Below are positions 1 through 61,065 of a stretch of DNA of 61,065 bases, piece by piece. Origin of the DNA: Nitrospiria bacterium (GTDB taxonomy: Bacteria; Nitrospirota; Nitrospiria; JACQBZ01); contig DATIYJ010000030.1 in the NCBI GenBank assembly GCA_035517655.1, positions 1 to 61,065 on the forward strand, given 5' to 3'. The notes below the pieces were generated by a model. The model had not been told where the DNA came from, did not search any database, and saw nothing but the letters and a program-made list of their open reading frames with translations. The first letter of the stretch is position 1; each line of letters starts with the position of its first letter. The position numbers were made by a program, and so were the translations under genes.

Positions 1-477
1 TTCGAGAAGCGGTTTGTACTGTTTGTAGTTCATCGCCGGACGGTCGAGCGTTCCGTACATCCCCTGGGCTTCTTCTAACGCCTCCCGCGCATCCTCCGGA
101 AAAATCGCCTGGGCCTTCCGCCAGAAATTATCCAGATTTTCTTTGAAGGGCGTGCCCTCGAAGACGGAAAGGTGAGTGCGGGCAACAGCCAGCGCGATCA
201 GTTCCTGGACCGTCGGCATGATCGGCGGAACCTGATGGAAAGTTGGAAGGAGCTTATACGAAACCTCCCCGTCCTCATTTCGTTCCGACCGATCGATTGG
301 GAAACCGGCTTGTTCCAGGACTTGAATGTCCCGCTGAAGCGTCCGCTTCCCTTTTCCACGGGGGACCAGTTCTTCGATCTCGTCCAGAAGCTGTTTCTGA
401 GTCACTCCATACCGGGCGCGGCTCATGACGGTGGTCAGAATCTTCCATTGGCGGAGGGCTTGATCGCCGCGGGCCAT
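1..477 (-). CDS. WYL-type transcriptional regulator, N-terminal part (cut by window edge)
   Basis: Only the first 159 codons are inside the window; the frame is still open at base 1. The protein begins MARGDQALRQWKIL and contains a DeoR/YafY-type winged helix-turn-helix (about residues 8-65), including KRTLQRDIQVLEQAGFPI, which is typical of the recognition helix and following strand. The next segment (PTVQELIALAVA) matches the linker before the WYL sensor domain in this family, so a WYL domain is expected outside the window. The ATG is preceded by AAGGAG at 8 bases. Such proteins are DNA-binding regulators, sometimes of defence loci or repair genes; the target cannot be read here. Confidence 0.8.
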   Translation of the reverse strand, partial: MARGDQALRQWKILTTVMSRARYGVTQKQLLDEIEELVPRGKGKRTLQRDIQVLEQAGFPIDRSERNEDGEVSYKLLPTFHQVPPIMPTVQELIALAVARTHLSVFEGTPFKENLDNFWRKAQAIFPEDAREALEEAQGMYGTLDRPAMNYKQYKPLLE

Positions 478-565
478 AAACCGATCTCCTTACAGAGTAA
501 GACGCGGAAGTTGAGTTATCGTACAATATGAATCGAGGGGCTGTCCATTCCGTTGCTCTCGGTGC

Positions 566-1084
566 TCACCGACGTCGCTGCTCCTGCACCTCCCGTTCGA
601 TCTCCTCAACCGGCTTGAGGCTTTCTCCCCAACGGGCGATTAGAAAGAGCAGAGGACCCACTTGACCGAGCAGAATCGGATCCGAACGCCGCTCGGCCGT
701 CCAGATCTGGTAAGAATCGAAGTAGCCCATCTCTTTACAGTCGGCCCATGTTTTGAGCGCAGTCAGTGGAATCAAATCATGGGCATACTCGGTCAGGCGA
801 TGCATTTCAAGACCGAGTATTCGATTCAAGTTCCTCTCCTCGGACAGCTCCCGGTCCTCCAAGTACCGCTTGCCGAGATAGCTTCTCCAAACCATGCACT
901 CATCCGGACTGAGCAGCTTAAACGGAATGTCTTTCGCTTTTCCCAGACCGTCCATGTACCGTTGCTGTCCTGAAAGGCCCAACTCCTTGACCAACGAAGC
1001 CCGGTGCTCCCACTCCTCGAAGGCATCGAGAAAATCGGGGGCTGCGCTTTCAACCATTTCACGTTGATAAATCTCTACCTGCAT
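566..1084 (-). CDS. Conserved-looking hypothetical protein, 172 aa
   Basis: I do not recognise this family. The protein is soluble, rich in charged residues and probably largely helical, with no signal peptide or membrane segment. It is rich in Trp and Glu (WEHRASLVKELGLSGQQRY near residue 25; TAERRSDPILLGQVGPLLFL near residue 130). The start is supported by AAGGAGG six bases before the ATG. It lies 88 bases downstream of the divergence point of the WYL regulator in the same direction, so the two could be functionally linked, but nothing proves it. Confidence 0.7.
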   Translation of the reverse strand: MQVEIYQREMVESAAPDFLDAFEEWEHRASLVKELGLSGQQRYMDGLGKAKDIPFKLLSPDECMVWRSYLGKRYLEDRELSEERNLNRILGLEMHRLTEYAHDLIPLTALKTWADCKEMGYFDSYQIWTAERRSDPILLGQVGPLLFLIARWGESLKPVEEIEREVQEQRRR

Positions 1085-1131
1085 GTCATCCTCCTTGGGT
1101 TTTTAGGGTTGCTAATGAAAAGGAGGATACC

Positions 1132-1263
1132 ATGCCCGAACGTCAAGAAAGGACGCATCGAATGAAAATAGAAAAAGGGGTTACCGTTTCGTGTGTTAAG
1201 GGGGAGCGAATTATTTTACGGTTTTACCGCGACGGAATTCAAATTCCGGCGTACCATTCGTAG
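1132..1263 (+). CDS. Possible 43-aa small protein
   Basis: A short frame beginning MPERQERTHRMKIEKG is preceded by a near-perfect ribosome binding site (AAAAGGAGG, 5 bases before ATG) in the gap between two minus-strand genes. The product is basic in its N-terminal half and ends ...IQIPAYHS. Its last 25 bases overlap the 3' end of the convergent molybdoenzyme gene. I know no family for it. The strong site argues for translation; the short length leaves it uncertain. Confidence 0.35.
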   Translation: MPERQERTHRMKIEKGVTVSCVKGERIILRFYRDGIQIPAYHS

Positions 1264-2006
1264 CCCTGATCCTCCCAATACCCTCCGTGGCCGCCGCCGA
1301 TCGACTCAAAACTTTCCACCAGCTCGATCCGCACGACGTACTTGGCCATTTTATAGCCGAGCTGCCGCTCGAGCCGAAGGCGGATCGGGGCGCCGTGGGC
1401 GACCGGGAGAATTTGATCGTTGATTTCGTAGGCCAGGAGCGTTTGCGGGTGGTAGGCGTCGTCGAAATCGATGCTCTCATAATAGTTGGCGCCCGAATCG
1501 TCCGGGTCGGCGCAATAGAAGACGACGTAGCGCGCCGAGGGAAGCGGACGGACCCGGTTCAAAATCTCGGCCAGCGGCGCGCCCTTCCATTTCGCGATGG
1601 CGCTCCAGCCCTCGACGCAATCGTGGCGCGTGATCTGCGTGCGGGACGGAAGCCGACGTAGTTCTTCCAGCGAGAACTCGGCCGGATGCTCGACAAGCCC
1701 CGACACGGTCAATTTCCAGTCGGCAAAGCCGTTCCGGACCTGGGCCTGATAGTCCGGATTCTCCGGGTCGATGTTTCCGTTGGTCGGGAAAACGGGCGAG
1801 AGATCGGCCTCGGCGTATTCCGGCGCCATCGCCTTCCGCGGCGTGACGAGACGCTGGACGCTCCGGGTCAGGCCTTCGGCGCGGCCGAGGATTTTCGGGA
1901 ACCACTCGGACTGCGAAAGCTTGTCGCAGCCGGCCAGGAGCATCAGGCCGACCGCCTGGGCGGACCGGGCGAAGAAGCGCCGCCGGTCAATTCGGTTTTT
2001 GATCAT
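1239..2006 (-). CDS. Tat-exported molybdopterin-dependent oxidoreductase (sulfite-oxidase fold)
   Basis: Periplasmic molybdoenzyme of the sulfite oxidase/MsrP/YedY superfamily, 255 aa. The N-terminus has a twin-arginine signal (DRRRFFARS, residues 7-15) followed by a hydrophobic stretch and a lipobox-like LLAGC (Cys27), so the protein is probably a Tat lipoprotein. The molybdopterin-binding domain spans about residues 95-250, with the Mo-ligand Cys in RHDCVEGWS (about Cys130). I chose the start at MIKNRIDRRR because it places the RR motif near the N-terminus; an upstream in-frame start would lie inside the preceding gene. It overlaps the cytochrome b gene by 20 bases, so the two are co-translated and probably form one membrane-linked redox complex. 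The substrate is unknown. Confidence 0.88.
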   Translation of the reverse strand: MIKNRIDRRRFFARSAQAVGLMLLAGCDKLSQSEWFPKILGRAEGLTRSVQRLVTPRKAMAPEYAEADLSPVFPTNGNIDPENPDYQAQVRNGFADWKLTVSGLVEHPAEFSLEELRRLPSRTQITRHDCVEGWSAIAKWKGAPLAEILNRVRPLPSARYVVFYCADPDDSGANYYESIDFDDAYHPQTLLAYEINDQILPVAHGAPIRLRLERQLGYKMAKYVVRIELVESFESIGGGHGGYWEDQGYEWYAGI

Positions 2007-2976
2007 GAAGCCCGCCTCCGACTTCCGCAATACGATAGCGTCCGACCACCATGGAGCGAAGATTGTTCCAAAGCCCGGTCACGGCCACCATGAAAAGATG
2101 GACCGCAACGAAGCCGATGAACGAAAAGCAGGCGATGAAATGGACCGTCCTCGCCGACTGCCGGCCGCCGAAAAGGGTGAGAAGGCCGGGAAACGCGGCG
2201 TCCAGTCCCGGCGACATCGTCATTCCGGTCAGGAGGATCAGCGGCCCCAGCACGAACACCGCACTCGTGTAGGCGATTTTTTGCAGGACATTGTAGCGGG
2301 CCGCCGCCTCTCCCGCAGTGTGGCGGAAGAGAAGATGATCGACCACGGCCTTCCCGATGCCGCGAAGGTCCCGCGGAAGCGGGAAGAGGTCCCGGTCGAA
2401 ATGCCTGCTCAAAAAGGCGTAAAGACCGAAAAAAACTCCGTTCAGGACGAAGACCCAGGCAAAAAAGAAATGCCATCGCCGCCCCATGGCCAGCCACTGG
2501 AAGCTGGGAATCGTGGCCCAGGCCGGAAAGCCGCGGCGATGAAGTTGTCCGCTTGCATCCTTGGAGGCCCCCAGCCATCCGGTCGTGTCGAAGGAATGAC
2601 CGAAGACGCGGGTGATCCCGCGGAGTCCCGCCGCTTCCGAATAGTCGGTGTCCAGCGCGAGAATCGGACGGTCCCGATCCGAGCGCTCGCCCCAGTACAG
2701 GGCCGGATGGGCGTTGAAGATCTGAAGACCGCTCATCACCAGAATCGGAAGGCAGAGGACGTTGATCCAGTGGGCGAGGCGCACGGGCAGCGCGTGGCGG
2801 TAAATCCAGCGAACGGGGGGAAGTTCGAGGGCGGAGGGGGAAGACGCTTCCGGCTCGGCGACCCGATCAGTTGAAACGTCCGGTGAAGCGGTCGGCGCTT
2901 CGGTCCCGGATGGAGTCGATTCCTCCGGCCCCGCGTCCTCAGTCGTTCCGTTCTCCGCGCCCGTCGAATCCGTCAT
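1987..2976 (-). CDS. Cytochrome b561-type membrane subunit
   Basis: Di-haem cytochrome b partner of the adjacent molybdoenzyme, shuttling electrons between it and the quinone pool. The first 45 residues are a low-complexity acidic linker; then come at least four hydrophobic helices with haem-ligand-type histidines in LPVRLAHWINVLCLP, GRRWHFFFAWVFV, VVDHLLF and FIGFVAVHLFMV. I take the ATG at 2976 (MTDSTGAENG), which has GGGGA upstream; earlier in-frame starts would add an unlikely extension. It is longer than a plain b561 domain because of the loop after the first helix (ALDTDYSEAAG to GFPAWATI). The operon with the downstream oxidoreductase is clear from their overlap. Confidence 0.85.
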   Translation of the reverse strand: MTDSTGAENGTTEDAGPEESTPSGTEAPTASPDVSTDRVAEPEASSPSALELPPVRWIYRHALPVRLAHWINVLCLPILVMSGLQIFNAHPALYWGERSDRDRPILALDTDYSEAAGLRGITRVFGHSFDTTGWLGASKDASGQLHRRGFPAWATIPSFQWLAMGRRWHFFFAWVFVLNGVFFGLYAFLSRHFDRDLFPLPRDLRGIGKAVVDHLLFRHTAGEAAARYNVLQKIAYTSAVFVLGPLILLTGMTMSPGLDAAFPGLLTLFGGRQSARTVHFIACFSFIGFVAVHLFMVAVTGLWNNLRSMVVGRYRIAEVGGGLHDQKPN

Positions 2977-3075
2977 GGAAGCATCCCCGTTCAAACCCTT
3001 TTGGAACATTAGATCGGCCGGCCGCTCGCTGTCAAGACAAAGATGAAAATCCGAGCGAATCGAGAACAAAAATGC

Positions 3076-3104
3076 AGAAGGGCTCTGCAAGGCAGAGCCC
3101 TTCT
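3076..3104 (-). terminator. Strong hairpin terminator
   Basis: A 13-bp perfect stem (AGAAGGGCTCTGC paired with its complement) with a 3-base loop. On the minus strand it is followed by TGCATTTTT and lies 28 bases after the stop of the secreted-protein gene. On the plus strand it is followed by CTTTT, so it could work in both directions. It separates the regulator/DUF4242 group from the cytochrome/molybdoenzyme pair. Confidence 0.8.
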
Positions 3105-3131
3105 CTTTTCGATCCCGAAGGATCCTTTTTC

Positions 3132-3731
3132 TTACTTGATCCAGACCGGATTTTGGTACACCATGAGATGGGCGTAGGGTGTCCCCTCAAACATGATCCA
3201 GGTCCCAAACTTATTCGGACCTGCGGGGATCCCGCTCGTCTTGGAGTCGAACGACCAGAAAACCATCCAATGAGGCGGCTCCGATACCAGTTTTGATCCG
3301 GCTTCCCCCTCCTTCATGGTGACCTTTCCGTCCTTCTCGTAATGCCAGCCTCCCCGCGCCATGTAGGAAATCCCCGGCACGGTGTTGGTCGGTCTCGGAG
3401 CTCCGCTCATCATGTCATTGATCCACTGCGCGGCGGCCTGATCCGAACAGATCGGATCGGGAATGGATTGACCGTGAATATCCGGAAGGCAGGTGAATCC
3501 GTTCGTCCCGTGCTTCGCCTCGATCATCTTGCCGTCCTCGCCGGGGAGCATCACCGACGCATCCCTTGCAATTTCCGGAGGCGCGGCGCTGAGCGCGAGC
3601 TTGATCAGATCTTCCTTCGACATGCCCTTGACCCCTTTGCCGCCCATTTGATGGCCTTCATCGGCCATGGATACGGCCGTGAGGCTGAGGGTGATGACCA
3701 TCATCGCGATGAGATTCATGATGCGTTTCAT
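3132..3731 (-). CDS. Secreted protein of unknown function, 199 aa
   Basis: A Sec signal peptide (MKRIMNLIAMMVITLSLTAVSMA) is followed by a Met/Gly/Lys-rich mature start (DEGHQMGGKGVKGMSKED). The rest is a soluble periplasmic domain with PDPICSDQAAAQW and PHWMVFWSFDSKTSG, and single Cys residues near 82 and 95. I do not recognise a catalytic motif. It follows a GC-rich hairpin after the small ferredoxin-fold gene and ends just before a strong terminator, so it may be the last gene of the regulator transcript or have its own promoter. Confidence 0.8.
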   Translation of the reverse strand: MKRIMNLIAMMVITLSLTAVSMADEGHQMGGKGVKGMSKEDLIKLALSAAPPEIARDASVMLPGEDGKMIEAKHGTNGFTCLPDIHGQSIPDPICSDQAAAQWINDMMSGAPRPTNTVPGISYMARGGWHYEKDGKVTMKEGEAGSKLVSEPPHWMVFWSFDSKTSGIPAGPNKFGTWIMFEGTPYAHLMVYQNPVWIK

Positions 3732-3753
3732 CTTTTATCTCCTTAGGGTTGTA

Positions 3754-3783
3754 TGAGCCCCGCCCCATCCGGGGCGGGGCTCA
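3754..3783 (-). terminator. GC-rich hairpin between two genes
   Basis: A perfect 13-bp stem (TGAGCCCCGCCCC and complement) with a 4-base loop, located directly after the stop of the 86-residue ferredoxin-fold gene and before the start of the secreted-protein gene on the minus strand. It lacks a good U-tract, so it may be a partial terminator or an RNA-stabilising/processing hairpin that lowers expression of the downstream gene. Confidence 0.55.
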
Positions 3784-3793
3784 ATGTTTGTGC

Positions 3794-4054
3794 TTATCCT
3801 TGAACAAATTTCCCGGTGGCCCGATCCCACTCAAAATCGACCGGATAAAGATCGCCCGGCGTCCTGTCCTTGAGAAACGACCGAATCGCGCTTTCGTTCG
3901 GCGCCTCGAAGACGCAGCACATCTTTCCCGTTCCGGAAAAGAAATGGGCGTACTGACGGATCCCGCCTCCCAGGTCGGCGCGCGCGGGCAGCTCCTTGAT
4001 CGTCTGCTGCACGGCGGCCGGCGTGGCGGCAAATATCGCGACAAACTTCGGCAT
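3794..4054 (-). CDS. Small ferredoxin-fold (DUF4242-like) protein
   Basis: 86 residues beginning MPKFVAIFAATPAAVQQT. The layout (beta strand, helix, beta hairpin with KMCCVFEAPNESAIRSFL, helix, final strand) mirrors the DUF4242 protein encoded just upstream, which has KMYCEYEAPTIDLIYEHA in the same place. I infer a paralogous alpha-beta barrel domain that may dimerise and bind a metal or ligand. The ATG at 4054 has AGGGGGTG six bases upstream; an earlier ATG overlaps that site and is unlikely. It is separated from the DUF4242 gene by 128 bases. Confidence 0.75.
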   Translation of the reverse strand: MPKFVAIFAATPAAVQQTIKELPARADLGGGIRQYAHFFSGTGKMCCVFEAPNESAIRSFLKDRTPGDLYPVDFEWDRATGKFVQG

Positions 4055-4182
4055 GGTCATCACCCCCTTTCTTTTGATGAATCGCATCGAGCGCCGAAAA
4101 GCGGCTGCTCGATACGCGGGAGTGAGTCTAACCCGGGGATGTTGCGGAATTGTTGCGGAGAGGGATCTGGTGTGCGGAATTA

Positions 4183-4443
4183 TTATCTAAACATGGCCGG
4201 CTGGAGCTCGGTCACCATCCGGACGACGTCGGCCGGGACCTGGGCGCGGCGCGCGTGCTCATAGATCAGATCGATCGTGGGCGCCTCGTACTCGCAATAC
4301 ATCTTCCCCTCGTCCGCCGCGTAATAGGTCCGGATCCATTTGACATGGAGCTCATCCGCGACCTTCATCGCCTGACGCAGTCCGGCGTCGATCTGGGCCT
4401 CGGTCAGCTTTCCGACTTTTCGTTCGATCAGGAATCTGGGCAT
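4183..4443 (-). CDS. DUF4242 (SCO4226-like, nickel-binding family) protein
   Basis: 86 residues beginning MPRFLIERKVGKLTEAQ, a close fit to DUF4242 proteins, small ferredoxin-like dimeric domains; the Streptomyces member SCO4226 binds nickel. The family's ...WIRTYYAADEGKMYCEYEAP core and ...PADVVRMVTEL end are present. The start ATG follows AAAGGAG and lies 2 bases after the stop of the giant regulator, so the two are translationally coupled. This coupling suggests that the small protein senses or carries the ligand relevant to the regulator (inference). Confidence 0.82.
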   Translation of the reverse strand: MPRFLIERKVGKLTEAQIDAGLRQAMKVADELHVKWIRTYYAADEGKMYCEYEAPTIDLIYEHARRAQVPADVVRMVTELQPAMFR

Positions 4444-4445
4444 GC

Positions 4446-7400
4446 TTACTCCTTTTGTCGTAGTGTGATCCTCAGAAGCTCTTGGTCGCCCAATTCTTGA
4501 GCCAACGCGAGCGCTTTGTCAAGATGGACCCGGCTTTCGCGCCCCTTTCCGTTTTCTTTGAGGACCTTTCCCAAGCGATGGTGCGCCCATGCAAGATGCG
4601 CCCGATCCCCGGAACCGGAACGGAGGTCCAGCGCGGCGAGCGCCGCTTCCTCCGCCTCCGGACGCCGTCCCATGGCGAGATAGGTGTCGCACAGACTCGA
4701 GAGAACGAAGCCCTCGGCCAGACGGTCCCGGAGCGACCGGGCCGAGTCGCAGGCATCGAGCGCGCAATCCAGAGACTTATTCAGGTCGCCAGCCTGCCGG
4801 TAGACGACGCTCAACGCGGCCAGCGCCGCCCCCTCCGCGGCGCGGTCCCGTTGCGCCCGTGCAAGCTCCAGCGCCTCGACATAAAAAGGAATCGCCGCGC
4901 CCGGTTTCCCGCCGACCCAACAGGCATGTCCCATCCGGCTCAAAAGCGGACGGAGGGCTTCGGAGGAACCCTCCTTTCGGTAATAGTTCATTGCGCTGTT
5001 GTAATAATGCAGCGCCTTTTCACCTTTTTGAAACGCTTGCACCATCAAATCCCCCAGACGCTGGCAGACGTCGGCCCACACCATGACGTCGCCAGCCTCG
5101 AGCAGAAGCGCGGCACCCTCGGAAAAACAGGCCTCGGCCCGTCCGGCGTCGCCGCGCCGCTCGTAAAGGATGCCCAGCCCCCGCAGCGCATTCCCCTCCT
5201 TCCCGGTGTTTCCGCCCATTTCCCTGGAAAGCCGGAGCGCCGTCTCGTAGGACTCCCGCGCCTGCTCGAAATTTTCCAGGCCCAGATAGAGCGAGGCCGC
5301 CTCCAGCAGATAATGTATCTCCCCGTAGCGGTCGTTCTCCTCGCGATGAAGCGCCAGCGCCTCCAGCGTGGTGGACAGGGCCTCGGCCTGATTCCCGGTC
5401 AGCCGGGCGATCCGCGAGAGAATGTTCAGCGTCCGGCCCTCCTCGTTCCGCTCGCCGATCCTTCGGAATTCCCAACGCGCCTTCCGGTAGTATTCCAGTC
5501 CCTTCGCGTAATCCCCCAGGCTGGCATAGATCTGACCGATGTTGTGAAGATCTCCCGCCGCGCCTTTTACGTTTCCGGTCACCTCGTGCAGGCGGAGGGC
5601 CTTCTGGTTCATCTCGAGCGCCTTCTCCAGCCGCCCCGATTCCCAGTGGATGTAGCCGAGCTCCCGAAAGGTCTTGGCCGCGCCGTCTTTTCGGCCCTGC
5701 GCCTCGTAAAGGGCAAGCGCCTGCTTCGCCAGCTCGATCGCGCGGTCCCAGTCCCGGTTCGAGCTGTGAAGCCCCGAAAGGGAGAGATGGGCCTCGGCCA
5801 GCTCGACCGGATCGCCCGATTTTCGGGCGAGGCGGATCGTCTCGGCCACGACCTTTTCCCGCTTCTTGGTCTGGCCGGTCTCGGCGAGAAGATGGTCCTT
5901 CAGTTTAAAGAGCTGGAGCCGCCGGCGGACCCTTTCATCGGGGGACAGAAAGCTCGCGCCGTGGAGAGACAGGATCGACTCGGCCTGGTCGAGGAAGGAA
6001 AGGGCCGCGCCGTAAGCAAACGTTCGTCGCGCCGCCTCGGCCGCTTCCTTGAGATAGCGGAACGCCTCGGGCCGGGCCTCGGCCAGGAGAAAGTGATGGG
6101 CCAGTTCCGGGGCGGAGGCCTCGGGACCGGGAAACGACTCGAGCGCCTCGGCCGCCCGCCGGTGGAGCGCCTTTTTCCGGCCCGGACCAAGCGCGTCGTA
6201 GACCGTCTGCCGGATGTTTTCGTGCGCGAAGCGGTAGACGCCGCGGAGGCCGGGATCTTCCTGAAGGAAGCCGGCCCGGAGAAGGCGGTCGAGCGTGTCC
6301 GCGCCGTCGATCCCGTCGGGTCCGAGCAGGCGGTTTATCAGATCGCGGCTGAAGTCGCGGCCGAGCGTCGAAAGCGTTTCGAGGCTCTTCCGGTCCTCCG
6401 GGCCGACGCGTTCCACACGGGAAAGGATGACGCGCCGGATGCCTCCCGGAATCTCCCAGGACGTTTGGTCCGCGTTCTCCCGCGATCCGACAGTCCATCT
6501 TCCGCGACGGTTCACTTTCAGCAGATCCTTTTCGATCAAGATCTGGAGCACTTCCATGACAAAGAGCGGATTTCCATGCGTCTCTTCATAAAGGCGAAGG
6601 GCCAGCCGGTCGATATGAGCGGCCGACTCGCCTTTGGCGCTCATCATCCGAAACAGATCGAGGATCGATTTGCGCGGAAGATGCGAAAGCGGGAGGATCC
6701 GCGAGGCGATGCGCTGAATCGCCGCGAGGAGCTGGGAGACGACCGGATGGGCGGAGGCCTCGTCGGTTCGATAGGTGAGCATCACCAGAATCCGGTCTTG
6801 GGAAATCCGGCGGACCAGATGATGCAGGATCGCGAGCGTCTCGTCGTCGGCCCAATGAATATCGTCCAGGAAAAGCGCGAGGGGGGCGTCGTTCGAGAGC
6901 CCGATCAGCAACTGGGTCAGCGCCTCGAACAGACGCTGCTTGACCTGCTCGCCCGGAAGCGGCGGAAGAACCGGCAAATTCGATGGAACCGGAATCTCCG
7001 GAACGACCTGTGCGGCGCAGGCCAGATGGAATGGAGAAAGCGAAAGCAGGGAGGGGCGCCGGGGCCCGTTCAGGATCTCCCGGAAGATTTCGACGATCGG
7101 CTCGTACGGCCGGCGCAGCGCGGGCGCGTAGCAGCGGCCCGACGCCGTCAGAAAGTTCCGGCTGCGGGCATACACCAAAACCTCTTCGGCCAGGCGGGTC
7201 TTGCCGACGCCGGGCTCCCCGCCCAAGGCGACGACGCTCCCCTTTTTTTCGACGGCGTCCTCCAGGTGCGTCGCGATCAGGCCGATCTCATTTTCACGCC
7301 CGATCAATCGAAGCCGTCCCAGGGAATGCAGAACCCGTCCGGTCCGCGGAATCTCGACCGCGGTACGGACGGTTTTATCGATGCCGGGAACCCGCCTCCG

Positions 7401-8207
7401 TCGGATCTGATCATGCAGTCGGACCGTCTCCTCCGAAGGATCCACACTCAGTTCTTCCCGCAAGGCGTCCCCGCACTGCTTAAAAAGCACCTCGACCTCG
7501 TTCAAGTGGCCGCTCAAATAATGGAGCAACATCAGCTTTCGGTAGGCTTCTTCATCGCAGCGATCGATCACCAAGGCGGCCTGACCGGCTTCCAGCGCGT
7601 AAGAATATTGGGCGAGCGCGAGATGGCAGTCCATTTGGGCCAGCAGAAGGGTTCGCCGGACCTGTCGCCACTGCTCGCGATGGGGTAAAAGCCAGAGGGT
7701 CTCCGGCTCATCCGACAAAAACTCGCCCCGGAATCGGGAAAGGGCCGTGCGATAACGGGCCAGCGCTTCCTCCCATTGCTCCCCTTTCTGTTTCTCACGG
7801 CCCTGACGAAGGGCCGCCTGAACCTCCTCGGTGTCAAGGAGAGCGTCGGGCGAGGGCATAAAGGCATATCCGCTTCGTTCCGTTAGAATATACCGGGAGA
7901 GACGGCCTTGACGGAGGTCGGGTTCCAAGGCCTTCCGGAGTTTGCTGACGGCCGAACGGAGGCTTTTGGCGGCCTCTTCCGCTTTGAGGGCCGGCCAGAG
8001 TAGATCGATGATTTCATCCGGCGAAAAAATTCGGCCCGGCGCGGTGAGGAGAAGCTTCAGAAGCGATCGGGTTTTCTGGCGGTCCCAGGCCTTTGAAGGA
8101 AGAGGATTTCCATTCCGGTGGATGACGAGCGGACCGAGCAGTTCGATGCGCAACGGGGAAGCGGTCCGGGTCGTCTTTGGAGGCTGTTCTCGGGTTTCCT
8201 TTTTCAT
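4446..8207 (-). CDS. SARP/AfsR-like regulator: winged helix, BTAD, AAA ATPase, TPR repeats
   Basis: 1253 residues. An OmpR-like winged helix occupies about residues 20-115 (LRIELLGPLVIHRNG through LTERSGYAF), followed by a bacterial transcriptional activator domain (BTAD, about 120-265). An STAND-type ATPase domain then follows, with Walker A GGEPGVGKTRLAEE (about 330) and Walker B-like LALFLDDIHWADDET. The C-terminal half is a long run of tetratricopeptide repeats (about 700-1240). Such proteins activate transcription on sensing a signal through the TPR/ATPase region. The gene heads a transcript with DUF4242 and probably the next two genes. It is unusually long, comparable to MalT/AfsR-class proteins. 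Confidence 0.92.
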   Translation of the reverse strand: MKKETREQPPKTTRTASPLRIELLGPLVIHRNGNPLPSKAWDRQKTRSLLKLLLTAPGRIFSPDEIIDLLWPALKAEEAAKSLRSAVSKLRKALEPDLRQGRLSRYILTERSGYAFMPSPDALLDTEEVQAALRQGREKQKGEQWEEALARYRTALSRFRGEFLSDEPETLWLLPHREQWRQVRRTLLLAQMDCHLALAQYSYALEAGQAALVIDRCDEEAYRKLMLLHYLSGHLNEVEVLFKQCGDALREELSVDPSEETVRLHDQIRRRRVPGIDKTVRTAVEIPRTGRVLHSLGRLRLIGRENEIGLIATHLEDAVEKKGSVVALGGEPGVGKTRLAEEVLVYARSRNFLTASGRCYAPALRRPYEPIVEIFREILNGPRRPSLLSLSPFHLACAAQVVPEIPVPSNLPVLPPLPGEQVKQRLFEALTQLLIGLSNDAPLALFLDDIHWADDETLAILHHLVRRISQDRILVMLTYRTDEASAHPVVSQLLAAIQRIASRILPLSHLPRKSILDLFRMMSAKGESAAHIDRLALRLYEETHGNPLFVMEVLQILIEKDLLKVNRRGRWTVGSRENADQTSWEIPGGIRRVILSRVERVGPEDRKSLETLSTLGRDFSRDLINRLLGPDGIDGADTLDRLLRAGFLQEDPGLRGVYRFAHENIRQTVYDALGPGRKKALHRRAAEALESFPGPEASAPELAHHFLLAEARPEAFRYLKEAAEAARRTFAYGAALSFLDQAESILSLHGASFLSPDERVRRRLQLFKLKDHLLAETGQTKKREKVVAETIRLARKSGDPVELAEAHLSLSGLHSSNRDWDRAIELAKQALALYEAQGRKDGAAKTFRELGYIHWESGRLEKALEMNQKALRLHEVTGNVKGAAGDLHNIGQIYASLGDYAKGLEYYRKARWEFRRIGERNEEGRTLNILSRIARLTGNQAEALSTTLEALALHREENDRYGEIHYLLEAASLYLGLENFEQARESYETALRLSREMGGNTGKEGNALRGLGILYERRGDAGRAEACFSEGAALLLEAGDVMVWADVCQRLGDLMVQAFQKGEKALHYYNSAMNYYRKEGSSEALRPLLSRMGHACWVGGKPGAAIPFYVEALELARAQRDRAAEGAALAALSVVYRQAGDLNKSLDCALDACDSARSLRDRLAEGFVLSSLCDTYLAMGRRPEAEEAALAALDLRSGSGDRAHLAWAHHRLGKVLKENGKGRESRVHLDKALALAQELGDQELLRITLRQKE

Positions 8208-8297
8208 CGGGAAAAGGACCTTTCAATCTTCGCCGACCCCATGGTAACCCAACTTCCGTTCCATTTCAATCTCCCTCCCGCCAACGGCCTTACCGTG

Positions 8298-8327
8298 TTG
8301 ACTTTTCCGACGGGTTGCGTCTATAGT
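8298..8327 (+). promoter_or_regulatory. Sigma70-type promoter of hisS, close to the start codon
   Basis: TTGACT and TATAGT with an 18-base spacer. The -10 box ends 6 bases before the hisS ATG and no Shine-Dalgarno sequence lies between, so transcription should begin at or next to the A of the start codon. This predicts a leaderless mRNA. Confidence 0.7.
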
Positions 8328-8333
8328 GACGCC

Positions 8334-9584
8334 ATGAAATTCCAGTCCATCCGGGGCGTTAAAGACATCCTGCCCGGCGAGATCGAGGCGGTCCAGCGGC
8401 TCGAGCAGGCCGCGCGGTCGGTCTTCGAATCGTACGGCTTCTCCGAGATCCGCATCCCGATTTTCGAGGTCACGGAGCTGTTCGCGCGGGGCATCGGGGC
8501 CACGACCGATATCGTTGAGAAGGAGATGTACACCTTCGAGGACCGGGACGGGAAAAAGATCACGCTCCGGCCGGAGGGAACCGCGTCGGTCGTACGGGCC
8601 TACATCGAACATCAATTAAACCTGAGGGCGCCGGTCGCCAAACTCTATTATCTCGGCCCGATGTTCCGCCACGAGCGGCCCCAGGCCGGCCGCTTCCGCC
8701 AGTTCTACCAAATCGGCGTCGAGGCCCTCGGCACGGACCGTCCCGCGATGGATGTGGAGGTGCTTGCGATGTTGACGATCGTGCTCCAGAACGTCGGCGT
8801 GACGGAGGTTCAGCTCGAGATCAACAGCCTGGGCGACGCGGCCTGTCGTCCCCACTACCGGAAGACGCTGAAGGCCTATTTCAAGACCCGCCTCGCGGAA
8901 CTCTGCGAGGACTGCCGGCGGCGCTATGAAACGAATCCGATGCGGATTTTAGACTGCAAGAAGGAGGGCTGCAGGGCCGTCGCGGCCAAGGCCCCGTCGC
9001 CGCTGGACCATCTCTGCCCGGAATGCCTGGCTCATTTCCAGCAGGTCAAGGACGGACTGAACCGGATCAAGATCCCCTTTGTCGTGAACGAGCGTCTCGT
9101 CCGCGGACTGGACTACTACACGCGGACCGCGTTCGAGGTCACCACGACGAGGCTCGGCGCCCAGAACGCGGTCGCGGCCGGCGGCCGCTACGACGGCCTC
9201 GTGGAAGAGCTCGGAGGCCCGCCCACGCCCGGCATCGGCTTCGCGATGGGGGTGGAGCGGATCGCCTCGCTCATGGCGCGGATCGAGACACCGAAGCCCG
9301 ACGTCTTCTTTGCGCTGCTGGGAGAGGAAGCCGTCCGTCAGATGCTGCCCGTGATCATCCGGCTTCGGGGCCACGGCCGGCGGGTTGAAATGGACTACTC
9401 CGGCGGGGGATTGAAAAAGCAGATGGGTCTTTCGGACAAGCTGGGCGCGCGGTACACGCTGATCGTGGGTGAAAACGAGCTGAAGTCCGGGAAGGCCGTT
9501 CTGCGGGACATGACCACCAAGGCGCAGGAAGAAATCCTTCTAACCGGGTTGCCCGAACTCCTGATCAACGTCATCCGGTCGTAA
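8334..9584 (+). CDS. hisS: Histidyl-tRNA synthetase
   Basis: Charges tRNA-His with histidine (class II synthetase, homodimer, cytosol). It has 416 residues, the usual size. It begins MKFQSIRGVKDILPGE, and shows motif 2 RHERPQAGRFRQFYQ (about 113), the histidine-binding LVRGLDYYTRTAFEV (about 255) and motif 3 GIGFAMGVERI. A C-terminal anticodon-binding domain ends with the gene. The in-frame region upstream of 8334 runs through the promoter and has no synthetase similarity, so the ATG here is the start. It is divergent from the SARP-like regulator and convergent with recX. Confidence 0.97.
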   Translation: MKFQSIRGVKDILPGEIEAVQRLEQAARSVFESYGFSEIRIPIFEVTELFARGIGATTDIVEKEMYTFEDRDGKKITLRPEGTASVVRAYIEHQLNLRAPVAKLYYLGPMFRHERPQAGRFRQFYQIGVEALGTDRPAMDVEVLAMLTIVLQNVGVTEVQLEINSLGDAACRPHYRKTLKAYFKTRLAELCEDCRRRYETNPMRILDCKKEGCRAVAAKAPSPLDHLCPECLAHFQQVKDGLNRIKIPFVVNERLVRGLDYYTRTAFEVTTTRLGAQNAVAAGGRYDGLVEELGGPPTPGIGFAMGVERIASLMARIETPKPDVFFALLGEEAVRQMLPVIIRLRGHGRRVEMDYSGGGLKKQMGLSDKLGARYTLIVGENELKSGKAVLRDMTTKAQEEILLTGLPELLINVIRS

Positions 9585-9596
9585 CCGCCGCTCTTT

Positions 9597-10070
9597 CTAT
9601 TCCGAACTCTCTTTCATTTTTCGCAACGCGCTCTGGATGGCGTCCGGGGAATAGCCCCGCCGGAAAAGGTAGGCGAACAACCGGCGGTACTCCTTCGGAT
9701 CGCGAAGACCGCGCCCTCGGAGACGTTGCACGACGAGCTCCGTCGCCCGGGTTTCCTCAGCCCCCTCTTCAAACAGCTCCCGGACGGCCGCTTCGGTCCA
9801 TTCCCGGGCGACGCCTTTGCGTTCCAACTCCATTCGGAGACGCGACGGACCCCAGCGGCGGCGGGTAAACCGGTCGCGGGCCCATTGTCTCGCGAAGGCT
9901 TGATCGTCTATATACCGGTAGGCTTCGAGCCGTTGAAGGACTTGACGGATCACCGGCTCGGGATAATTCTTTTCCCGTAAGCGGCGTTCCAGTTCGGCGC
10001 GGGTTCGGGGGCTGCGGGCCAGGTAGCGGTAGGCGGAGTCCAGCGCCTTTCTCAGAAGATCCTCATCCAC
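9597..10070 (-). CDS. recX: RecX, regulator of RecA
   Basis: 157 residues with the three-repeat helical RecX fold (RSPRTRAELERRLREKNYPE; DDQAFARQWARDRFTRR; FAYLFRRGYSPDAIQSAL). RecX binds the RecA filament and limits its extension. The GTG start immediately follows the pilT stop codon, so it is the last gene of the recA-pilT-recX transcript. Having recX in this operon is common; having pilT between recA and recX is less so. Confidence 0.93.
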   Translation of the reverse strand: MDEDLLRKALDSAYRYLARSPRTRAELERRLREKNYPEPVIRQVLQRLEAYRYIDDQAFARQWARDRFTRRRWGPSRLRMELERKGVAREWTEAAVRELFEEGAEETRATELVVQRLRGRGLRDPKEYRRLFAYLFRRGYSPDAIQSALRKMKESSE

Positions 10071-11234
10071 CTATTTTCCGAAGCGGTCGATCTTGAATTT
10101 GGGTTCCGCTTCCTTGCCCACGGTCTGTTCGGGCTGTCCATCCCAGGCATCCGAGGTGGACTGGATGCCCTTGACCTTGAGCGTGAAGTCCTCCGGATTG
10201 GTGCACCACCGGAGCGCCTCTTCGTAGGTAATCAGGTTCTTCTGAAACAAACCGAATAGCGACTGGTCGAACGTTTGCATTCCGTACTGAGACTGTCCGG
10301 CCGCAATCACATCCGGGATCTTGCGGGTTTTGTCCTGATCGATGATGCATTCCCGGATGGTCTGCGTGGCGATCATCACCTCCACCGCCGGCACGCGCCC
10401 GGCCCCGTCCGACCGGGGCACCAGCCGCATGGACACCACGCCCTTCAGGACGGCGGCGAGCTGCATGCGCACCTGCTTCTGCTGATAGGGGGGGAAAACC
10501 GAGATGATCCGGTTGATCGTCTCGCTCGCGTCCAGCGTATGGAGCGTGCTCATCACCAGGTGCCCCGTTTCGGCGGCGACCAGCGCGGTCGAGATCGTCT
10601 CGAAATCGCGCATCTCGCCGACCAGGATGACGTCCGGGTCCTGACGAAGAGCCGACCGCAGCGCCCCGCTGAACGACTCCGTGTCCGCGCCCACTTCCCG
10701 TTGGCTGACGATGCTTTTCCGGTCGCGGTGAAGATACTCGATCGGGTCCTCGATCGTGATCACGTTGTCCATCCGGTTCCGGTTGATGAAATCGATCAGG
10801 GAGGCCAGGGCGGTCGTCTTTCCGCTGCCGGTCGTTCCCGTAACCAGGACCAGCCCCCGTTGTTCCATCGCCAGTTTCTCAAGAACCGGCGGCAGATTCA
10901 ACTCCTCGACCGTCAGGATTTTGGTCGGGACGACCCGGAAGACCAGGCCGATCGTTCCCCGTTGCTGGAAGACGTTCACCCGGAAACGGCCCATTCCAGG
11001 GGCGCTGTAGGCCAGGTCGATTTCGCTGCGCTGCTTGAACTTCTCCTTCTGGGGGTTGCTCATGATCGAGAAGGCCACCTGGATCGCGTCCTCCTGACTC
11101 AGCTTGGGCTGCTCTTCAACCGGAATCAGGTGACCGTCCACGCGGATGATCGGATAGTTTCCGACCTTCAAATGAAGATCGGAGGCCTTTCGGTCGATCG
11201 AAATCTTAAGCAGTTCGTTAATGGTGACGGACAT
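10071..11234 (-). CDS. pilT: Type IV pilus retraction ATPase PilT
   Basis: Hexameric cytoplasmic ATPase that depolymerises type IV pili for twitching motility. The N-terminal PAS-like domain (about residues 1-100) is followed by a RecA-like core with Walker A GTTGSGKT (133-140), the Asp box ITIEDPIEYLH, Walker B DPDVILVGEMRD and the His box STLHTLDASETINR. It has 387 residues, slightly longer than typical through a C-terminal tail (TSDAWDGQPEQT...). The ATG has TGAGGAG upstream, overlapping the recA stop region; the gap to recA is 12 bases, so it is co-transcribed with recA. Confidence 0.95.
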   Translation of the reverse strand: MSVTINELLKISIDRKASDLHLKVGNYPIIRVDGHLIPVEEQPKLSQEDAIQVAFSIMSNPQKEKFKQRSEIDLAYSAPGMGRFRVNVFQQRGTIGLVFRVVPTKILTVEELNLPPVLEKLAMEQRGLVLVTGTTGSGKTTALASLIDFINRNRMDNVITIEDPIEYLHRDRKSIVSQREVGADTESFSGALRSALRQDPDVILVGEMRDFETISTALVAAETGHLVMSTLHTLDASETINRIISVFPPYQQKQVRMQLAAVLKGVVSMRLVPRSDGAGRVPAVEVMIATQTIRECIIDQDKTRKIPDVIAAGQSQYGMQTFDQSLFGLFQKNLITYEEALRWCTNPEDFTLKVKGIQSTSDAWDGQPEQTVGKEAEPKFKIDRFGK

Positions 11235-11246
11235 GGTGATCTCTCC

Positions 11247-12323
11247 TCAGGCGATCGGCTGTTGTCCACGCGCGGGGTGGGCCGTCTTGACCGGCGCCGC
11301 CGTCTTTCCCGTTGCGGCCGGTTTTCGAAGCGCCAGGGCGGCCTCCCGGATTCGCTCCTCGATCTCCTTTGCCATGGCGGGGTTTCCCTTCAGGAAGGTC
11401 CGGGCCTGTTCCCGGCCCTGGCCGATACGTTCTCCCTTGTAAGTATACCAGGCCCCGCTTTTTTCGACTACGCCTTTTTCCGCCCCCAAATCCAGGATCT
11501 CGCCGACCTTGGAGATGCCTTCATTAAACATGATATCAAACTCGGCCTGTTTGAACGGCGGCGCGACTTTGTTTTTCACCACCTTGACGCGCGCACGGCT
11601 GCCGGTCACTTCCTGCCCCTCTTTGATCGCTTCAATCCGCCGGATGTCCAGCCGGACCGAGGCGTAGAATTTCAACGCGTTTCCGCCGGTCGTGGTCTCG
11701 GGGTTTCCGAACATCACGCCGATCTTCATCCGGATCTGGTTGATAAAGATCACCGTGGTTTGTGATTTACTGATGGTCGCCGTCAGCTTCCGGAGCGCCT
11801 GCGACATCAGCCGGGCCTGCAGGCCCATATGCGCGTCGCCCATCTCCCCCTCCAGTTCGGCGCGCGGAACCAGCGCCGCGACCGAATCGATCACGATCAG
11901 GTCCAGCGCCCCGCTGCGGACCAGCGTCTCGGCGATTTCCAGGGCCTGCTCGCCCGTGTCCGGCTGGGCGATCAGCAGATCGTCCGTCTTCACGCCCAGC
12001 TTCCGCGCATAGGTCACGTCGAGGGCATGCTCGGCGTCGATGAACGCCGTCGCGCCTCCCGCCTTCTGGGCCTCCGCGATCGCGTGCAGCGTCAGCGTCG
12101 TCTTGCCGGAGGCCTCGGGACCGAAGATCTCGACCACCCGACCGCGGGGAAAACCGCCCACGCCCAGGGCGATGTCCAGGCCCAGAGAACCGGTCGAGAT
12201 CGCCGGGATATCCGACAGGACTTCCTCCGAGCCCAGTTTCATAATGGCCCCTTTTCCGAACTGCTTTTCGATCTGAGCCACCGCCAGATCGAGCGCTTTG
12301 CCCCGACTCTCTTTGTCCGCCAT
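11247..12323 (-). CDS. recA: Recombinase RecA
   Basis: DNA strand-exchange protein and co-protease for LexA. It has 358 residues from [17 protein letters not shown]; this ATG has AAAGGAG six bases upstream, whereas the in-frame upstream extension has no RecA similarity. It shows Walker [10 protein letters not shown], Walker [15 protein letters not shown], the L1/L2 loop regions ([23 protein letters not shown]) and a C-terminal domain ending in a Pro/Ala/Lys-rich tail. A promoter and a LexA-like box lie just upstream. It is followed by pilT and recX in the same transcript. Confidence 0.97.
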
Positions 12324-12356
12324 GGATGCTCCTTTATGGTTTAACAGTGGTTGAGG

Positions 12357-12384
12357 ATCGTAACACCCGTTCACCCTATATCAA
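12357..12384 (-). promoter_or_regulatory. Probable recA promoter
   Basis: On the minus strand TTGATA and TACGAT are separated by 16 bases, about 35 bases before the recA start. The gap between thpR and recA (155 bases) is large enough for a separate promoter, although read-through from the pgpA promoter is also possible. Confidence 0.4.
12360..12373 (-). promoter_or_regulatory. LexA-like (SOS) box inside the recA promoter
   Basis: Minus strand TGAACGGGTGTTAC matches 12 of 14 positions of the Gram-positive-type LexA consensus CGAACRNRYGTTYC. It sits between the -35 and -10 of the probable promoter, where a repressor would block transcription. LexA recognition in this lineage is not known to me, so the assignment rests on consensus match and position. 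Confidence 0.5.
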
Positions 12385-12478
12385 GCCCGGCGTGAACGGT
12401 CCGGCCTTCCCGCGTGCGTAAAATCCTTGTAACGGAACGGCGTGATGAACCGGGCCCGCCCTATATTAATGATTGCAA

Positions 12479-13033
12479 TTAAAGTGCCACAGACCACAGC
12501 TTCGTATAAACCGCCCCTTCCCTCCGAAGCTCGCTTTGAATCAAATAAAGCTCATCCAACAGGCTCTCTCCGGCGGAAAAACGATGCCGGACGGCGATGG
12601 CCTTCATCAAGCCGTCCAGGCCGCGTGAGGATTTGACGCGGCCCAGGGTAAGATGCGGCCGGAACCCGCGCTCCTCCCGCGGAAATCCCAACGGCGCCAG
12701 CGCACGATCGATGCGTTCCTGAAGTCGCATGAGCCGGTCGCCCTCCGGCCGGATGCCCAGCCAGACAACGCGGGGAGTTTTCGGGTTCGGAAAGACGCCG
12801 ATATCTTGCACCGCGATCTTCATCGGCCCCGTCCCCTCCGAAGCGAGCCTTAAGGCGTCCTCGATGCCGGGCAGACGCGCGGACGGCACCTCTCCCAAAA
12901 ACTTCAAGGTCAGATGCATCCCGTCCGTTCGGACCCAAGCGACGGGCGCGTCCGACTTCATCAACTCCCGCTGGATCGCGGCCGCGGCTTCCTTGATGAC
13001 CGAAGGAAACTCGAAAGCGACAAAGACGCGCAT
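12479..13033 (-). CDS. thpR: RNA 2',3'-cyclic phosphodiesterase ThpR
   Basis: A 2H phosphoesterase that opens 2',3'-cyclic phosphates and ligates tRNA halves in vitro. It has 184 residues with the two signature HxTx motifs: HLTLKFLGEV (about 41) and HLTLGRVKSS (about 128), which form the two catalytic His. The start MRVFVAFEFPS is the family's usual N-terminus. It lies 3 bases after cinA and is probably translated from the same message. Confidence 0.93.
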   Translation of the reverse strand: MRVFVAFEFPSVIKEAAAAIQRELMKSDAPVAWVRTDGMHLTLKFLGEVPSARLPGIEDALRLASEGTGPMKIAVQDIGVFPNPKTPRVVWLGIRPEGDRLMRLQERIDRALAPLGFPREERGFRPHLTLGRVKSSRGLDGLMKAIAVRHRFSAGESLLDELYLIQSELRREGAVYTKLWSVAL

Positions 13034-13036
13034 GCT

Positions 13037-14308
13037 CTACCGCAGGGGCGACGCATGCGACGGCCCTGCCAACACCCGCCGCAGCAGATCCAGCGCATGC
13101 TGAGAAGCGCGGAGCTTGACCGCCGCGCGGTCGCCGGAGAATCGCGCAAAGGAGGTGCGCACTTCCCGGCCGTCGTCCAGACCGAAGTAAACCAACCCCA
13201 CCGGTTTTTCGGGGGTCCCGCCGCCCGGCCCGGCGATGCCGGTCACGGACAGACCGAAATCGGTCCCGGCTCGCCGTCGGACCCCCTGGGCCATGGCGGC
13301 GGCGACCGGCGCGCTGACGGCGCCGTTCGCCTCGATCAGTTCCGACGGCACGCCGAGGGCCTCGATCTTGGCACGGTTACTATAACACACCTCGACCCGG
13401 TCGAGATAGTCCGAGCTTCCCGGAACATTGGTCAAGCGGTGACCGATCAATCCTCCGGTACAGGACTCGGCCACGGCCAAGCGCATCCGGCGCTCCTTCA
13501 GCAGCCGCCCGACCACCGCTTCCATTTCGTCCCGACCCCGGACGTACAGAATGTCCGCCAGCCGCTCTTCCACTTTTTGGAGCAGGCCTTCCAGAAGGAC
13601 GCGTACCTCTTCCCGGTTCCGTCCGCTTCCCAAGATCCGGACATCGACCCCGACCGGCTTGGCCGTCAGGCCGATCCGGACCCGGGGATGACCGATCATC
13701 AGATCGGCCAGCCGTTCATTCACCCCCGATTCCATCAACCCGTAGGTTCGGAAGAGATGCAACTCGTTCCAGGGTCGGGAGGGAAAGCGTTGCTGAAGGA
13801 AGGGCCCGACCGTCGCTTCGTACATCGAACGCATCTCATGCGGAACGCCGGGCAGGCAGATCAGATAACTGTTTTCCCAGTGGAGGATCAAGCCCGGCGC
13901 GCTCCCAGCCGGGTTCGGGATGACGACGGATCGGGCCGGCATCAGGGCCTGGCGCTCGACTTGAACCGGCATGGCCTGCGCCCGTTCCGCAAAGCGCTTG
14001 CGAAGGTCATCCAAGAGCTTTTCCTGAAGGACCAGGCGACGGCCGGCGATTCGGCTGACCACCTTTTTGGTGAGGTCGTCCTCCGTCGGCCCGAGTCCGC
14101 CCGTAATCAGGACCACCGGCGCGCGCTCGGCCGCTTGCCGGATGACTTCCATCATCCGCCGCTCTTCGTCTCCCACGACCGATTTGTGGATCGGCTCAAA
14201 CCCCAACTCGATCAGCCGGTCGGCCAGGTAAACCGAATTGGTGTCGGTCAGGCCGTCCCACAACAGCTCCGAGCCGGTCGCGATGATTTCAGCGCTCAGG
14301 GTTTTCAT
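13037..14308 (-). CDS. cinA: CinA: ADP-ribose pyrophosphatase / NMN deamidase
   Basis: Two-domain protein of 423 residues involved in pyridine-nucleotide salvage. The N-terminal MoeA/MogA-like domain has ITGGLGPTEDDLT (about 70); the C-terminal amidase domain, which converts NMN to nicotinate mononucleotide, has AESCTGGLIGHRLTNVPGSS and VTGIAGPGGGTPEKPVG. The ATG overlaps the pgpA stop (ATGA), fixing the start. The CinA-RecA pairing, recalling their joint role in competence regulons, is common in bacteria. Confidence 0.95.
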   Translation of the reverse strand: MKTLSAEIIATGSELLWDGLTDTNSVYLADRLIELGFEPIHKSVVGDEERRMMEVIRQAAERAPVVLITGGLGPTEDDLTKKVVSRIAGRRLVLQEKLLDDLRKRFAERAQAMPVQVERQALMPARSVVIPNPAGSAPGLILHWENSYLICLPGVPHEMRSMYEATVGPFLQQRFPSRPWNELHLFRTYGLMESGVNERLADLMIGHPRVRIGLTAKPVGVDVRILGSGRNREEVRVLLEGLLQKVEERLADILYVRGRDEMEAVVGRLLKERRMRLAVAESCTGGLIGHRLTNVPGSSDYLDRVEVCYSNRAKIEALGVPSELIEANGAVSAPVAAAMAQGVRRRAGTDFGLSVTGIAGPGGGTPEKPVGLVYFGLDDGREVRTSFARFSGDRAAVKLRASQHALDLLRRVLAGPSHASPLR

Positions 14309-14763
14309 GACGGCTGGACCCACGCTTTGATGCCCTGCAGCATCAGATTGGCATACAGCCCGGCCACGGTGTCGTCCAGCATAATGCCCCACCCGCCGAC
14401 GAGATGGCGTTCGATCCAGCGCGCCGGAAACGGCTTCAAGACATCGAGGGCTCGGAACAGGAGAAAGCCGCCGATCCAATAGCCGGCGCCGGAGGGCAGC
14501 AGGAAACCCGCCACCAGCATCCCGGCGATCTCATCGATGACGATGCATCGATTGTCTTTTTCCCGGGTGGCGCGCTCAACCCGATCGGCCGAATAAACGC
14601 CCAGCGCGAAGACCGACAGAACGACGACCGTATAAAAAATCAGCGAGCGGTTTTGAACCAGAAAAACGAGGACCAGTCCCACGAGGCTCCCGGCGGTGCC
14701 GGGGGCCACGGGAGCATAACCGGCGCCGAAGCCGGTCGCCACCCAACGAATCCATCGAGGCAA
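14305..14763 (-). CDS. pgpA: Phosphatidylglycerophosphatase A
   Basis: Membrane phosphatase that makes phosphatidylglycerol from its phosphate precursor. It has 152 residues and about four hydrophobic helices, with family motifs GFGAGYAPVAPGTAGSL (12-28), IVIDEIAGM and FLLFRALDVLKPFPARW. It starts with TTG, six bases after an AGGTG site; no better start exists downstream before the conserved GAGYAP block. First gene of the pgpA-cinA-thpR(-recA) run, behind a strong promoter. Confidence 0.93.
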   Translation of the reverse strand: MPRWIRWVATGFGAGYAPVAPGTAGSLVGLVLVFLVQNRSLIFYTVVVLSVFALGVYSADRVERATREKDNRCIVIDEIAGMLVAGFLLPSGAGYWIGGFLLFRALDVLKPFPARWIERHLVGGWGIMLDDTVAGLYANLMLQGIKAWVQPS

Positions 14764-14802
14764 ATCGACACCTGCGGAAGAACCCGGAAAAAGTTCGATC
14801 GC

Positions 14803-14831
14803 ATTCTAACACCCGGTCGGAAGGGTGTCAA
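14803..14831 (-). promoter_or_regulatory. Strong sigma70-type promoter of the pgpA-cinA-thpR operon
   Basis: Minus strand TTGACA and TAGAAT separated by exactly 17 bases, giving a leader of about 30 bases before the pgpA TTG. The remaining interval up to the speD promoter (about 200 bases) holds only a GC-rich 8-bp inverted repeat near 14873-14896 and no gene I can support. Confidence 0.8.
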
Positions 14832-15036
14832 GGAAGCGGCCGCGGGCTTGAGCGCCGCCGGTTTTCGGCGAGGCGCGATCCATCGCTCGATCGCGCGCGG
14901 CAAATCAAACCCCTGTTCGGATCGCTTTTTTTCCGTCGGAGAATCGTTCCGCATTTTTTCACCGACGCTGTGGCCCGCTCATCGACGAAGACCGACCGTT
15001 CGAAGAGAAATTTCGGGGAATTTTTCTACTTTTTTC

Positions 15037-15064
15037 TTGACAAACAAAAAAATTCAGATATATT
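15037..15064 (+). promoter_or_regulatory. Promoter of the polyamine operon
   Basis: TTGACA and TATATT with a 16-base spacer in a locally AT-rich patch, about 240 bases before the speD start. It is the best promoter in the interval and implies a long 5' leader. Confidence 0.65.
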
Positions 15065-15070
15065 TACATT

Positions 15071-15310
15071 TAAATGATGACGACCGGTTGCGATCATCGG
15101 TCGCCGTGAAGAGGACGAACTCATCGCGCGACTCCGGTCGTCGGCATTCGCGAAGGAAAAACCGGGGAAGCGGATCGGAAAAAATCGCGGAAAGCATTCC
15201 GGGAAGAATTCGGATGGACACCTCGGCGTTCATCAGCGGGGTGAGGAGGTGAGAGCGATTCCAAAGATCTCACAGAAGCCACTAACCCGTGACGAAAGGG
15301 GGCAAATAGA
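15071..15310 (+). promoter_or_regulatory. Long 5' leader of speD
   Basis: About 240 transcribed bases without a convincing protein gene. Two short frames are present: an 11-codon ATG frame right at the expected transcript start (15074-15109) and a 32-residue GTG frame (15249-15347) that runs past the speD start in another phase. A purine-rich stretch (GGGGTGAGGAGG) precedes the second. Leaders of polyamine genes often carry control by polyamines or S-adenosylmethionine; I cannot match this one to a known riboswitch. Confidence 0.35.
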
Positions 15311-15742
15311 TTGCACGCACTCGGGAGGCATTTGCTGTTGGAGTTGAAATTATGCAACTCCAAGGTGTTAAATGATCTGAAGAAGGTGCAAGAGATCATG
15401 GTCTCAGCAGCCAAGGAAGCCAAGGCCACCATTGTTGAGATCTCCTTCCACAAATTCAGTCCCTTTGGCATCAGCGGTGTCGTTGTTATCGCCGAATCCC
15501 ACATTTCGATTCACACCTGGCCCGAATACGGTTACGCCGCCATCGACATCTTCACCTGCGGCGACGTTCTTCAACCGGAAACGGCCGCGTCTCTCCTGAT
15601 CGACAAGTTTCAATCCAAAGATCCTTCCATCGTGGAACTGAAGCGCGGCGTCCTGATCCGCGGCGATATGAAACTCCCTCACAAACCGGTCAAAGAGGTC
15701 GTGGAATATGCCCGAACCAAAGAGCTACAAATGGTTCCTTGA
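15311..15742 (+). CDS. speD: S-adenosylmethionine decarboxylase proenzyme
   Basis: Makes decarboxylated S-adenosylmethionine, the aminopropyl donor for spermidine. It has 143 residues of the short prokaryotic (Thermotoga/Bacillus) type. The self-cleavage site is ESHISIHTWPE, where Ser63 becomes the pyruvoyl group, with His68 and Cys83 (DIFTCG) as the other catalytic residues. Translation appears to start at TTG: an upstream in-frame stop excludes earlier starts and GGGGG lies 8 bases before it. The end overlaps speE by 35 bases. Confidence 0.93.
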   Translation: MHALGRHLLLELKLCNSKVLNDLKKVQEIMVSAAKEAKATIVEISFHKFSPFGISGVVVIAESHISIHTWPEYGYAAIDIFTCGDVLQPETAASLLIDKFQSKDPSIVELKRGVLIRGDMKLPHKPVKEVVEYARTKELQMVP

Positions 15743-16628
15743 CTTCTTGACCCCGGACGAAGGCCACATGCATGGCGTGGAGACGATCCTCCACGCCAAG
15801 CAAACCAAGTTCCAGCAGATGGAGATCATGCTCACCCGAAATTACGGGCGCTGCCTGGTCCTGGACGGCAAGATGCAGTCCAGCGAGTACGACGAGTTCA
15901 TCTACCACGAAGCCCTGGTCCACCCGGCCATGCTCACCCACCCCCATCCGAAGAAAGTGTTCATCGTGGGGGGCGGGGAAGGGGCCACCCTCCGCGAGAT
16001 TCTCCGGCATAAGTCGGTCGAGCAGGTCCTGATGGTCGACATCGATCAGGATGTCGTGGAGGCCTGCAAAATCTATCTGCCCGAATGGCACCGGGGATCC
16101 TTCGACGACCCGCGTGTGAAACTCGAATTCCGGGACGCGCGAAAGTATCTGGAGGAGACCAAGGATGTCTACGACATCATCATCATCGACATCTCAGAGC
16201 CGGTGGAAGAGGGCCCGGCCTATCTCCTCTACACGAAGGAATTCTACCAGATCGTGATGAACCGCCTGAGCAAGGACGGCCTCATCTCGCTCCAGGCCGG
16301 AACCACGGCCCTGACGGCGCTTCTCTGTTTTTCGGCCGTGTACCAGACCTTGAAGTCCGTCTTCCCGATCGTGCGCCCCTACCAGGCCATCATCCCCTGT
16401 TTCGGGTTGCCGTGGGGCTTCGCGCTGGCCTCCAAACAGCTCGACCCGCAGAGTTTCTCTCAGGCTGAAATCGACAAACGGATCGCCGAGCGCTTAAAAG
16501 GCGAATTGCAGTACTACAACGGCGAGATTCATCACGGACAGTTTCTCTTGCCCAAGCACATTCGGCAGCACGCGGAGCGCGAAACTCGAATCATCGAGGA
16601 TAACCACCCGCTGTTTACCTACACCTGA
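15708..16628 (+). CDS. speE: Spermidine synthase (polyamine aminopropyltransferase)
   Basis: Transfers the aminopropyl group from decarboxylated SAM to putrescine or a related amine. It has 306 residues with a beta-stranded N-terminal domain (about 1-70) and a Rossmann domain with VFIVGGGEGATLREIL (85-100), the acidic substrate residues in VLMVDIDQDVVEACK and IIIDISEPVEEGPAYLLYTKEFY (catalytic Asp region). The start lies inside speD, and GAGG precedes the ATG by 9 bases. Part of speD-speE-speA. Confidence 0.94.
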   Translation: MPEPKSYKWFLDFLTPDEGHMHGVETILHAKQTKFQQMEIMLTRNYGRCLVLDGKMQSSEYDEFIYHEALVHPAMLTHPHPKKVFIVGGGEGATLREILRHKSVEQVLMVDIDQDVVEACKIYLPEWHRGSFDDPRVKLEFRDARKYLEETKDVYDIIIIDISEPVEEGPAYLLYTKEFYQIVMNRLSKDGLISLQAGTTALTALLCFSAVYQTLKSVFPIVRPYQAIIPCFGLPWGFALASKQLDPQSFSQAEIDKRIAERLKGELQYYNGEIHHGQFLLPKHIRQHAERETRIIEDNHPLFTYT

Positions 16629-16649
16629 ACAAGGCACCGCCGCTTCTTC

Positions 16650-18134
16650 ATGGATCCGGACGAACAACTGAGAACGCCCCTCTTCGACGCGATGGTGGCT
16701 TTGGCCGAATCGCGAAAGGTCTCCTTTCACACCCCCGGCCACAAAAGCGGAAAAGGCATCTCGACGCGTTTCCGAAAATTCGTCGGCCCCAAAATCTTCT
16801 CGATCGACCTCACCACCCTGGACGAGGTGGACTCGCTCCACAAACCCCGCGGCGTGATCAAGGAGGCTCAGGAACTGGCGGCCCGCGCCTACGGAGCGGA
16901 TCGATCCTATTTCCTGGTCAACGGAACGACCGGAGGCAACCACGCGATGATTCTGGCCGCCTGCAATCCGGGGGACAAGATGCTCGTGGCCCGCAACGCG
17001 CACAAGTCGGTCATCGCGGGCGCGATTCTCAGCGGGGCCCAGCCGATTTTCTTCCGTCCGGCCATCGACACGCGGCTTAAACTGACGCGGAACGTCTCCT
17101 TTGAAGAAACCCGCGCGGCGATCGACGCCCACCCCGAAGCCAAGATCCTTTTTCTCACCAGCCCGAACTATTACGGGCTCTGCGCCGATCTGGAGCGCAT
17201 CATCCCGTACGCGCACGACCTGGGCCTGATCATCCTGGTGGACGAGGCGCACGGCCCGCATCTGCGGTTTCATAAAAACCTCCCGCCCTCGGCCGTCGAG
17301 ATCGGCGCCGACCTCTGCGTTCAGAGCACCCACAAGATCATCGGCGGAATGACCCAGGCCTCGATGCTTCACGCCCGGGGCGCCCGCATCGATTTCCCCA
17401 TGTTGACCAACGTGCTGCGCTTCGTGCAAACCACCAGCCCGTCCTACATTCTCATGGCCTCGCTGGATCTCGCGCGGATGCAGATGGCGACCGAGGGGGA
17501 GAAACTCCTGGAAAAGGCGATTCAACTCTCGAGCGAAGCCCGGCTTCGGATCAACAAGATCCCGGGCCTGTTCTGCTTCGGCCAGGAGCAGGTCGGCCCC
17601 TTCGACATGACGAAGCTGACGATCACGGTCACGGCCCTGGGCCTTCCCGGCTACCAGGTCTCCCGGATCCTGAACAGCCGCTACAACATCCAGGTCGAGA
17701 TGGCCGATGCCTTTCATATTCTCGTCATCGTCAGCATCGGGGACCGCAAGGACGACCTCAACCGCCTGGTCGAGGCGCTTCGCGAGATCTCGGCCGAACA
17801 CGCGGGGAAAGCCGCGGTCGCCGAGACCCCCGACATCGCGGTCCTGAATTTCGAAAACGAAGCCCTGGCCACGCCGCGGGAGGCTTTTTTCGCCGATCAT
17901 CATTATATCGCATTGGACGACGCCGCGAACGAGATCAGCTCCGAGATCGTCACGGTCTATCCGCCCGGCGTCCCGGTTCTTGTCCCCGGCGAACGGATCA
18001 GCAAGGAAACGATCGACTATTTGAAACGCTCGCTCAAATTAGGCGGCACCGTGGACGGCCTGGACGAGACCAATCAGTACATCGGCGTCGTCAAGCGCGG
18101 TTCGCTTCCGACCCCAGGTTCCCGTTCCATCTGA
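16650..18134 (+). CDS. speA: Arginine/lysine/ornithine decarboxylase, fold type I (probable arginine decarboxylase)
   Basis: PLP enzyme of the Orn/Lys/Arg decarboxylase family, Bacillus SpeA-like, 494 residues. N-terminal SFHTPGHKSGKG (25-36) and the PLP lysine in QSTHKIIGGMTQ (Lys229), with the cofactor Asp in ILVDEAHGPH, are present. A C-terminal domain ends in VYPPGVPVLVPGE, typical of the family. Next to speD and speE it most likely makes agmatine for polyamines; no agmatinase or agmatine deiminase is in the window. Substrate choice (Arg versus Lys/Orn) is inferred from context. Confidence 0.9.
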   Translation: MDPDEQLRTPLFDAMVALAESRKVSFHTPGHKSGKGISTRFRKFVGPKIFSIDLTTLDEVDSLHKPRGVIKEAQELAARAYGADRSYFLVNGTTGGNHAMILAACNPGDKMLVARNAHKSVIAGAILSGAQPIFFRPAIDTRLKLTRNVSFEETRAAIDAHPEAKILFLTSPNYYGLCADLERIIPYAHDLGLIILVDEAHGPHLRFHKNLPPSAVEIGADLCVQSTHKIIGGMTQASMLHARGARIDFPMLTNVLRFVQTTSPSYILMASLDLARMQMATEGEKLLEKAIQLSSEARLRINKIPGLFCFGQEQVGPFDMTKLTITVTALGLPGYQVSRILNSRYNIQVEMADAFHILVIVSIGDRKDDLNRLVEALREISAEHAGKAAVAETPDIAVLNFENEALATPREAFFADHHYIALDDAANEISSEIVTVYPPGVPVLVPGERISKETIDYLKRSLKLGGTVDGLDETNQYIGVVKRGSLPTPGSRSI

Positions 18135-18151
18135 AGACCGCTTCCCTCTCC

Positions 18152-18180
18152 TTGCTTTGAATCCGATCCCCCGCTACAAT
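18152..18180 (+). promoter_or_regulatory. Promoter of the sirtuin gene, close to the start codon
   Basis: TTGCTT and TACAAT with a 17-base spacer. The -10 box ends 7 bases before the ATG at 18188 and there is no Shine-Dalgarno sequence, so the message is predicted to be leaderless. Confidence 0.6.
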
Positions 18181-18187
18181 GTCCCGC

Positions 18188-18955
18188 ATGTCATCACCGA
18201 TTGAACAGGTTCGTGAGCGTCTTTCATCGGCCCGGCGCGTGACGGTCCTCACCGGCGCCGGCATCTCGGCCGACAGCGGCATCCCGACCTTTCGCGGCCC
18301 CGAGGGCCTATGGAAAAATTTCCGGGCGGAGGATCTGGCCACGCCGCGGGCCTTCGCCCGCGATCCAAGCCTCGTATGGGAATGGTACAACTGGCGGCGG
18401 GAGTTGATCGCCTCGAAGGAGCCGAACCCGGCGCACCGGGCGCTGGTCGATCTGGAAAACAAAATGGAATCCCGCCTGTCCCTGCCCGTCCGGCAGGCGG
18501 ACGGCAGGCAGGCGCGGCGGGCGCCGTTTCGTCTGCTGACGCAGAACGTGGACGGTTTGCATGCGCGGGCCGGAAGCCGCGACCTCGTCGAGCTGCACGG
18601 GAACATCTGGAAGGTGCGCTGCACCGGCTGCGGCGCCGTGTCGGAGGACCGGCGGGTCCCGATCCCGATTCCGCCGCACTGCGCCTCGTGCGGGAAGATG
18701 CTGAGGCCGCACATCGTCTGGTTCGGCGAAGCGCTGCATCCCCGGGACATGGACCGGGCGATCGAGGCGCTGGAATCCTGCGACGCGCTGCTGGTGATCG
18801 GAACCTCGGGCGTGGTCCAGCCGGCCGCCTCCTTCGCCGCGACGGCCCGCGCGGCCGGGGCCTTCGTGGCCGAGATCAATCCGGACGCCTCGACCGCCGC
18901 GGCCCATGTCGCCCTGCGCGGACGCGCGGCCGAGATTGTCCCGCAGCTAATTTAA
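18188..18955 (+). CDS. cobB: Sir2-family NAD-dependent protein deacylase
   Basis: Removes acyl groups from lysines using NAD. It has 255 residues with the NAD motifs LTGAGISADSGIPTFRG (about 20-36) and LTQNVDGLHARAG, catalytic His in VELHGNIW, and a structural zinc site (CTGCG and CASCG). I take the ATG that follows the -10 box by 7 bases; an in-frame ATG three codons upstream overlaps the -10 box. Between LENKM and the TQNVDG strand there is an extra, Arg/Gln/Pro-rich segment of about 15 residues (SLPVRQADGRQARR) encoded by a palindromic repeat, apparently an in-frame insertion. Gene otherwise intact. Confidence 0.92.
   Translation: MSSPIEQVRERLSSARRVTVLTGAGISADSGIPTFRGPEGLWKNFRAEDLATPRAFARDPSLVWEWYNWRRELIASKEPNPAHRALVDLENKMESRLSLPVRQADGRQARRAPFRLLTQNVDGLHARAGSRDLVELHGNIWKVRCTGCGAVSEDRRVPIPIPPHCASCGKMLRPHIVWFGEALHPRDMDRAIEALESCDALLVIGTSGVVQPAASFAATARAAGAFVAEINPDASTAAAHVALRGRAAEIVPQLI
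18481..18500. repeat. Short GC-rich palindromic repeat, copy in the sirtuin gene
   Basis: CCTGCCCGTCCGGCAGGCGG, identical over 20 bases to copies at 28104 and 31422. It contains the hairpin CCTGCC/GGCAGG; in this copy the palindrome is extended, because CTGCCCGTCCG is followed by its near-complement CGGACGGCAG. It lies in frame within the coding region. Confidence 0.85.
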
Positions 18956-19080
18956 GACTCCCACAACCTTCTTAACCAGAGTTCCCACGCCCTATTGCAT
19001 TTTCAGCGCAACCTTGATTCATGAATCGTCTTGATTTTTGAAGCATGCTCTGTTAAGAATATAAAAAGGGGGTGATCGCT

Positions 19081-19344
19081 GTGTTAAAAATTAACGAGGT
19101 TCGACCGCTGCCCGGCTTTAAAATCTGGGTCAAATTCCAAGACGGGGTTGAAGGCCATGTGGATCTTTCCGATCTTGTCGGGAAAGGTGTTTTTTCCAAG
19201 TGGAAGGAACGCGGGTTTTTTGAATCGGTGTTTATTGATAAGGAAAGCCATACCGTCGCCTGGCCGGGCGGAATTGATTTGTCTCCGGAATCTCTCTATG
19301 CCGAAATTACAGGTAAGCGCGTTCTAAAGGCAACGCATGCCTGA
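19081..19344 (+). CDS. DUF2442 domain protein
   Basis: 87 residues beginning MLKINEVRPLPGFKIWVKF, with the family's DGVEGHVDLSDLVGKGVF and VAWPGGIDLSPESLY blocks. The function of DUF2442 is not established. I chose the GTG at 19081 because AAGGGGGTGATC, complementary to the 16S rRNA tail, ends 3 bases before it; a GTG three codons upstream lies inside that site. It overlaps the next gene (DUF4160) by 8 bases; DUF2442 and DUF4160 genes often occur as pairs resembling toxin-antitoxin modules. Confidence 0.85.
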   Translation: MLKINEVRPLPGFKIWVKFQDGVEGHVDLSDLVGKGVFSKWKERGFFESVFIDKESHTVAWPGGIDLSPESLYAEITGKRVLKATHA

Positions 19345-19549
19345 GATCAGTCGGTTCTATGGTATTGTCATTGGAGAACATGAGGCCCTGATCAGCATTC
19401 AAACCTTGAGCGTTTTAGCCGGACGGCTGCCGGCGCGATCCTTGGGTCTTGTCGTCGAATGGGCTGAACTTCACAAGGCAGAACTCATGGAAGATTGGAA
19501 CCGCACCCAGAACCATCAACTCCCGAACAAGATTGAACCTTTGCCATAG
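19337..19549 (+). CDS. DUF4160 protein with an apparent internal deletion
   Basis: 70 residues beginning MPEISRFYGIVIGEHEALIS. DUF4160 proteins normally have, between the GIVI strand and the EALI strand, a segment of roughly 15-18 residues containing a DHxPPHFH-type His/Pro motif. Here GIVI is followed directly by GEHEALI, so that motif is missing while the frame is kept. The rest (LSVLAGRLPARSLGLVVEWAE) fits well. If the His-rich motif is functional, this copy is inactive. It overlaps the DUF2442 gene. Confidence 0.75.
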   Translation: MPEISRFYGIVIGEHEALISIQTLSVLAGRLPARSLGLVVEWAELHKAELMEDWNRTQNHQLPNKIEPLP

Positions 19550-19578
19550 TAAGGCATGTCTGACGTCTTACTGAAAAA

Positions 19579-19908
19579 ATGCATAAAAAAAGAAAACAAA
19601 AAGCGCGTGCCGTCGGTATCGAACCTGCCGTGCTCGAAGCGCTGGCCGATCCCGAAGTCGCGGTGGCCTATATACGAAACTGTTTAAAAGAAACAGGCCC
19701 GGCTCGCAGTCGTCTTCTGCTTCACGCACTGATGAATGTGGCCCGGGCGCAAGGCATCAGCTCGCTGGCCAAGGGATCCGAATCACGCCGGCGCCTGATC
19801 TACAAGACCCTCTCGGACGACGGGAATCCCAGCATCACGACGATCGAATCCATCCTCAACGCGATGGGACTGGCGCTCGACGTGCGGCCCTTGAAGAAAG
19901 CGGGCTGA
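19579..19908 (+). CDS. HTH addiction-module antidote protein without a toxin
   Basis: 109 residues; the C-terminal 70 match the COG3636 / HigA-like putative antidote family (LLHALMNVARAQGISSLAK, YKTLSDDGNPSITTIESIL, AMGLALDVRPL), an XRE-type DNA-binding domain. The basic N-terminus (HKKRKQKARA) is unusual. The cognate RelE/ParE-type toxin normally adjoins it; no such gene is found on either side, so this is an orphan antitoxin or a regulator recruited from one. It is followed by about 160 bases without a gene. Confidence 0.75.
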   Translation: MHKKRKQKARAVGIEPAVLEALADPEVAVAYIRNCLKETGPARSRLLLHALMNVARAQGISSLAKGSESRRRLIYKTLSDDGNPSITTIESILNAMGLALDVRPLKKAG

Positions 19909-20068
19909 GATTTACGGGGCGTGGCGGAACGGGCATCCCGTACAACGATGGGGAATGCGCGCATATAGATCACAGAACAAGTATCGGCTCCTTGGGTAGG
20001 TTGCTTTTGAGGCAGAGATATTTTCCATTGCCCTTCTTAAACTGAAGGACTTCTTGCTGAGTCAACCG

Positions 20069-20398
20069 TTAGACCAAAAAGCGCCCTTGCGCACCCTTAG
20101 GACGCAGAACATTTTTAGGCCCAATAACCACAAGCAAGCGGTCATAGTCCGGTGGATTACCACAGTCGACCGTTGTACTTTTGCCACCATGGTACTTCAC
20201 TTGAACCTTCTCGCCGGAGATATATCCATCATACCCCTTTTCGCGAGCGGACTTCGTCAGTGCCATGTCGAAGGCGTCGTGGCATAGGAACTCTCCAATG
20301 TCTCCAAGGAATCGATCTGTACGAGCAACACCAACCCGCTTCTGTTCTTCAACCGCGGTGAAGAACTGAGTGATGGCATTACGTTGAGCATCGTTCAT
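20069..20398 (-). CDS. Small protein of restriction-endonuclease-like type (DUF6998-like)
   Basis: 109 residues: VARTDRFLGDIGEFLCHDAFDM, GYDGYISGEKVQVKYHGG and NPPDYDRLLVVIGP. The E...D...VQVK arrangement recalls the PD-(D/E)xK nuclease core, and the pattern resembles proteins annotated DUF6998; this is family-level memory, not proof. The product ends GRFLV, slightly short, so the last strand may have been lost. Base composition is lower in GC than the neighbours, which suggests acquisition by transfer. It sits 14 bases after the MBL-fold gene on the same strand. Confidence 0.6.
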   Translation of the reverse strand: MNDAQRNAITQFFTAVEEQKRVGVARTDRFLGDIGEFLCHDAFDMALTKSAREKGYDGYISGEKVQVKYHGGKSTTVDCGNPPDYDRLLVVIGPKNVLRPKGAQGRFLV

Positions 20399-20412
20399 GT
20401 TAAGCGCATTCT

Positions 20413-21009
20413 CTACGACCGCAAAAACTCCTCGACCGCTCTCTTGCCTCCCGTCAGCACCGGAACTCCGTCGCCAACCAAGACACTGTCGAATCGATAT
20501 TTGAGCAGGACGCGGATTCCATCGCGGGCCTCGGCCGGATCTTTGTATTTCTCGGGTGGCATGAGATTTAGCTTGCCGGACGGTTTTCCGATCAAGGCGT
20601 CCCCCAGAATCAGGACCCCCTTGCCGCGATCAAGAAAGAGGGCCGATTCTCCCGGCGACTTGCCGTCCGGGATATGGACCGCCTTGACGCCGCCGGGAAG
20701 AAGATCGCCGTCTTTGAAGGTGCGGTCTATTTTTATTTCCATGAGCGGGGCATCCGCCTCCGGAGCCAGGACGATCGTCTTGAACTGTTTTCGAAAAGCC
20801 TCGGCCTCGCGAACGTGATCGCGGTTGGTCAGAACGATGCACGTGATCGGTTCCTGCGTTTTCAACCAGGTCCCAACTTCCGCAGACAGCGGCGGCGGAT
20901 CGATCATCACCCGCTCGGCTCCCGAAATAATAAGATGGCCGTTGAAGTCGTAGCCCTTTTCCTGCGAGAACCAGGACCACTGATAAATGCCGGGAAGTAT
21001 CTCTTTCAT
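20413..21009 (-). CDS. MBL-fold hydrolase-like protein
   Basis: 198 residues beginning MKEILPGIYQWSWFSQEKGYD, of the metallo-beta-lactamase fold (glyoxalase II-like). In place of the full HxHxDH metal motif it has LTNRDHVREAEAF, with only the DH part kept; later LILGDALIGKPSGKL and SVLVGDGVPVL stand for the remaining metal positions. It may therefore bind metal weakly or have another role. The ATG is preceded by GGGAGG. The downstream gene is only 14 bases away. Confidence 0.75.
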   Translation of the reverse strand: MKEILPGIYQWSWFSQEKGYDFNGHLIISGAERVMIDPPPLSAEVGTWLKTQEPITCIVLTNRDHVREAEAFRKQFKTIVLAPEADAPLMEIKIDRTFKDGDLLPGGVKAVHIPDGKSPGESALFLDRGKGVLILGDALIGKPSGKLNLMPPEKYKDPAEARDGIRVLLKYRFDSVLVGDGVPVLTGGKRAVEEFLRS

Positions 21010-21166
21010 ATCGAATCCTCCCTAACGCATTACAATCGGCGGGTCCTGTCCTGCGACAGCCCCATCCGTCCTCACTCTGCATGCTCCGAAGATCGATTCG
21101 TGGAACCTCACGAAAGAGCCCTTGGCTTTTCCATTGCGGGCGGATGGGGCGCCCCGTCTCCGGCCA

Positions 21167-21352
21167 CCCGCCGATTGGCACTGGGCCCAAGAGGCGACTC
21201 TGATTTCGTTTGGGCTCCCGGCTTGGCGAAGGACGCGGCCCGCCAGGGTCAATTTTCGGCAGAGCATCTTCGGAAAATTGAGCGGCCGAGCCTTAGCCGG
21301 GTCAAACGAAAGCCGCCGGAGCCGAAGGGCTCAGCGCCAGACGGCGCTTACC
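21167..21352. repeat. Long imperfect palindrome, intergenic element copy 1
   Basis: About 186 bases between the MBL-fold gene and rimO. An 85-base core (21222-21306) is identical at 80 positions to the core of copy 2 at 30597-30681. The inner hairpin is CAATTTTC/GAAAATTG. The outer arms (GATTTCGTTTGGGC with GGGTCAAACGAAAG, and further out TTGGCACTGGGCCC with GGGCTCAGCGCCAG) pair with each other but are different in sequence from the arms of copy 2. The rest of the gap (21010-21166) holds nothing I can identify. Confidence 0.8.
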
Positions 21353-21373
21353 CACATCGGCCATATCCCACCA

Positions 21374-22789
21374 TTATAAAACCGTCAACCCGGAGGGGTG
21401 TCGAGAAGCAGCTTTTATCTTTTCAGCAGCCGGCCCAACGATATGCCCGACCAGATCATGCTCGCCGGCCTGGGTAATCTCGACCTTCACCATGTCCCCG
21501 GCGGAGGCGGCGCCGTCGTTGATATAAACCACGCCGTCGATCTCGGGCGCCTGGCCTTCGGTGCGGCCTTCGAGCAGCAAATCCGTCTCGCGGGACGGGC
21601 CGTCCACCAACACTTCCTGAACGGTTCCGATCATCGTCGCATGTTTTTCACGGACGATCCCGGACTGGAGGGCCAGTAGCTTTTCCTGCCGCTCGGCCTT
21701 CACCCCGGCCGGAACGGAATCGCCCAAGGGATGGGCCGACGTGCCGTCTTCTTGAGAATACGTGAAGACGCCCAGCCGGTCGAAGCGGACCTCCCGTATG
21801 AGATCGGTGATCTCCTCGAATTGCGCTTCGGTCTCTCCCGGAAAACCGACGATGAAGGTCGAGCGCAGCGTCACGCCCGGAACCTTCTCCCGGATGCGCG
21901 TCAGGAGGCTGCGGATCATCCGGCTTGATCCCTTTCGGTTCATCTTGCGGAGGATGGCGTCGTTGATGTGCTGCAGCGGCAGATCGACGTAGTTGCAGAT
22001 CTTGGGTTCCTCCGCCATGAAATCCAAAAGCTCATCCGTGAGATCGGTCGGATAGGTGTAGAACAGCCGGATCCGGCGGATACCGTCCACGCCGGCCAAG
22101 GGCCGCAGCAGCCCCATCAGCCCCCTCTTCTCGCGACGGTCCCAGCCGAAGCTGGTGAGCGATTGAGCGATCAGGTTGAGCTCCACGACGCCGCGCTCGG
22201 CCAGCGAACGGGCTTCGATGAGAATGTCTTCGACCGCGCGGCTCACCAGGTCGCCGCGGAAATTCGGGATGGCGCAGAACGAGCAGCGGTAGTTGCAGCC
22301 CTCCGAGACTTTCAGGTAGGCCCAGTGGCGCGGGCTCAACGTGAGCCTGGGCGTCGCGGCGTCGTAAAGCGCCGTGGGCGAGGCGGTCCAAATATGTTCC
22401 TTGCGCCCGCGTCGGCCCCGGGCCAGGAGCGTCCGGCAGATGCCGGCGATCTTCGGGAAATCGCCCGTGCCGACCACCGCGTCCAATTCGGGCAGCTCGG
22501 CCATCAATTCTTTGGGATAGCGGTGGGCCAGACAGCCGGCCGCGATGAGAACACGGCAGGCGCCGGATTTTTTATAGCGGCCGAACTCGATGATCGCGTC
22601 GATCGACTCCTGTTTGGCGGCGTCGATGAAGCCGCAGGTGTTGATGACGATCACCTCGGCCTGCTCCGTTTCCGGGGTCAGCTCGAAGCCGTCTTGAGAT
22701 AGCGTTCCGAGCATCACCTCGGAGTCCACCTGGTTCTTCGGACAGCCCAGATTGACCAGGCCGACTTTCACTTTATGAAACGCGTTCAT
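21374..22789 (-). CDS. rimO: Ribosomal protein S12 methylthiotransferase
   Basis: Radical-SAM enzyme that methylthiolates an Asp of S12. It has 471 residues. The N-terminal UPF0004 domain has VNLGCPKNQVDSEVMLG (about 12-28) and INTCGFIDAAKQESID, each with cluster Cys; the radical SAM motif is SEGCNYRCSFCAIPNFRG (about 160); a C-terminal TRAM domain follows (MIGTVQEVLVDGPS...). I start at the ATG giving MNAFHKVKVGL; a TTG three codons earlier is less likely. Typical RimO has QDTTAYGxD where this one has QSLTSFGWD. Confidence 0.94.
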   Translation of the reverse strand: MNAFHKVKVGLVNLGCPKNQVDSEVMLGTLSQDGFELTPETEQAEVIVINTCGFIDAAKQESIDAIIEFGRYKKSGACRVLIAAGCLAHRYPKELMAELPELDAVVGTGDFPKIAGICRTLLARGRRGRKEHIWTASPTALYDAATPRLTLSPRHWAYLKVSEGCNYRCSFCAIPNFRGDLVSRAVEDILIEARSLAERGVVELNLIAQSLTSFGWDRREKRGLMGLLRPLAGVDGIRRIRLFYTYPTDLTDELLDFMAEEPKICNYVDLPLQHINDAILRKMNRKGSSRMIRSLLTRIREKVPGVTLRSTFIVGFPGETEAQFEEITDLIREVRFDRLGVFTYSQEDGTSAHPLGDSVPAGVKAERQEKLLALQSGIVREKHATMIGTVQEVLVDGPSRETDLLLEGRTEGQAPEIDGVVYINDGAASAGDMVKVEITQAGEHDLVGHIVGPAAEKIKAASRHPSGLTVL

Positions 22790-22831
22790 GGTATACAAGA
22801 TTCTCTGTCTCGATTCAATTTTTGCGGAACC

Positions 22832-24025
22832 TTACTCCGCCGGAAGGCTCCCTTTAAACACACTCAGGCCCTTTGTGGTCCCGAACCATCGACGACCCTT
22901 TGGGTCGAACAGGATGGAGAAAACATAGTCGTCCATCAGTCCCTTGGAGCGGTTGATCGTCCTCCAGCGCGTCCCGTCGAACCAGCTGGCGCCGCCGTTC
23001 GTCCCGGCCCAGACGTGTCCCTCCCGGTCCGAAGCCATCGTGAAGACGAAGTCGCCTCCCAGTCCGTCTTTCGCGGTGTAATTCGTCCATGCGGCGCCGT
23101 CGAAGCGCGCCACACCGCCGCCCCAGGTCCCGAACCATCTTCGATTCCGATCGTCGACCAGGGAGGAAATGATAAAATCGGGATTGGGGCCGGCATTCTG
23201 CTTTCCCATCTTCAAGTGGTGTTCCAGAATCGAGGACCCGTAGCCGCCTCCGGCCCCTTCCTCCGTCGCCTCCGGGTCCGGGAACGGAGAGGCCGGCCGG
23301 GCGCCCGCGGGACTCTCCCCGATTTCTCCGCCGACGCCGTCCTTATGCGAATAGGTCTTCCAGGATTTCCCGTCGAAGCGGCTGATTCCGGCCTCGGTGC
23401 CGAACCAGAAGACGCCGTCGCGGTCATACGCGATCGAGTAGACCCACTTGTCGGGCAGCCCGTCGGCCACGCGATAGGTCCGGAAGCGCTCCCCCTCCAA
23501 CACGCTCACCCCGTTCCAGGTGGCCACCCACATTTTCCCGTCGCGGTCGTACTTGATGTCGTAGACCCAGTTGTCCCCCAGGCCGTCGTCCGTTGAAAAA
23601 CGCTTCCAGGCGTGTCCGTCGTAGCGCGAAAGCCCTCCGCCGTAGGTTCCCACCCATTTATTCCCCTTGGGATCCACGGAAAGGATGTAGACCGCGCGGG
23701 CGATGAAGCCGCCTTCCGTGTTGGCCGGCGTGAAGATCTCGTACTCCTTCTTCCGCGGGTTGAAGCGGATGATCCCCTTCATCGTGCCCAGCCAGAGATC
23801 GTCGCCGTCCATGGCCATGGTGCGGACGGGATCGTCGTGGGTGTTGAAGGCCGCCCAGGAAATCGGACCGTAGGGGGGCGTTTCGGCCACGATGTCGGGC
23901 TCGGGAGGCGGGCGTCTCAGCGCGCAGGACGAGAAGACTAGGGCCGATCCGGCCAGGACCACCGCCACAAAGAACCGAAGGGGCGCGTTTGTTTTCCGTC
24001 GTGTTGATTTCATAAAGACGTTCAT
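22832..24025 (-). CDS. Lipoprotein with two-component-regulator propeller repeats
   Basis: 397 residues. A signal sequence ends in the lipobox LVFSSC (Cys about 34), so the protein is membrane-anchored in the periplasm or outer membrane. The mature part is a beta-propeller of repeated blades (W-G-T-x-x-G-(L/I)-x-(R/V)-(F/Y)-D/N types: WLGTMKGIIRFN, WVGTYGGGLSRYDG, WFGTEAGISRFDG, WFGTWGGGVARFDG, WAGTNGGASWFDG). It lacks the histidine kinase part seen in hybrid sensors, so it is a stand-alone propeller, perhaps binding sugars or protein partners. Divergent from trxB. Confidence 0.85.
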   Translation of the reverse strand: MNVFMKSTRRKTNAPLRFFVAVVLAGSALVFSSCALRRPPPEPDIVAETPPYGPISWAAFNTHDDPVRTMAMDGDDLWLGTMKGIIRFNPRKKEYEIFTPANTEGGFIARAVYILSVDPKGNKWVGTYGGGLSRYDGHAWKRFSTDDGLGDNWVYDIKYDRDGKMWVATWNGVSVLEGERFRTYRVADGLPDKWVYSIAYDRDGVFWFGTEAGISRFDGKSWKTYSHKDGVGGEIGESPAGARPASPFPDPEATEEGAGGGYGSSILEHHLKMGKQNAGPNPDFIISSLVDDRNRRWFGTWGGGVARFDGAAWTNYTAKDGLGGDFVFTMASDREGHVWAGTNGGASWFDGTRWRTINRSKGLMDDYVFSILFDPKGRRWFGTTKGLSVFKGSLPAE

Positions 24026-24097
24026 GATAGCATAAATCGGATCCTATCGGCAAAGTAGATTTTAGTCCGACGCATTGTATAAGGTCCCGTTCCAAAC

Positions 24098-24123
24098 ACG
24101 GGCGGGTGGCAGGACCCGCCCGT
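24098..24123. promoter_or_regulatory. GC-rich hairpin upstream of trxB
   Basis: A perfect 10-bp stem (ACGGGCGGGT and complement) with a 6-base loop, 20 bases before the trxB start. It lies in a divergent intergenic region, so a terminator is not expected; it would be a 5' leader structure if the TATAAG about 20 bases upstream is the trxB -10 box. Confidence 0.35.
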
Positions 24124-24143
24124 CTTGACATCTTGTTGAACAA

Positions 24144-25088
24144 ATGACGAATTCATCCGATCCCAAAAACGTCCGCGACGTCGTCATCATCGGCTCCGGC
24201 CCGGCCGGCCTGACGGCCGCGCTCTATGCCGCGCGGGCCGACTTAAAACCGCTCCTGATCGAGGGAACCCAGGCGGGCGGCCAGCTCATGATCACGACGG
24301 ACGTCGAGAACTATCCCGGATTCCCGGAAGGGATCCTGGGGCCGGAGCTCATGAAGCAGATGCGGACCCAGGCCGAGCGCTTCGGGACGGAATTGATCCG
24401 GGGGGACATCACGGCGGTCGATCTCAAAAAGACCCCGTTTCACCTGACGGCCGAGGAGGGGACCTATTCGACCCGCTCGCTGATCATCGCCTCCGGCGCC
24501 TCCGCCAAGCTGCTGGGCCTTCCCTCCGAGCGGCGGCTGATGGGCCGCGGGGTGTCGGCCTGCGCCACCTGCGACGGATTTTTCTTCCGGGGCAAGGAGG
24601 TGATCGTCATCGGCGGCGGAGACACCGCGATGGAAGAGGCCACCTTCCTCACCAAGTTTGCATCCAAGGTCACGATCGTCCATCGCCGGGACAGATTCCG
24701 CTGCTCCAAAATCATGGAGGGCCGCGCCAGGACCCATCGGCAAATCGGGATCATCTGGGACACCGTGGTCGAGGAAATTTTGGGCGATCCGGTCGTCACC
24801 GGCGCGCGTCTTAAGAACGTGAAGACCGGAAACGTGACCGAGATGAAAATCGACGGCGTGTTCGTGGCGATCGGGCATGAGCCCAATACAAAGCTTTTCG
24901 CCGGTCAACTAAACATGGACGAGCGGGGCTACATCGTCACGAAGAAAGAGACGACCGAGACCTCGCTGCCGGGCGTGTTCGCGGCGGGGGACGTTCAAGA
25001 CCCCCGCTACCGCCAGGCCGTCACGGCGGCCGGAACCGGCTGCATGGCCGCCATGGACGCCGAAAAATATCTTGAGAGCCTTCCTTAA
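24144..25088 (+). CDS. trxB: Thioredoxin reductase
   Basis: FAD/NADPH enzyme that reduces thioredoxin. It has 314 residues: FAD motif VVIIGSGPAGLTAALYAARA (13-32), redox-active CATC in VSACATCDGFFFRG (about 140), NADPH motif VIVIGGGDTAMEEATFL and the C-terminal GVFAAGDVQDPRYRQ FAD site. All catalytic residues are present. Its last codons overlap the start of the following lipoprotein gene by 17 bases. Confidence 0.95.
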   Translation: MTNSSDPKNVRDVVIIGSGPAGLTAALYAARADLKPLLIEGTQAGGQLMITTDVENYPGFPEGILGPELMKQMRTQAERFGTELIRGDITAVDLKKTPFHLTAEEGTYSTRSLIIASGASAKLLGLPSERRLMGRGVSACATCDGFFFRGKEVIVIGGGDTAMEEATFLTKFASKVTIVHRRDRFRCSKIMEGRARTHRQIGIIWDTVVEEILGDPVVTGARLKNVKTGNVTEMKIDGVFVAIGHEPNTKLFAGQLNMDERGYIVTKKETTETSLPGVFAAGDVQDPRYRQAVTAAGTGCMAAMDAEKYLESLP

Positions 25089-25779
25089 AGCGCCGGCCCT
25101 CTCCGTCTTGATTTTCCTGACCTCCGCCTGCGCGGCGGCGCCTCCCCCTCCCCCGTCCGATCCCGAAACGGCGTGTTATCATCCCCACTGGACCATCCCG
25201 CTCGATTTCAACAAGGTACGACGCGCGGCCCAGCGGACCTTCATCCAGCACACCGGGTCGTCGCGGTATCTGACGATCTTCTCCCCCGGACCCTTCGAGC
25301 GGTCTTACTATTTCGTCATGTCGCCCGATCCGAGCGAGGCCTCCATCGAACAGAGCGAGCACAAGGGCGTGATGCTGGATACAGACGGCAAAGGGAGACC
25401 CGATTGCTTTATCCTGGGAGGCGGAACGCTTCCGGACGCGAAGGGAGAGCCCGTGCCCTATAATTTCTTCGCGATCGACCGGGACGGAAACGGGCGGATC
25501 GAGGCCTTTATCAGCGAGGACCTCGATCTCGACGGCGACCACGTGATGGATCAATACGTCCGGGCGCTCATGACGGATCCGGACCCGGAGGGCCATTTCC
25601 GGCGGGGGACTTATCAATCCGACGGCGCGTCCACGCCCATTCCGAAAGCGGGTTTTGACTTTCTACTCAAAAAACCGCTCTACGACGAGCCGGTGCCCTT
25701 CGCCGACAACGAAGCGACCCAGATGACACTGTTTGCGGAGTTGGAGAAAATTTGGAAGGAACTTCAAGGTTACAAGTAG
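25072..25779 (+). CDS. Lipoprotein with EF-hand/dockerin-like calcium motifs
   Basis: 235 residues from a TTG start inside the end of trxB. A signal sequence leads to the lipobox LTSAC (Cys about 20) followed by a poly-Pro stretch. The central part has Asp-rich loops resembling calcium-binding DxDxDG motifs (LDTDGKGRPDCF, IDRDGNGRIEAFI, LDLDGDHVMDQYV). No enzyme motif is seen. I do not know a named family. Translational overlap with trxB suggests co-expression, though the functional link is unclear. Confidence 0.75.
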   Translation: MRAFLKAPALSVLIFLTSACAAAPPPPPSDPETACYHPHWTIPLDFNKVRRAAQRTFIQHTGSSRYLTIFSPGPFERSYYFVMSPDPSEASIEQSEHKGVMLDTDGKGRPDCFILGGGTLPDAKGEPVPYNFFAIDRDGNGRIEAFISEDLDLDGDHVMDQYVRALMTDPDPEGHFRRGTYQSDGASTPIPKAGFDFLLKKPLYDEPVPFADNEATQMTLFAELEKIWKELQGYK

Positions 25780-25870
25780 GCGCAGGCCCCTATGCCCGTC
25801 CATGTCCAGGGCGGCGGTTCAAAAACAAACGGCATTGTGCTAATATCCTTGAAACTTCACGGGCGCGGGA

Positions 25871-26086
25871 ATGAGATTGGATGAAGGACAGATTGAGGTC
25901 GTAGACGATGCCATGGCGGAGATCCTGCGCCGGAAAGAGCCGTGGGAGCGGATCGCCATCGGCTTTGGTCTTTGGACCGGAGCCCGGAAGATGCTGACGT
26001 CGTACCTGGCCGCTTCTCATCCGGATTGGACGGAGGAACAGATCCGGCGAGAGGTCGCCCGAAGGATGTCCCGTGGAACCGCATGA
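25871..26086 (+). CDS. Small helical protein paired with a nucleotidyltransferase
   Basis: 71 residues beginning MRLDEGQIEVVDDAMAEIL, with PWERIAIGFGLWTGARKML and a C-terminal EEQIRREVARRMSRG. This small acidic-helical protein is often found directly before DUF6036-type nucleotidyltransferase genes, as here, with a 14-base overlap. Such pairs look like a toxin-antitoxin or antidefence module, with this protein as the likely antitoxin (inference). It has a weak ribosome site (GCGGGA). Confidence 0.7.
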   Translation: MRLDEGQIEVVDDAMAEILRRKEPWERIAIGFGLWTGARKMLTSYLAASHPDWTEEQIRREVARRMSRGTA

Positions 26087-26636
26087 ACTCCTGCATGCGG
26101 TGGTGGAGGTTCTGGAACGGCTGCGTATCCCCTACCTTGTAACGGGGTCCATCGCCTCCATGGCTTACGGCGAACCCCGTCTGACCAACGACATCGACAT
26201 TGTCGCCGGGATTCAACCGGGGCAGGTCGGCGATCTCCTTGCGGCCTTTCCCGCCCCCGAATATTATTTGAGCGAAGAAATGATCCGGGAGGCTCTTCGG
26301 CGGTCCGGGCAATTCAACATCATCCACCCGGCGTCCGGCTTAAAAGTTGATCTCATCCTGCGTCGCGACACCCCTTTTGATCGGAGTCGCTTTACGCGGA
26401 AGAAAAGACTACGGCCGGCCAAGGATTATGAAGCCGATTTTGCCGCCCCGGAAGATGTGATCCTGAAAAAAATGGAGTTTTACAAAGAAGGGGGTTCCGA
26501 GAAACATCTCCGCGATATCACCGGCATTATGAGAATTAGCGGCGACGAGGTGGATTGCGGTTACATCACCGACTGGGCGGAACGCTTGGGCGTGACGGAA
26601 ATCTGGAACGCCATCCTCAAGCGCCTCAAACACTGA
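26073..26636 (+). CDS. DUF6036/AbiEii-type nucleotidyltransferase
   Basis: 187 residues. The nucleotidyltransferase core is visible: YLVTGSIASMAYGEPRLTNDIDIVAG (about 22-47), with the GS motif and DxD catalytic Asp pair, a later Asp in GLKVDLILRRD, and a C-terminal helical part with EDVILKKMEFYKEGGSEKHLRDI. AbiEii-like toxins transfer nucleotides to tRNA; whether this one does is unknown. The overlap with the preceding small gene supports a two-gene module. Confidence 0.8.
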   Translation: MEPHELLHAVVEVLERLRIPYLVTGSIASMAYGEPRLTNDIDIVAGIQPGQVGDLLAAFPAPEYYLSEEMIREALRRSGQFNIIHPASGLKVDLILRRDTPFDRSRFTRKKRLRPAKDYEADFAAPEDVILKKMEFYKEGGSEKHLRDITGIMRISGDEVDCGYITDWAERLGVTEIWNAILKRLKH

Positions 26637-26793
26637 GCCGCCCCGTTTTTGCGGGAGTCTTCGGTGTCGGTGTGGCGGGTCAAGCCATAGATGAACGTTC
26701 GCTGTTCCCTTTTTTCACGCGCTGGTGTATAGTGCGACTCGGCGGGAAGCAAGCCGCGATCTCTTCACCCTAAACGTCGAAGAAGGGAAGACC

Positions 26794-26907
26794 ATGAGCA
26801 AGGGAATGGACAGTAAAAAGCAAACCAAGAAAGCGCCGGCGAGGACCATGAAAGAAAAAAGAGCCGCGAAGAAAGCCAAAAAGGAAGCCAATCGTTCCTG
26901 GAAATAA
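26794..26907 (+). CDS. Small lysine-rich protein, 37 aa
   Basis: The frame reads MSKGMDSKKQTKKAP and continues with alternating Lys/Ala to NRSWK; about 40 % Lys+Arg. Similar short basic proteins beginning MSKGMD(S/T)KK occur widely, so I think it is real although only 37 residues. It is preceded by AAGGGAAG, and a TATAGT box lies about 60 bases upstream without a clear -35. It probably binds nucleic acid; no function is known to me. Confidence 0.65.
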   Translation: MSKGMDSKKQTKKAPARTMKEKRAAKKAKKEANRSWK

Positions 26908-27032
26908 AACGGCCCGGGTCTTTTAACCGCCTTTAAGCCCTTCCCCTCCCCGCGCGCGAGTGAAACCCTGAGCTTAAGTCGAAGGGCCGGAGGGGAGCTT
27001 AATGTTTTTTCAGGTCCGACCGGGCTTTCGAC

Positions 27033-27575
27033 CTATCGTCGATCTATCCTATCCGAGTGGTTTTCATCCATCGACCAATTCGCCGGGTTGCCTTGGATGT
27101 ATTCGCGAGTGCGATTCAACTCGTCATCATTCCGGATAATGTGTTCGTAATAATTCCGTTGCCAAAACGGTTGTCCTGAACAGGACAACAGACGGTTGAC
27201 CCGTATGGCCGACATCGATTTGAACGTGCGCACAACATCCCCCAGTGTAGGGGCGCTGCTTGCTGCGCCCTGTTTATCGGGCAGGGCAAGCCCTGCCCCT
27301 ACAAGCGCAAGGATCCCATGTACATGGTTGGGCATGAGGGCAAACGCGTCCAATTCAACCGATGGAAACCTTGCAGGGAGATCTTTCCACACGCGTTCAA
27401 CGATCCTTCCCGCGTCATTCAAAACCATCCGGCCATCGAATATATCACCGAACAAGCATTCCCGGTTCTTCACACAGACCGTCACAAAATACGCTCCCGT
27501 CCGACTGTATTCATAGCCCTTCAAACGGATGGATCGCCGATGATGAATCTCGGGCATGTACCGGCTTTTCATCAT
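27033..27575 (-). CDS. REP-associated tyrosine transposase (RAYT)
   Basis: 180 residues of the IS200/Y1 family branch that mobilises REP palindromes. It begins MPEIHHRRSIRLKGYEYS at its conserved part (27557), though a better ribosome site (AGGAGG) precedes ATG codons at 27575/27572. It shows the metal HUH pair in ALMPNHVHGIL and a C-terminal Tyr region NYYEHIIRNDDEL...REYIQGNPANW. Between HVHGIL and the LGDVVRTFKS helix lies an insert, VGAGLALPDKQGAASSAPT, encoded by a double-hairpin REP-like sequence. Catalytic residues look intact. Related GC-rich repeats flank the gene at about 26941-27000 and 27585-27620. Confidence 0.9.
   Translation of the reverse strand: MMKSRYMPEIHHRRSIRLKGYEYSRTGAYFVTVCVKNRECLFGDIFDGRMVLNDAGRIVERVWKDLPARFPSVELDAFALMPNHVHGILALVGAGLALPDKQGAASSAPTLGDVVRTFKSMSAIRVNRLLSCSGQPFWQRNYYEHIIRNDDELNRTREYIQGNPANWSMDENHSDRIDRR
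27247..27302. repeat. 56-base REP-like double hairpin inside the RAYT gene
   Basis: Starts GTAGGGGC and ends GCCCCTAC. It contains two hairpins: GGGCGC/GCGCCC (27251-27270) and a perfect 9-bp GGGCAGGGC/GCCCTGCCC with AA loop (27280-27299), joined by a short AT-rich spacer. Same length and ends as the element at 60165-60220 and same ends as the palindrome at 28624-28651. It is read through in frame by the transposase gene. Confidence 0.85.
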
Positions 27576-27746
27576 GCCTCCTCACCCTCACCCCCCCCGC
27601 GCGCGAAGCCTGAGGGGAGCAAAGAACCTTTTTCTTAAAACACTTTTTTCGACCTCAAAAAGAGACTTCTAAGATCAAAAAACGCCCTTTATTTTCCAGA
27701 ATCTCTTTGCCTTCCAGAACGTTACTCAGGTACTACCTGATCACGG

Positions 27747-27971
27747 TTATTCCCATACGCCAAACCTTTGCTCACACTTGCCACAAAGCATCCTGGATTT
27801 CCAACCATCCTGAACGCGCAGATTTGGCGCGTCCGATAGCCGGATATAACCGGTGGCAGACGTATCTCGAAGCCATTGGAAGACGAAACTCGGGACAATG
27901 TGACTTGCCCGGAGGTCGGAAGATTCTCCGCATAAGGCACATTCAACAAACTTGAGATCATCCACATACAT
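27747..27971 (-). pseudogene. Truncated gene, N-terminal zinc-finger/HNH-like fragment
   Basis: 74 codons beginning MYVDDLKFVECALCGESS, with two Cys pairs (CALC and CGKC), a conserved-looking SHIVPSFVFQWL and NLRVQDGWKSRMLCGKCEQRFGVWE, then a stop. This pattern is the start of much longer (about 300 aa) hypothetical proteins in which the CEQRFS.(W/Y)E block continues. Here TAA follows the Glu codon and no continuation is found in any frame, so it is a 3'-truncated remnant. The function is unknown. Confidence 0.6.
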
Positions 27972-28103
27972 ACAATGGAAATGGGGACGGATTTATTTTT
28001 AATGCTTTAGGAAAGATGTACAATTCACTGCGGAGCATGGGGCCTCGATTTTCCCTCCGGCGGATGTCGTCGCGTGCAAGAATCATGGACGGTGGGGACG
28101 GCC

Positions 28104-28124
28104 CCTGCCCGTCCGGCAGGCGGG
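28104..28124. repeat. Short GC-rich palindromic repeat, intergenic copy
   Basis: Intergenic copy of the CCTGCC/GGCAGG hairpin repeat also found in the sirtuin and queG genes. It lies in a gap of about 390 bases (27972-28365) that otherwise contains a sequence GGAAATGGGGACGGATTT near 27976, common near RAYT genes, and a short gene-like remnant (reading LTYSLPKQIMGQLPTIEEL on the minus strand, stop at 28221). Confidence 0.85.
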
Positions 28125-28323
28125 CGCGCCGGAGGAATGTTAGGGCGGATTATATCGGTTCAGGTGAAACGAGTCAATAAGGCGTAAGGGATAAGGAGTG
28201 AGGGGAGGATGGCAAGCGGTTTACTTCCGCTCCTTTCCGTCCGATTCTTTTTCCAACTCTTCAATCGTCGGCAATTGGCCCATGATCTGCTTCGGCAGAG
28301 AGTAAGTCAGCTGATAAATGGAA

Positions 28324-28348
28324 TTTGTGCAAGCGCCTCTTGCACAAA
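28324..28348 (-). terminator. Hairpin after the DUF2283 gene
   Basis: A perfect 10-bp stem (TTTGTGCAAG and complement) with a 5-base loop, 17 bases beyond the stop codon of the DUF2283 gene on the minus strand. The following run is weak (AAATTCC), so efficiency is uncertain. Confidence 0.5.
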
Positions 28349-28365
28349 GGGGAAGAATTATTTCG

Positions 28366-28569
28366 TTACTTCAGCGCGACTTCAAGCGGCTTCTTGCTCA
28401 GCTTGCTGACCCTGAGCACGGAGAAGCCCAAAATATTTCCTGCCTGATCCACTTTTTCCATCACCTGATCATTCTCCGTCTCACGGAAATAGCCTTCCTT
28501 CTGCTCAAAAATCACCTCGAGATAATCCCCTTCCGGGTCATACCACAGTTTCACGACTTTCTTGGCCAT
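28366..28569 (-). CDS. DUF2283 protein
   Basis: 67 residues beginning MAKKVVKLWYDPEGDYLEVIF, with the family's ...ENDQVMEKVDQAGNILGFSVLRVSKL. DUF2283 proteins are small beta-rich proteins often found beside toxin-like or DUF4258 genes; their function is unknown. The ATG at 28569 has AAGGGAG upstream and gives the standard N-terminus; a longer frame exists upstream but is not family-like. No partner gene survives next to it. Confidence 0.85.
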   Translation of the reverse strand: MAKKVVKLWYDPEGDYLEVIFEQKEGYFRETENDQVMEKVDQAGNILGFSVLRVSKLSKKPLEVALK

Positions 28570-28623
28570 ATCACGTCTCCCTTCTTGATCGTATCCGTCA
28601 AGTGGACTGGACATTATACAACG

Positions 28624-28651
28624 GTAGGGGCTTGATTAATCAAGCCCCTAC
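28624..28651. repeat. Perfect 28-bp palindrome with REP-type ends
   Basis: Begins GTAGGGGCTTGATT and continues as its exact complement, ending GCCCCTAC. The outer eight bases are identical to those of the REP-like element within the RAYT gene 1.3 kb away. It follows the divergence point upstream of the DUF2283 gene. The remainder up to the polX stop (28652-28792) has an AT-rich stretch but no gene. Confidence 0.85.
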
Positions 28652-28792
28652 AATTTCACCCTCTACCTCTCTCTCTATCTATATATAATGATGCAAATCG
28701 AATATATTCGTCGCGGCGGAGAATACAATTCAGTTGGGGGGAATCTTTCTTAATAATTAAAAGATTGCGCAAGACTCGTATTCGTGTATGGT

Positions 28793-30520
28793 TCAAGTCG
28801 TCGCGGGACGACGAAGGGCCAATACTTTTTTCATCTCGGCCGCCGACTTGGTGTTGAAGACGGCCTCGCGTGTGAGCCAGCCTTTGCGGGCGATCCCGAC
28901 GCCGTAGCGGACGTCCCCGATGCCCTCGACGCTGTGCGCATCCGGATTGATGCTGACGGGCACGCCCAGCTCCACGGCCGTAGGGCAGACCCGCCAGTCA
29001 AGATCGAGCCGCAGCGGGTTCGCGTTGAGCTCGATCGCCACGCCGTGATCGCCCGCGGCCTGAAGGACCTTCCGCAGGTCCACCGGATAGGCTTCGCGCG
29101 TGAGGAGCAGTCGCCCGGTGGGATGCGCGAGGATCGTGACGTAGGGGTTTTGGAGCGCCTTGACGATACGGTCCGTCATCCCGGCCTCGGTCATCTTGAA
29201 CTTGCTGTGGATCGAGACGACCACGAAATCGAAACTCGCCAGGACGTCATCGGGATAATCGAGCGAGCCGTCCGGAAGGATGTCGCACTCGGTGCCCTTG
29301 AAGATCGTGATGTCCTTGTATTTTTTCCGGAGCGCGTCGATCTTCTCCTGCTGCTCCCTCACCCGTTCGATCTCGAGCCCGTGGGCGTATTGCGCCGAGC
29401 GGGAATGATCCGAAATGCCGATGTACTCGTAGCCCGCCGCGCGCGCCGTCTCGACCATCGCCTCCAGCGTGGCGCTGCCGTCGGAATAGACCGTGTGGTT
29501 GTGAAAGATGCCCTTGATGTCCTTCTCCTCGATCAGCTTCGGAAGCCTCCCGGCCTCGGCCGCCGCGATCTCGCCCATGTCCTCACGCAGCTCCGGAGGA
29601 ATGTAGGCGAGACCGAGTTTCGAGAAGATCTCCTCTTCGTTCTTGCAGGGAATGAGTTTTTCTCCTTGAAATAGCCCGTACTCGTTCATCTTGAAGCCCA
29701 GACGCTGCGCGCGCCCGCGCATCGCGACGTTGTGCTCCTTGCTCCCGGTGAAATGGTGCAGCGCGTAGGGAAATTCGGCGTCCGAGACGACGCGGAGATC
29801 GACGTTGATGCCGGACTTGAGACGGACGGAGGACTTGGTCTCGCCCTTGGCGATCACTTCTTCCACTTCCGGAAGCGTCGTGAAGGCTTCCATCACGGAA
29901 CCGGAAGACTCCGCGCTCACGAGCAGGTCTATATCCTTCACGACCTCTTTTCTCCGCCGCAGGCTGCCGGCGATCGCGATCCGCCGGACCGTCTTGTGAA
30001 CCTTCAAGGCATCGTAGAGTTTTTCGGCCTCGGCCGCCGCAACAGGATAATGGAATTGTCCCTTCTGCTTTCTCACGTACTGGATGCCCTGAAGGATCTT
30101 TTCCTGCATCCGCGGTCCGAAGCCCTCCAGTTTCAAGAGCCGGTTCTCGTTGCAGGCGTACTCCAGCTCACCGATCGTCGAGATCCCGAGTTGGTCGTGA
30201 ATCAGACTCGCGCGCTTGGGGCCCAGGCCCGGAATTCGGATCATCTCAAGCAGTCCGGCCGGGACCGCGGCCTTCAGCTCCTCGTAATAGGCCAATTTCC
30301 CCGTCGTCACCAATTCGCTGATTTTTTCAAACAGCGCCGCGCCGATCCCCTTCACCTCCTTGAGCGCGCCGGAGCGGACGGCCTCATCGAGATCCATATC
30401 GAGCGCGGCGATCGTGCGGGACGCGTTGGCGTAGGCGCGGGACTTGAACGGGTTCTCGCCCTTCAGCTCCAGCAGCGTGGCGATCTCATCTAAAATCTCG
30501 GAGACTTCCTGCTTCGTCAT
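28793..30520 (-). CDS. polX: DNA polymerase/3'-5' exonuclease PolX
   Basis: 575 residues combining a family X polymerase with a PHP nuclease. N-terminal 8-kDa-like domain (1-80), helix-hairpin-helix motifs (KGIGAALFEKI; IPGLGPKRASLI), polymerase palm with catalytic Asp pair in KDIDLLVSAES (about 198) and a third in INVDLRVV; C-terminal PHP domain from about 335 (IFHNHTVYSDGSATLEAM, ISDHSRSAQYAHGL, LAHPTGRLL, INPDAHSVEGIGDV). Probable role in base-excision or gap repair. The ATG is preceded by AGAAGGA. A long palindromic element lies directly upstream. Confidence 0.94.
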   Translation of the reverse strand: MTKQEVSEILDEIATLLELKGENPFKSRAYANASRTIAALDMDLDEAVRSGALKEVKGIGAALFEKISELVTTGKLAYYEELKAAVPAGLLEMIRIPGLGPKRASLIHDQLGISTIGELEYACNENRLLKLEGFGPRMQEKILQGIQYVRKQKGQFHYPVAAAEAEKLYDALKVHKTVRRIAIAGSLRRRKEVVKDIDLLVSAESSGSVMEAFTTLPEVEEVIAKGETKSSVRLKSGINVDLRVVSDAEFPYALHHFTGSKEHNVAMRGRAQRLGFKMNEYGLFQGEKLIPCKNEEEIFSKLGLAYIPPELREDMGEIAAAEAGRLPKLIEEKDIKGIFHNHTVYSDGSATLEAMVETARAAGYEYIGISDHSRSAQYAHGLEIERVREQQEKIDALRKKYKDITIFKGTECDILPDGSLDYPDDVLASFDFVVVSIHSKFKMTEAGMTDRIVKALQNPYVTILAHPTGRLLLTREAYPVDLRKVLQAAGDHGVAIELNANPLRLDLDWRVCPTAVELGVPVSINPDAHSVEGIGDVRYGVGIARKGWLTREAVFNTKSAAEMKKVLALRRPATT

Positions 30521-30540
30521 CGAATCCTTCTCGCAACTTG

Positions 30541-30724
30541 TGGTGGCAGCTTGGCCAAGACCGTAAACCGCGACTCGGTTGAGATTTGGGCACCGCCTTG
30601 GCGAAGGACGCGGCCCGCCAGGGCCAATTTTCCGCAGAGCCCCTTCGGAAAATTGAGCGGACGAGCCTTAGCCGGGTCAAATCTCAGCCGTTGAGCGGAC
30701 GAGGACTTGGCCAAGCCGCCACCT
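30541..30724. repeat. Long imperfect palindrome, intergenic element copy 2
   Basis: About 184 bases filling the gap between polX and queG. The core (30597-30681) is 80/85 identical to copy 1 at 21222-21306, with a perfect inner stem CAATTTTCCG/CGGAAAATTG. The outer arms GTGGCAGCTTGGCCAAGACC and GGACTTGGCCAAGCCGCCAC pair almost completely, as do GAGATTTGGGC and GGGTCAAATCTC, but these arm sequences are unlike those of copy 1. Both copies have the same orientation between two minus-strand genes. Confidence 0.85.
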
Positions 30725-30730
30725 TAAATT

Positions 30731-31714
30731 TCACGCCGTAAATGGCATCAGTGCCTTTGCATTTCTCTGAAGGCCCGCGCGCTTGGGACGGAGCAGCGGC
30801 GTGTCGCGGAAGGCGGCGCGGAATTCCTCGTCCGATTTTAAAGCCAGCACCTTCTCCAGGTCCAGCCAGGGCCCGGCGCCGTGATCGGGCCGGAATTCTT
30901 CGACCGCGGTCGGCTTTGAACGCGCGTTATAAGGGCAGACCTCCTGACAAATGTCGCAGCCGAAGACCCAGCCGTTTAATTTTGGGATCAACGCATCCGG
31001 AATTTCAACTTTGTTCTCGATCGTGAGATACGAGATGCAACGGTTCGCATCAAGATGGTACGGGGCGACGAGCGCGCCGGTGGGACAGGCGTCAAGACAC
31101 AGTCGGCAGCTTCCGCATTCGGAGGTCCGGGCCGGGCCCGGCTCCAACGCCAGCGTCGTCAGGATCACGGATAGGAAAACCCACGAGCCGAATTCCTCCG
31201 TGATGAGCAGCGTGTTCTTCCCGATGAAGCCGATCCCGGCCTGCCGCGCGAAGGCCTTCTCCAAAACCGGTCCGTGATCGACATAACTCCGGCAGTCCGT
31301 CTGCGCGCCGGACGCCTCGCGGATAAAAACCTCCAATTGCGACAGCCGCGCTTCGATAAGATCATGGTAATCCCCGCCCCAGGCGTAACGCGAGACGCGG
31401 CCCATGCTCGGGGCGCGGCGCCCTGCCCGTCCGGCAGGCGGGGCCGTCACCCGACCCGGATCGGAAGGCCGTTCCTGCGCGTAATTCACGGCCAGCACGA
31501 TCACGCTTTGGGCGCCGGGAAGAAGGGCCCGCGGCCTCGACCGGCGACGCGGATCGCGCGCCATGTATCCCATTCCGCCATGCCGCCCTTCGGCCAGCCA
31601 TCGCGAAAGCGCCTCGTCGTCCTCATCCAGATCACCGGCCGAGGCGATTCCGACGGCGTCGAAACCCAGGGCCCGCGCCCGGTCAAGGACCTTCTGAGTC
31701 AGGGAAGACGGCAT
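30731..31714 (-). CDS. queG: Epoxyqueuosine reductase
   Basis: Cobalamin- and iron-sulfur-dependent last step of queuosine synthesis in tRNA. It has 327 residues, with RSYVDHGPVLEKAFARQAG and IGFIGKNTLLI (catalytic Asp/cobalamin region) and the two 4Fe-4S motifs CGSCRLCLDACPTGAL and GWVFGCDICQEVCPYN. Between VNYAQERP and GRVSRYAWGGDYH there is an extra Ala/Pro/Gly/Arg-rich stretch (DPGRVTAPPAGRAGRRAPSM) encoded by the same palindromic repeat as in the sirtuin gene. The cluster Cys are all present, so the enzyme is probably active. Confidence 0.93.
   Translation of the reverse strand: MPSSLTQKVLDRARALGFDAVGIASAGDLDEDDEALSRWLAEGRHGGMGYMARDPRRRSRPRALLPGAQSVIVLAVNYAQERPSDPGRVTAPPAGRAGRRAPSMGRVSRYAWGGDYHDLIEARLSQLEVFIREASGAQTDCRSYVDHGPVLEKAFARQAGIGFIGKNTLLITEEFGSWVFLSVILTTLALEPGPARTSECGSCRLCLDACPTGALVAPYHLDANRCISYLTIENKVEIPDALIPKLNGWVFGCDICQEVCPYNARSKPTAVEEFRPDHGAGPWLDLEKVLALKSDEEFRAAFRDTPLLRPKRAGLQRNAKALMPFTA
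31422..31442. repeat. Short GC-rich palindromic repeat, copy in queG
   Basis: Same CCTGCC...GGCAGGCGG repeat as at 18481 and 28104, in the coding region of queG. It is read here on the opposite strand and so encodes a different peptide (PPAGRAGR) from the one it gives in the sirtuin. Confidence 0.85.
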
Positions 31715-31768
31715 GCCTAACTCCGCTCTTATCTACCGACAGGAACCGGGGGAGGGGAAAACAACCGT

Positions 31769-32650
31769 TCAGTTGGTTTGAGCCGAAGCTCCATAGCCTC
31801 GGGCTTTTTTCCGGAGCGACTCGAGGAGCTCGAAGGGCACGTGAAGTTTGCCCAGGCCGACACCCAGATCGATTCCCGGCTTGTGGGCCCCGTGGAAATC
31901 GGATCCGCCCGACGGCAGCAGGCGGTACTTCCCGGCCAGCTCGCGGTAATAACGGCTCTGCTCCTCGGAATAGGTGCTGTAGATCACCTCCATCCCGTCC
32001 AGACCCGTTTCCGACAGCGTGTCCAGCAAGGGCTCCAGAAGGGGCGAGGGCTCCTTGAACAAGGTGAACGGATGCGCCAAAACGGCGACGCCGCCGGCCT
32101 CATGAATCGCGGCGATGGCGTCCTGAGGGCTGAAGCGAAATTTTTCGACGTATCCCGGCGCGCCCTTTTTCAAATACCGCTCGAAGGCCTCCGGCGTCGA
32201 CGAGACGTATCCCTTCTGAATCAACACCTTGGCAAAATGCGGTCGGCCGACCTGGCCGCCTCCGGAAGCGGCGACCACCTCGTCATAGGTGATCTTCAAA
32301 CCCAGGGCCTGAAGCTTTTGAACGATCTTCGGGTTCCGCTCCCTCCGGGCCTCCTGGAGACGCCGCAGGCGCCCCCCGAAGCCTTCATTCCGGCGATCGA
32401 CAAAAAACCCCAGGATGTGCATCGTGCCGTCGGGATGATCGGCGCTCAGTTCCACCGCCGGAATCACCTCGATTCCCAACCGGGCTCCTTCGGCCGCGGC
32501 TTCGTCCACACCGTCCACGCAGTCATGGTCCGTCAGGGCCAGGGCGCGAAGTCGTTTCGTCGCCGCGTAGCGGATCAGTTCCACGGGGGTGAAACTGCCG
32601 TCCGAAGCCGTGCTGTGGGTATGGAGATCGATCCACCGGTCGTCCGTCAC
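31769..32650 (-). CDS. PHP-domain phosphoesterase (nucleoside-bisphosphate phosphatase type)
   Basis: 293 residues. PHP metal motifs: IDLHTHSTASDGSFTP (8-23), ALTDHDCVDGVDEA, VIPAVELSAD, VAVLAHPFTL and LLPSGGSDFHGAHKPGIDLG. This matches the YciV/RNase AM family, which hydrolyses 3',5'-nucleoside bisphosphates and short RNA. The ATG overlaps the cysC stop. The neighbour cysC makes PAPS, whose use leaves 3'-phosphoadenosine-5'-phosphate (pAp), a known substrate of this family, so the pairing suggests pAp removal (inference). Confidence 0.87.
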   Translation of the reverse strand: MTDDRWIDLHTHSTASDGSFTPVELIRYAATKRLRALALTDHDCVDGVDEAAAEGARLGIEVIPAVELSADHPDGTMHILGFFVDRRNEGFGGRLRRLQEARRERNPKIVQKLQALGLKITYDEVVAASGGGQVGRPHFAKVLIQKGYVSSTPEAFERYLKKGAPGYVEKFRFSPQDAIAAIHEAGGVAVLAHPFTLFKEPSPLLEPLLDTLSETGLDGMEVIYSTYSEEQSRYYRELAGKYRLLPSGGSDFHGAHKPGIDLGVGLGKLHVPFELLESLRKKARGYGASAQTN

Positions 32651-33219
32651 GATCGCGCCCGCTTTTCGAAGGGGGTTTCGGAAGCGCCGGACAGATGTCC
32701 CAGTCGTTCAAGAACGGCGATGATCTTCGCCGCCGAGGCCTCGGGGCTTTCTTTGTCCGTTTCGATGACCACGTCGGGACGAGTCGGCTCTTCATACGGA
32801 TCCGACACCCCGGTAAAGTGAGGAAGGTCGCCGGCCAACGCCTTTTTGTAAAGGCCCTTGACGTCCCGTTGGATCAGGACGTCCATGGAGCATTTGACAA
32901 AGACTTCGACGAAGTCCTTGATCTCCTCCCGGGCCTGGTCGCGGCTTTCACGATAGGGAGAGATCGCCGCAACGATCACGATCACGCCGTGCCGGGTCAG
33001 GAGTTGGGAGACAAAGGCGATCCGCCGGATGTTGGTGATCCGGTCTTCCCGGCTGTACCCCAGATCCTTGCAAAGATTCAGGCGGATGACATCTCCGTCC
33101 AGAATCTCGAGCCGCGTGACGCCCCGCTCCCGAATCTTGTTCCCCACCAAGTGGGCCAGGGTTGTTTTGCCGGCGGAGGGAAGGCCGGTTAACCAAACGG
33201 TTACTCCTTTGGATGACAT
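32647..33219 (-). CDS. cysC: Adenylylsulfate kinase
   Basis: Phosphorylates adenylylsulfate to PAPS. It has 190 residues with P-loop GLPSAGKTTLAHLVG (12-26), LDGDVIRLNLCKDLGYSREDRITNIRR (the APS-binding segment) and KGLYKKALAGDLPHFTGVSDPYEEP. The P-loop has GLPSAGKTT where many members have GLSGAGKST. First gene of a two-gene transcript with the PHP phosphatase, with AGGAG before the ATG and a strong promoter upstream. No sulfate adenylyltransferase is in the window. Confidence 0.93.
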   Translation of the reverse strand: MSSKGVTVWLTGLPSAGKTTLAHLVGNKIRERGVTRLEILDGDVIRLNLCKDLGYSREDRITNIRRIAFVSQLLTRHGVIVIVAAISPYRESRDQAREEIKDFVEVFVKCSMDVLIQRDVKGLYKKALAGDLPHFTGVSDPYEEPTRPDVVIETDKESPEASAAKIIAVLERLGHLSGASETPFEKRARS

Positions 33220-33241
33220 CTCTATTTTTCTCCTGCCGGGT

Positions 33242-33270
33242 AATGTATCGAATCAGCAAACCCTTGTCAA
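33242..33270 (-). promoter_or_regulatory. Strong promoter of cysC-PHP
   Basis: Minus strand TTGACA and TACATT separated by 17 bases, followed by a ribosome binding site (AGGAG) 10 bases before the cysC ATG. Confidence 0.8.
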
Positions 33271-33367
33271 GGCGGGAAAAATGAAGATTCAACGGATGCA
33301 TTCAATTTCCGTTTCATGGAATCCGCCGGCCGATCGGGCATGAAACGCGACGCCGAGGTAAACGATA

Positions 33368-33452
33368 TGCCGGAGGCCGGACTCGAACCGGCACAGGCCT
33401 TTCAGCCCGAGGGATTTTAAGTCCCTTGTGTCTACCATTCCACCACTCCGGC
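33368..33452 (-). tRNA. tRNA-Leu (anticodon TAA)
   Basis: Folds as an 85-base class II tRNA: acceptor GCCGGAG with CTCCGGC, discriminator A, anticodon loop CTTAAAA (anticodon TAA), long variable arm (CGGGCTGAAAGGCCTG) and T-arm GGTTCGAGTCC. The CCA end is not encoded. Confidence 0.97.
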
Positions 33453-33467
33453 CGATCTGAGAGGCTT

Positions 33468-33497
33468 AATTTAAGGGGGAGAGGCGGCGGCTGTCAA
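33468..33497 (-). promoter_or_regulatory. Promoter of tRNA-Leu
   Basis: Minus strand TTGACA and TAAATT with an 18-base spacer, ending 15 bases before the tRNA 5' end. Confidence 0.7.
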
Positions 33498-33518
33498 GAC
33501 GCAACCGCGGTTTCCGAT

Positions 33519-34946
33519 TCAGATCCCGTCCCGGACAATCTGATCGATTTGGTCCTGGATCTTCCGGGCCAGATCGCCGTCCTTCGGCGCAAGCTTCTTG
33601 GCGTTCCTGAACTCCTGGAGCGCCGCCTCCGGTTCCATATTCAGCCGAAGGTAGCGCGCCGTGTGATAGGTTCCTTCCAAGGTCTTCCCGGTTTGAAGAT
33701 AAACCTGTCCGAGATGATAATTGGCGAAGGCATGGTCCGGATTCCGCCGTACCGCTTCTTCATAGGCCTGCCGCGCCTCTTCCGGCCGCCCGGCATGCTC
33801 CTCGACCATGCCGAGAACAAAATACGCCGACGGAAGCTCCTCGCCCGGTTTCGACTCCTTCAAACTTTCAAGCGCTTCGGCTTTCGCCCGATCGATGTCC
33901 TGGCTCTTTAAATACGCCGTCGCCAGATCGGCATGATAAACCGGGTTGGTCGGCGACACGGCCAACGCCGCCCGATATTCGGCGATCGCCTGGGCCACGC
34001 GGTCCGTGGTCAAATAAGCCAGGCCGGCCAGGTAATGATGCCGCTCATCCGGAACGGCCCCCGCCGATCGCTCCGGAAACAGTTGAGCGGGATCCTGCCA
34101 TGTCTCCGTTTTGGCCCGGATGATGGTCTCCACGCGTCCCCAGTCGATGAACTTTCGAGGCGCGGCCAGGACGTGGTCCACCGGGCGCACCATGCGAAGC
34201 TCGCTCAGATGGATACGATCATCCAACTCCGGGTGGGTCTCAAGGTAGGCGGGCATCTGGTCCCCTCCGTTGATTCTTTCATAGTCCAACAGGGTTTGAA
34301 AAAAATTCAGCATTCCCTTCGGGTCAAATCCGGCCTCTTTGACGTACTCCATCCCGGACGCATCGGCCTCGTCTTCGTTCTCGCGGCTGAAATGAAGCTG
34401 GGCGGCGGTATTGGTGGCCAGAGCGATGCTGCTGCCGGCCGCCCGGCCTCTCGAAAAGAGGATGGCCGCAATGGTGGCCAGACTCAGCGCCGAGATCTGG
34501 GACTCGTTTTTAAAAAAGTGGTTGTGCATGACGTGGCCGGTTTCATGGGCCAGGACGCCGGCCAGCTCATCCTCCGTGTTTAGTTTGGTCAGAAGCCCGT
34601 CAAAGACGAAGATATATCCTCCCGGTATGGCAAACGCGTTGAGTTCAATGTCGTCGAGGACGAAGTAATGAAACGCCTCCGGATCGCCTCCGGCGGCCGC
34701 GACCAGGCGGCGGCCCACCTGGTTCACGGCATCCACGACCTCTTGATCTTTGATGAAGCGGTACTGTTTCCGGGCCTCCTTCAGGAATTCTTTTCCAAGT
34801 TCCTTGCCGCGGTCCTGCGGAATCTGCGGCTCGGCTTCAGGAGGCGCGGCGGACGGAGGCGGATGCCGCTTCGGGGGCGCGGCGCAGCCCGAGAGCAGGA
34901 TCGAAACGCTTAACAGAAAACAGGTCGCTTTATTCATCCAGGACAT
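33519..34946 (-). CDS. M48 metalloprotease lipoprotein with TPR repeats (BepA-like)
   Basis: 475 residues. Signal sequence and lipobox LLSGC (Cys about 21). A Pro-rich linker is followed by an M48 peptidase domain with LAGVLAHETGHVMHNHF (zinc HExxH, about 135) and the third ligand region ENEDEADASGMEYV. The C-terminal third has tetratricopeptide repeats (about 300-470). BepA-type proteins act in the periplasm on outer-membrane protein assembly. Catalytic residues are present. Unlike classical BepA it has a long Pro/Ala segment after the lipid anchor. Confidence 0.9.
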   Translation of the reverse strand: MSWMNKATCFLLSVSILLSGCAAPPKRHPPPSAAPPEAEPQIPQDRGKELGKEFLKEARKQYRFIKDQEVVDAVNQVGRRLVAAAGGDPEAFHYFVLDDIELNAFAIPGGYIFVFDGLLTKLNTEDELAGVLAHETGHVMHNHFFKNESQISALSLATIAAILFSRGRAAGSSIALATNTAAQLHFSRENEDEADASGMEYVKEAGFDPKGMLNFFQTLLDYERINGGDQMPAYLETHPELDDRIHLSELRMVRPVDHVLAAPRKFIDWGRVETIIRAKTETWQDPAQLFPERSAGAVPDERHHYLAGLAYLTTDRVAQAIAEYRAALAVSPTNPVYHADLATAYLKSQDIDRAKAEALESLKESKPGEELPSAYFVLGMVEEHAGRPEEARQAYEEAVRRNPDHAFANYHLGQVYLQTGKTLEGTYHTARYLRLNMEPEAALQEFRNAKKLAPKDGDLARKIQDQIDQIVRDGI

Positions 34947-35030
34947 GGCCGATCGCTTGATTTTTAGGGCAAGTCTCCCTCAAATTCCGGCAGAGGGTCC
35001 GGGTTTTAAGAAGGGCCGTCTTGTTTCGAC

Positions 35031-35183
35031 TTATCCGGTTTCGGGACCGTAACTCGCGCCGTTGCAATCCAGGCAGATGAAGTCGCCATCGATATTCACG
35101 GTCGGTTCCCCGCAAAAAGGACATTCGGGACCCGGTATGGCAGGAGGCAAAATAGGGAGCTCTATCTCATCTTCATCATCCAT
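35031..35183 (-). CDS. Small zinc-ribbon protein, 50 aa
   Basis: The frame starts MDDEDEIELPILPPAIPG and has two CxxC pairs, ECPFCGEP and ICLDCNG, spaced 13 residues apart, a typical zinc ribbon. The ATG follows the stop of the preceding zinc-ribbon gene by 2 bases, so both are made together. The N-terminus is strongly acidic and the rest short. I know no function; possible roles are metal handling or as a small adaptor. Confidence 0.72.
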   Translation of the reverse strand: MDDEDEIELPILPPAIPGPECPFCGEPTVNIDGDFICLDCNGASYGPETG

Positions 35184-35185
35184 CG

Positions 35186-35374
35186 TTATTCCGTACTCCC
35201 GGCCAGATCATCAATCAGGATCTTATTCCGGTCATAGCAATTCACGCAGAAATCATCCGAGATCGCGTCCGAGACGGCCCGGCCGTTTCGATCCAGCTTG
35301 CCCTCCGCCCTTAACATCGAAAAACAGGCGTCGCAAACCATAAAAGGCCCCCGGGTGGACATCACCGCATGCAC
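35186..35374 (-). CDS. Small zinc-ribbon protein, 62 aa
   Basis: Contains MVCDACFSML and DFCVNCYDRNKIL, two CxxC pairs separated by about 26 residues. I place the start at GTG 35374 because GGAGGAG lies 8 bases before it; an in-frame ATG at 35410 has no such site. Followed 2 bases later by the 50-residue zinc-ribbon gene. No family known to me. Confidence 0.68.
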   Translation of the reverse strand: MHAVMSTRGPFMVCDACFSMLRAEGKLDRNGRAVSDAISDDFCVNCYDRNKILIDDLAGSTE

Positions 35375-35428
35375 CGTGCTTTCTCCTCCGCTGGCTTGGG
35401 TCCCGATCATCTCATTTCGGGTGAAGCG

Positions 35429-35776
35429 TTAGACGAAATAACGTTCCGCATTCTCGATGTATTCATTCAACGCCGGCGTCGAGTCCCGATCGACCAGCGT
35501 ATCAAACTGGATTCCGGCGATATACGCATCCTTGAACGGCGCGGACCAGCGGACTTGTCCGGATAGGTTCTCCACCGTCAGCTTGCCGTCCTTGTCGAGA
35601 AACGACAAAGCCATCTTGACCCGGCTGCCGGGGTTCATTTTCTCGGGTGTATAAAGTTCCAAGCCCCCCCGGCTGATCCCCCCCACATACGCCGCGAAAC
35701 GGGTGTGATCGTCGACGCAGACGATGTCTCCGACCGACTTGATCGTCACCCGCTTATGCTGACGTTTGTTGGTCAT
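35429..35776 (-). CDS. PilZ-domain protein
   Basis: 115 residues beginning MTNKRQHKRVTIKSVGDIV. The c-di-GMP motifs are recognisable: KRQHKRV for the RxxxR box and VGGISRGGLELYTPEK for the (D/N)xSxxG strand, then FLDKDGKLTVENLSGQVRW. Binding of c-di-GMP is therefore likely; the Asp of DxSxxG is replaced by Gly, which may weaken it. The start at 35776 gives the family N-terminus, though its ribosome site is weak. Located 0.7 kb from a GGDEF-EAL gene. Confidence 0.85.
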   Translation of the reverse strand: MTNKRQHKRVTIKSVGDIVCVDDHTRFAAYVGGISRGGLELYTPEKMNPGSRVKMALSFLDKDGKLTVENLSGQVRWSAPFKDAYIAGIQFDTLVDRDSTPALNEYIENAERYFV

Positions 35777-36016
35777 ATCGTACGGGATGAGGGTGCAGGC
35801 ACGACTCTCATTATGACTGAGTGTCTCGAAACCTGTCAAGAAGTAAGTCCTTCCACACGTCAAACCTCGCATGGAATCCGATCGATCGTTTTTCCTTGAT
35901 GGGGCCGCATCTTGCCTTTTCCACACGAGTCCGGTATCTTATCACCGGCTTTTCCCGTACGGTTGTTGCGGTCCGCCTGAAAAGATCGCCTGGCTTAACC
36001 ATCGATGGAGGCCGCC

Positions 36017-36421
36017 ATGGATATCGCGCGAAAAACATTTTTTGTGATTTCAACGGAGGATCGGCCGGGACAACTGGCCCGTTTTTCAAAACAGATGTCG
36101 GATCATGACATTAATTTGGCGGCCGTCTGGAGTTTCGGGACGGGCCGGGGAAACGCCGAGATCGTCGCCATTCCATGGGACGCCGCCGTCTTCAGAACCG
36201 CGGCCAGGGAAGCGGGCTGGGTGTTCCGCGAGGGCAGCTGCTTTCATCTCTCGGGCGAGGATCGGGCCGGCGCGCTGGCCGACACCCTCGACCGGATTGC
36301 ACAGGAAGGCATCAACCTCCACGCGGTCGATGCGATGGGGTTTGAAGCCCGCTATTCGGCGTTTGTCTGGTGCGACGAGACGGAGGTCGAAAAATTGCGA
36401 ATGGTGTTAAAGGGATGGTAG
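36017..36421 (+). CDS. Tandem ACT-domain protein
   Basis: 134 residues beginning MDIARKTFFVISTEDRPG. Two ACT domains: residues about 7-70 (EDRPGQLARFSKQMSDHDINLAAV) and 76-134 (EDRAGALADTLDRIAQEGINLHAVDA). ACT pairs bind amino acids and regulate enzymes; here no catalytic domain is fused. The start is the ATG with GGAGG 5 bases upstream. The 240-base gap to the divergent PilZ gene holds no other gene. It is convergent with the GGDEF-EAL gene. Confidence 0.87.
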   Translation: MDIARKTFFVISTEDRPGQLARFSKQMSDHDINLAAVWSFGTGRGNAEIVAIPWDAAVFRTAAREAGWVFREGSCFHLSGEDRAGALADTLDRIAQEGINLHAVDAMGFEARYSAFVWCDETEVEKLRMVLKGW

Positions 36422-36448
36422 GAATTTTTGAATCGGGACGAAGAAGGA

Positions 36449-39112
36449 TTACGGCAAACCTCGTCCCTGGGTTAAGAGCCGGGTCATTCCTTCCACCGTC
36501 AGAGGTTTGCTGAACAAATAGCCTTGCATTTGGTCGCAGCCGAGCGAACGCAAAAACCGGAGCTGCTCTTCCGTTTCCACGGCCTCGGCGACCACCTTCA
36601 ATTTCAAGCTGTGTGCGAGCGTGATAATCGCACTCACAATCGCTTTATCATCCGCATCGGTGGTGACATCGCGCACAAAGGAGCGGTCGATCTTCAAGGT
36701 GGTCACCGGAAAGCGCTTAAGATAGCTCAGGGAAGAATAACCGGTTCCAAAATCATCCACCGAAATTTCCATCCCCAGGGCGTTCAGCTGACGCAAGGCC
36801 ACCGCCGTGGCCTCGGCGTTTCTCATGATAATGCTTTCGGTGAGTTCCAATCCCAGGTATTTCGGATCGAGACCGATTTCGTCAAGCGTCCCGGCAATCG
36901 TTTGGGGCAAGTCTTGTCGGTGAAATTGGCTGGCCGAAAGATTGACCGCGACGCGGATGGGCGGAAGACCGGCCGATTGCCACGCCTTGTTTTGAGCGCA
37001 GGCGGTTCGCAAGACCCACTCGCCGATCGGTATGATCAGGCCCGTTTCTTCCGCCAGGGGGATGAATTCGGCCGGGGAGACGATCCCAACCTCCGCGCGC
37101 TCCCAACGAATCAAGGCCTCCGTGCCGATCACCCGGTCGGTGGTCAGGTCCACGATGGGCTGATAGTGAAGTCGAAATTCCTTCCGTTCCAGGGCACGTC
37201 GAAGACTGTTCTCGAGCGCCAGCCGTTCAGAGACCTTCGCATTCAAAGCGGGCGAATAGAGTTGGTAGGTGTTTTTTCCCTGTTCTTTTGCGCGGTACAT
37301 GGCGGTATCGGCATTTTTAAGAAGGGTTTCATAATCCTTTCCGTCATTGGGATAGACCGCGATTCCGATGCTGGTGGTAATATACAGCTCCCGGCCGTCC
37401 AGATTAAACGGGGCCGAGAGGGCCGTGAGTATTTTTTGGGCGATGTTCAGGGTATCCCCGGGTTTTGCGAGATTATCCAGGATCAGCACGAATTCATCGC
37501 CGCCGAGCCGGGCCACCGTGTCCCCCTCGCGGATGCAGCCCGTTAATCGTTCCGCAACCGCCTTGAGCAAGCGGTCGCCAAAGGCATGGCCCAGCGTATC
37601 ATTGATGTTCTTGAAGCGATCCAAATCAAGGAACAGGACCGACACCAGGCGTTTGCTCCATGGGACCCGCGTCAGCGCCTGGGCCAGACGATCGCAGAGA
37701 AGGGTGCGATTGGGGAGGTCGGTGAGCGTGTCGAAATTGGCCAAATAGGTTAGTCGTTCTTCCGCTTGCTTCCGTCGGGTGATGTCTCGGAAGCTCCAGA
37801 CTCTTCCGACGCTCTCCCCTCCGATTCGCTGAGGTTGTGAATAGCGCTCGAAGACCCTTCCATCTTTAAATTCCAGCAGGTCGTAACTTTCCGCTCCCGA
37901 CTGCGCATACAATTCTCTCACTTTTCTTAAAAACCCCTCCGGGTCTTTGAGTTGATTCAGAACGTGGGCGATGGCTTTTTCATCGTCCCGCGATGCGACA
38001 ACCGCGGGCGGGATGTTCCACATCTCCACGAACTTTTGATTAAAGCTGACGATCTTTCCTTCGCGATCGACGACCAGAATGCCGTCCGCGGTGGATTCCA
38101 GCGTCGCTCGAAGGAGAGAAAGCGATTGGCCCAATTCCTCATCCGCCCGCCGGCGTTCGGTTTCGTCCTTCAACGTTATCACCGTCCCCACGGTCACGCT
38201 GTGCTCGCGGATCGGGCTGCTGATGGAGTCGACGGGAAGACGGGTGCCGTCCACGCGCAAAACCGTTTTTTCGGCGACGCGCGGCGGACTGTCCCGTGGA
38301 AACTTCTCCACGGCGTCGGCCGGGCGACGCGGTCCCCTTCCGTTGGATTCCTGCAGGATCCGATCGATGGACTGCCCGATAAGCCCCTCCACGGGATAAC
38401 CCGTCATCTTCGTCACGGCCGGATTGGCAAAGGTGATCCTTCCATCGAGGTCCAAACCGACGATGCCTTCGCCGGCGGAGTTCAACACAAGGTCGGCGCG
38501 GGCCCGGGCCCGCTCGCTCACACGCCAACCCACCAATAGCGCCACGCTTTCACACAGGATAAACCCGGCATGGATGACCGCCCATTTCCAGGGATGCATC
38601 AGCGCATCATGATGGTTGAATACGGCGGTCGGAACGAACTGACCGGTGAGTCCGTGTTCGACGGCCACAAAGAGGATCGCGAGCAGGTAGGGAATCCAAT
38701 CCTCGTAGATCGCAATGACGGCCAGCACGACGAAAAAATGAAAATGGGCCTCGATATAACCGCCCGAAAACTGGACGAGGATCGCGGAGGACGTTACGAG
38801 ACCGATGCTGGCGATCGCAGACCGGTAGCTGCGTTGAATCCGGTTCCAGGTCGCGCCGAGGGCCATGGCGGCGACCACCGCCCCCTCGCTTGCGCTTTGA
38901 ACGACTCCAAACCCTTCGTACACTCCGAAGACCGCGAGTCCGATGGCGTGAAGGTAGATCAGGATGAGAATTCCACGGTGCCGCACCCTCCATTCCTCTT
39001 CGGAGAGCGCCCTTCCCTCCGGAATCATATTCCAAATGATTTCAAGTAACGAACGGTCGTCCGACCGTTTACGTTGGGCCCTGATCTCTTTTGCACTGAA
39101 TCGCTTCATCAT
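36449..39112 (-). CDS. Membrane diguanylate cyclase/phosphodiesterase with PAS domains
   Basis: 887 residues. An N-terminal sensor with about five or six hydrophobic segments (45-200) is followed by two PAS domains (about 205-320 and 335-440), a GGDEF domain with intact ARLGGDEFVLIL (about 535) and an EAL domain with GTEALIRWE, DDFGTGYSSLSYLK and KIDRSFVRD (about 630-880). Both catalytic motifs look complete, so it could make or break c-di-GMP. The PilZ protein nearby is a candidate effector. The membrane part looks like a MASE-type sensor; its ligand is unknown. Confidence 0.93.
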   Translation of the reverse strand: MMKRFSAKEIRAQRKRSDDRSLLEIIWNMIPEGRALSEEEWRVRHRGILILIYLHAIGLAVFGVYEGFGVVQSASEGAVVAAMALGATWNRIQRSYRSAIASIGLVTSSAILVQFSGGYIEAHFHFFVVLAVIAIYEDWIPYLLAILFVAVEHGLTGQFVPTAVFNHHDALMHPWKWAVIHAGFILCESVALLVGWRVSERARARADLVLNSAGEGIVGLDLDGRITFANPAVTKMTGYPVEGLIGQSIDRILQESNGRGPRRPADAVEKFPRDSPPRVAEKTVLRVDGTRLPVDSISSPIREHSVTVGTVITLKDETERRRADEELGQSLSLLRATLESTADGILVVDREGKIVSFNQKFVEMWNIPPAVVASRDDEKAIAHVLNQLKDPEGFLRKVRELYAQSGAESYDLLEFKDGRVFERYSQPQRIGGESVGRVWSFRDITRRKQAEERLTYLANFDTLTDLPNRTLLCDRLAQALTRVPWSKRLVSVLFLDLDRFKNINDTLGHAFGDRLLKAVAERLTGCIREGDTVARLGGDEFVLILDNLAKPGDTLNIAQKILTALSAPFNLDGRELYITTSIGIAVYPNDGKDYETLLKNADTAMYRAKEQGKNTYQLYSPALNAKVSERLALENSLRRALERKEFRLHYQPIVDLTTDRVIGTEALIRWERAEVGIVSPAEFIPLAEETGLIIPIGEWVLRTACAQNKAWQSAGLPPIRVAVNLSASQFHRQDLPQTIAGTLDEIGLDPKYLGLELTESIIMRNAEATAVALRQLNALGMEISVDDFGTGYSSLSYLKRFPVTTLKIDRSFVRDVTTDADDKAIVSAIITLAHSLKLKVVAEAVETEEQLRFLRSLGCDQMQGYLFSKPLTVEGMTRLLTQGRGLP

Positions 39113-39407
39113 CCGTAGAGGTGGATACCGAGAAAGGTCATCGTAATGAATCGCTTTTTCCCAAACTTCGCACTCGTTTTAATTATAGCCGTTGCATCGG
39201 ACGGTGATCTGACTAAACCCGTTTTCTACGCCGGTGCGGACCGAAAGGCAAACGATTTCTTGGGGTTTGAATTTGGCCGGAAAAGGTGGAGTACGCCAAG
39301 TAATTTGTCCCGGCTTATGCCGGAGCACGACGGCGTGGGGCCATGGGTATCGGCGGGGCCGGTGGGACAAGCGGGCTTGTTCTTGCAAAGGCCGAGGCGG
39401 ATAATTT
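39113..39407. other. Intergenic region without a supported gene
   Basis: The 295 bases between the GGDEF-EAL gene and the next lipoprotein gene contain a TATAAT box on the minus strand (39182-39187), without a clear -35, which may serve the GGDEF-EAL gene. A plus-strand frame starting MNRFFPNFALVLIIAVASDG looks like a signal peptide but the rest is not protein-like, so I do not call it. Confidence 0.4.
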
Positions 39408-39974
39408 TTACTCTAACATGGCATTGGGCCGAACGATGATCTGCTTGCGATCCGCCGTGTTGAATTTGACCTGATCCATCGGGGCGCCAAAGTCCGCCGC
39501 GATTTCCTTGACGACCTTTGTAAAGAGCAGGAACCCGGGTTTGCGGATTATAAAATTCAATTTGTGGCTGTTTTTATCCTCTTGATCGCCGAAAAAGATG
39601 GTTTGGATATTCGAAAATGCGTCCGGATTTGACGGGTCAACCTGCCTCTCCCTGGGTTCGAAAATGATCACCGGCTTCCCGTCCGTGCGCGTGAATCGTA
39701 CAATAATTTGCAAATACAAATCGAAGGGCGGATTGAGGCCCGTCTGTCCATATTTTTTATACTTGGTTATTATAAAACCGACATCTTTATCGGCAAGTTT
39801 TATATCAAACCCCAGGCCGATCAGCCTGGAGGTCACCATCTCATATATCTTTTCCTGGTTCTTGATCGGTACGACCCGGGCATCCACAACGGTCTTATAA
39901 TTGATCCCACAACCGGTGAAGAAGACAGGGCTCAGAGCGACTAGGATGTAAAATGGGACTTTTCGACGCTTCAA
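39408..39974 (-). CDS. Lipoprotein of unknown function, 188 aa
   Basis: Signal sequence ending FFTGC (Cys about 22). The mature part has alternating beta/helix character with KIYEMVTSRLIGLGFDIKLADKD and NFIIRKPGFLLFTKVVKEIAADFG. I recognise no family. The start is TTG (39974), no ATG being available before the signal peptide. The GC content is somewhat lower than in neighbouring genes. A tRNA-Cys lies just upstream on the same strand. Confidence 0.75.
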   Translation of the reverse strand: MKRRKVPFYILVALSPVFFTGCGINYKTVVDARVVPIKNQEKIYEMVTSRLIGLGFDIKLADKDVGFIITKYKKYGQTGLNPPFDLYLQIIVRFTRTDGKPVIIFEPRERQVDPSNPDAFSNIQTIFFGDQEDKNSHKLNFIIRKPGFLLFTKVVKEIAADFGAPMDQVKFNTADRKQIIVRPNAMLE

Positions 39975-39991
39975 AATCGGCCCGGAAAGAA

Positions 39992-40067
39992 TGGAGGCGG
40001 CGGGCGGGATTGAACCGCCGAATCGCAGTTTTGCAGACTGCTCCCTTAGCCACTTGGGTACGCCGCC
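39992..40067 (-). tRNA. tRNA-Cys (anticodon GCA)
   Basis: Acceptor GGCGGCG pairs with CGCCGCC, discriminator T followed by an encoded CCA, anticodon loop CTGCAAA (anticodon GCA), T-arm GGTTCAATCC. The tRNA without CCA spans 39995-40067. Unlike the tRNA-Leu in this window, CCA is encoded. Confidence 0.97.
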
Positions 40068-40078
40068 TTTTGTTTTTT

Positions 40079-40108
40079 CTTATATCATACTCCCGCCGAG
40101 AGCCGCAA
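40079..40108 (-). promoter_or_regulatory. Promoter of tRNA-Cys
   Basis: Minus strand TTGCGG and TATAAG with an 18-base spacer; the tRNA 5' end follows 11 bases after the -10. Confidence 0.5.
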
Positions 40109-40121
40109 GGGAATTTCGGCC

Positions 40122-40829
40122 CTACAACGCGTCCAAGTCCAACATCTTCAGCACGCGGGCGGTTTCAGGCGCCACGGATTTTCCGGTTTTCCGTTCCAGA
40201 TAGCGCAGGTGCTCCGAGAGGAACCGGAGATCCTGAAGCCTGTCCACATCGTACCAGAACGGGAGAAGCGTGAGGTTCAGATCGTTGTTCGCGATCCGCG
40301 CGAGGGTCTGCTCCAGAACCCGCTCCGTGCCCCAGTCGATGCCGTCGAAAACCGGCGGGACCGATCCCGAACAGCCGATGAGATAATAGCCTCCGTCGGT
40401 ACTGGGTCCCAGGACAAGCGGAGGCGTTTGGGAACGCTTCTCGAGCTGTTTAAACGCGTCTTGGATGGAAGCGACGGGAAGCGTCGGAAGATCCGTTCCG
40501 ACGACCACGGCAGGGTCCAAGCCCAGGCGGAAGGCTTCTGCGATCGCGTTCCGCATGCGATCCCCCAAATTCGACCCTTCTTGATCGATCAATGTCAAGC
40601 CGAATCGGTCCGCGAGCCCTTTGAAAAATGGATCTCGCCGCGTCGAATCGCACGCGAGAATACGCTTCACGCCTTTCAATAACGCCGTGGCGTTCAGGGT
40701 ATCCAGGATCAATGCCTGAGCAACCCGGCCGGCTTGATCCGGCGACAGATCCGGTAGGAGCCTTGTCTTTGTCCGGCCCGGTTTTGGGACCCTCGCGAAA
40801 AAGATCAGGGCTTTTTTTGCGGTCGGCAC
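40122..40829 (-). CDS. DUF2064 / TIGR04282-type glycosyltransferase
   Basis: 235 residues from GTG 40829 (VPTAKKALIFFARVPKPGRTKTRL). The GT-A-like nucleotidyl-sugar fold shows FFARVPKPGRTKTRL (9-23), VVVGTDLPTLP with the metal-binding DxP region and LGPSTDGGYYLIGC. Members are annotated as glycosyltransferases of arsenosugar synthesis (TIGR04282) or DUF2064. A longer frame from TTG 40865 exists, but the promoter at 40836-40865 overlaps it and places transcription start at the GTG, so I prefer the GTG. Confidence 0.87.
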   Translation of the reverse strand: MPTAKKALIFFARVPKPGRTKTRLLPDLSPDQAGRVAQALILDTLNATALLKGVKRILACDSTRRDPFFKGLADRFGLTLIDQEGSNLGDRMRNAIAEAFRLGLDPAVVVGTDLPTLPVASIQDAFKQLEKRSQTPPLVLGPSTDGGYYLIGCSGSVPPVFDGIDWGTERVLEQTLARIANNDLNLTLLPFWYDVDRLQDLRFLSEHLRYLERKTGKSVAPETARVLKMLDLDAL

Positions 40830-40835
40830 GACGAC

Positions 40836-40865
40836 ACCGTAGCATCCGGCCCCTTCAATTGTCAA
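40836..40865 (-). promoter_or_regulatory. Promoter of the DUF2064 gene, adjacent to its start codon
   Basis: Minus strand TTGACA and TACGGT with an 18-base spacer, ending 6 bases before the GTG start. There is no Shine-Dalgarno sequence in between, so the mRNA would be leaderless. Confidence 0.6.
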
Positions 40866-40882
40866 TCGCGCGCGCCGTCGGC

Positions 40883-40911
40883 TTGACGGTATGAGGGACG
40901 CTTATTATAAT
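40883..40911 (+). promoter_or_regulatory. Strong promoter of the cstA-like gene
   Basis: TTGACG and TATAAT with a 17-base spacer, 34 bases before the ATG. It is divergent from and close to the DUF2064 promoter (gap 17 bases), so the two may compete. Confidence 0.8.
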
Positions 40912-40945
40912 GGTAAAAATATCTTGACGCGGATGAAACACGACC

Positions 40946-42895
40946 ATGGAATGGCTCAAACATATCGGCTGGATGGCCCTGGCGGTGTTGTGCGCCGTGG
41001 CGCTCGCCATTGTCACCGGAATTTTGAACCCCGCCGAAGAGGTGAACGGGCTCTGGCTGGTCGTGGCCGCGGCCTGCTGTTACGTTCTCGCGATCCGATT
41101 TTACGGCGGGTTTCTTAAAAAGCGCGTCGCCGACTTGGACGACCGGAGGATCACACCGGCCCACCGTCTCCGCGATGACCAGAACTTTCAACCCACCAAC
41201 CGGTTCGTTCTGTTCGGCCATCACTTTGCGGCGATCGCCGGGGCCGGCCCCCTCCTCGGTCCGGTTCTGGCGGCTCAATTCGGATACCTGCCCGGTTTTC
41301 TCTGGATCGTGATCGGCGCGGTTCTGGCCGGCGCGGTCCAGGATTTCATCATCCTGGTCGCTTCCATGCGACGAAACGGCCGTTCGCTTCCGCAGATCGC
41401 CCGGGACGAGATCGGGCCTCTGACCGGAATCGCCACCACGATCGCGGTGCTGTTCATCGTGATCGTCGCGCTCGCCGGACTGGGTCTCGCCGTGGTCAAC
41501 GCGCTCTATCACAATGCCTGGGGCACCTTCACGCTGGCCATGACGATCCCGGTCGCTTTCCTCATGGGCCACTACCTTCAGCGCTTCCGGCCCGGTCGGG
41601 TGGGCGAAGTGTCCGTCATCGGGGTCTCGTTGTTGCTCGGCAGCCTGTTGGCCGGCCGCTGGGTCGCTCATTCCGGCCTTGCGCCGTACTTCAGCCTTGA
41701 AAAGGACTCCTTGGTCTGGCTTCTCGCCGGTTACGGTTTCCTGGCCTCGGTTCTTCCCGTTTGGATGCTCCTGGTTCCGCGGGATTATCTCTCCACCTTC
41801 ATGAAGGTCGGCGTGGTCGGACTTCTCGGCGTCGGCGTGATCCTGATGGCCCCGACGATCCAGATGCCAGCCGTCACGGCCTTCATCCACGGCAACGGCC
41901 CGATCATTCCCGGCCCGCTCTTCCCGTTTGTCTTCATCACGATCGCCTGCGGCGCGATCTCCGGTTTTCACGCGCTGGTTTCCTCCGGAACCACGCCCAA
42001 GATGCTCCAGTGCGAATCCCACGCGATGATCGGCTACGGGGCGATGCTCATGGAAAGCTTCGTAGGCGTCATGGCTCTGATCGCGGCCACGGTCCTGATC
42101 CCCGGCGACTATTTCGCGATCAACACAACGCTCCCGGCCGACGCACTGGCGTCCCTGGGCTATCCGACGGCTCACCTCCAGGAACTCTCCCGGTTGGTCG
42201 AGGTGAATGTAGCGGGCCGGCCCGGCGGGGCCGTTTCGCTGGCCGTCGGCATGGCCTCGATCTTCTCCTCGCTTCCCGGAATGAAGGCGTTGATGGCCTA
42301 CTGGTACCAGTTCGCGCTGCTGTTCGAAGCGCTCTTCATCCTGACCACGATCGATGCCGGAACGCGCATCGCCCGCTATCTGATCCAGGAAACGGGCGGG
42401 CGGACCTTCGCGCCGCTCAAAAACCTAAACTGGTGGCCGGGGGTCGTCCTGTCCAGCGGACTGGTGGTCTTCGCCTGGGCCTACCTCATCTCGACCGGAA
42501 CCATCGGAACGATCTGGCCGATGTTCGGCGCGGCCAACCAGTTGCTGGGCACGCTGGCGCTCTGCGTTGGGACAACGGTGCTGATCAAGATGGGAAAGGC
42601 GAACTATCTGTGGGTGACCGTTCTGCCGATGGCCTTCGTCGGGATCATTACCTTGACCGCCAGCTATCAGTTGTTCTTCCTCTACCTGGCCCAGGCCGGT
42701 CAGGCCGAGGACGCATCCCGGGCTTTCAGCCTGCGGCTCGACGCGACGTTGGTGGGCATCGTCGCCGGGCTGGCCGTGATCATCCTCGCCGACTCGGCGA
42801 TCAAATGGTACGGCTACCTCATCCAGAAAAAACCGTACACGACGACCGAAGTGGGCGCGGAAGAATTATCCCGGGCCACCACGCGCCCCGTTTGA
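40946..42895 (+). CDS. cstA: CstA-family carbon starvation membrane protein (pyruvate/peptide transporter)
   Basis: 649 residues with many hydrophobic helices. CstA motifs: NFQPTNRFVLFGHHFAAIAG (about 78-98), GPLLGPVLAAQFGYLPGFLWI, and SGFHALVSSGTTPKML. CstA proteins import peptides or pyruvate under nutrient limitation. The start MEWLKHIGWMALAVL gives the expected first helix; its ribosome site is weak. Length is within the family's normal range (about 570-700). It stands alone, convergent with the spermidine-synthase-like gene. Confidence 0.93.
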   Translation: MEWLKHIGWMALAVLCAVALAIVTGILNPAEEVNGLWLVVAAACCYVLAIRFYGGFLKKRVADLDDRRITPAHRLRDDQNFQPTNRFVLFGHHFAAIAGAGPLLGPVLAAQFGYLPGFLWIVIGAVLAGAVQDFIILVASMRRNGRSLPQIARDEIGPLTGIATTIAVLFIVIVALAGLGLAVVNALYHNAWGTFTLAMTIPVAFLMGHYLQRFRPGRVGEVSVIGVSLLLGSLLAGRWVAHSGLAPYFSLEKDSLVWLLAGYGFLASVLPVWMLLVPRDYLSTFMKVGVVGLLGVGVILMAPTIQMPAVTAFIHGNGPIIPGPLFPFVFITIACGAISGFHALVSSGTTPKMLQCESHAMIGYGAMLMESFVGVMALIAATVLIPGDYFAINTTLPADALASLGYPTAHLQELSRLVEVNVAGRPGGAVSLAVGMASIFSSLPGMKALMAYWYQFALLFEALFILTTIDAGTRIARYLIQETGGRTFAPLKNLNWWPGVVLSSGLVVFAWAYLISTGTIGTIWPMFGAANQLLGTLALCVGTTVLIKMGKANYLWVTVLPMAFVGIITLTASYQLFFLYLAQAGQAEDASRAFSLRLDATLVGIVAGLAVIILADSAIKWYGYLIQKKPYTTTEVGAEELSRATTRPV

Positions 42896-42914
42896 AGATA
42901 ATTCAAACCGTGCC

Positions 42915-45788
42915 TCACCGGGGCCCGGCCGGAGCGTCCCTCAATCCGCCGATACCGAAATTCTCTTCAATCCAGGACCAGAACGGCGGAAGTTGAACCC
43001 GATCCGGTCTCGTGACACCTGATTGCTGCATCCGTTCCAGTTCCTGTCTGGCCAATACATCCATGTGCTCCTGCATCAGGTGCCGGGCCCGATTCCGTTC
43101 ACCCGCCATGAACAGCGCATAGACCCGATAGCGGAAGGCCTCTTCCCGGAGTTCCGGGGATTCTTCCGCCCGGTGCAGAGATTCTGCGGCGCCGGCATAA
43201 TCGCGTTCGGATAACCGCCGGAGTCCCACGTGAAACTGAACGTCCGGCCAGGATCGTTGGTCTGCGCTCATTTGCTCCACAATCCGCTGGGCGTCCGGAG
43301 AACTGCCCATCAGCCACAGCGCCGGCGCAGGCAGCGAGGTCCGGGTCAGCAGGTAATGCACCTGCCCAATGGCGGCGTCCGAACTCATCCCTTCCCCGTA
43401 TAAGAACTCATTGAGGATGCCCTGGACTTCAAAGTAAGACAGCGAGGACTGAAGAATCCGCTCGGGCCACAGTTTTCGAATCAGTGCACTTCGACGGAAG
43501 CGTTCCCGCGCGGCGGGCACATCCGTAAGGCTCCGAAACATGAGGTCCTTCTCTCCCCGAGATCGGATCGGCGCCGAGATCCTTTTCGGAAAGTTATCCA
43601 CCACGGGCGGATGGCCGCTCGTCAGATCGCGGAGGTAATCCGCATCCCCGATGAAAAGCGCGCCGAGCTGCTCCGGCTGCTCGAAACCGAGCGCCGCCAG
43701 TTCGGCCGCCACGGTCGGGTTTTTCCACTGTCGCAAAAAAACTTCCTCCGACGCCGGCCCGCGGGCATTTCGGGTTCCCACCAGCATCAGATCGGTGCCC
43801 GCGCCGTTCCAGAGCGAACAATCCTCAAACACGTCGCAGAACGCACGGAGGACGGCCTTGGCGGACACCTCGCTCAGCGAGTGAAGCGGAAACCAGTAGG
43901 TGACGATTCCCCCTTCGGCCAGCCGGTCTCGGAGAAATCCGAAGTATTCCCGGCTGTAGAGGTTGACCACCCCCTTCACCCCGGGGGGCGGCGGCTCGCC
44001 CGTGATCAGGTCAAACCGCCGGTCGGTGGTCTGGAGAAAATACCGTCCGTCCTCCACATGAACCCGGACCCGGGGATCCCGGAGAGGCTGGTCGACCTTG
44101 TTCGGATAGACGATGTCGTTCATCTCCATGACATCACGGGAGATATCGACCACATCGATGCTTTCAATGCTCTGGGTATCGGTCAGGGCCCTGGCCGTGT
44201 TGCCGACCCCGTAGCTGATCAGAAGCGCGCGCCGGGGATCGGGATGCAACGCGATCGGCCAATAGACAAACAGCTTCATGTATCGCCGGGCTTGATAGAC
44301 CGTGCTGGACATCGAGTAGGAATTGGTCAGCATGCGGTAATAAAGCGGACGATCCAGAAATCGATGCTCCAGATAAATAACCGTCTCAATCTGCCCTTCC
44401 CGGACGGCGGCCACCCTCCCCTTCCCCGGCTGAAGATGCCAGCCGATCGTAATCGAGAGATACCGGCTTTTCATCGACCCGAACGGAAAAAGGAAAAACC
44501 CGATGAGAAGTAACGCGGCCGCCGCCATGGCGGCCCGCCGCCGCGGCGGGGATTTCACAAACAGCGCCGCGCCGACGGCTCCGTAGAGCAGCGCCGTCAG
44601 GAAAAAGGATTTTTCCATTCCCAGGAGCGGAAGAAGCATGAAACCGGCCGTCAGCGAGCCGATGGCGGACCCCGCGGTGTTCGAGAGGGTCAGGAGACCC
44701 GTGGCCTCGGTCTCGGAAAGTGGAATCGTCCGAAGCGCCGCGCCGGTCAATACAAAAAGAATCCCGGACAGCAAGGAGGGCAGAAACATGAGAAGGGTGC
44801 CGATCCGCAGCACCCCGACCGGATCACTGACCGGCGCGGGCAGGCCCCGGATGCCCCAGAAAAATGCGGCGTACTCCGCCGTGACCATGAGGCCGGCCGC
44901 AAACGCGACCGAGGCGCTGTGACGGTAGGCCTCCGGCTGAAAACGAAGCCACCGCGAAGCGACCAGTCCCCCGGATGCGATACCGGCCAGCACCACCCCC
45001 AACATCAGGGCAAATGAAACAGAATGTCCCCGGATGAACAACAGGAGGAAGCGGAACCAGAGGACCTCCAGGGCCAACAGACAGAATCCCGAGAGAAACG
45101 CCGCGATCAGCCAGCGCCGATCCGATCGCCCGGCATCTCGGGACGGAATCGGCACCGCAACGGGCGCGGCGGGTTTTTGATATCGCATCGAAAGCCAGAC
45201 CGCCGCGGCCGCCACAAACAAATTGAGCAGACCGGCTCCGAGGGCCGTCGCCCTGACCCCGAGACGACTCAGAAGATACATTTCCGGCAGGACGGCTCCC
45301 CAAACCGCCCCGAGCGTGTTCCATCCATACAGGCGCCCCAGCACGCGTCCAAAATTCAGATCGCGCGCGGAAAGGGTTTTGGCCAGAAGGGGCAGCGTCA
45401 GGCCCATCGCGGAGGAGGGGACTAGAAGGAGCGCGAAGGCGATCACGAGACGAATCGAATTGAGCATCCAGGGGTGGTCCAGCCATGCGCGAAGCGCCGG
45501 GGCCAGAGCCGGACCGAAGGCGGGCAGGGCTCGAACCAGCACCACGCCGGAAACCCCGATCATGAGCTCCAGCCCGGCGTAGACGCGAAGGGGATTTCGG
45601 ACGCGCCCCTGTTCGTAGGAGGCCAGCGCGTTGCCGATCGCCAGCCCGCTCATGAAACCCGACAAAACGAGGCTGGTGGCCCAGACGCTGTTTCCAAGCG
45701 CCAGGCCGGCCTGGCGAAACCAGAGCGTTTCAAACATCAGGGCCGAGGCGCCGGATAGGAACGAGATGGTGTACAGAAGTCCGTTCAA
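42915..45788 (-). CDS. Membrane-bound spermidine-synthase-like protein with C-terminal repeats
   Basis: 957 residues. About 12-14 transmembrane helices (1-430) of the MFS-like type found in fused spermidine synthases, then a Rossmann methyltransferase-like domain (about 470-680) with LLISYGVGNTARALTDT, IDVVDISRDVMEMND, VHVEDGRYFLQTTDRRFDLITGEPPPP and VNLYSREYFGFLRDRL. The last 250 residues are helical and repeat-like. The GxGxG region is GVGNTAR and the catalytic Asp position has GE, so it may not be a true aminopropyltransferase. It lies 18 bases after trmO. Confidence 0.86.
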   Translation of the reverse strand: MNGLLYTISFLSGASALMFETLWFRQAGLALGNSVWATSLVLSGFMSGLAIGNALASYEQGRVRNPLRVYAGLELMIGVSGVVLVRALPAFGPALAPALRAWLDHPWMLNSIRLVIAFALLLVPSSAMGLTLPLLAKTLSARDLNFGRVLGRLYGWNTLGAVWGAVLPEMYLLSRLGVRATALGAGLLNLFVAAAAVWLSMRYQKPAAPVAVPIPSRDAGRSDRRWLIAAFLSGFCLLALEVLWFRFLLLFIRGHSVSFALMLGVVLAGIASGGLVASRWLRFQPEAYRHSASVAFAAGLMVTAEYAAFFWGIRGLPAPVSDPVGVLRIGTLLMFLPSLLSGILFVLTGAALRTIPLSETEATGLLTLSNTAGSAIGSLTAGFMLLPLLGMEKSFFLTALLYGAVGAALFVKSPPRRRAAMAAAALLLIGFFLFPFGSMKSRYLSITIGWHLQPGKGRVAAVREGQIETVIYLEHRFLDRPLYYRMLTNSYSMSSTVYQARRYMKLFVYWPIALHPDPRRALLISYGVGNTARALTDTQSIESIDVVDISRDVMEMNDIVYPNKVDQPLRDPRVRVHVEDGRYFLQTTDRRFDLITGEPPPPGVKGVVNLYSREYFGFLRDRLAEGGIVTYWFPLHSLSEVSAKAVLRAFCDVFEDCSLWNGAGTDLMLVGTRNARGPASEEVFLRQWKNPTVAAELAALGFEQPEQLGALFIGDADYLRDLTSGHPPVVDNFPKRISAPIRSRGEKDLMFRSLTDVPAARERFRRSALIRKLWPERILQSSLSYFEVQGILNEFLYGEGMSSDAAIGQVHYLLTRTSLPAPALWLMGSSPDAQRIVEQMSADQRSWPDVQFHVGLRRLSERDYAGAAESLHRAEESPELREEAFRYRVYALFMAGERNRARHLMQEHMDVLARQELERMQQSGVTRPDRVQLPPFWSWIEENFGIGGLRDAPAGPR

Positions 45789-45806
45789 CGCAATCTTTGA
45801 TGATCC

Positions 45807-46289
45807 TTATCTTAACTTATAGATCCACTTCGCCACCCGCGCGCGCTTGACAAGATCGTTGTCCGGGATATACGGCTTGATGTCGATCACGGGCGTGCCG
45901 TCGATGGCGTCGAGGCCTTTGACGGTCAGACGGGTCCCGCGTCGTTTTAACAAGCGGCAGATCGTCATCGCGATTGGGTTCGGACGATGCGGGGTGCGGG
46001 TCGAGAACATCCCGACCCGCGGCAGGTCCATCCGGCCCTTGGGATGAATCCGAAGGCTCAACCCCCGGGCGCGGGAAAGATGAAACAGGACGATGAGGTG
46101 GGAAAAATCCTCCAGGCCCTTCAGCCCCCGGGCCCACTTCCAATCGAGATGAATCTCGGAGACGTCCCGGTCCCAATCCCGGTTCTGGGGCTCCGCGGTC
46201 ATCGAGCGGACGATGCCGATCGGATGAAAAACAATCCGCCGGCGTTTGGGATGACGATTCGAATAACGCGGGATATCCATTCCGGACAT
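45807..46289 (-). CDS. trmO: tRNA (N6-threonylcarbamoyladenosine37-N6)-methyltransferase TrmO
   Basis: TsaA/TrmO family beta-barrel SAM methyltransferase, 160 residues from MSGMDIPRYSNRHPK. Signature blocks: FHPIGIVRS (about 21-29), DLPRVGMFSTRTPHRPNPIAMT and GLDAIDGTPVIDIKPYIP. The ATG at 46289 has GAGAGGG upstream; the longer in-frame extension has no similarity. It is about 50-60 bases from comF and 18 from the next gene, inside one transcript. Confidence 0.9.
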   Translation of the reverse strand: MSGMDIPRYSNRHPKRRRIVFHPIGIVRSMTAEPQNRDWDRDVSEIHLDWKWARGLKGLEDFSHLIVLFHLSRARGLSLRIHPKGRMDLPRVGMFSTRTPHRPNPIAMTICRLLKRRGTRLTVKGLDAIDGTPVIDIKPYIPDNDLVKRARVAKWIYKLR

Positions 46290-46342
46290 GATGCCCTCTC
46301 TTCGGATTCGTTGTGGATCGACGAGGATCCGGTGCGACGGAT

Positions 46343-47095
46343 CTAACCCGGCCCGTCGGGCGTGCGCGCCACCGTCAGGACACAAACCCGCTCGGCCCCG
46401 GCCCGCTTCAAGACCCGCGCGCAGTCGTTCACGGTCGCTCCGGTGGTGAGGACGTCGTCGATCAGCACAATCCGCCGTCCTTCGAGGCGTTCGGGGCGCT
46501 TGGGGATAAACGCGCGGCGCACGTTGCGCCATCGGTCCTGATGCGAGAGCCCGATTTGGGGCGGCGTCTCGCGGGTTCGTTCAAGGGCGTCGGGAAGCAC
46601 CGGCAGGCCCGACTCGGCCCGGATGAAATCGCACAACAGAAGCGCCTGGTTAAATTCCCGTTCGCGCAGCCGGGAGGGATGGAGCGGGACCGGCGCTAGA
46701 ACGTCCGCCTCGGAAAGCCGCTCCATCGCGGGAAGGAGAAGGCCCCCCAACGGCCGGACCAGAAGGGTTTTGCCCCGGTACTTGAAGAGATGGATCGCCT
46801 CGGCCAGCACGCCCTCGTACCAGGCCGCCGCGACGGCCCGGTCAAAATGCGGCAATCGCCGGCGGCAGTCGCCGCAGAGATGGCCGGGGCTGTGCGAGAG
46901 CGCCGCCTCGGACGCGAAGGGCTTGCCGCACCGGGGGCAGCACGGCCCCTCGATCCGGGAGACCGTGGCCCAGCAGTCCCGGCAAAAACAGGGGTTCGCG
47001 TCCCCGCGGAAATAACGTTGACAGATGCGGCACCGGGTGGGAAGGAGCAAGTCCAGCATCAACCCGAGGCCGGAGCGTTTCGTGCCGGTTCTCAT
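46343..47095 (-). CDS. ComF family phosphoribosyltransferase-like protein
   Basis: 250 residues. An N-terminal zinc-finger part with CRICQ, CRDCW, CCPRCGKPF and CGDCRRR is followed by a phosphoribosyltransferase domain with VLAPVPLHPSRLREREFNQ and the PRPP motif RIVLIDDVLTTGATVNDCA (about 208-226). ComF works in DNA uptake (competence). The neighbourhood of PilT and CinA elsewhere in the window is compatible with transformation but does not prove it. Starts 7 bases after the ABC permease stop. Confidence 0.93.
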   Translation of the reverse strand: MRTGTKRSGLGLMLDLLLPTRCRICQRYFRGDANPCFCRDCWATVSRIEGPCCPRCGKPFASEAALSHSPGHLCGDCRRRLPHFDRAVAAAWYEGVLAEAIHLFKYRGKTLLVRPLGGLLLPAMERLSEADVLAPVPLHPSRLREREFNQALLLCDFIRAESGLPVLPDALERTRETPPQIGLSHQDRWRNVRRAFIPKRPERLEGRRIVLIDDVLTTGATVNDCARVLKRAGAERVCVLTVARTPDGPG

Positions 47096-47102
47096 TCACC
47101 CC

Positions 47103-47924
47103 TCAACGCGCGAGCGTGGAATAAAGCCGCGACGCGATCAAGATCATGATGAGGAGGACGACGGCCATCACCCCGAAGTCCGCCGCGAGACTGTGCGCGC
47201 CGCGCCCCCCTTCGATCATGAGCCGACGAAGGACGTCGACCAGAAACGTGAGCGGGTTGAAGCCCGCGACGCGTTTCAACCAATCCGGCATCATCTCCAG
47301 CGGATAGATCGCATTGCTGGCGAAAAACAGCGGCATCGTGAGAACCTGCCCGATCCCCATGAAGCGCTCGCGGGTCTTGACAATGCAGGCGATGATCAGC
47401 GAAAAGGTCGAAAAGATCGCCGAGCCCAGGATCACCCCGGACACGACGCCGGCGATCGCAAAGACTTCCCAGCGAATTTCGATCCGGAGCGCCAGGGCCA
47501 CCAGATAGATGATGACCGCCTGAACGATGCCCCGGAAACCCGCGGAAACCGCCTTTCCGAGAACCAGCGCGCCGCGACTGGACGGCGTCACGAGCAGCTT
47601 GTGAACGATCCCCAGATCCCGCTCCCAGATGACCCCGATCCCGTAAAAGATCGCGCTGAACAGCACGCTCTGGGCCAAAATCCCCGGCGTCATGAAGGCG
47701 AGATAACTGATATTCCCCGTGGGAATGCCGCGAATCTGGCTGAACACCTGGCCGAAGATGATCAGCCAAAGAACGGGCTGGACCGCGCGCGAAAAAAGCT
47801 CGGTCGGGTCCCGAAAGATCTTTCTCAGCTCCGCATCGGCGATGGCGACGGTGTCGTTGGCGAACTTCAACGCGGGCCAACGCTCAGCCCAGCCGACGGG
47901 CCGTTCTTCGAGTTTGCTGAACAT
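47103..47924 (-). CDS. ABC-2 type transporter permease
   Basis: 273 residues with six hydrophobic segments (about 50-270), of the ABC-2/NodJ/DrrB type: PVLWLIIFGQVFSQI, LAFMTPGILAQSVLFSAIFYGIGVIWERD, LVTPSSRGALVLGK, and PLFFASNAIYPLEMMPDWL. It forms an exporter with the ATPase encoded upstream, whose 3' end it overlaps by 41 bases. The ATG follows AAGGAGG by 11 bases. The DrrAB-like pair could export a drug, lipid or polysaccharide; the substrate is unknown. Confidence 0.92.
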   Translation of the reverse strand: MFSKLEERPVGWAERWPALKFANDTVAIADAELRKIFRDPTELFSRAVQPVLWLIIFGQVFSQIRGIPTGNISYLAFMTPGILAQSVLFSAIFYGIGVIWERDLGIVHKLLVTPSSRGALVLGKAVSAGFRGIVQAVIIYLVALALRIEIRWEVFAIAGVVSGVILGSAIFSTFSLIIACIVKTRERFMGIGQVLTMPLFFASNAIYPLEMMPDWLKRVAGFNPLTFLVDVLRRLMIEGGRGAHSLAADFGVMAVVLLIMILIASRLYSTLAR

Positions 47925-48702
47925 CCCGGTACGTGCCTCCTTCCTGGATCGTGCCGCCGCAGTAGTGGGCGAACACGTCGTCGAGCGTGGCGTCCGGTCC
48001 GACCGCGGCCTTGAGCTTCGAGGGCTCCCCGGTCACGACGATCTCCCCCAGATGAAGAACGGCCAGCTCGTCGCAGAGATGGTCCGCCTCCTCCATGTCA
48101 TGCGTCGTGATCAGGGCGGTCATCCCGTACTGCTTTCTCAAGGCCTGCAGCCGATCCCACACGGTCCGACGCGCCACCGGATCGAGCCCGATTGTCGGCT
48201 CGTCCAGAAACAGAACGGCGGGGCGATGGAGCATCGCCTGGGCAAGTTCCAGGCGTCGGATCATTCCGCCGGAATAGGTTTTGACGAGCTTGTGAGCCAC
48301 GTCGGTCAGGCCCATGAACTCCAGCGCGTCCCGGATGCGGCCGCGCCGTTCCGCCGCGCCCATCCCGTACAGCCGGGCGGAGAGGGACAGATTCTCATGC
48401 CCCGTCAAGGCGCCGTCGGCCGAAAGCATCTGGGGCACGTAGCCGATCCGCTTCCGGATTTCCATCGGCGACCGGACGATGTCGAAGCCGGCGACGGCCG
48501 CCGTCCCCGACGTCGGGTCCAGCAGCGTCGTCAGCATCTTGATCATCGTGCTTTTCCCCGCGCCGTTGGGTCCGAGCAGTCCGAAGATCATCCCGTACCG
48601 GATCTGAAGGTCGACGCCTTTGACCGCGGCGACCGCGCCGAAGGCTCGCGTCAGCCGGCGGGTTTCCACCGCAAACTCGCCTCCGGATCCTACCGTCGGC
48701 AT
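47884..48702 (-). CDS. ABC transporter ATPase (DrrA/NodI-like)
   Basis: 272 residues from MPTVGSGGEFAVETRRL. Walker A GPNGAGKST (about 45), Q-loop GYVPQML, signature TYSGGMIRRLELAQAM (first part degenerate from LSGG to YSGG), Walker B AVLFLDEPTIGLDP and His switch ITTHDMEEAD. It ends in a Gln/Arg tail beyond the NodI-like domain. First gene of the six-gene run ATPase-permease-comF-trmO-spermidine-synthase-like. An in-frame GTG 4 codons upstream is an alternative start. Confidence 0.93.
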   Translation of the reverse strand: MPTVGSGGEFAVETRRLTRAFGAVAAVKGVDLQIRYGMIFGLLGPNGAGKSTMIKMLTTLLDPTSGTAAVAGFDIVRSPMEIRKRIGYVPQMLSADGALTGHENLSLSARLYGMGAAERRGRIRDALEFMGLTDVAHKLVKTYSGGMIRRLELAQAMLHRPAVLFLDEPTIGLDPVARRTVWDRLQALRKQYGMTALITTHDMEEADHLCDELAVLHLGEIVVTGEPSKLKAAVGPDATLDDVFAHYCGGTIQEGGTYRDVQQTRRTARRLG

Positions 48703-48780
48703 ACCGCTTCGCACGTTTTCACACCAAGCTGTCGCGGCGTCACCGGCCTCCCCTCCCGCATCTTAAACGGCGCCTCCCGA

Positions 48781-49740
48781 TCACCACAACTCCAGCTGCG
48801 TCCCGGGAGCGAGATGCTCCGCGCGGTAACCGCGCTTTCGGAGATGCCGAGCGAAGTCCGGCGCGCCGTGGACGGTGTAGATTTTGGACGGCCTCGCCCG
48901 GTCGACGTACTCGTTCAACTCTTCAAAATCGGCGTGGTCCGACATCGGAATCGCAACGTCCGCCCCGTAGCGCGAAGTCGCCTCGGCGTCCATCGCCCAT
49001 CCGGTCAGGACCGCCGTCCGGCGGTTGGAAATCTTCTCGGCCATCCGAGTCCGGGCGAGGTAGGGCGGCAACAGAACGACCTTCCCGTGAAGGTTGTCGT
49101 TCGAAAACCGCTCGTAGTTTTTAAACGCGACGCCGCAGTTCTCGTAGATTTTGACGATCTCGACCGCCGGTTGGGAAAGGCAGACCGTGTATCCCCGGTC
49201 GCCGAGGAGTTTTAAGACCTCCTGGCTTTTGCCCATCGCGTACACGAGGAGGACGGGAATCTTCCGGTCTTCAAACGCGGTCTCGATGAACGCGATCAGC
49301 CGCCGTTCCACCTCCTCCGGCGGAGGGAAAACGTACCGCGGTTTTCCGAACGTGCATTCCATGATCAAAATATCGCAGGGCGGAACCTCGGCCGGATCGG
49401 CCGTCCGGTTGGGTCGGAGCTTGAAATCCCCCGTGTAGACGATCCGCCGCCCGTTTTGGATCACGATCTGCGCCGCGCCCAGAATATGGCCGGAGGGAAG
49501 GAGTTCGATCGTGAAACCGTCCACCGAATGCGGGGTTCGAAACGCAAGCGGAAGCGTCCGGGGTTTGGCGCCGAGCCGTCGGCGGCAGAGCGACCACGTG
49601 GCCGGCGTCGCGATGATCCGCTGATGTTTCGCGGTGTGGTCGCCGTGGGCGTGGGAGATGAAACCCAGCGGCCTCGCCTTCGTCGAATCCAGCCACAGAT
49701 CCGTGCCGATGATCCGTATCCCGCGGTTGAATTCAATCAT
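48781..49740 (-). CDS. MBL-fold nuclease (beta-CASP / ligase-associated exonuclease type)
   Basis: 319 residues from MIEFNRGIRIIGTDLWLDS. MBL metal motif SHAHGDHTAKHQ (HxHxDH; about 30-40), HILGAAQIVI, VYTGDFKLRPN and VHGAPDFA; a beta-CASP-like region holds MEC(T)FGKPRY and IPMSDHADFEE. Similar proteins act as DNA or RNA nucleases (CPSF/ligase-associated). The ATG at 49740 lies in a 40-base leader behind a promoter. Confidence 0.85.
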   Translation of the reverse strand: MIEFNRGIRIIGTDLWLDSTKARPLGFISHAHGDHTAKHQRIIATPATWSLCRRRLGAKPRTLPLAFRTPHSVDGFTIELLPSGHILGAAQIVIQNGRRIVYTGDFKLRPNRTADPAEVPPCDILIMECTFGKPRYVFPPPEEVERRLIAFIETAFEDRKIPVLLVYAMGKSQEVLKLLGDRGYTVCLSQPAVEIVKIYENCGVAFKNYERFSNDNLHGKVVLLPPYLARTRMAEKISNRRTAVLTGWAMDAEATSRYGADVAIPMSDHADFEELNEYVDRARPSKIYTVHGAPDFARHLRKRGYRAEHLAPGTQLELW

Positions 49741-49785
49741 GAGAGGGCCGCGCACGGCTCCGTCTTGGAGAAAATCATGGATTTC

Positions 49786-49814
49786 ATTGTAGTCGGATCC
49801 CCGGGCAATTGCAA
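49786..49814 (-). promoter_or_regulatory. Promoter of the MBL-fold nuclease gene
   Basis: Minus strand TTGCAA and TACAAT with a 17-base spacer, giving a leader of about 40 bases. Confidence 0.6.
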
Positions 49815-49832
49815 TCCTTCCCGGCCTTCGTG

Positions 49833-49861
49833 TTGCTTGGCCAATAACTTTTTGTTATGAT
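49833..49861 (+). promoter_or_regulatory. Promoter of the DUF486 gene
   Basis: TTGCTT and TATGAT with a 17-base spacer. The start codon follows 11 bases later, so the leader would be about 5 bases and contains no Shine-Dalgarno site. Confidence 0.55.
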
Positions 49862-49872
49862 GCGGTTCTTAT

Positions 49873-50202
49873 ATGAAGACGATTCTCCTATTGACGATCT
49901 CCAACATCTTCATGACGATCGCCTGGTACGGCCACCTCAAGTACAGGGACTCCCTGCTTTGGAAGGCCATCCTGATCAGCTGGCTGATCGCTTTTTTTGA
50001 ATACTGTTTCCAGGTTCCCGCCAACCGCATCGGCTACGGCCAGTTTTCGGCCGCGCAATTAAAAACGATTCAGGAAGTCATCACGCTCGTCGTCTTCTGC
50101 GTCTTCTCCGTGGTCTATCTAAAAGAAGGGCTGAAATGGAACTACCTGGTCGGTTTTGTGCTGATCATCGTCGCCGTGTTCATCATCTTCAAAAAATGGT
50201 AG
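49873..50202 (+). CDS. DUF486 small membrane protein
   Basis: 109 residues with four transmembrane helices (MKTILLLTISNIFMTIAWYGHL, LLWKAILISWLIAFFEYCF, IQEVITLVVFCVFSVVYL, WNYLVGFVLIIVAVFIIF) and the family motif FQVPANRIGYGQFSAAQLKTIQE. DUF486 proteins are of the DMT/EamA-like fold and their function is unknown. A near-leaderless message is predicted from the promoter position. A thioesterase gene follows after 52 bases. Confidence 0.9.
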   Translation: MKTILLLTISNIFMTIAWYGHLKYRDSLLWKAILISWLIAFFEYCFQVPANRIGYGQFSAAQLKTIQEVITLVVFCVFSVVYLKEGLKWNYLVGFVLIIVAVFIIFKKW

Positions 50203-50254
50203 GTCCGGTCGACCGAGGGCGCCGGGGGATCGCGGCGCGGCTCGGGCGGGTCCG

Positions 50255-50785
50255 ATGAATCTCTATCTTCGTCTTCTGGCCGTGCTGACGGGGGCGTTTT
50301 TCGGCCGGCGGCTCGGCCCGATGGAGGAATCCGTGCTGCACTTTCGGGTCTGGCCGACCGATCTCGACTTAAACGGCCACATGAACAACGGCCGCTATCT
50401 GACCCTGATGGACCTGGGGCGGGTGGACCTGATGATCCGGACGGGCCTCGGCCGCGTCGCTTTCAAACGCCGGTGGACTCCGCTGGTCGGCTCGGCCGTG
50501 ATCCGTTTCCGGCAGTCCTTGGATCCGTTTCAGCGCTACCAAGTGAAGAGCCGGATCCTGTGCTGGGATGATAAGTGGTTCTTCATCGAGCAGCGTTTCA
50601 CACGGCCGGGCGGATTGATTGCGGTGGGCTTGGTGAAAGGACTGCTGCGCGGCCGCCACGGGAATATCCCGACGGCCGAGGTGCTTCGCGCGGTCGGCGT
50701 CGAGGCGGTCTCGCCCGAGATGCCCGAGGCCGTCCGGCTCTGGCGGGCGTCCGAGAGGTCCGCCGGCGACGCGACGAAGCATTGA
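50255..50785 (+). CDS. Acyl-CoA thioesterase-like hotdog protein
   Basis: 176 residues. The hotdog fold shows FRVWPTDLDLNGHMNNGRYLTLMDLGRVDLM (about 30-60), with Asp and His typical of 4-hydroxybenzoyl-CoA thioesterases, and GSAVIRFRQSLDPFQRYQVKSRIL. It has a short hydrophobic N-terminus (LYLRLLAVLTGAFF) that may associate with membrane. Likely hydrolyses acyl-thioesters; substrate unknown. Probably transcribed with DUF486. Confidence 0.85.
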   Translation: MNLYLRLLAVLTGAFFGRRLGPMEESVLHFRVWPTDLDLNGHMNNGRYLTLMDLGRVDLMIRTGLGRVAFKRRWTPLVGSAVIRFRQSLDPFQRYQVKSRILCWDDKWFFIEQRFTRPGGLIAVGLVKGLLRGRHGNIPTAEVLRAVGVEAVSPEMPEAVRLWRASERSAGDATKH

Positions 50786-50878
50786 CCGAAGCAAGCCCCG
50801 GGATCGCCCGACGACTCACGGTCCTAACAGATCGCCGAGGGACTGAGAACAACACAGATGGACTTTTTCAGCGGCCCG

Positions 50879-52171
50879 CTAGGCGGTGCCGTATTTGGTT
50901 TCGATCCGGACCCCCATCTTCTTCAGAAACTCCGTCGGCAGAACGCCGCCCGCGCAGACGAGGACGGCCTCGTTGGGAAGCTCGATGCTCTCTCCCTGCC
51001 GCTCCAGCATCACCTTCTGCGCTTGGATCTCTTTGATGTTCGAGTTCAGGATCACCCGCAATCGCCCCCCGGCCTCGGCCTCCTTGACCTTTTGCCGGTT
51101 CTTATCCTTGGCCCTCGAAAACGCGTCTCCGCGGTAGGAAAGCGTCACGGTCGCGCCCGGCTCGGCGGCGATGCTGCAAGCCGCCTCCATCGCCGCGTCC
51201 CCGCCGCCCACCACCAGGACGCGCTGACGGCGGTACTGCTCCGGATCGATCAGCCGGTAAACCACCTTGGGGAGTTCCTCCCCGGTCACCTCCAGTTTGC
51301 GCGGCGTCCCGCCCCGGCCCACGGCCAACAAAACGGCCCGGGTCTCGTACGATCCCCGTGAGGTTTTGACGACGAATCCCCGGTCCGTTTTCTGGATGTC
51401 CTCCATCCGCTCGTTGTACCGGATCCGGACGCCCGTCTTCTTTTCCACGTCGCGCATAAAGTCGAGAAGGCTCTCTTTCCCGATCTCGCGGAACTTGATC
51501 GGCCCCACGAGCGGGAGCTTGGCCGGCTGGGTCATGACGATCTTGCCGCGGGGAAAATGCGCGACGCGCCCCCCCAGCGTTTCCTGCTCGATCGTCATGG
51601 AACGCAGTTTGTGTTGAAGCGAGGCCAGGGAGGCCGAAAAGCCGGCGGGCCCCGCGCCGATGATCACCACATCCAGCGGGGATCCGGTCGGTTTCAGTTT
51701 TCGGATCGCCTCGATGGCCTGGCGGCCCTGCTCGACGGCGTTCCGGATCAGCCCCATCCCTCCGAGCTCGCCCGCGATGAAGATCCCCGGAACGTTGGTC
51801 TCGAAGGTGGGGCTGACGTACGGAATGTCCACGCCCCTTTTCTCGGTTCCGAACACGAGTGTAATGGCCTGCACCGGACAGGAAGCCTGACAGGCGCCGT
51901 GGCCGATGCAATGCGTGGGATTAATCAGCGCGGACTTCCCACCGATCATGCCCAAAACATCGCCTTCCGGGCAGGCCGCCACGCAGGCGCCGGACCCGAT
52001 GCAGACATACGGGTCGATGACGGGGTGCAACGAGGGGGGCTCCGTCAGTCCTTCCGCGATCGTCGCCCGGAGTTGCTGAAGATTTTTTTTGTCCCTTCTT
52101 TTCTGAAAACGGGCCTGGAGGGTCCAGATCACGACCAGGGCGCCAAAAAGAGCGATCAGATACAGGGCCAA
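50879..52171 (-). CDS. Membrane-anchored ferredoxin / FAD-dependent pyridine-nucleotide oxidoreductase fusion
   Basis: 430 residues. One N-terminal transmembrane helix (MALYLIALFGALVVIWTL), a two-cluster ferredoxin domain (about 50-105) and a thioredoxin-reductase-like FAD/NAD domain (DVVIIGAGPAGFSASLASL about 168; VLVVGGGDAAMEAACSIAA about 315). Both ferredoxin motifs are C-x5-C-x3-CP: YVCIGSGACVAACPEG and HCIGHGACQASCPVQAI; the usual second Cys is Ser in the first and His in the second. Starts at TTG, 8 bases after GGAGGTG. A DUF3422 gene precedes it by 36 bases. Confidence 0.86.
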   Translation of the reverse strand: MALYLIALFGALVVIWTLQARFQKRRDKKNLQQLRATIAEGLTEPPSLHPVIDPYVCIGSGACVAACPEGDVLGMIGGKSALINPTHCIGHGACQASCPVQAITLVFGTEKRGVDIPYVSPTFETNVPGIFIAGELGGMGLIRNAVEQGRQAIEAIRKLKPTGSPLDVVIIGAGPAGFSASLASLQHKLRSMTIEQETLGGRVAHFPRGKIVMTQPAKLPLVGPIKFREIGKESLLDFMRDVEKKTGVRIRYNERMEDIQKTDRGFVVKTSRGSYETRAVLLAVGRGGTPRKLEVTGEELPKVVYRLIDPEQYRRQRVLVVGGGDAAMEAACSIAAEPGATVTLSYRGDAFSRAKDKNRQKVKEAEAGGRLRVILNSNIKEIQAQKVMLERQGESIELPNEAVLVCAGGVLPTEFLKKMGVRIETKYGTA

Positions 52172-52207
52172 GTTCGATGCACCTCCGTCGGGTTGGCGCC
52201 GCCGGCT

Positions 52208-53575
52208 TTAATCGTCCTTTGAAGACATGCGTTTGCGGATGAACATCCGCCCCAACAGCATCAGCGTCAACGAGAGCGCCAGGGATACCGGAACAAAAAG
52301 TCCCGACGCGGCGACGGCGTTCTTGATCCAGCCGAACTCCTCGAGCGCTTTAAAAAGATAGCCCGCCAAACCGGAAAGATAGTAGGCGATCACGATGACC
52401 GAAAGACCTTCCACGGTATGTTGCAGGATCGCCTGGCTCTTGGCGGTCTTGTTCATGCTGACCAGGAGACGGAGGTTCTGATCCTCGAGAACCAGGTTCT
52501 GCTCCTGCTGCATCAGGTTCACCCGCGTCCGGATGACCGAGATCATGCTCTGGAAGTCGGACTCGATCGCTTCGATTCGCTTCATCAGCTGTTGGTAGCC
52601 GTCGGCGATTCCGGAGATGCCTCCCAACACATAATCCGAAAGGGGCAGGAAGGGAGGCAGGGGCCGTTCCTGAAACCCCCGAACGGCGGCATGAACGATC
52701 GCGTTGTACGGAACGGAGGCGGACAGCCGGTAGCGCATGGACTCCGCAAACCGGCTGACCTCCATGAAATCGATCGTCAAACGGTTCAGCCACTCCTGCA
52801 GGGTCTTGGACTCCGAGGTGCCGAGCTGTTCGGTGATGCGGGCGCGCTGGTCCAGATGCTGCTGCTCCAGTTCGTGAATCCGGTCGACCGCCCGCGTGAA
52901 TTCCGGAAACGGGAGCAACAGGAGATGGTAGTAGTTCTCGACCGTCACGACGCCGTCGATGACCTTGGCCAGATGACGCAGCAGCGTCTCCGGAGAGGTC
53001 GAGCAAATCAGGTACCGCTCCCGATGCGCGTCATCGGGCTTGAAACTCGTGACGACCGAGATCTCCTCGCCGAACACCCGGCTGCCGAAGCGGTGCGGCC
53101 CGGGAATCAGATCCCGAATCAGGTCGGGAGACGCCCCGCGCTCCGGGGAAACGACGATATCGAGCGCAGTGACCTGCGTGCCCAGCGGACGGACCGGAAA
53201 TTGAAAACCGGGAACGGCGAGGGGTCCGAATTCCGGAAGCAGCGACTTGTCGTCCGGAATGTGCCAGGCCTGATAGCTGTAATACTCGGTATGCGCTTCC
53301 CAGGCGATCACGAGCCGATCGCCGTCGGCTTCGACCCGAACGCCGTACCCGAACTTCTCGGACACCACCGCATGGGTCTCCGGAATGCGAAGGCCCTGGA
53401 GCAGCCGGAGAAATTCCATCCGGCTTTGAGGCCGCTCGACGGGCGGGTTGGTCATGCGATACGAGGCATGATGGATATGCGCCGGGAAGTCCAGCCATTC
53501 CTCCAGGTATTTCTTCGGCCATTCATGCAGCCGGTGCAGGACGTCCTTTTCGTTCGGCGGCGTAAGGCTCTCCAC
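52208..53575 (-). CDS. DUF3422 membrane protein
   Basis: 455 residues. N-terminal soluble part with EWLDFPAHIHHASYRM (about 26-41) and FGYGVRVEADGDRLVIAWEAHTEYYSYQ; central helical part ending in VIDGVVTVENYYHLLLLPF, long coiled-coil region (about 330-380), then two C-terminal transmembrane segments (about 385-445). This matches DUF3422; the function is unknown. Starts at GTG, 5 bases after AGGAGG. It may be an operon partner of the ferredoxin/FAD protein 36 bases downstream. Confidence 0.87.
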   Translation of the reverse strand: MESLTPPNEKDVLHRLHEWPKKYLEEWLDFPAHIHHASYRMTNPPVERPQSRMEFLRLLQGLRIPETHAVVSEKFGYGVRVEADGDRLVIAWEAHTEYYSYQAWHIPDDKSLLPEFGPLAVPGFQFPVRPLGTQVTALDIVVSPERGASPDLIRDLIPGPHRFGSRVFGEEISVVTSFKPDDAHRERYLICSTSPETLLRHLAKVIDGVVTVENYYHLLLLPFPEFTRAVDRIHELEQQHLDQRARITEQLGTSESKTLQEWLNRLTIDFMEVSRFAESMRYRLSASVPYNAIVHAAVRGFQERPLPPFLPLSDYVLGGISGIADGYQQLMKRIEAIESDFQSMISVIRTRVNLMQQEQNLVLEDQNLRLLVSMNKTAKSQAILQHTVEGLSVIVIAYYLSGLAGYLFKALEEFGWIKNAVAASGLFVPVSLALSLTLMLLGRMFIRKRMSSKDD

Positions 53576-53631
53576 AGATTCCTCCTGCCGATCTCATGCG
53601 GCCCGGGTTCCCTTTGATCCGGGCCTAAACC

Positions 53632-54222
53632 TCATTGCGGTTCGCAATCCAGCGCCGGGCCGCGCAGTTCGGTCGTCTTGATGAATTCAATGCCCGGAAG
53701 TTGGACGGATTGTTCATCGATGACCAATTTCGGGATGAGAAGGAAAAGATGGTCGCGGTCCGCAACCTCGCCGGAGAAGCCGATCCGGACGTCCGCGGAC
53801 TTTGCATTGAAGGTAAACGCCGGATCGACGGGGAAAACCGTCTTTCGAACGAGAACGGACCCGTGGGATTCGAGCCGATCAAACGCGATCGGTTTAAATC
53901 GCTCCAAGGTGCTTTCATCCATAACGACAAACTCCGATAAGTTCATCTGGACGGGCGGCTCTATCTTGGCGGGAACCGGAGAGAGCGGTTTTTGGACCGA
54001 GATATAAACATAGAACTTTCCCGATTCTTCGGTTGTGTGAAACGCAAAGCGCAGACCGTTGCGATCGACGAAAAGATATCCCCCGCGGCCGGCGCAGGGC
54101 GTGCTGGCGGGCGCCACCCCGGCGGCCACCGGTTTATAGATGGTGGCCGGATAACAGCCGGCCTGGGCGGCCGTGATTAGAAAAAGGAGCCCGATCAACC
54201 CGTTTTTCCGGACCGAAACCAC
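53632..54222 (-). CDS. Lipoprotein of unknown function, 196 aa
   Basis: Signal sequence ending AAQAGC (Cys about 22), then beta-rich soluble part with GRGGYLFVDRNGLRFAFHTTEE, ILKTVFPVDPAF-like strands (VRKTVFPVDPAFTFN) and LFLLIPKLVID. No catalytic motif recognised. It stands between DUF3422 and the SnoaL-like gene on the same strand; the gap to its 5' side (54223-54344) contains nothing I can identify. Confidence 0.78.
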   Translation of the reverse strand: MVSVRKNGLIGLLFLITAAQAGCYPATIYKPVAAGVAPASTPCAGRGGYLFVDRNGLRFAFHTTEESGKFYVYISVQKPLSPVPAKIEPPVQMNLSEFVVMDESTLERFKPIAFDRLESHGSVLVRKTVFPVDPAFTFNAKSADVRIGFSGEVADRDHLFLLIPKLVIDEQSVQLPGIEFIKTTELRGPALDCEPQ

Positions 54223-54344
54223 TTGTTCTTTATCTCCATGGCCGCATCTTTCCGGTCAAGCCGGCGCAACGGCGCGCAGTGTTTTAAGGGCTGCGACCCA
54301 AACCGCGAAGAGGCCGCGATCTCCCGGCGGGACGGCCGCCCCGA

Positions 54345-54710
54345 TTAGGGCGCGAAGACGGGAGAGACGTCCACGTAGATCTGGACCCTCCGGGCCAGCT
54401 CCCCCTCCATCTGAAAAACCGTCATCGCCGGAACCGTCACGCTCCGGGAATCCTGCCGCGTGTAGCGGACATCAAACCGCAAAAGAAGGTCGTCACCCTG
54501 CTGCCACTGCCCCGTAATCTCGTGGTGAAGGCTTTCGATGGATGCGAAGAATCCTTCCACGGCGGCCCGGATGGCCGGACGACCGACCACGGGGTCGGCA
54601 TTTGCGTACCGAAACCACGCGTTTTCCGTCAAGTGAGAGACAAATCCATCGGCGTCTTTCGCATCCACCGCGGCGTACACTCTCCGCGCCCATTCCGACC
54701 CGTCACGCAT
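54345..54710 (-). CDS. SnoaL-like / NTF2-fold protein
   Basis: 121 residues from MRDGSEWARRVYAAVDAKDADG. NTF2-like fold: FVSHLTENAWFRYANADPVVGRPAIRAAVEGFF, then strands QGDDLLLRFDVRYTRQD and ARRVQIYVDVSPVF. The family includes cyclases, isomerases and ligand-binding proteins; the function is undefined here. The start at 54710 has AGGTGAAGG directly upstream; a longer frame begins at 54737 without a ribosome site. Confidence 0.83.
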   Translation of the reverse strand: MRDGSEWARRVYAAVDAKDADGFVSHLTENAWFRYANADPVVGRPAIRAAVEGFFASIESLHHEITGQWQQGDDLLLRFDVRYTRQDSRSVTVPAMTVFQMEGELARRVQIYVDVSPVFAP

Positions 54711-54768
54711 GACCTTCACCTCCCGGGGCTTCGCCATCGGCGCCCGCGCGATTCCACGCCCCGCCCGA

Positions 54769-55158
54769 TCACAATCGCGCTCCCGAAAGACTGTACAGGA
54801 GCAAGGCCAACACGATCGCCGTCACGATGATGTAAGTGCGATCGCGTTGCCGTGCAAAGGCAAATACGGAGAACGCAACCCGCGCCACCGGCGTGGCGAT
54901 CAGCAGCAGAAGCCCCAGCTGGATCAACCCCCGGCTGCGCAACGACAAGGCATCGACCACGATCCCGGCCACGCTGCGAAGATCCGTGGGCTCCCCGCGA
55001 AAGATCCGATAGTCGGGAAAAGCGGCGCCGTAACGCGCCAGATAGAGCATTCCTCCCAGCAGGACGATCACGGCGGCAAGAATAACCCCGTCTCTTAAGA
55101 GGCGACTCGCGATCATTTCCATCCGGGGTTCGGTCCACGCGGACCCGGGGTTCGGCAT
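54769..55158 (-). CDS. DUF1634 small membrane protein
   Basis: 129 residues with three hydrophobic segments (about 22-42, 70-95, 105-125). DUF1634 proteins nearly always follow TauE/SafE permeases, as here, where the ATG starts 1 base after the stop of the TSUP gene. It is presumably a partner of that transporter. Confidence 0.88.
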   Translation of the reverse strand: MPNPGSAWTEPRMEMIASRLLRDGVILAAVIVLLGGMLYLARYGAAFPDYRIFRGEPTDLRSVAGIVVDALSLRSRGLIQLGLLLLIATPVARVAFSVFAFARQRDRTYIIVTAIVLALLLYSLSGARL

Positions 55159-55159
55159 T

Positions 55160-55996
55160 CTAGATCACTCCCTTGAGGCTATTATAAATCATCTCAACCG
55201 CCAACAACAGGATGATCACGCTGAAGACGATGCGTAACTGGCGCGTTCTGGCTTTGACCAACTCTTGCGCACCGACCAGCGAGCCGAGCAACGCGCCCAG
55301 CATGACCGGCATCGCCAGACCGGGATCGATGTAGCCGCGGTTCAGATAGACGCCCGCGCTGGCGGCCGCGGTGACGCCGATCATAAAGTTGCTCGTCGTG
55401 GTGGAAACCTTGAACGGGATGCGCATCGCCTGGTCCATGGCCAGGACCTTGACGGCCCCCGATCCGATCCCAAGCAACCCTGAAATCGTGCCGGCCACGA
55501 ACATCAGACCGAAACCGAGAGGAACGGCATGGACGTGGTAGGACTTCGGCCCTTCGAACGACGGGTAACTTCCATCCATTTTCAGGCGCGTCGCCAGCGG
55601 GTCGGGCCGATCCGGTTCCGGCCGGTCTCGGCGGGGCCGGCTCGACAGATACGACGAGTAGACCAGCACGACCCCGAAGATCATCGCGATCACCGACGTG
55701 GACAATCGGGAAGCCACGAGCGCTCCCGCCAGCGCGCCCAAGGTGGTGGCGATCTCAAGGAACATCCCGATCCGCATATTGATGAAGCCTTCCCGAAGGT
55801 AGGCCGCGGCGGCCCCCGACGAGGTGGCAATCACGGAGACCAGGGAGGCCCCGATCGCATATCGGATATCCATCCCAAACGCCAGGGTCAGCAGCGGCAC
55901 AATCACGACCCCGCCGCCCAGGCCCGTCAAGGATCCGAAAAACCCGGCCACGATCGAGCCGAGCCCGACGAGCAGGGTCAGTTCAAGAGTATTCAC
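55160..55996 (-). CDS. TauE/SafE-family (TSUP) sulfur-compound transporter
   Basis: 278 residues with eight hydrophobic helices. Typical motifs: FFGSLTGLGGGVVIVPLLTLAFG (about 19-41) and ISGLLGIGSGAVKVLAMDQAMRIPFKVSTTTSNFMIGVTAAAS. TSUP proteins export or import sulfite, sulfoacetate or related anions. A mid-loop with PRRDRPEPDRPDP is longer than usual. Forms a pair with DUF1634. Confidence 0.91.
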   Translation of the reverse strand: MNTLELTLLVGLGSIVAGFFGSLTGLGGGVVIVPLLTLAFGMDIRYAIGASLVSVIATSSGAAAAYLREGFINMRIGMFLEIATTLGALAGALVASRLSTSVIAMIFGVVLVYSSYLSSRPRRDRPEPDRPDPLATRLKMDGSYPSFEGPKSYHVHAVPLGFGLMFVAGTISGLLGIGSGAVKVLAMDQAMRIPFKVSTTTSNFMIGVTAAASAGVYLNRGYIDPGLAMPVMLGALLGSLVGAQELVKARTRQLRIVFSVIILLLAVEMIYNSLKGVI

Positions 55997-56106
55997 TCGA
56001 AAATGGACTCTCCGTTTAATTGATCGCCTGTTTCCGGATCGCGGCCTTCATCCTCGACACCACCCGGATGAAGAACCCCAAATTTTCGCCCCGCCGAATC
56101 GGCGAA

Positions 56107-56481
56107 TTATTCTATCCCAAAAGGGTTGTCCACGACCAGAAGCCAGGTCCCGTCCTTTTGGCGGCGCACCACGTCGGTCGTCTGGCCCGCCAATTCGACC
56201 GCCTTCCCGTCGGGACCGGTTCCATGGAGGGTCCATGTTGAAAGCAAGAGCGCGATGTCGTCGGACACAAGGGCCTTGCCGAACCGGAGAACAAACCGGG
56301 GCTTTAAGGCCAGAAACCCCTTGAGGGCTTCGCGGATGTTCGCGTGGCCCCGGACGGTTTGGCCCGGTTGGGCCACAAGGACCGCGCCCGGCTCGTAAAG
56401 CGCCATGACGGCGTTCAGATCTCCCGCGGAAAAGGTCTCGGCGAACAAGCGATGAACTTCCTCCGGCTTACGGGCTGGAAT
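56107..56481 (-). CDS. SnoaL-like / NTF2-fold protein with ATT start
   Basis: 124 residues with KPEEVHRLFAETFSAGDLNAVMALYEPGAV (KPEEV... type N-terminus) and DGTWLLVVDNPFG at the end. Similar proteins begin with a Met a few residues before KPEEV. In this gene the only in-frame codon with a good ribosome site is ATT at 56481 (AAGGAGG, 7 bases before it), which gives (M)IPARKPEEVHRLF; between the upstream stop codon and that ATT there is no ATG, GTG or TTG. The next in-frame TTG (56448) would lose the conserved start. An ATT start is rare and should be tested. Confidence 0.82.
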   Translation of the reverse strand: MPARKPEEVHRLFAETFSAGDLNAVMALYEPGAVLVAQPGQTVRGHANIREALKGFLALKPRFVLRFGKALVSDDIALLLSTWTLHGTGPDGKAVELAGQTTDVVRRQKDGTWLLVVDNPFGIE

Positions 56482-56548
56482 TTTCGCGCCTCCTTCCTTG
56501 GATCGGGCGTACGGACAACGATCCCGTCCTTATCCGACGCCCGGACCG

Positions 56549-56782
56549 TTATTGCTCGTAATTCTCGACAATTTTCGGCGGCCGAATCGAGGCCTCATCG
56601 GGATTTCCCCCGACGTCGCGCAGCGCACGGCGCTGCCGGAGCAGATCCCAGCACTGGTCCAGCTCGACCTCCAGATGACGCAGACGCTGCTTGTCCTTTT
56701 CGTCCAGGTTGTTCTTCGAGTAAAGCGCTTCTTCCGTTTCGACAAGTTTCTTGATGTGGTGAAGGACTTTTATGTCTTCCAT
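56549..56782 (-). CDS. DUF2630 protein
   Basis: 77 residues with the family pattern HHIKKLVETEEALYSKNNLDEKDKQRL and VELDQCWDLLRQRRALRD...NPDEASIRPPKIVENYEQ. DUF2630 proteins are small helical proteins of unknown role, common in soil bacteria. ATG preceded by AAGGAGG, 6 bases away. Confidence 0.9.
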   Translation of the reverse strand: MEDIKVLHHIKKLVETEEALYSKNNLDEKDKQRLRHLEVELDQCWDLLRQRRALRDVGGNPDEASIRPPKIVENYEQ

Positions 56783-56861
56783 CGGGAACCTCCTTGTCTG
56801 ACATTCGGGACGTCGGTCCTGAAACGGCCATGCGATGAACCCGTGCCCCCAAGTGCGACGC

Positions 56862-57026
56862 TTATTTTCTCAAAACGGCGAAGAAAACTAAAACGCCGAG
56901 CAACCAGATGAAGACCGCCACACCGTAAGCGGCGGGATTGTGTAAAAACGCCGCGGCGCGAAGCAGAACCGCCAAGACGCCGACGGCGACAATCCAGGGC
57001 CCCTTGAGCGAAGCCTTCGGTTTCAT
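56862..57026 (-). CDS. Small membrane protein, 54 aa
   Basis: The frame starts MKPKASLKGPWIVAVGVLAV and has two hydrophobic segments (about 8-28 and 30-52). I choose 57026 because GGCGGGGC precedes it; an in-frame ATG 18 bases upstream is also possible. No family recognised. The start region borders the decayed MBL-like remnant. Confidence 0.6.
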   Translation of the reverse strand: MKPKASLKGPWIVAVGVLAVLLRAAAFLHNPAAYGVAVFIWLLGVLVFFAVLRK

Positions 57027-57029
57027 GCC

Positions 57030-57262
57030 CCGCCGCGATTTCACGTACGGGCCGGCGAACGTACGGGGCCGTTTCTTCCAAGAGCGCCCGCAGGCGCACC
57101 GGAAGACCTCAAGAACCCTCCGATCACGATCCGGGGCCCGGAAATCGCCCGTATACAGATAGCATTCTTTGAGCGGAAATTCAACACTTCCGGAAATGGG
57201 GCCGGGCGGACGCGCTCATCCTCCGGTGCGTCGGCGGGATGGCGGTTTTTGGATCGAGACAT
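57030..57262 (-). pseudogene. Decayed paralogue of the MBL-fold gene at 59272-60150, with an internal deletion
   Basis: The first codons give MSRSKNRHPADAPEDERV, 11 of 18 identical to the start of the intact MBL-fold gene (MSRATDRHPANAPGDWYV). Then, after a frame change, the sequence reads SVEFPLKECYLYTGDFRAPD and VLEVFRCACGRSW, matching SVVFLFEECYLFTGDSLAWE and LEAFRDACWYSW much later in the intact protein. About 180 codons between are missing and the frame is broken, so it cannot make the protein. Confidence 0.7.
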
Positions 57263-57280
57263 ATAAAATCCCGGTTTCGG

Positions 57281-58021
<741 letters not shown>

Positions 58022-58108
58022 GTCGCGCACTCCTTCCCGTTAGGGCCCATTCCGTTTTGAGGAATCATGACGCGTCGCCTCCGCGATGGCGCGGTAGGGA
58101 ACCGTCCC

Positions 58109-58324
58109 CTATCGCACCGGCTCTTTAAATTTCTGATCCGTCGGACCCGCGTGCTGGGTGTAGGATGGGGGCTTGCAGAGATTGGGTCGTTGATGGCGGG
58201 GAACCGCGATACGGTTGAAACCATCCGGCATGCCGATGGCTTCATCCGCGTGGATGGCTTTGAATCCGACCTCGCGGCGGGGGTGGACAAGCTCGCGTTG
58301 GGTTGAAAGGTCGGTGAAAAGCAT
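58109..58324 (-). pseudogene. hicA: Broken HicA toxin remnant
   Basis: 71 codons directly after hicB. The reading frame holds a HicA-like end (DGFNRIAVPRHQRP and PTDQKFKE), and the preceding REVGFKAIH resembles the first strand. The essential GSHxxxx motif is not in frame; a neighbouring frame reads SHRHAGW across the same bases, so at least two frameshifts are needed to restore it. HicA cleaves mRNA; this copy should be inactive. Confidence 0.6.
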
Positions 58325-58325
58325 T

Positions 58326-58547
58326 TTAGACCGCCACTTGGACCTCGGTCGTCATTTTATTCCGGGTTTCTCTCTTGATCATGTGGATGTACGTTCGAAT
58401 GGCCTCTTTGATGTTCTCCAGGGCTTCCGGTAATGAGTCGCCCTGACTGACGCATCCCGAAAGCGCCGGGCAGTTCACATGATAGCCGCGCGGGCTTTTG
58501 TAGATCACCACGGTGTACTTCACGATTTCCCCAGTGGGTTTGGACAT
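58326..58547 (-). CDS. hicB: HicB-family antitoxin
   Basis: 73 residues from MSKPTGEIVKYTVVIYKSPR. The HicB fold is clear: YHVNCPALSGCVSQGDSLPEALENIKEAI, a partial RNase H-like domain that blocks HicA. The ATG has AAAGGAG 7 bases upstream. A decayed hicA follows by 1 base. A short C-terminal extension (RTYIHMIKRETRNKM...) has no separate DNA-binding domain. With its toxin lost, its retention is unexplained. Confidence 0.85.
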   Translation of the reverse strand: MSKPTGEIVKYTVVIYKSPRGYHVNCPALSGCVSQGDSLPEALENIKEAIRTYIHMIKRETRNKMTTEVQVAV

Positions 58548-58669
58548 TGGCGACTCCTTTTCTGGTATTTTTGAATACCACCATTGTAACAAACCCCTCC
58601 CCTCTACGTCAAACCGAGCCCCCGGGGTCACGATGGATTCGGCGCGGGGGCAGTTGATCGCCGGTCGTT

Positions 58670-58888
58670 TCAGGGCTTCGGATGATTCTGGAAGAACTCC
58701 CAGATGACGTCGTCCGCGTTGATTTTGTTGGTCATCTTCCCCACCAAGCGCCCCCAGCCGTCCACATGGGCCGCAAGGGAGTGATCTCCGGGGCCCGGCG
58801 GCTTCGGCTGTGCGGGAGCGCTCATCAAACATCCAAGCAGCATCACGACAACCAGCCAGGCCGCGCCGCCGCGATTTCTCATCCTCAT
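58670..58888 (-). pseudogene. Polyhydroxybutyrate-depolymerase-like gene reduced by internal deletion
   Basis: 72 codons: signal peptide (GGAAWLVVVMLLGCLMSAPA), then QPKPPGPGDHSLAAHVDG as in the N-terminus of LpqC/PHB depolymerase-type hydrolases, then directly INADDVIWEFFQNHPKP, the usual C-terminus of the same family. The roughly 250-residue hydrolase core with the catalytic Ser and His is gone, but the frame is kept. The start overlaps the stop of the preceding membrane gene (ATGA). Confidence 0.6.
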
Positions 58889-59241
58889 TGTTTATCCGAA
58901 TCGAACCCCAGATGGAATTTGTGGAGGAAACGATGGACCACGGGTGCAAAAACGAGCCCGACGATAATAATAAAAGCCAACCCGCTAAACAGGGCGTAAC
59001 ACCCTGCGAACAATTTTCCGGAATCGGTTTGAAGCACCGTCAGGGGACCCATGCCGGACAGAATCATCGCGGCATTGGCGAACGCATCGGTCCATGGAAG
59101 ATTTTCAAAGGCGTGATAACCCACCATCCCAACACCCAAGGACACCGCGATCATCACCAATCCAAGACCGGCGCTCCGGCCTAAACGGGCGTAAAAGGCC
59201 CGCTTGGGCAATAACGGGGCTTTGCGATGTTCAAACATCAT
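58885..59241 (-). CDS. Small membrane protein, 118 aa (two-helix channel-like)
   Basis: Two hydrophobic helices (about 22-44 and 76-105) enclose a re-entrant-like segment WTDAFANAAMILSGMGPLTVLQTDSGK. The arrangement recalls two-helix potassium-channel-like proteins but the TVGYG filter is absent. The function is unknown. It is followed, with overlapping start, by the PHB depolymerase remnant. Confidence 0.75.
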   Translation of the reverse strand: MMFEHRKAPLLPKRAFYARLGRSAGLGLVMIAVSLGVGMVGYHAFENLPWTDAFANAAMILSGMGPLTVLQTDSGKLFAGCYALFSGLAFIIIVGLVFAPVVHRFLHKFHLGFDSDKQ

Positions 59242-59271
59242 TCCATTCTCACGGTGATCGCCCGACCAGCA

Positions 59272-60150
59272 TCATTGGCCTTCAAACCTAGGTGCGAGAC
59301 GCATCCTTTGTACGAGAGCCACGAGTCGTTGTCGCATTTCCTCCGCCTGAAGGCAAAAGCTTCCTCCGTGTCCGGCCAAGACCCACTCGAAGCGATGATC
59401 GGCCAGACGCGCAAGCGATTGGGCCTGTTCCTCCCAAGAATACCAGCAGGCGTCCCTGAATGCTTCCAGATCATTGCTCTCATGCTCCCACGCCAGGGAG
59501 TCGCCCGTAAACAGATAGCATTCCTCGAACAGAAATACAACACTCCCCCGGGTATGGCCGGGCACCGGAACGGCTTTAAGGCCGGGTCGGATCGGCGTCG
59601 GTCCCCTTCCTCGAAGAATTTCCGTCGCGAAAGGCGCCGCGCCGCGATCATGCTCGTGAATCCAAACCCGGGCGCCGAATTGTTCGGCATAGCGGGCCGC
59701 GTCGGCCACGTCGTCCCGGTGGGTCAGCAGAATATCCCGGATGCCGCCCGCGTCTTCAAACGACGCGACTAATTTACCGAGGTAGCGCGGGGAGTCGACG
59801 AGAAAATTCCCTTCAACGCGTCTCACGAAATAGGAGTGCGCGCCCCACGACTCCCGGGCGTTGTAGCCGCAACGAAAAACCCCCGGCGCCAACTCGTGGG
59901 GAAAGAGGCCGTCGGGAACGATCCGATGACTTTCGGTGCGCACCGATGCCGTTGGACATACCAACACCGCCCGCCACGCCGCGATCTCCTCTTCTTTAGT
60001 AGCGGGCTGTCGGGCAAACACCGACTGTCCATCCCGTTCGACGATGAGGCCGGGCGCGATCGTTTGAGACGCCGTGCAATTTATACACCGGCGATCGACA
60101 TACCAATCGCCGGGTGCATTGGCAGGATGGCGATCTGTGGCTCGAGACAT
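59272..60150 (-). CDS. MBL-fold hydrolase with N-terminal ferredoxin-like domain
   Basis: 292 residues. An N-terminal segment with DWYVDRRCINCTASQTIAP and a Cys at 65 (VLVCPTASVRT) looks like a one-cluster ferredoxin. The MBL part follows: LLTHRDDVADAARYAEQFG (about 140), WIHEHDR, VPGHTRGSVVFLFEECYLFTGDSLAW and VLAGHGGSF. The fold is glyoxalase II-like; such ferredoxin-MBL proteins have no firmly known substrate. A decayed paralogue is 2 kb away. A REP-like element lies directly upstream. Confidence 0.85.
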   Translation of the reverse strand: MSRATDRHPANAPGDWYVDRRCINCTASQTIAPGLIVERDGQSVFARQPATKEEEIAAWRAVLVCPTASVRTESHRIVPDGLFPHELAPGVFRCGYNARESWGAHSYFVRRVEGNFLVDSPRYLGKLVASFEDAGGIRDILLTHRDDVADAARYAEQFGARVWIHEHDRGAAPFATEILRGRGPTPIRPGLKAVPVPGHTRGSVVFLFEECYLFTGDSLAWEHESNDLEAFRDACWYSWEEQAQSLARLADHRFEWVLAGHGGSFCLQAEEMRQRLVALVQRMRLAPRFEGQ

Positions 60151-60164
60151 AGTAAATTTCCATA

Positions 60165-60220
60165 GCAGGGGCGGGGCCTTGCCTCGCCCATTTCAGGGCG
60201 ACCCGCCGGGTTGACCCTAC
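60165..60220. repeat. 56-base REP-like double hairpin upstream of the MBL gene
   Basis: Starts GCAGGGGC and ends GACCCTAC. It contains two GC-rich hairpins (GGGCGGGGC with GCCTCGCCC; GGGCGACCCG with CGGGTTGACCC) separated by ATTTCA. Length, ends and two-hairpin layout match the element in the RAYT gene at 27247-27302. It sits 14 bases before the MBL start. Confidence 0.75.
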
Positions 60221-60284
60221 AAAAACAACATCAAACAATCATCCCTGCCGCCGCGAGTTCGCGAGTGGATAATTCAGCGATCTC

Positions 60285-60893
60285 TCATTTCTTATGCTCA
60301 ACGACAAACGCGTCCTGATTCATAAGTTTAAAGTTCAGAGTGGGCTGACGTGTGGTGACGTCGTAAACACAGAACCATGGATCAAGGTGATATTTCCCAT
60401 CACCTTCGCCACCATGCCCCGAAATTGAGAGCAAGAATGTTCTCGAATTACTGGACCACTGGATCGCTTCAACGTATTGGTGATCATAACCAGGAGGCTT
60501 GGCTAACTGGTTTTCTTTAGCAAAGAGGTTCCACGCCTTGGGACCAATTTGAGCCCCCTTAGCCTCGGCGAAGCTGATGCCTTGACCCCGTTTAAAAAGA
60601 ACGACTTCTGATTCATCGCTTGTCATATGATCGTTGACAACAAGCCATTGCTCGTCGGGAGAGATTAAAACGTCTGCACCTCGCTCAAATTTATAAAGCA
60701 GTTCTCGATCGGATGGTTTATTTTTAGCGGCTAACCAGATTTCGTGTTCATGTTCGTCATTAACGTAATATTCTACCGCCATGTCATGACGCGGTGATTC
60801 CTTGCTCCGCTCCAGATGAAGAGATGCAGGCGGTTCCGCGGCAAGACCCGGGGCCGCGACGATTAATCCTATGAGACCTGCTATCAATTTCAT
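60285..60893 (-). CDS. Secreted protein of unknown function, 202 aa
   Basis: A signal peptide (MKLIAGLIGLIVAAPGLAA) leads to a beta-rich mature protein with VEYYVNDEHEHEIWLAAKNKPSD, VLISPDEQWLVVNDHMTSDESEVVLF and FLLSISGHGGEGDGKYHLDPWFCVYDV. No family recognised. The gene is visibly lower in GC than its surroundings and lies between two 17-base direct repeats (60247 and 60928), which together suggest recent acquisition. The start at 60893 has no good ribosome site. Confidence 0.72.
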   Translation of the reverse strand: MKLIAGLIGLIVAAPGLAAEPPASLHLERSKESPRHDMAVEYYVNDEHEHEIWLAAKNKPSDRELLYKFERGADVLISPDEQWLVVNDHMTSDESEVVLFKRGQGISFAEAKGAQIGPKAWNLFAKENQLAKPPGYDHQYVEAIQWSSNSRTFLLSISGHGGEGDGKYHLDPWFCVYDVTTRQPTLNFKLMNQDAFVVEHKK

Positions 60894-61065
60894 TTTTGTG
60901 TACAGATCGACCAAGCGTTCATCCCGCGCCGCCGCGAGTTCGCGGGAGGCTTCGGGGGTTTGTCTTTCTCCGTATACTCCTCTTCCCCTGCCGAGTCAAC
61001 CGATCGTCATCCCTCGGACGAATACGCCGGATCGAAATGCGCCCGGCCGGATTGGAGGGCGCGGA

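Follow-up and report, generated by a model that had tools for sequence, protein, structure and literature searches.

The window, the whole stretch of 61,065 nucleotides that was analysed, is contig C30 of a genome of 2.65 Mb in 71 contigs, labelled G000 in the comparisons below. It carries a Sir2-family deacylase gene with an in-frame palindromic insert, located between helix LVDLENKM and strand LLTQNVDGLH of the protein. The SIR2 match covers the whole length of this sirtuin (18179-18955), its catalytic and zinc residues are intact, all alignment-invariant residues are kept, and its nearest named relatives are from Nitrospirae/Nitrospira genomes. The insert, its parts and the related units of the window are as follows.

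18179..18955, + strand: gene (258 aa) for the Sir2-family NAD-dependent deacylase that holds the insert (SIR2 profile match, conserved residues).
18471..18512, + strand: 42-nt in-frame insertion made of two nested 21-nt units (alignment to congeners, sequence arithmetic).
18471..18480, + strand: left half of the outer unit, CCCGCCTGTC (sequence; canonical 21-mer known at other sites).
18481..18501, + strand: inner unit CCTGCCCGTCCGGCAGGCGGA, within the loop of the outer unit (sequence and copy search).
18502..18512, + strand: right half of the outer unit, CGGCAGGCAGG (sequence).
28104..28124, + strand: intergenic unit CCTGCCCGTCCGGCAGGCGGG (copy search; no ORF spans the copy).
30731..31714, − strand: unit-bearing queG, for tRNA epoxyqueuosine reductase (TIGR00276).
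31422..31442, + strand: unit CCTGCCCGTCCGGCAGGCGGG inside queG, the gene being on the minus strand (copy search, TIGR00276, alignment).

Aligning the sirtuin with those of close relatives bore out the extra segment claimed in the preliminary description: compared with same-genus and same-family orthologues, which are about 84% identical and have no insert, the excess is exactly 14 residues or 42 bases, encoding the peptide LSLPVRQADGRQAR. Distant orthologues do not share it either, the segment being absent from all 31 aligned homologues of several phyla. Excising 18471-18512 leaves ATG GAA TCG CGG CGG GCG CCG TTT, that is MESRRAPF, one residue from the MESRRAQF of congener G002. The segment had been taken for one 20-base repeat with a flanking palindrome, and here the description has to be replaced: the 42 bases read CCCGCCTGTC-[CCTGCCCGTCCGGCAGGCGGA]-CGGCAGGCAGG, where the bracketed 21-mer is the inner unit, a single base different from the family's commonest unit, and the joined outer halves (18471-18480 and 18502-18512) give CCCGCCTGTCCGGCAGGCAGG, another common unit found at other sites. 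Since the inner 21-mer and the joined outer halves both match common units, the sirtuin holds one unit inside the loop of another. As single-stranded DNA, the 42-mer folded better than 199 of 200 shuffles. Entry at a surface loop, also proposed earlier, agrees with the AlphaFold model (mean pLDDT 91.6), which places the insert in a predicted disordered loop (residues 100-116, between helix 84-99 and strand 117-121); this loop is the only low-confidence block of the model, and residues 101-110, with an average pLDDT of 54, score lowest. Judged from these comparisons, the insert is genuine: a 21-bp palindromic micro-element has recently entered the sirtuin gene in frame, which does not imply a function for the host protein.

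The 20 bases reported from queG and from an intergenic region are indeed there: exact copies of the 20-mer lie at 31422-31441 and 28104-28123, besides the one at 18481-18500, and in shuffles the matches at ≤3 mismatches averaged 0.07. Another repeat of the window, a 98-nt sequence at 21218-21315 and 30593-30690 (90% identity), has no match in Rfam. Genome-wide, the 20-mer occurs in 8 exact copies and in 31 copies at ≤3 mismatches, versus 3 for a reversed-pattern control. The recognisable units of the genome number about 40. A wider search that included a 20-nt variant gave 40 places, two of which, in ClpB and RlmN, were removed as native coding sequence after their conserved protein motif was recognised (by motif and not by alignment). 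The conserved genes that bear units and could be named with NCBIfam comprise polA, mutL, mutS, recJ, a family-4 uracil-DNA glycosylase gene, hrpB, cysS, gatB, lysS, ispH, glgA, a gene for a formate-dehydrogenase/NuoG-like protein, a pair encoding mannose-1-phosphate guanylyltransferase and phosphomannomutase, and a gene for a radical-SAM protein of a UDG-linked family; queG and miaA are further carriers. Replication and repair genes are prominent among them: polA three times (G000 C35:34039, 34196 and about 35850), mutS, mutL, recJ and UDG. Units of the 21-nt type lie in ORFs with a coding score >30 in 23 of 25 instances, those of the 20-nt type in 6 of 13 (Fisher p = 0.003), and three of these six (two in hrpB, one in polA) proved by alignment to be 21-nt inserts. 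The 20-nt variant CCTGCCTGCCGGCAGGCAGG is nested in a longer repeat, GAGCAAGGCGAGCGAC...GGGAGGGG (L200, L013, L015, L016), and the coding signal there is mostly not strong. The UDG gene of genome G005 contains a related longer repeat that lacks the unit.

The unit is a 21-bp GC-rich hairpin-forming repeat with the consensus CCYGCCYGTCCGGCAGGCRGG; a variant with a perfect 8-bp stem reaches a hairpin stability of z = −4.0, and a search of Rfam returned no family matching the element. Its common variants contain a stop codon in none of the six frames, and in-gene units use both strands and several frames, so that their peptides differ (LPVRQAG, PARPAGG, RLPDGQA, LPAGQAG and others). This variety of frames, strands and peptides argues that the peptide is not the thing maintained. 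Genes tolerate the unit because it is seven codons long, because all six frames are open in the common variants and because the surviving copies are those where a short loop fits. Positions 7 and 19 of the 21-mer covary (C-G 89, T-A 55, T-G 6), a pattern that may reflect two founder variants; it fits crossing pairs CCTG(1-4)/CAGG(14-17) and CCYG(5-8)/CRGG(18-21) and not a nested stem. The corresponding crossing-helix pseudoknot would be 94% Watson-Crick versus 80% for the nested stem, but its zero-length connectors are sterically doubtful, and we rejected it.

Empty sites were analysed in four related genomes and one more distant genome, using a chimeric protein query and codon-aligned loci. 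At least 17 sites in 15 genes, the sirtuin included, hold in-frame additions that are specific to G000 or shared by G000 and G002, the direction of insertion being assigned by parsimony among genomes that are metagenome bins. The sites that are empty in relatives lie in the sirtuin gene, gatB, nuoG/Fdh-like, mutS, polA (3 sites), cysS, ispH, hrpB (3 sites), manC, manB, norD-like, rSAM, an ABC permease gene, miaA and queG. Thus the count of in-frame copies across the genome, like the sirtuin alignment, came out in favour of the preliminary description, with many copies in other genes and empty sites in relatives. The insert measures 21 nt in gatB, nuoG-like, mutS, the polA C-terminus, cysS, the ABC permease gene and the three sites of hrpB, 42 nt in the sirtuin, norD-like and ispH genes, 39 nt in manC and 18 nt in miaA; in queG and at the first two polA sites the length differs from relative to relative, and for mutL, UDG and some N- or C-terminal intragenic cases the alignment gave no clean resolution. 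The additions of gatB, nuoG-like and miaA are common to G000 and G002, the others are not, and queG of G002 has its own 21-nt addition at a different place from that of G000.

Boundaries were computed for ten clean cases (gatB, nuoG-like, mutS, polA C-terminus, cysS, ABC permease, two in hrpB, and ispH and norD of G002). The insert was 21 nt in 10/10, a length that in genes is partly the product of a filter, since selection for multiples of three acts on in-gene inserts. The precise boundaries put CC...GG at the ends of the insert and the CGTC/TGTC letters at its centre. Direct-repeat ambiguity amounted to only 0-1 nt in six of these inserts and 4-5 nt in the other four; hence there is no consistent target-site duplication.

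The nested arrangement of the sirtuin recurs elsewhere. In ispH and the norD-like gene, one unit is present in G002 and two in G000, the second within the first; manB has one unit in congener G001 and two in G000, and in the rSAM gene G000 has a single unit where G002 has a longer stack. Inner units interrupt the outer unit at its CCGG centre. The probability of at least 5 nested events among 45 insertions, for about 40 units in 2.65 Mb, is about 3e-12, a figure that assumes uniform random targets and approximate copy and event numbers. Nesting so far above random expectation suggests either a preference of the element for its own centre or copying at that place.

The unit is patchily distributed. 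CCTGCCYGTCCGGCAGGC was found in 5 of 117 relatives, with 10 copies in G000, 14 in G002 and none in G001, and units of G002 also lie within intact genes, including recJ (identified by eye). Among 396 Nitrospirota genomes of 169 genera, 31 genomes and 25 genera have the 21-mer when one mismatch is allowed, and the reversed-pattern controls gave zero. A GGTAGG variant is present in several lineages of 42% GC. Several other Nitrospirota families (G284, G271, G324, G376, G263, G318) have a subfamily, CCTGCCTGTCCGGTAGGCAGG, with TAG in one of the six frames, so that this frame should be barred in genes. In IMG/VR, exact matches were obtained in 28 stretches, and the contigs, ranging from 39 to 70% GC, carry the same 21-mers. 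In the viral contig set of taxon 2820306284, 13 units lie within 14 kb, several of them in long open frames of phage-like genes; the set's capsid protein, used in a host search, had no match in the phage collection. In IMGVR_UViG_2820306284_000004 (43% GC), the 13 copies in 14 kb were counted at ≤2 mismatches, and other contigs of the set are also unit-rich. In 496,717 bases of sirtuin loci, taken from 80 genomes across many phyla, there was no unit at ≤3 mismatches, and the open-access papers that were searched by sequence and by encoded peptides mention neither.

We consider it highly probable that the sirtuin insert results from two successive insertions of a 21-bp repeat that behaves as a selfish, non-autonomous micro-mobile element moved in trans. 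In the compared sequences, this reading has dispersed near-identical units, precise in-frame 21-bp insertions, nesting and patchy presence behind it; movement in trans, possibly as a hairpin, is what we infer to explain them. The unit would be moved by a putative enzyme acting in trans, possibly in the form of a single-stranded DNA or RNA hairpin; its insertion would strongly favour its own CCGG centre and leave no consistent target-site duplication, and in-gene copies would survive where a short seven-codon loop can be accommodated. Were the 21-mer to move in this way, it would stand near the lower limit of mobile size, among the smallest DNA elements that look mobile. It would also supply conserved enzymes with natural seven-residue loop insertions, and odd indels in alignments of uncultured bacteria may go back to it unnoticed. 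Because a given site can be empty in one related genome and hold a single unit or nested units in another, these genomes offer a clean test of how a micro-repeat spreads.

A bolder claim, that the unit spreads horizontally as a mobile element and has machinery of its own, draws on the identical 21-mer in distant bacteria and their viruses; the genome survey covered Nitrospirota, and it is the viral contigs that speak for spread across phyla. We hold this claim tentatively and lean somewhat against it. If true, it would place the unit among the smallest mobile DNA, with its own palindromic centre as the preferred target and seven-codon loops left in essential proteins.

Alternatively, units could multiply by replication or repair errors, such as template switching or the capture of hairpin oligonucleotides at breaks, without a dedicated transposase. 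The missing consistent target-site duplication, the self-nesting at the palindromic centre and the fact that no associated gene was found are all compatible with such errors. We nevertheless find this unlikely: near-identical units at many unlinked sites, and on contigs of very different GC, need a dispersal route, and the sirtuin combines two distinct dispersed variants, neither of its units being a local copy of the other.

The RAYT (REP-associated tyrosine transposase) at 27033-27575, 8.5 kb away in the window, is the obvious candidate for an enzyme that would mobilise the unit as a REP element. RAYT-like genes are present in the genome, this one included, the unit is a short GC-rich palindrome, and the genome also contains a GTAG-type REP pair. 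But the end of the unit has no unpaired GTAG or CGTC tag, the units are mainly in genes, and in 26 genomes the number of units does not track the presence of RAYTs: 24 of the 26 have RAYT homologues regardless of unit count, G263 has 9 units and no RAYT match, and G121 and G011, with 15 and 8 RAYT matches, have zero units. RAYT transposases are thus not convincing as the driver, and we judge a REP mobilised by the neighbouring gene to be distinctly improbable. The RAYT-like gene 27033-27575 (− strand) itself holds a GTAG-tagged inverted REP pair in its own frame (27247-27302, GTAGGGGCGC...CCCCTAC).

A functional DNA or RNA motif (protein-binding, chromosome-organising or uptake signal), kept in genes by selection, would account for the conserved sequence and for the covariation of positions 7 and 19, but the unit is almost missing in congener G001 and missing altogether in most relatives, orthologous sites differ in unit presence between sister species, copies are nested, and orientation and frame are mixed; we give this explanation little credence. 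An ancestral loop of this sirtuin lineage, lost in others, can practically be set aside, as the loop is absent in same-genus, same-family, class and other-phylum homologues, the same DNA occurs in unrelated genes, and nothing was found in its support.

Taking the unit as a micro-mobile element moved in trans, its closest likeness among known repeats appears to be with the small dispersed repeats (SDRs) of cyanobacteria, followed by REPs and RPEs. SDRs are hairpin-like, dispersed units of 21-27 nt with no known transposase, reportedly self-nesting in some families, and are described as limited to a group of cyanobacteria. The families SDR1-8 were reportedly defined in Nostoc and relatives by Elhai et al. 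in 2008 (Genome Res 18:1484). A further mark of SDRs is a shared structure backed by compensatory changes; in our unit positions 7 and 19 covary, perhaps through two founder variants. Our unit resembles them in its length of about 20 nt (21), its hairpin-like form, its dispersal, its nesting in its own copies and its palindromic target. It probably differs in sequence, and it does differ in lying often in frame in protein genes and in its occurrence among Nitrospirota as well as on viral contigs that vary widely in GC. SDR5 is described as inserting precisely in a palindromic target, HIP1 (PMC4390886); SDRs are also treated in a further citing paper (PMC2884548).

The unit had been likened to RPEs, and part of that likeness stands: it is palindromic DNA lying in frame in many unrelated protein genes and tolerated by the proteins. 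It is however not an RPE. RPEs are about 150 bp long (review), whereas the unit is 21 bp, has an unrelated sequence, nests in itself and resides in a Nitrospira-group genome, not in Rickettsia; RPE-4 and RPE-6 are CGTC-type REPs (PMC3733652). With the GTAG/CGTC REPs, the unit shares a short multi-copy palindrome (20-40 bp class; 21 bp and about 40 copies here), a stem length near 8 bp and a loop length near 5 nt. Unlike them, it has no unpaired GTAG/CGTC end tag, no CCA tail and no AT at the start of the stem, it is mostly intragenic where REPs are predominantly extragenic, and it is nested and forms no head-to-head dimers. REPINs, which are mobilised by RAYTs (PMC3116915), are likewise miniature non-autonomous repeats, but they are REP doublets, whereas the unit occurs as single 21-mers that do not track RAYT presence. 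The phenomenon was said to be little described; this holds less than claimed, as intragenic palindromes outside Rickettsia were already known in 2013 (PMC3733652). Intragenic REPs are described from many species, DNA-repair and tRNA-modification genes being frequent carriers (Di Nocera 2013, PMC3733652), and our unit resembles them in having copies in the DNA-repair genes polA, mutS, mutL, recJ and UDG.
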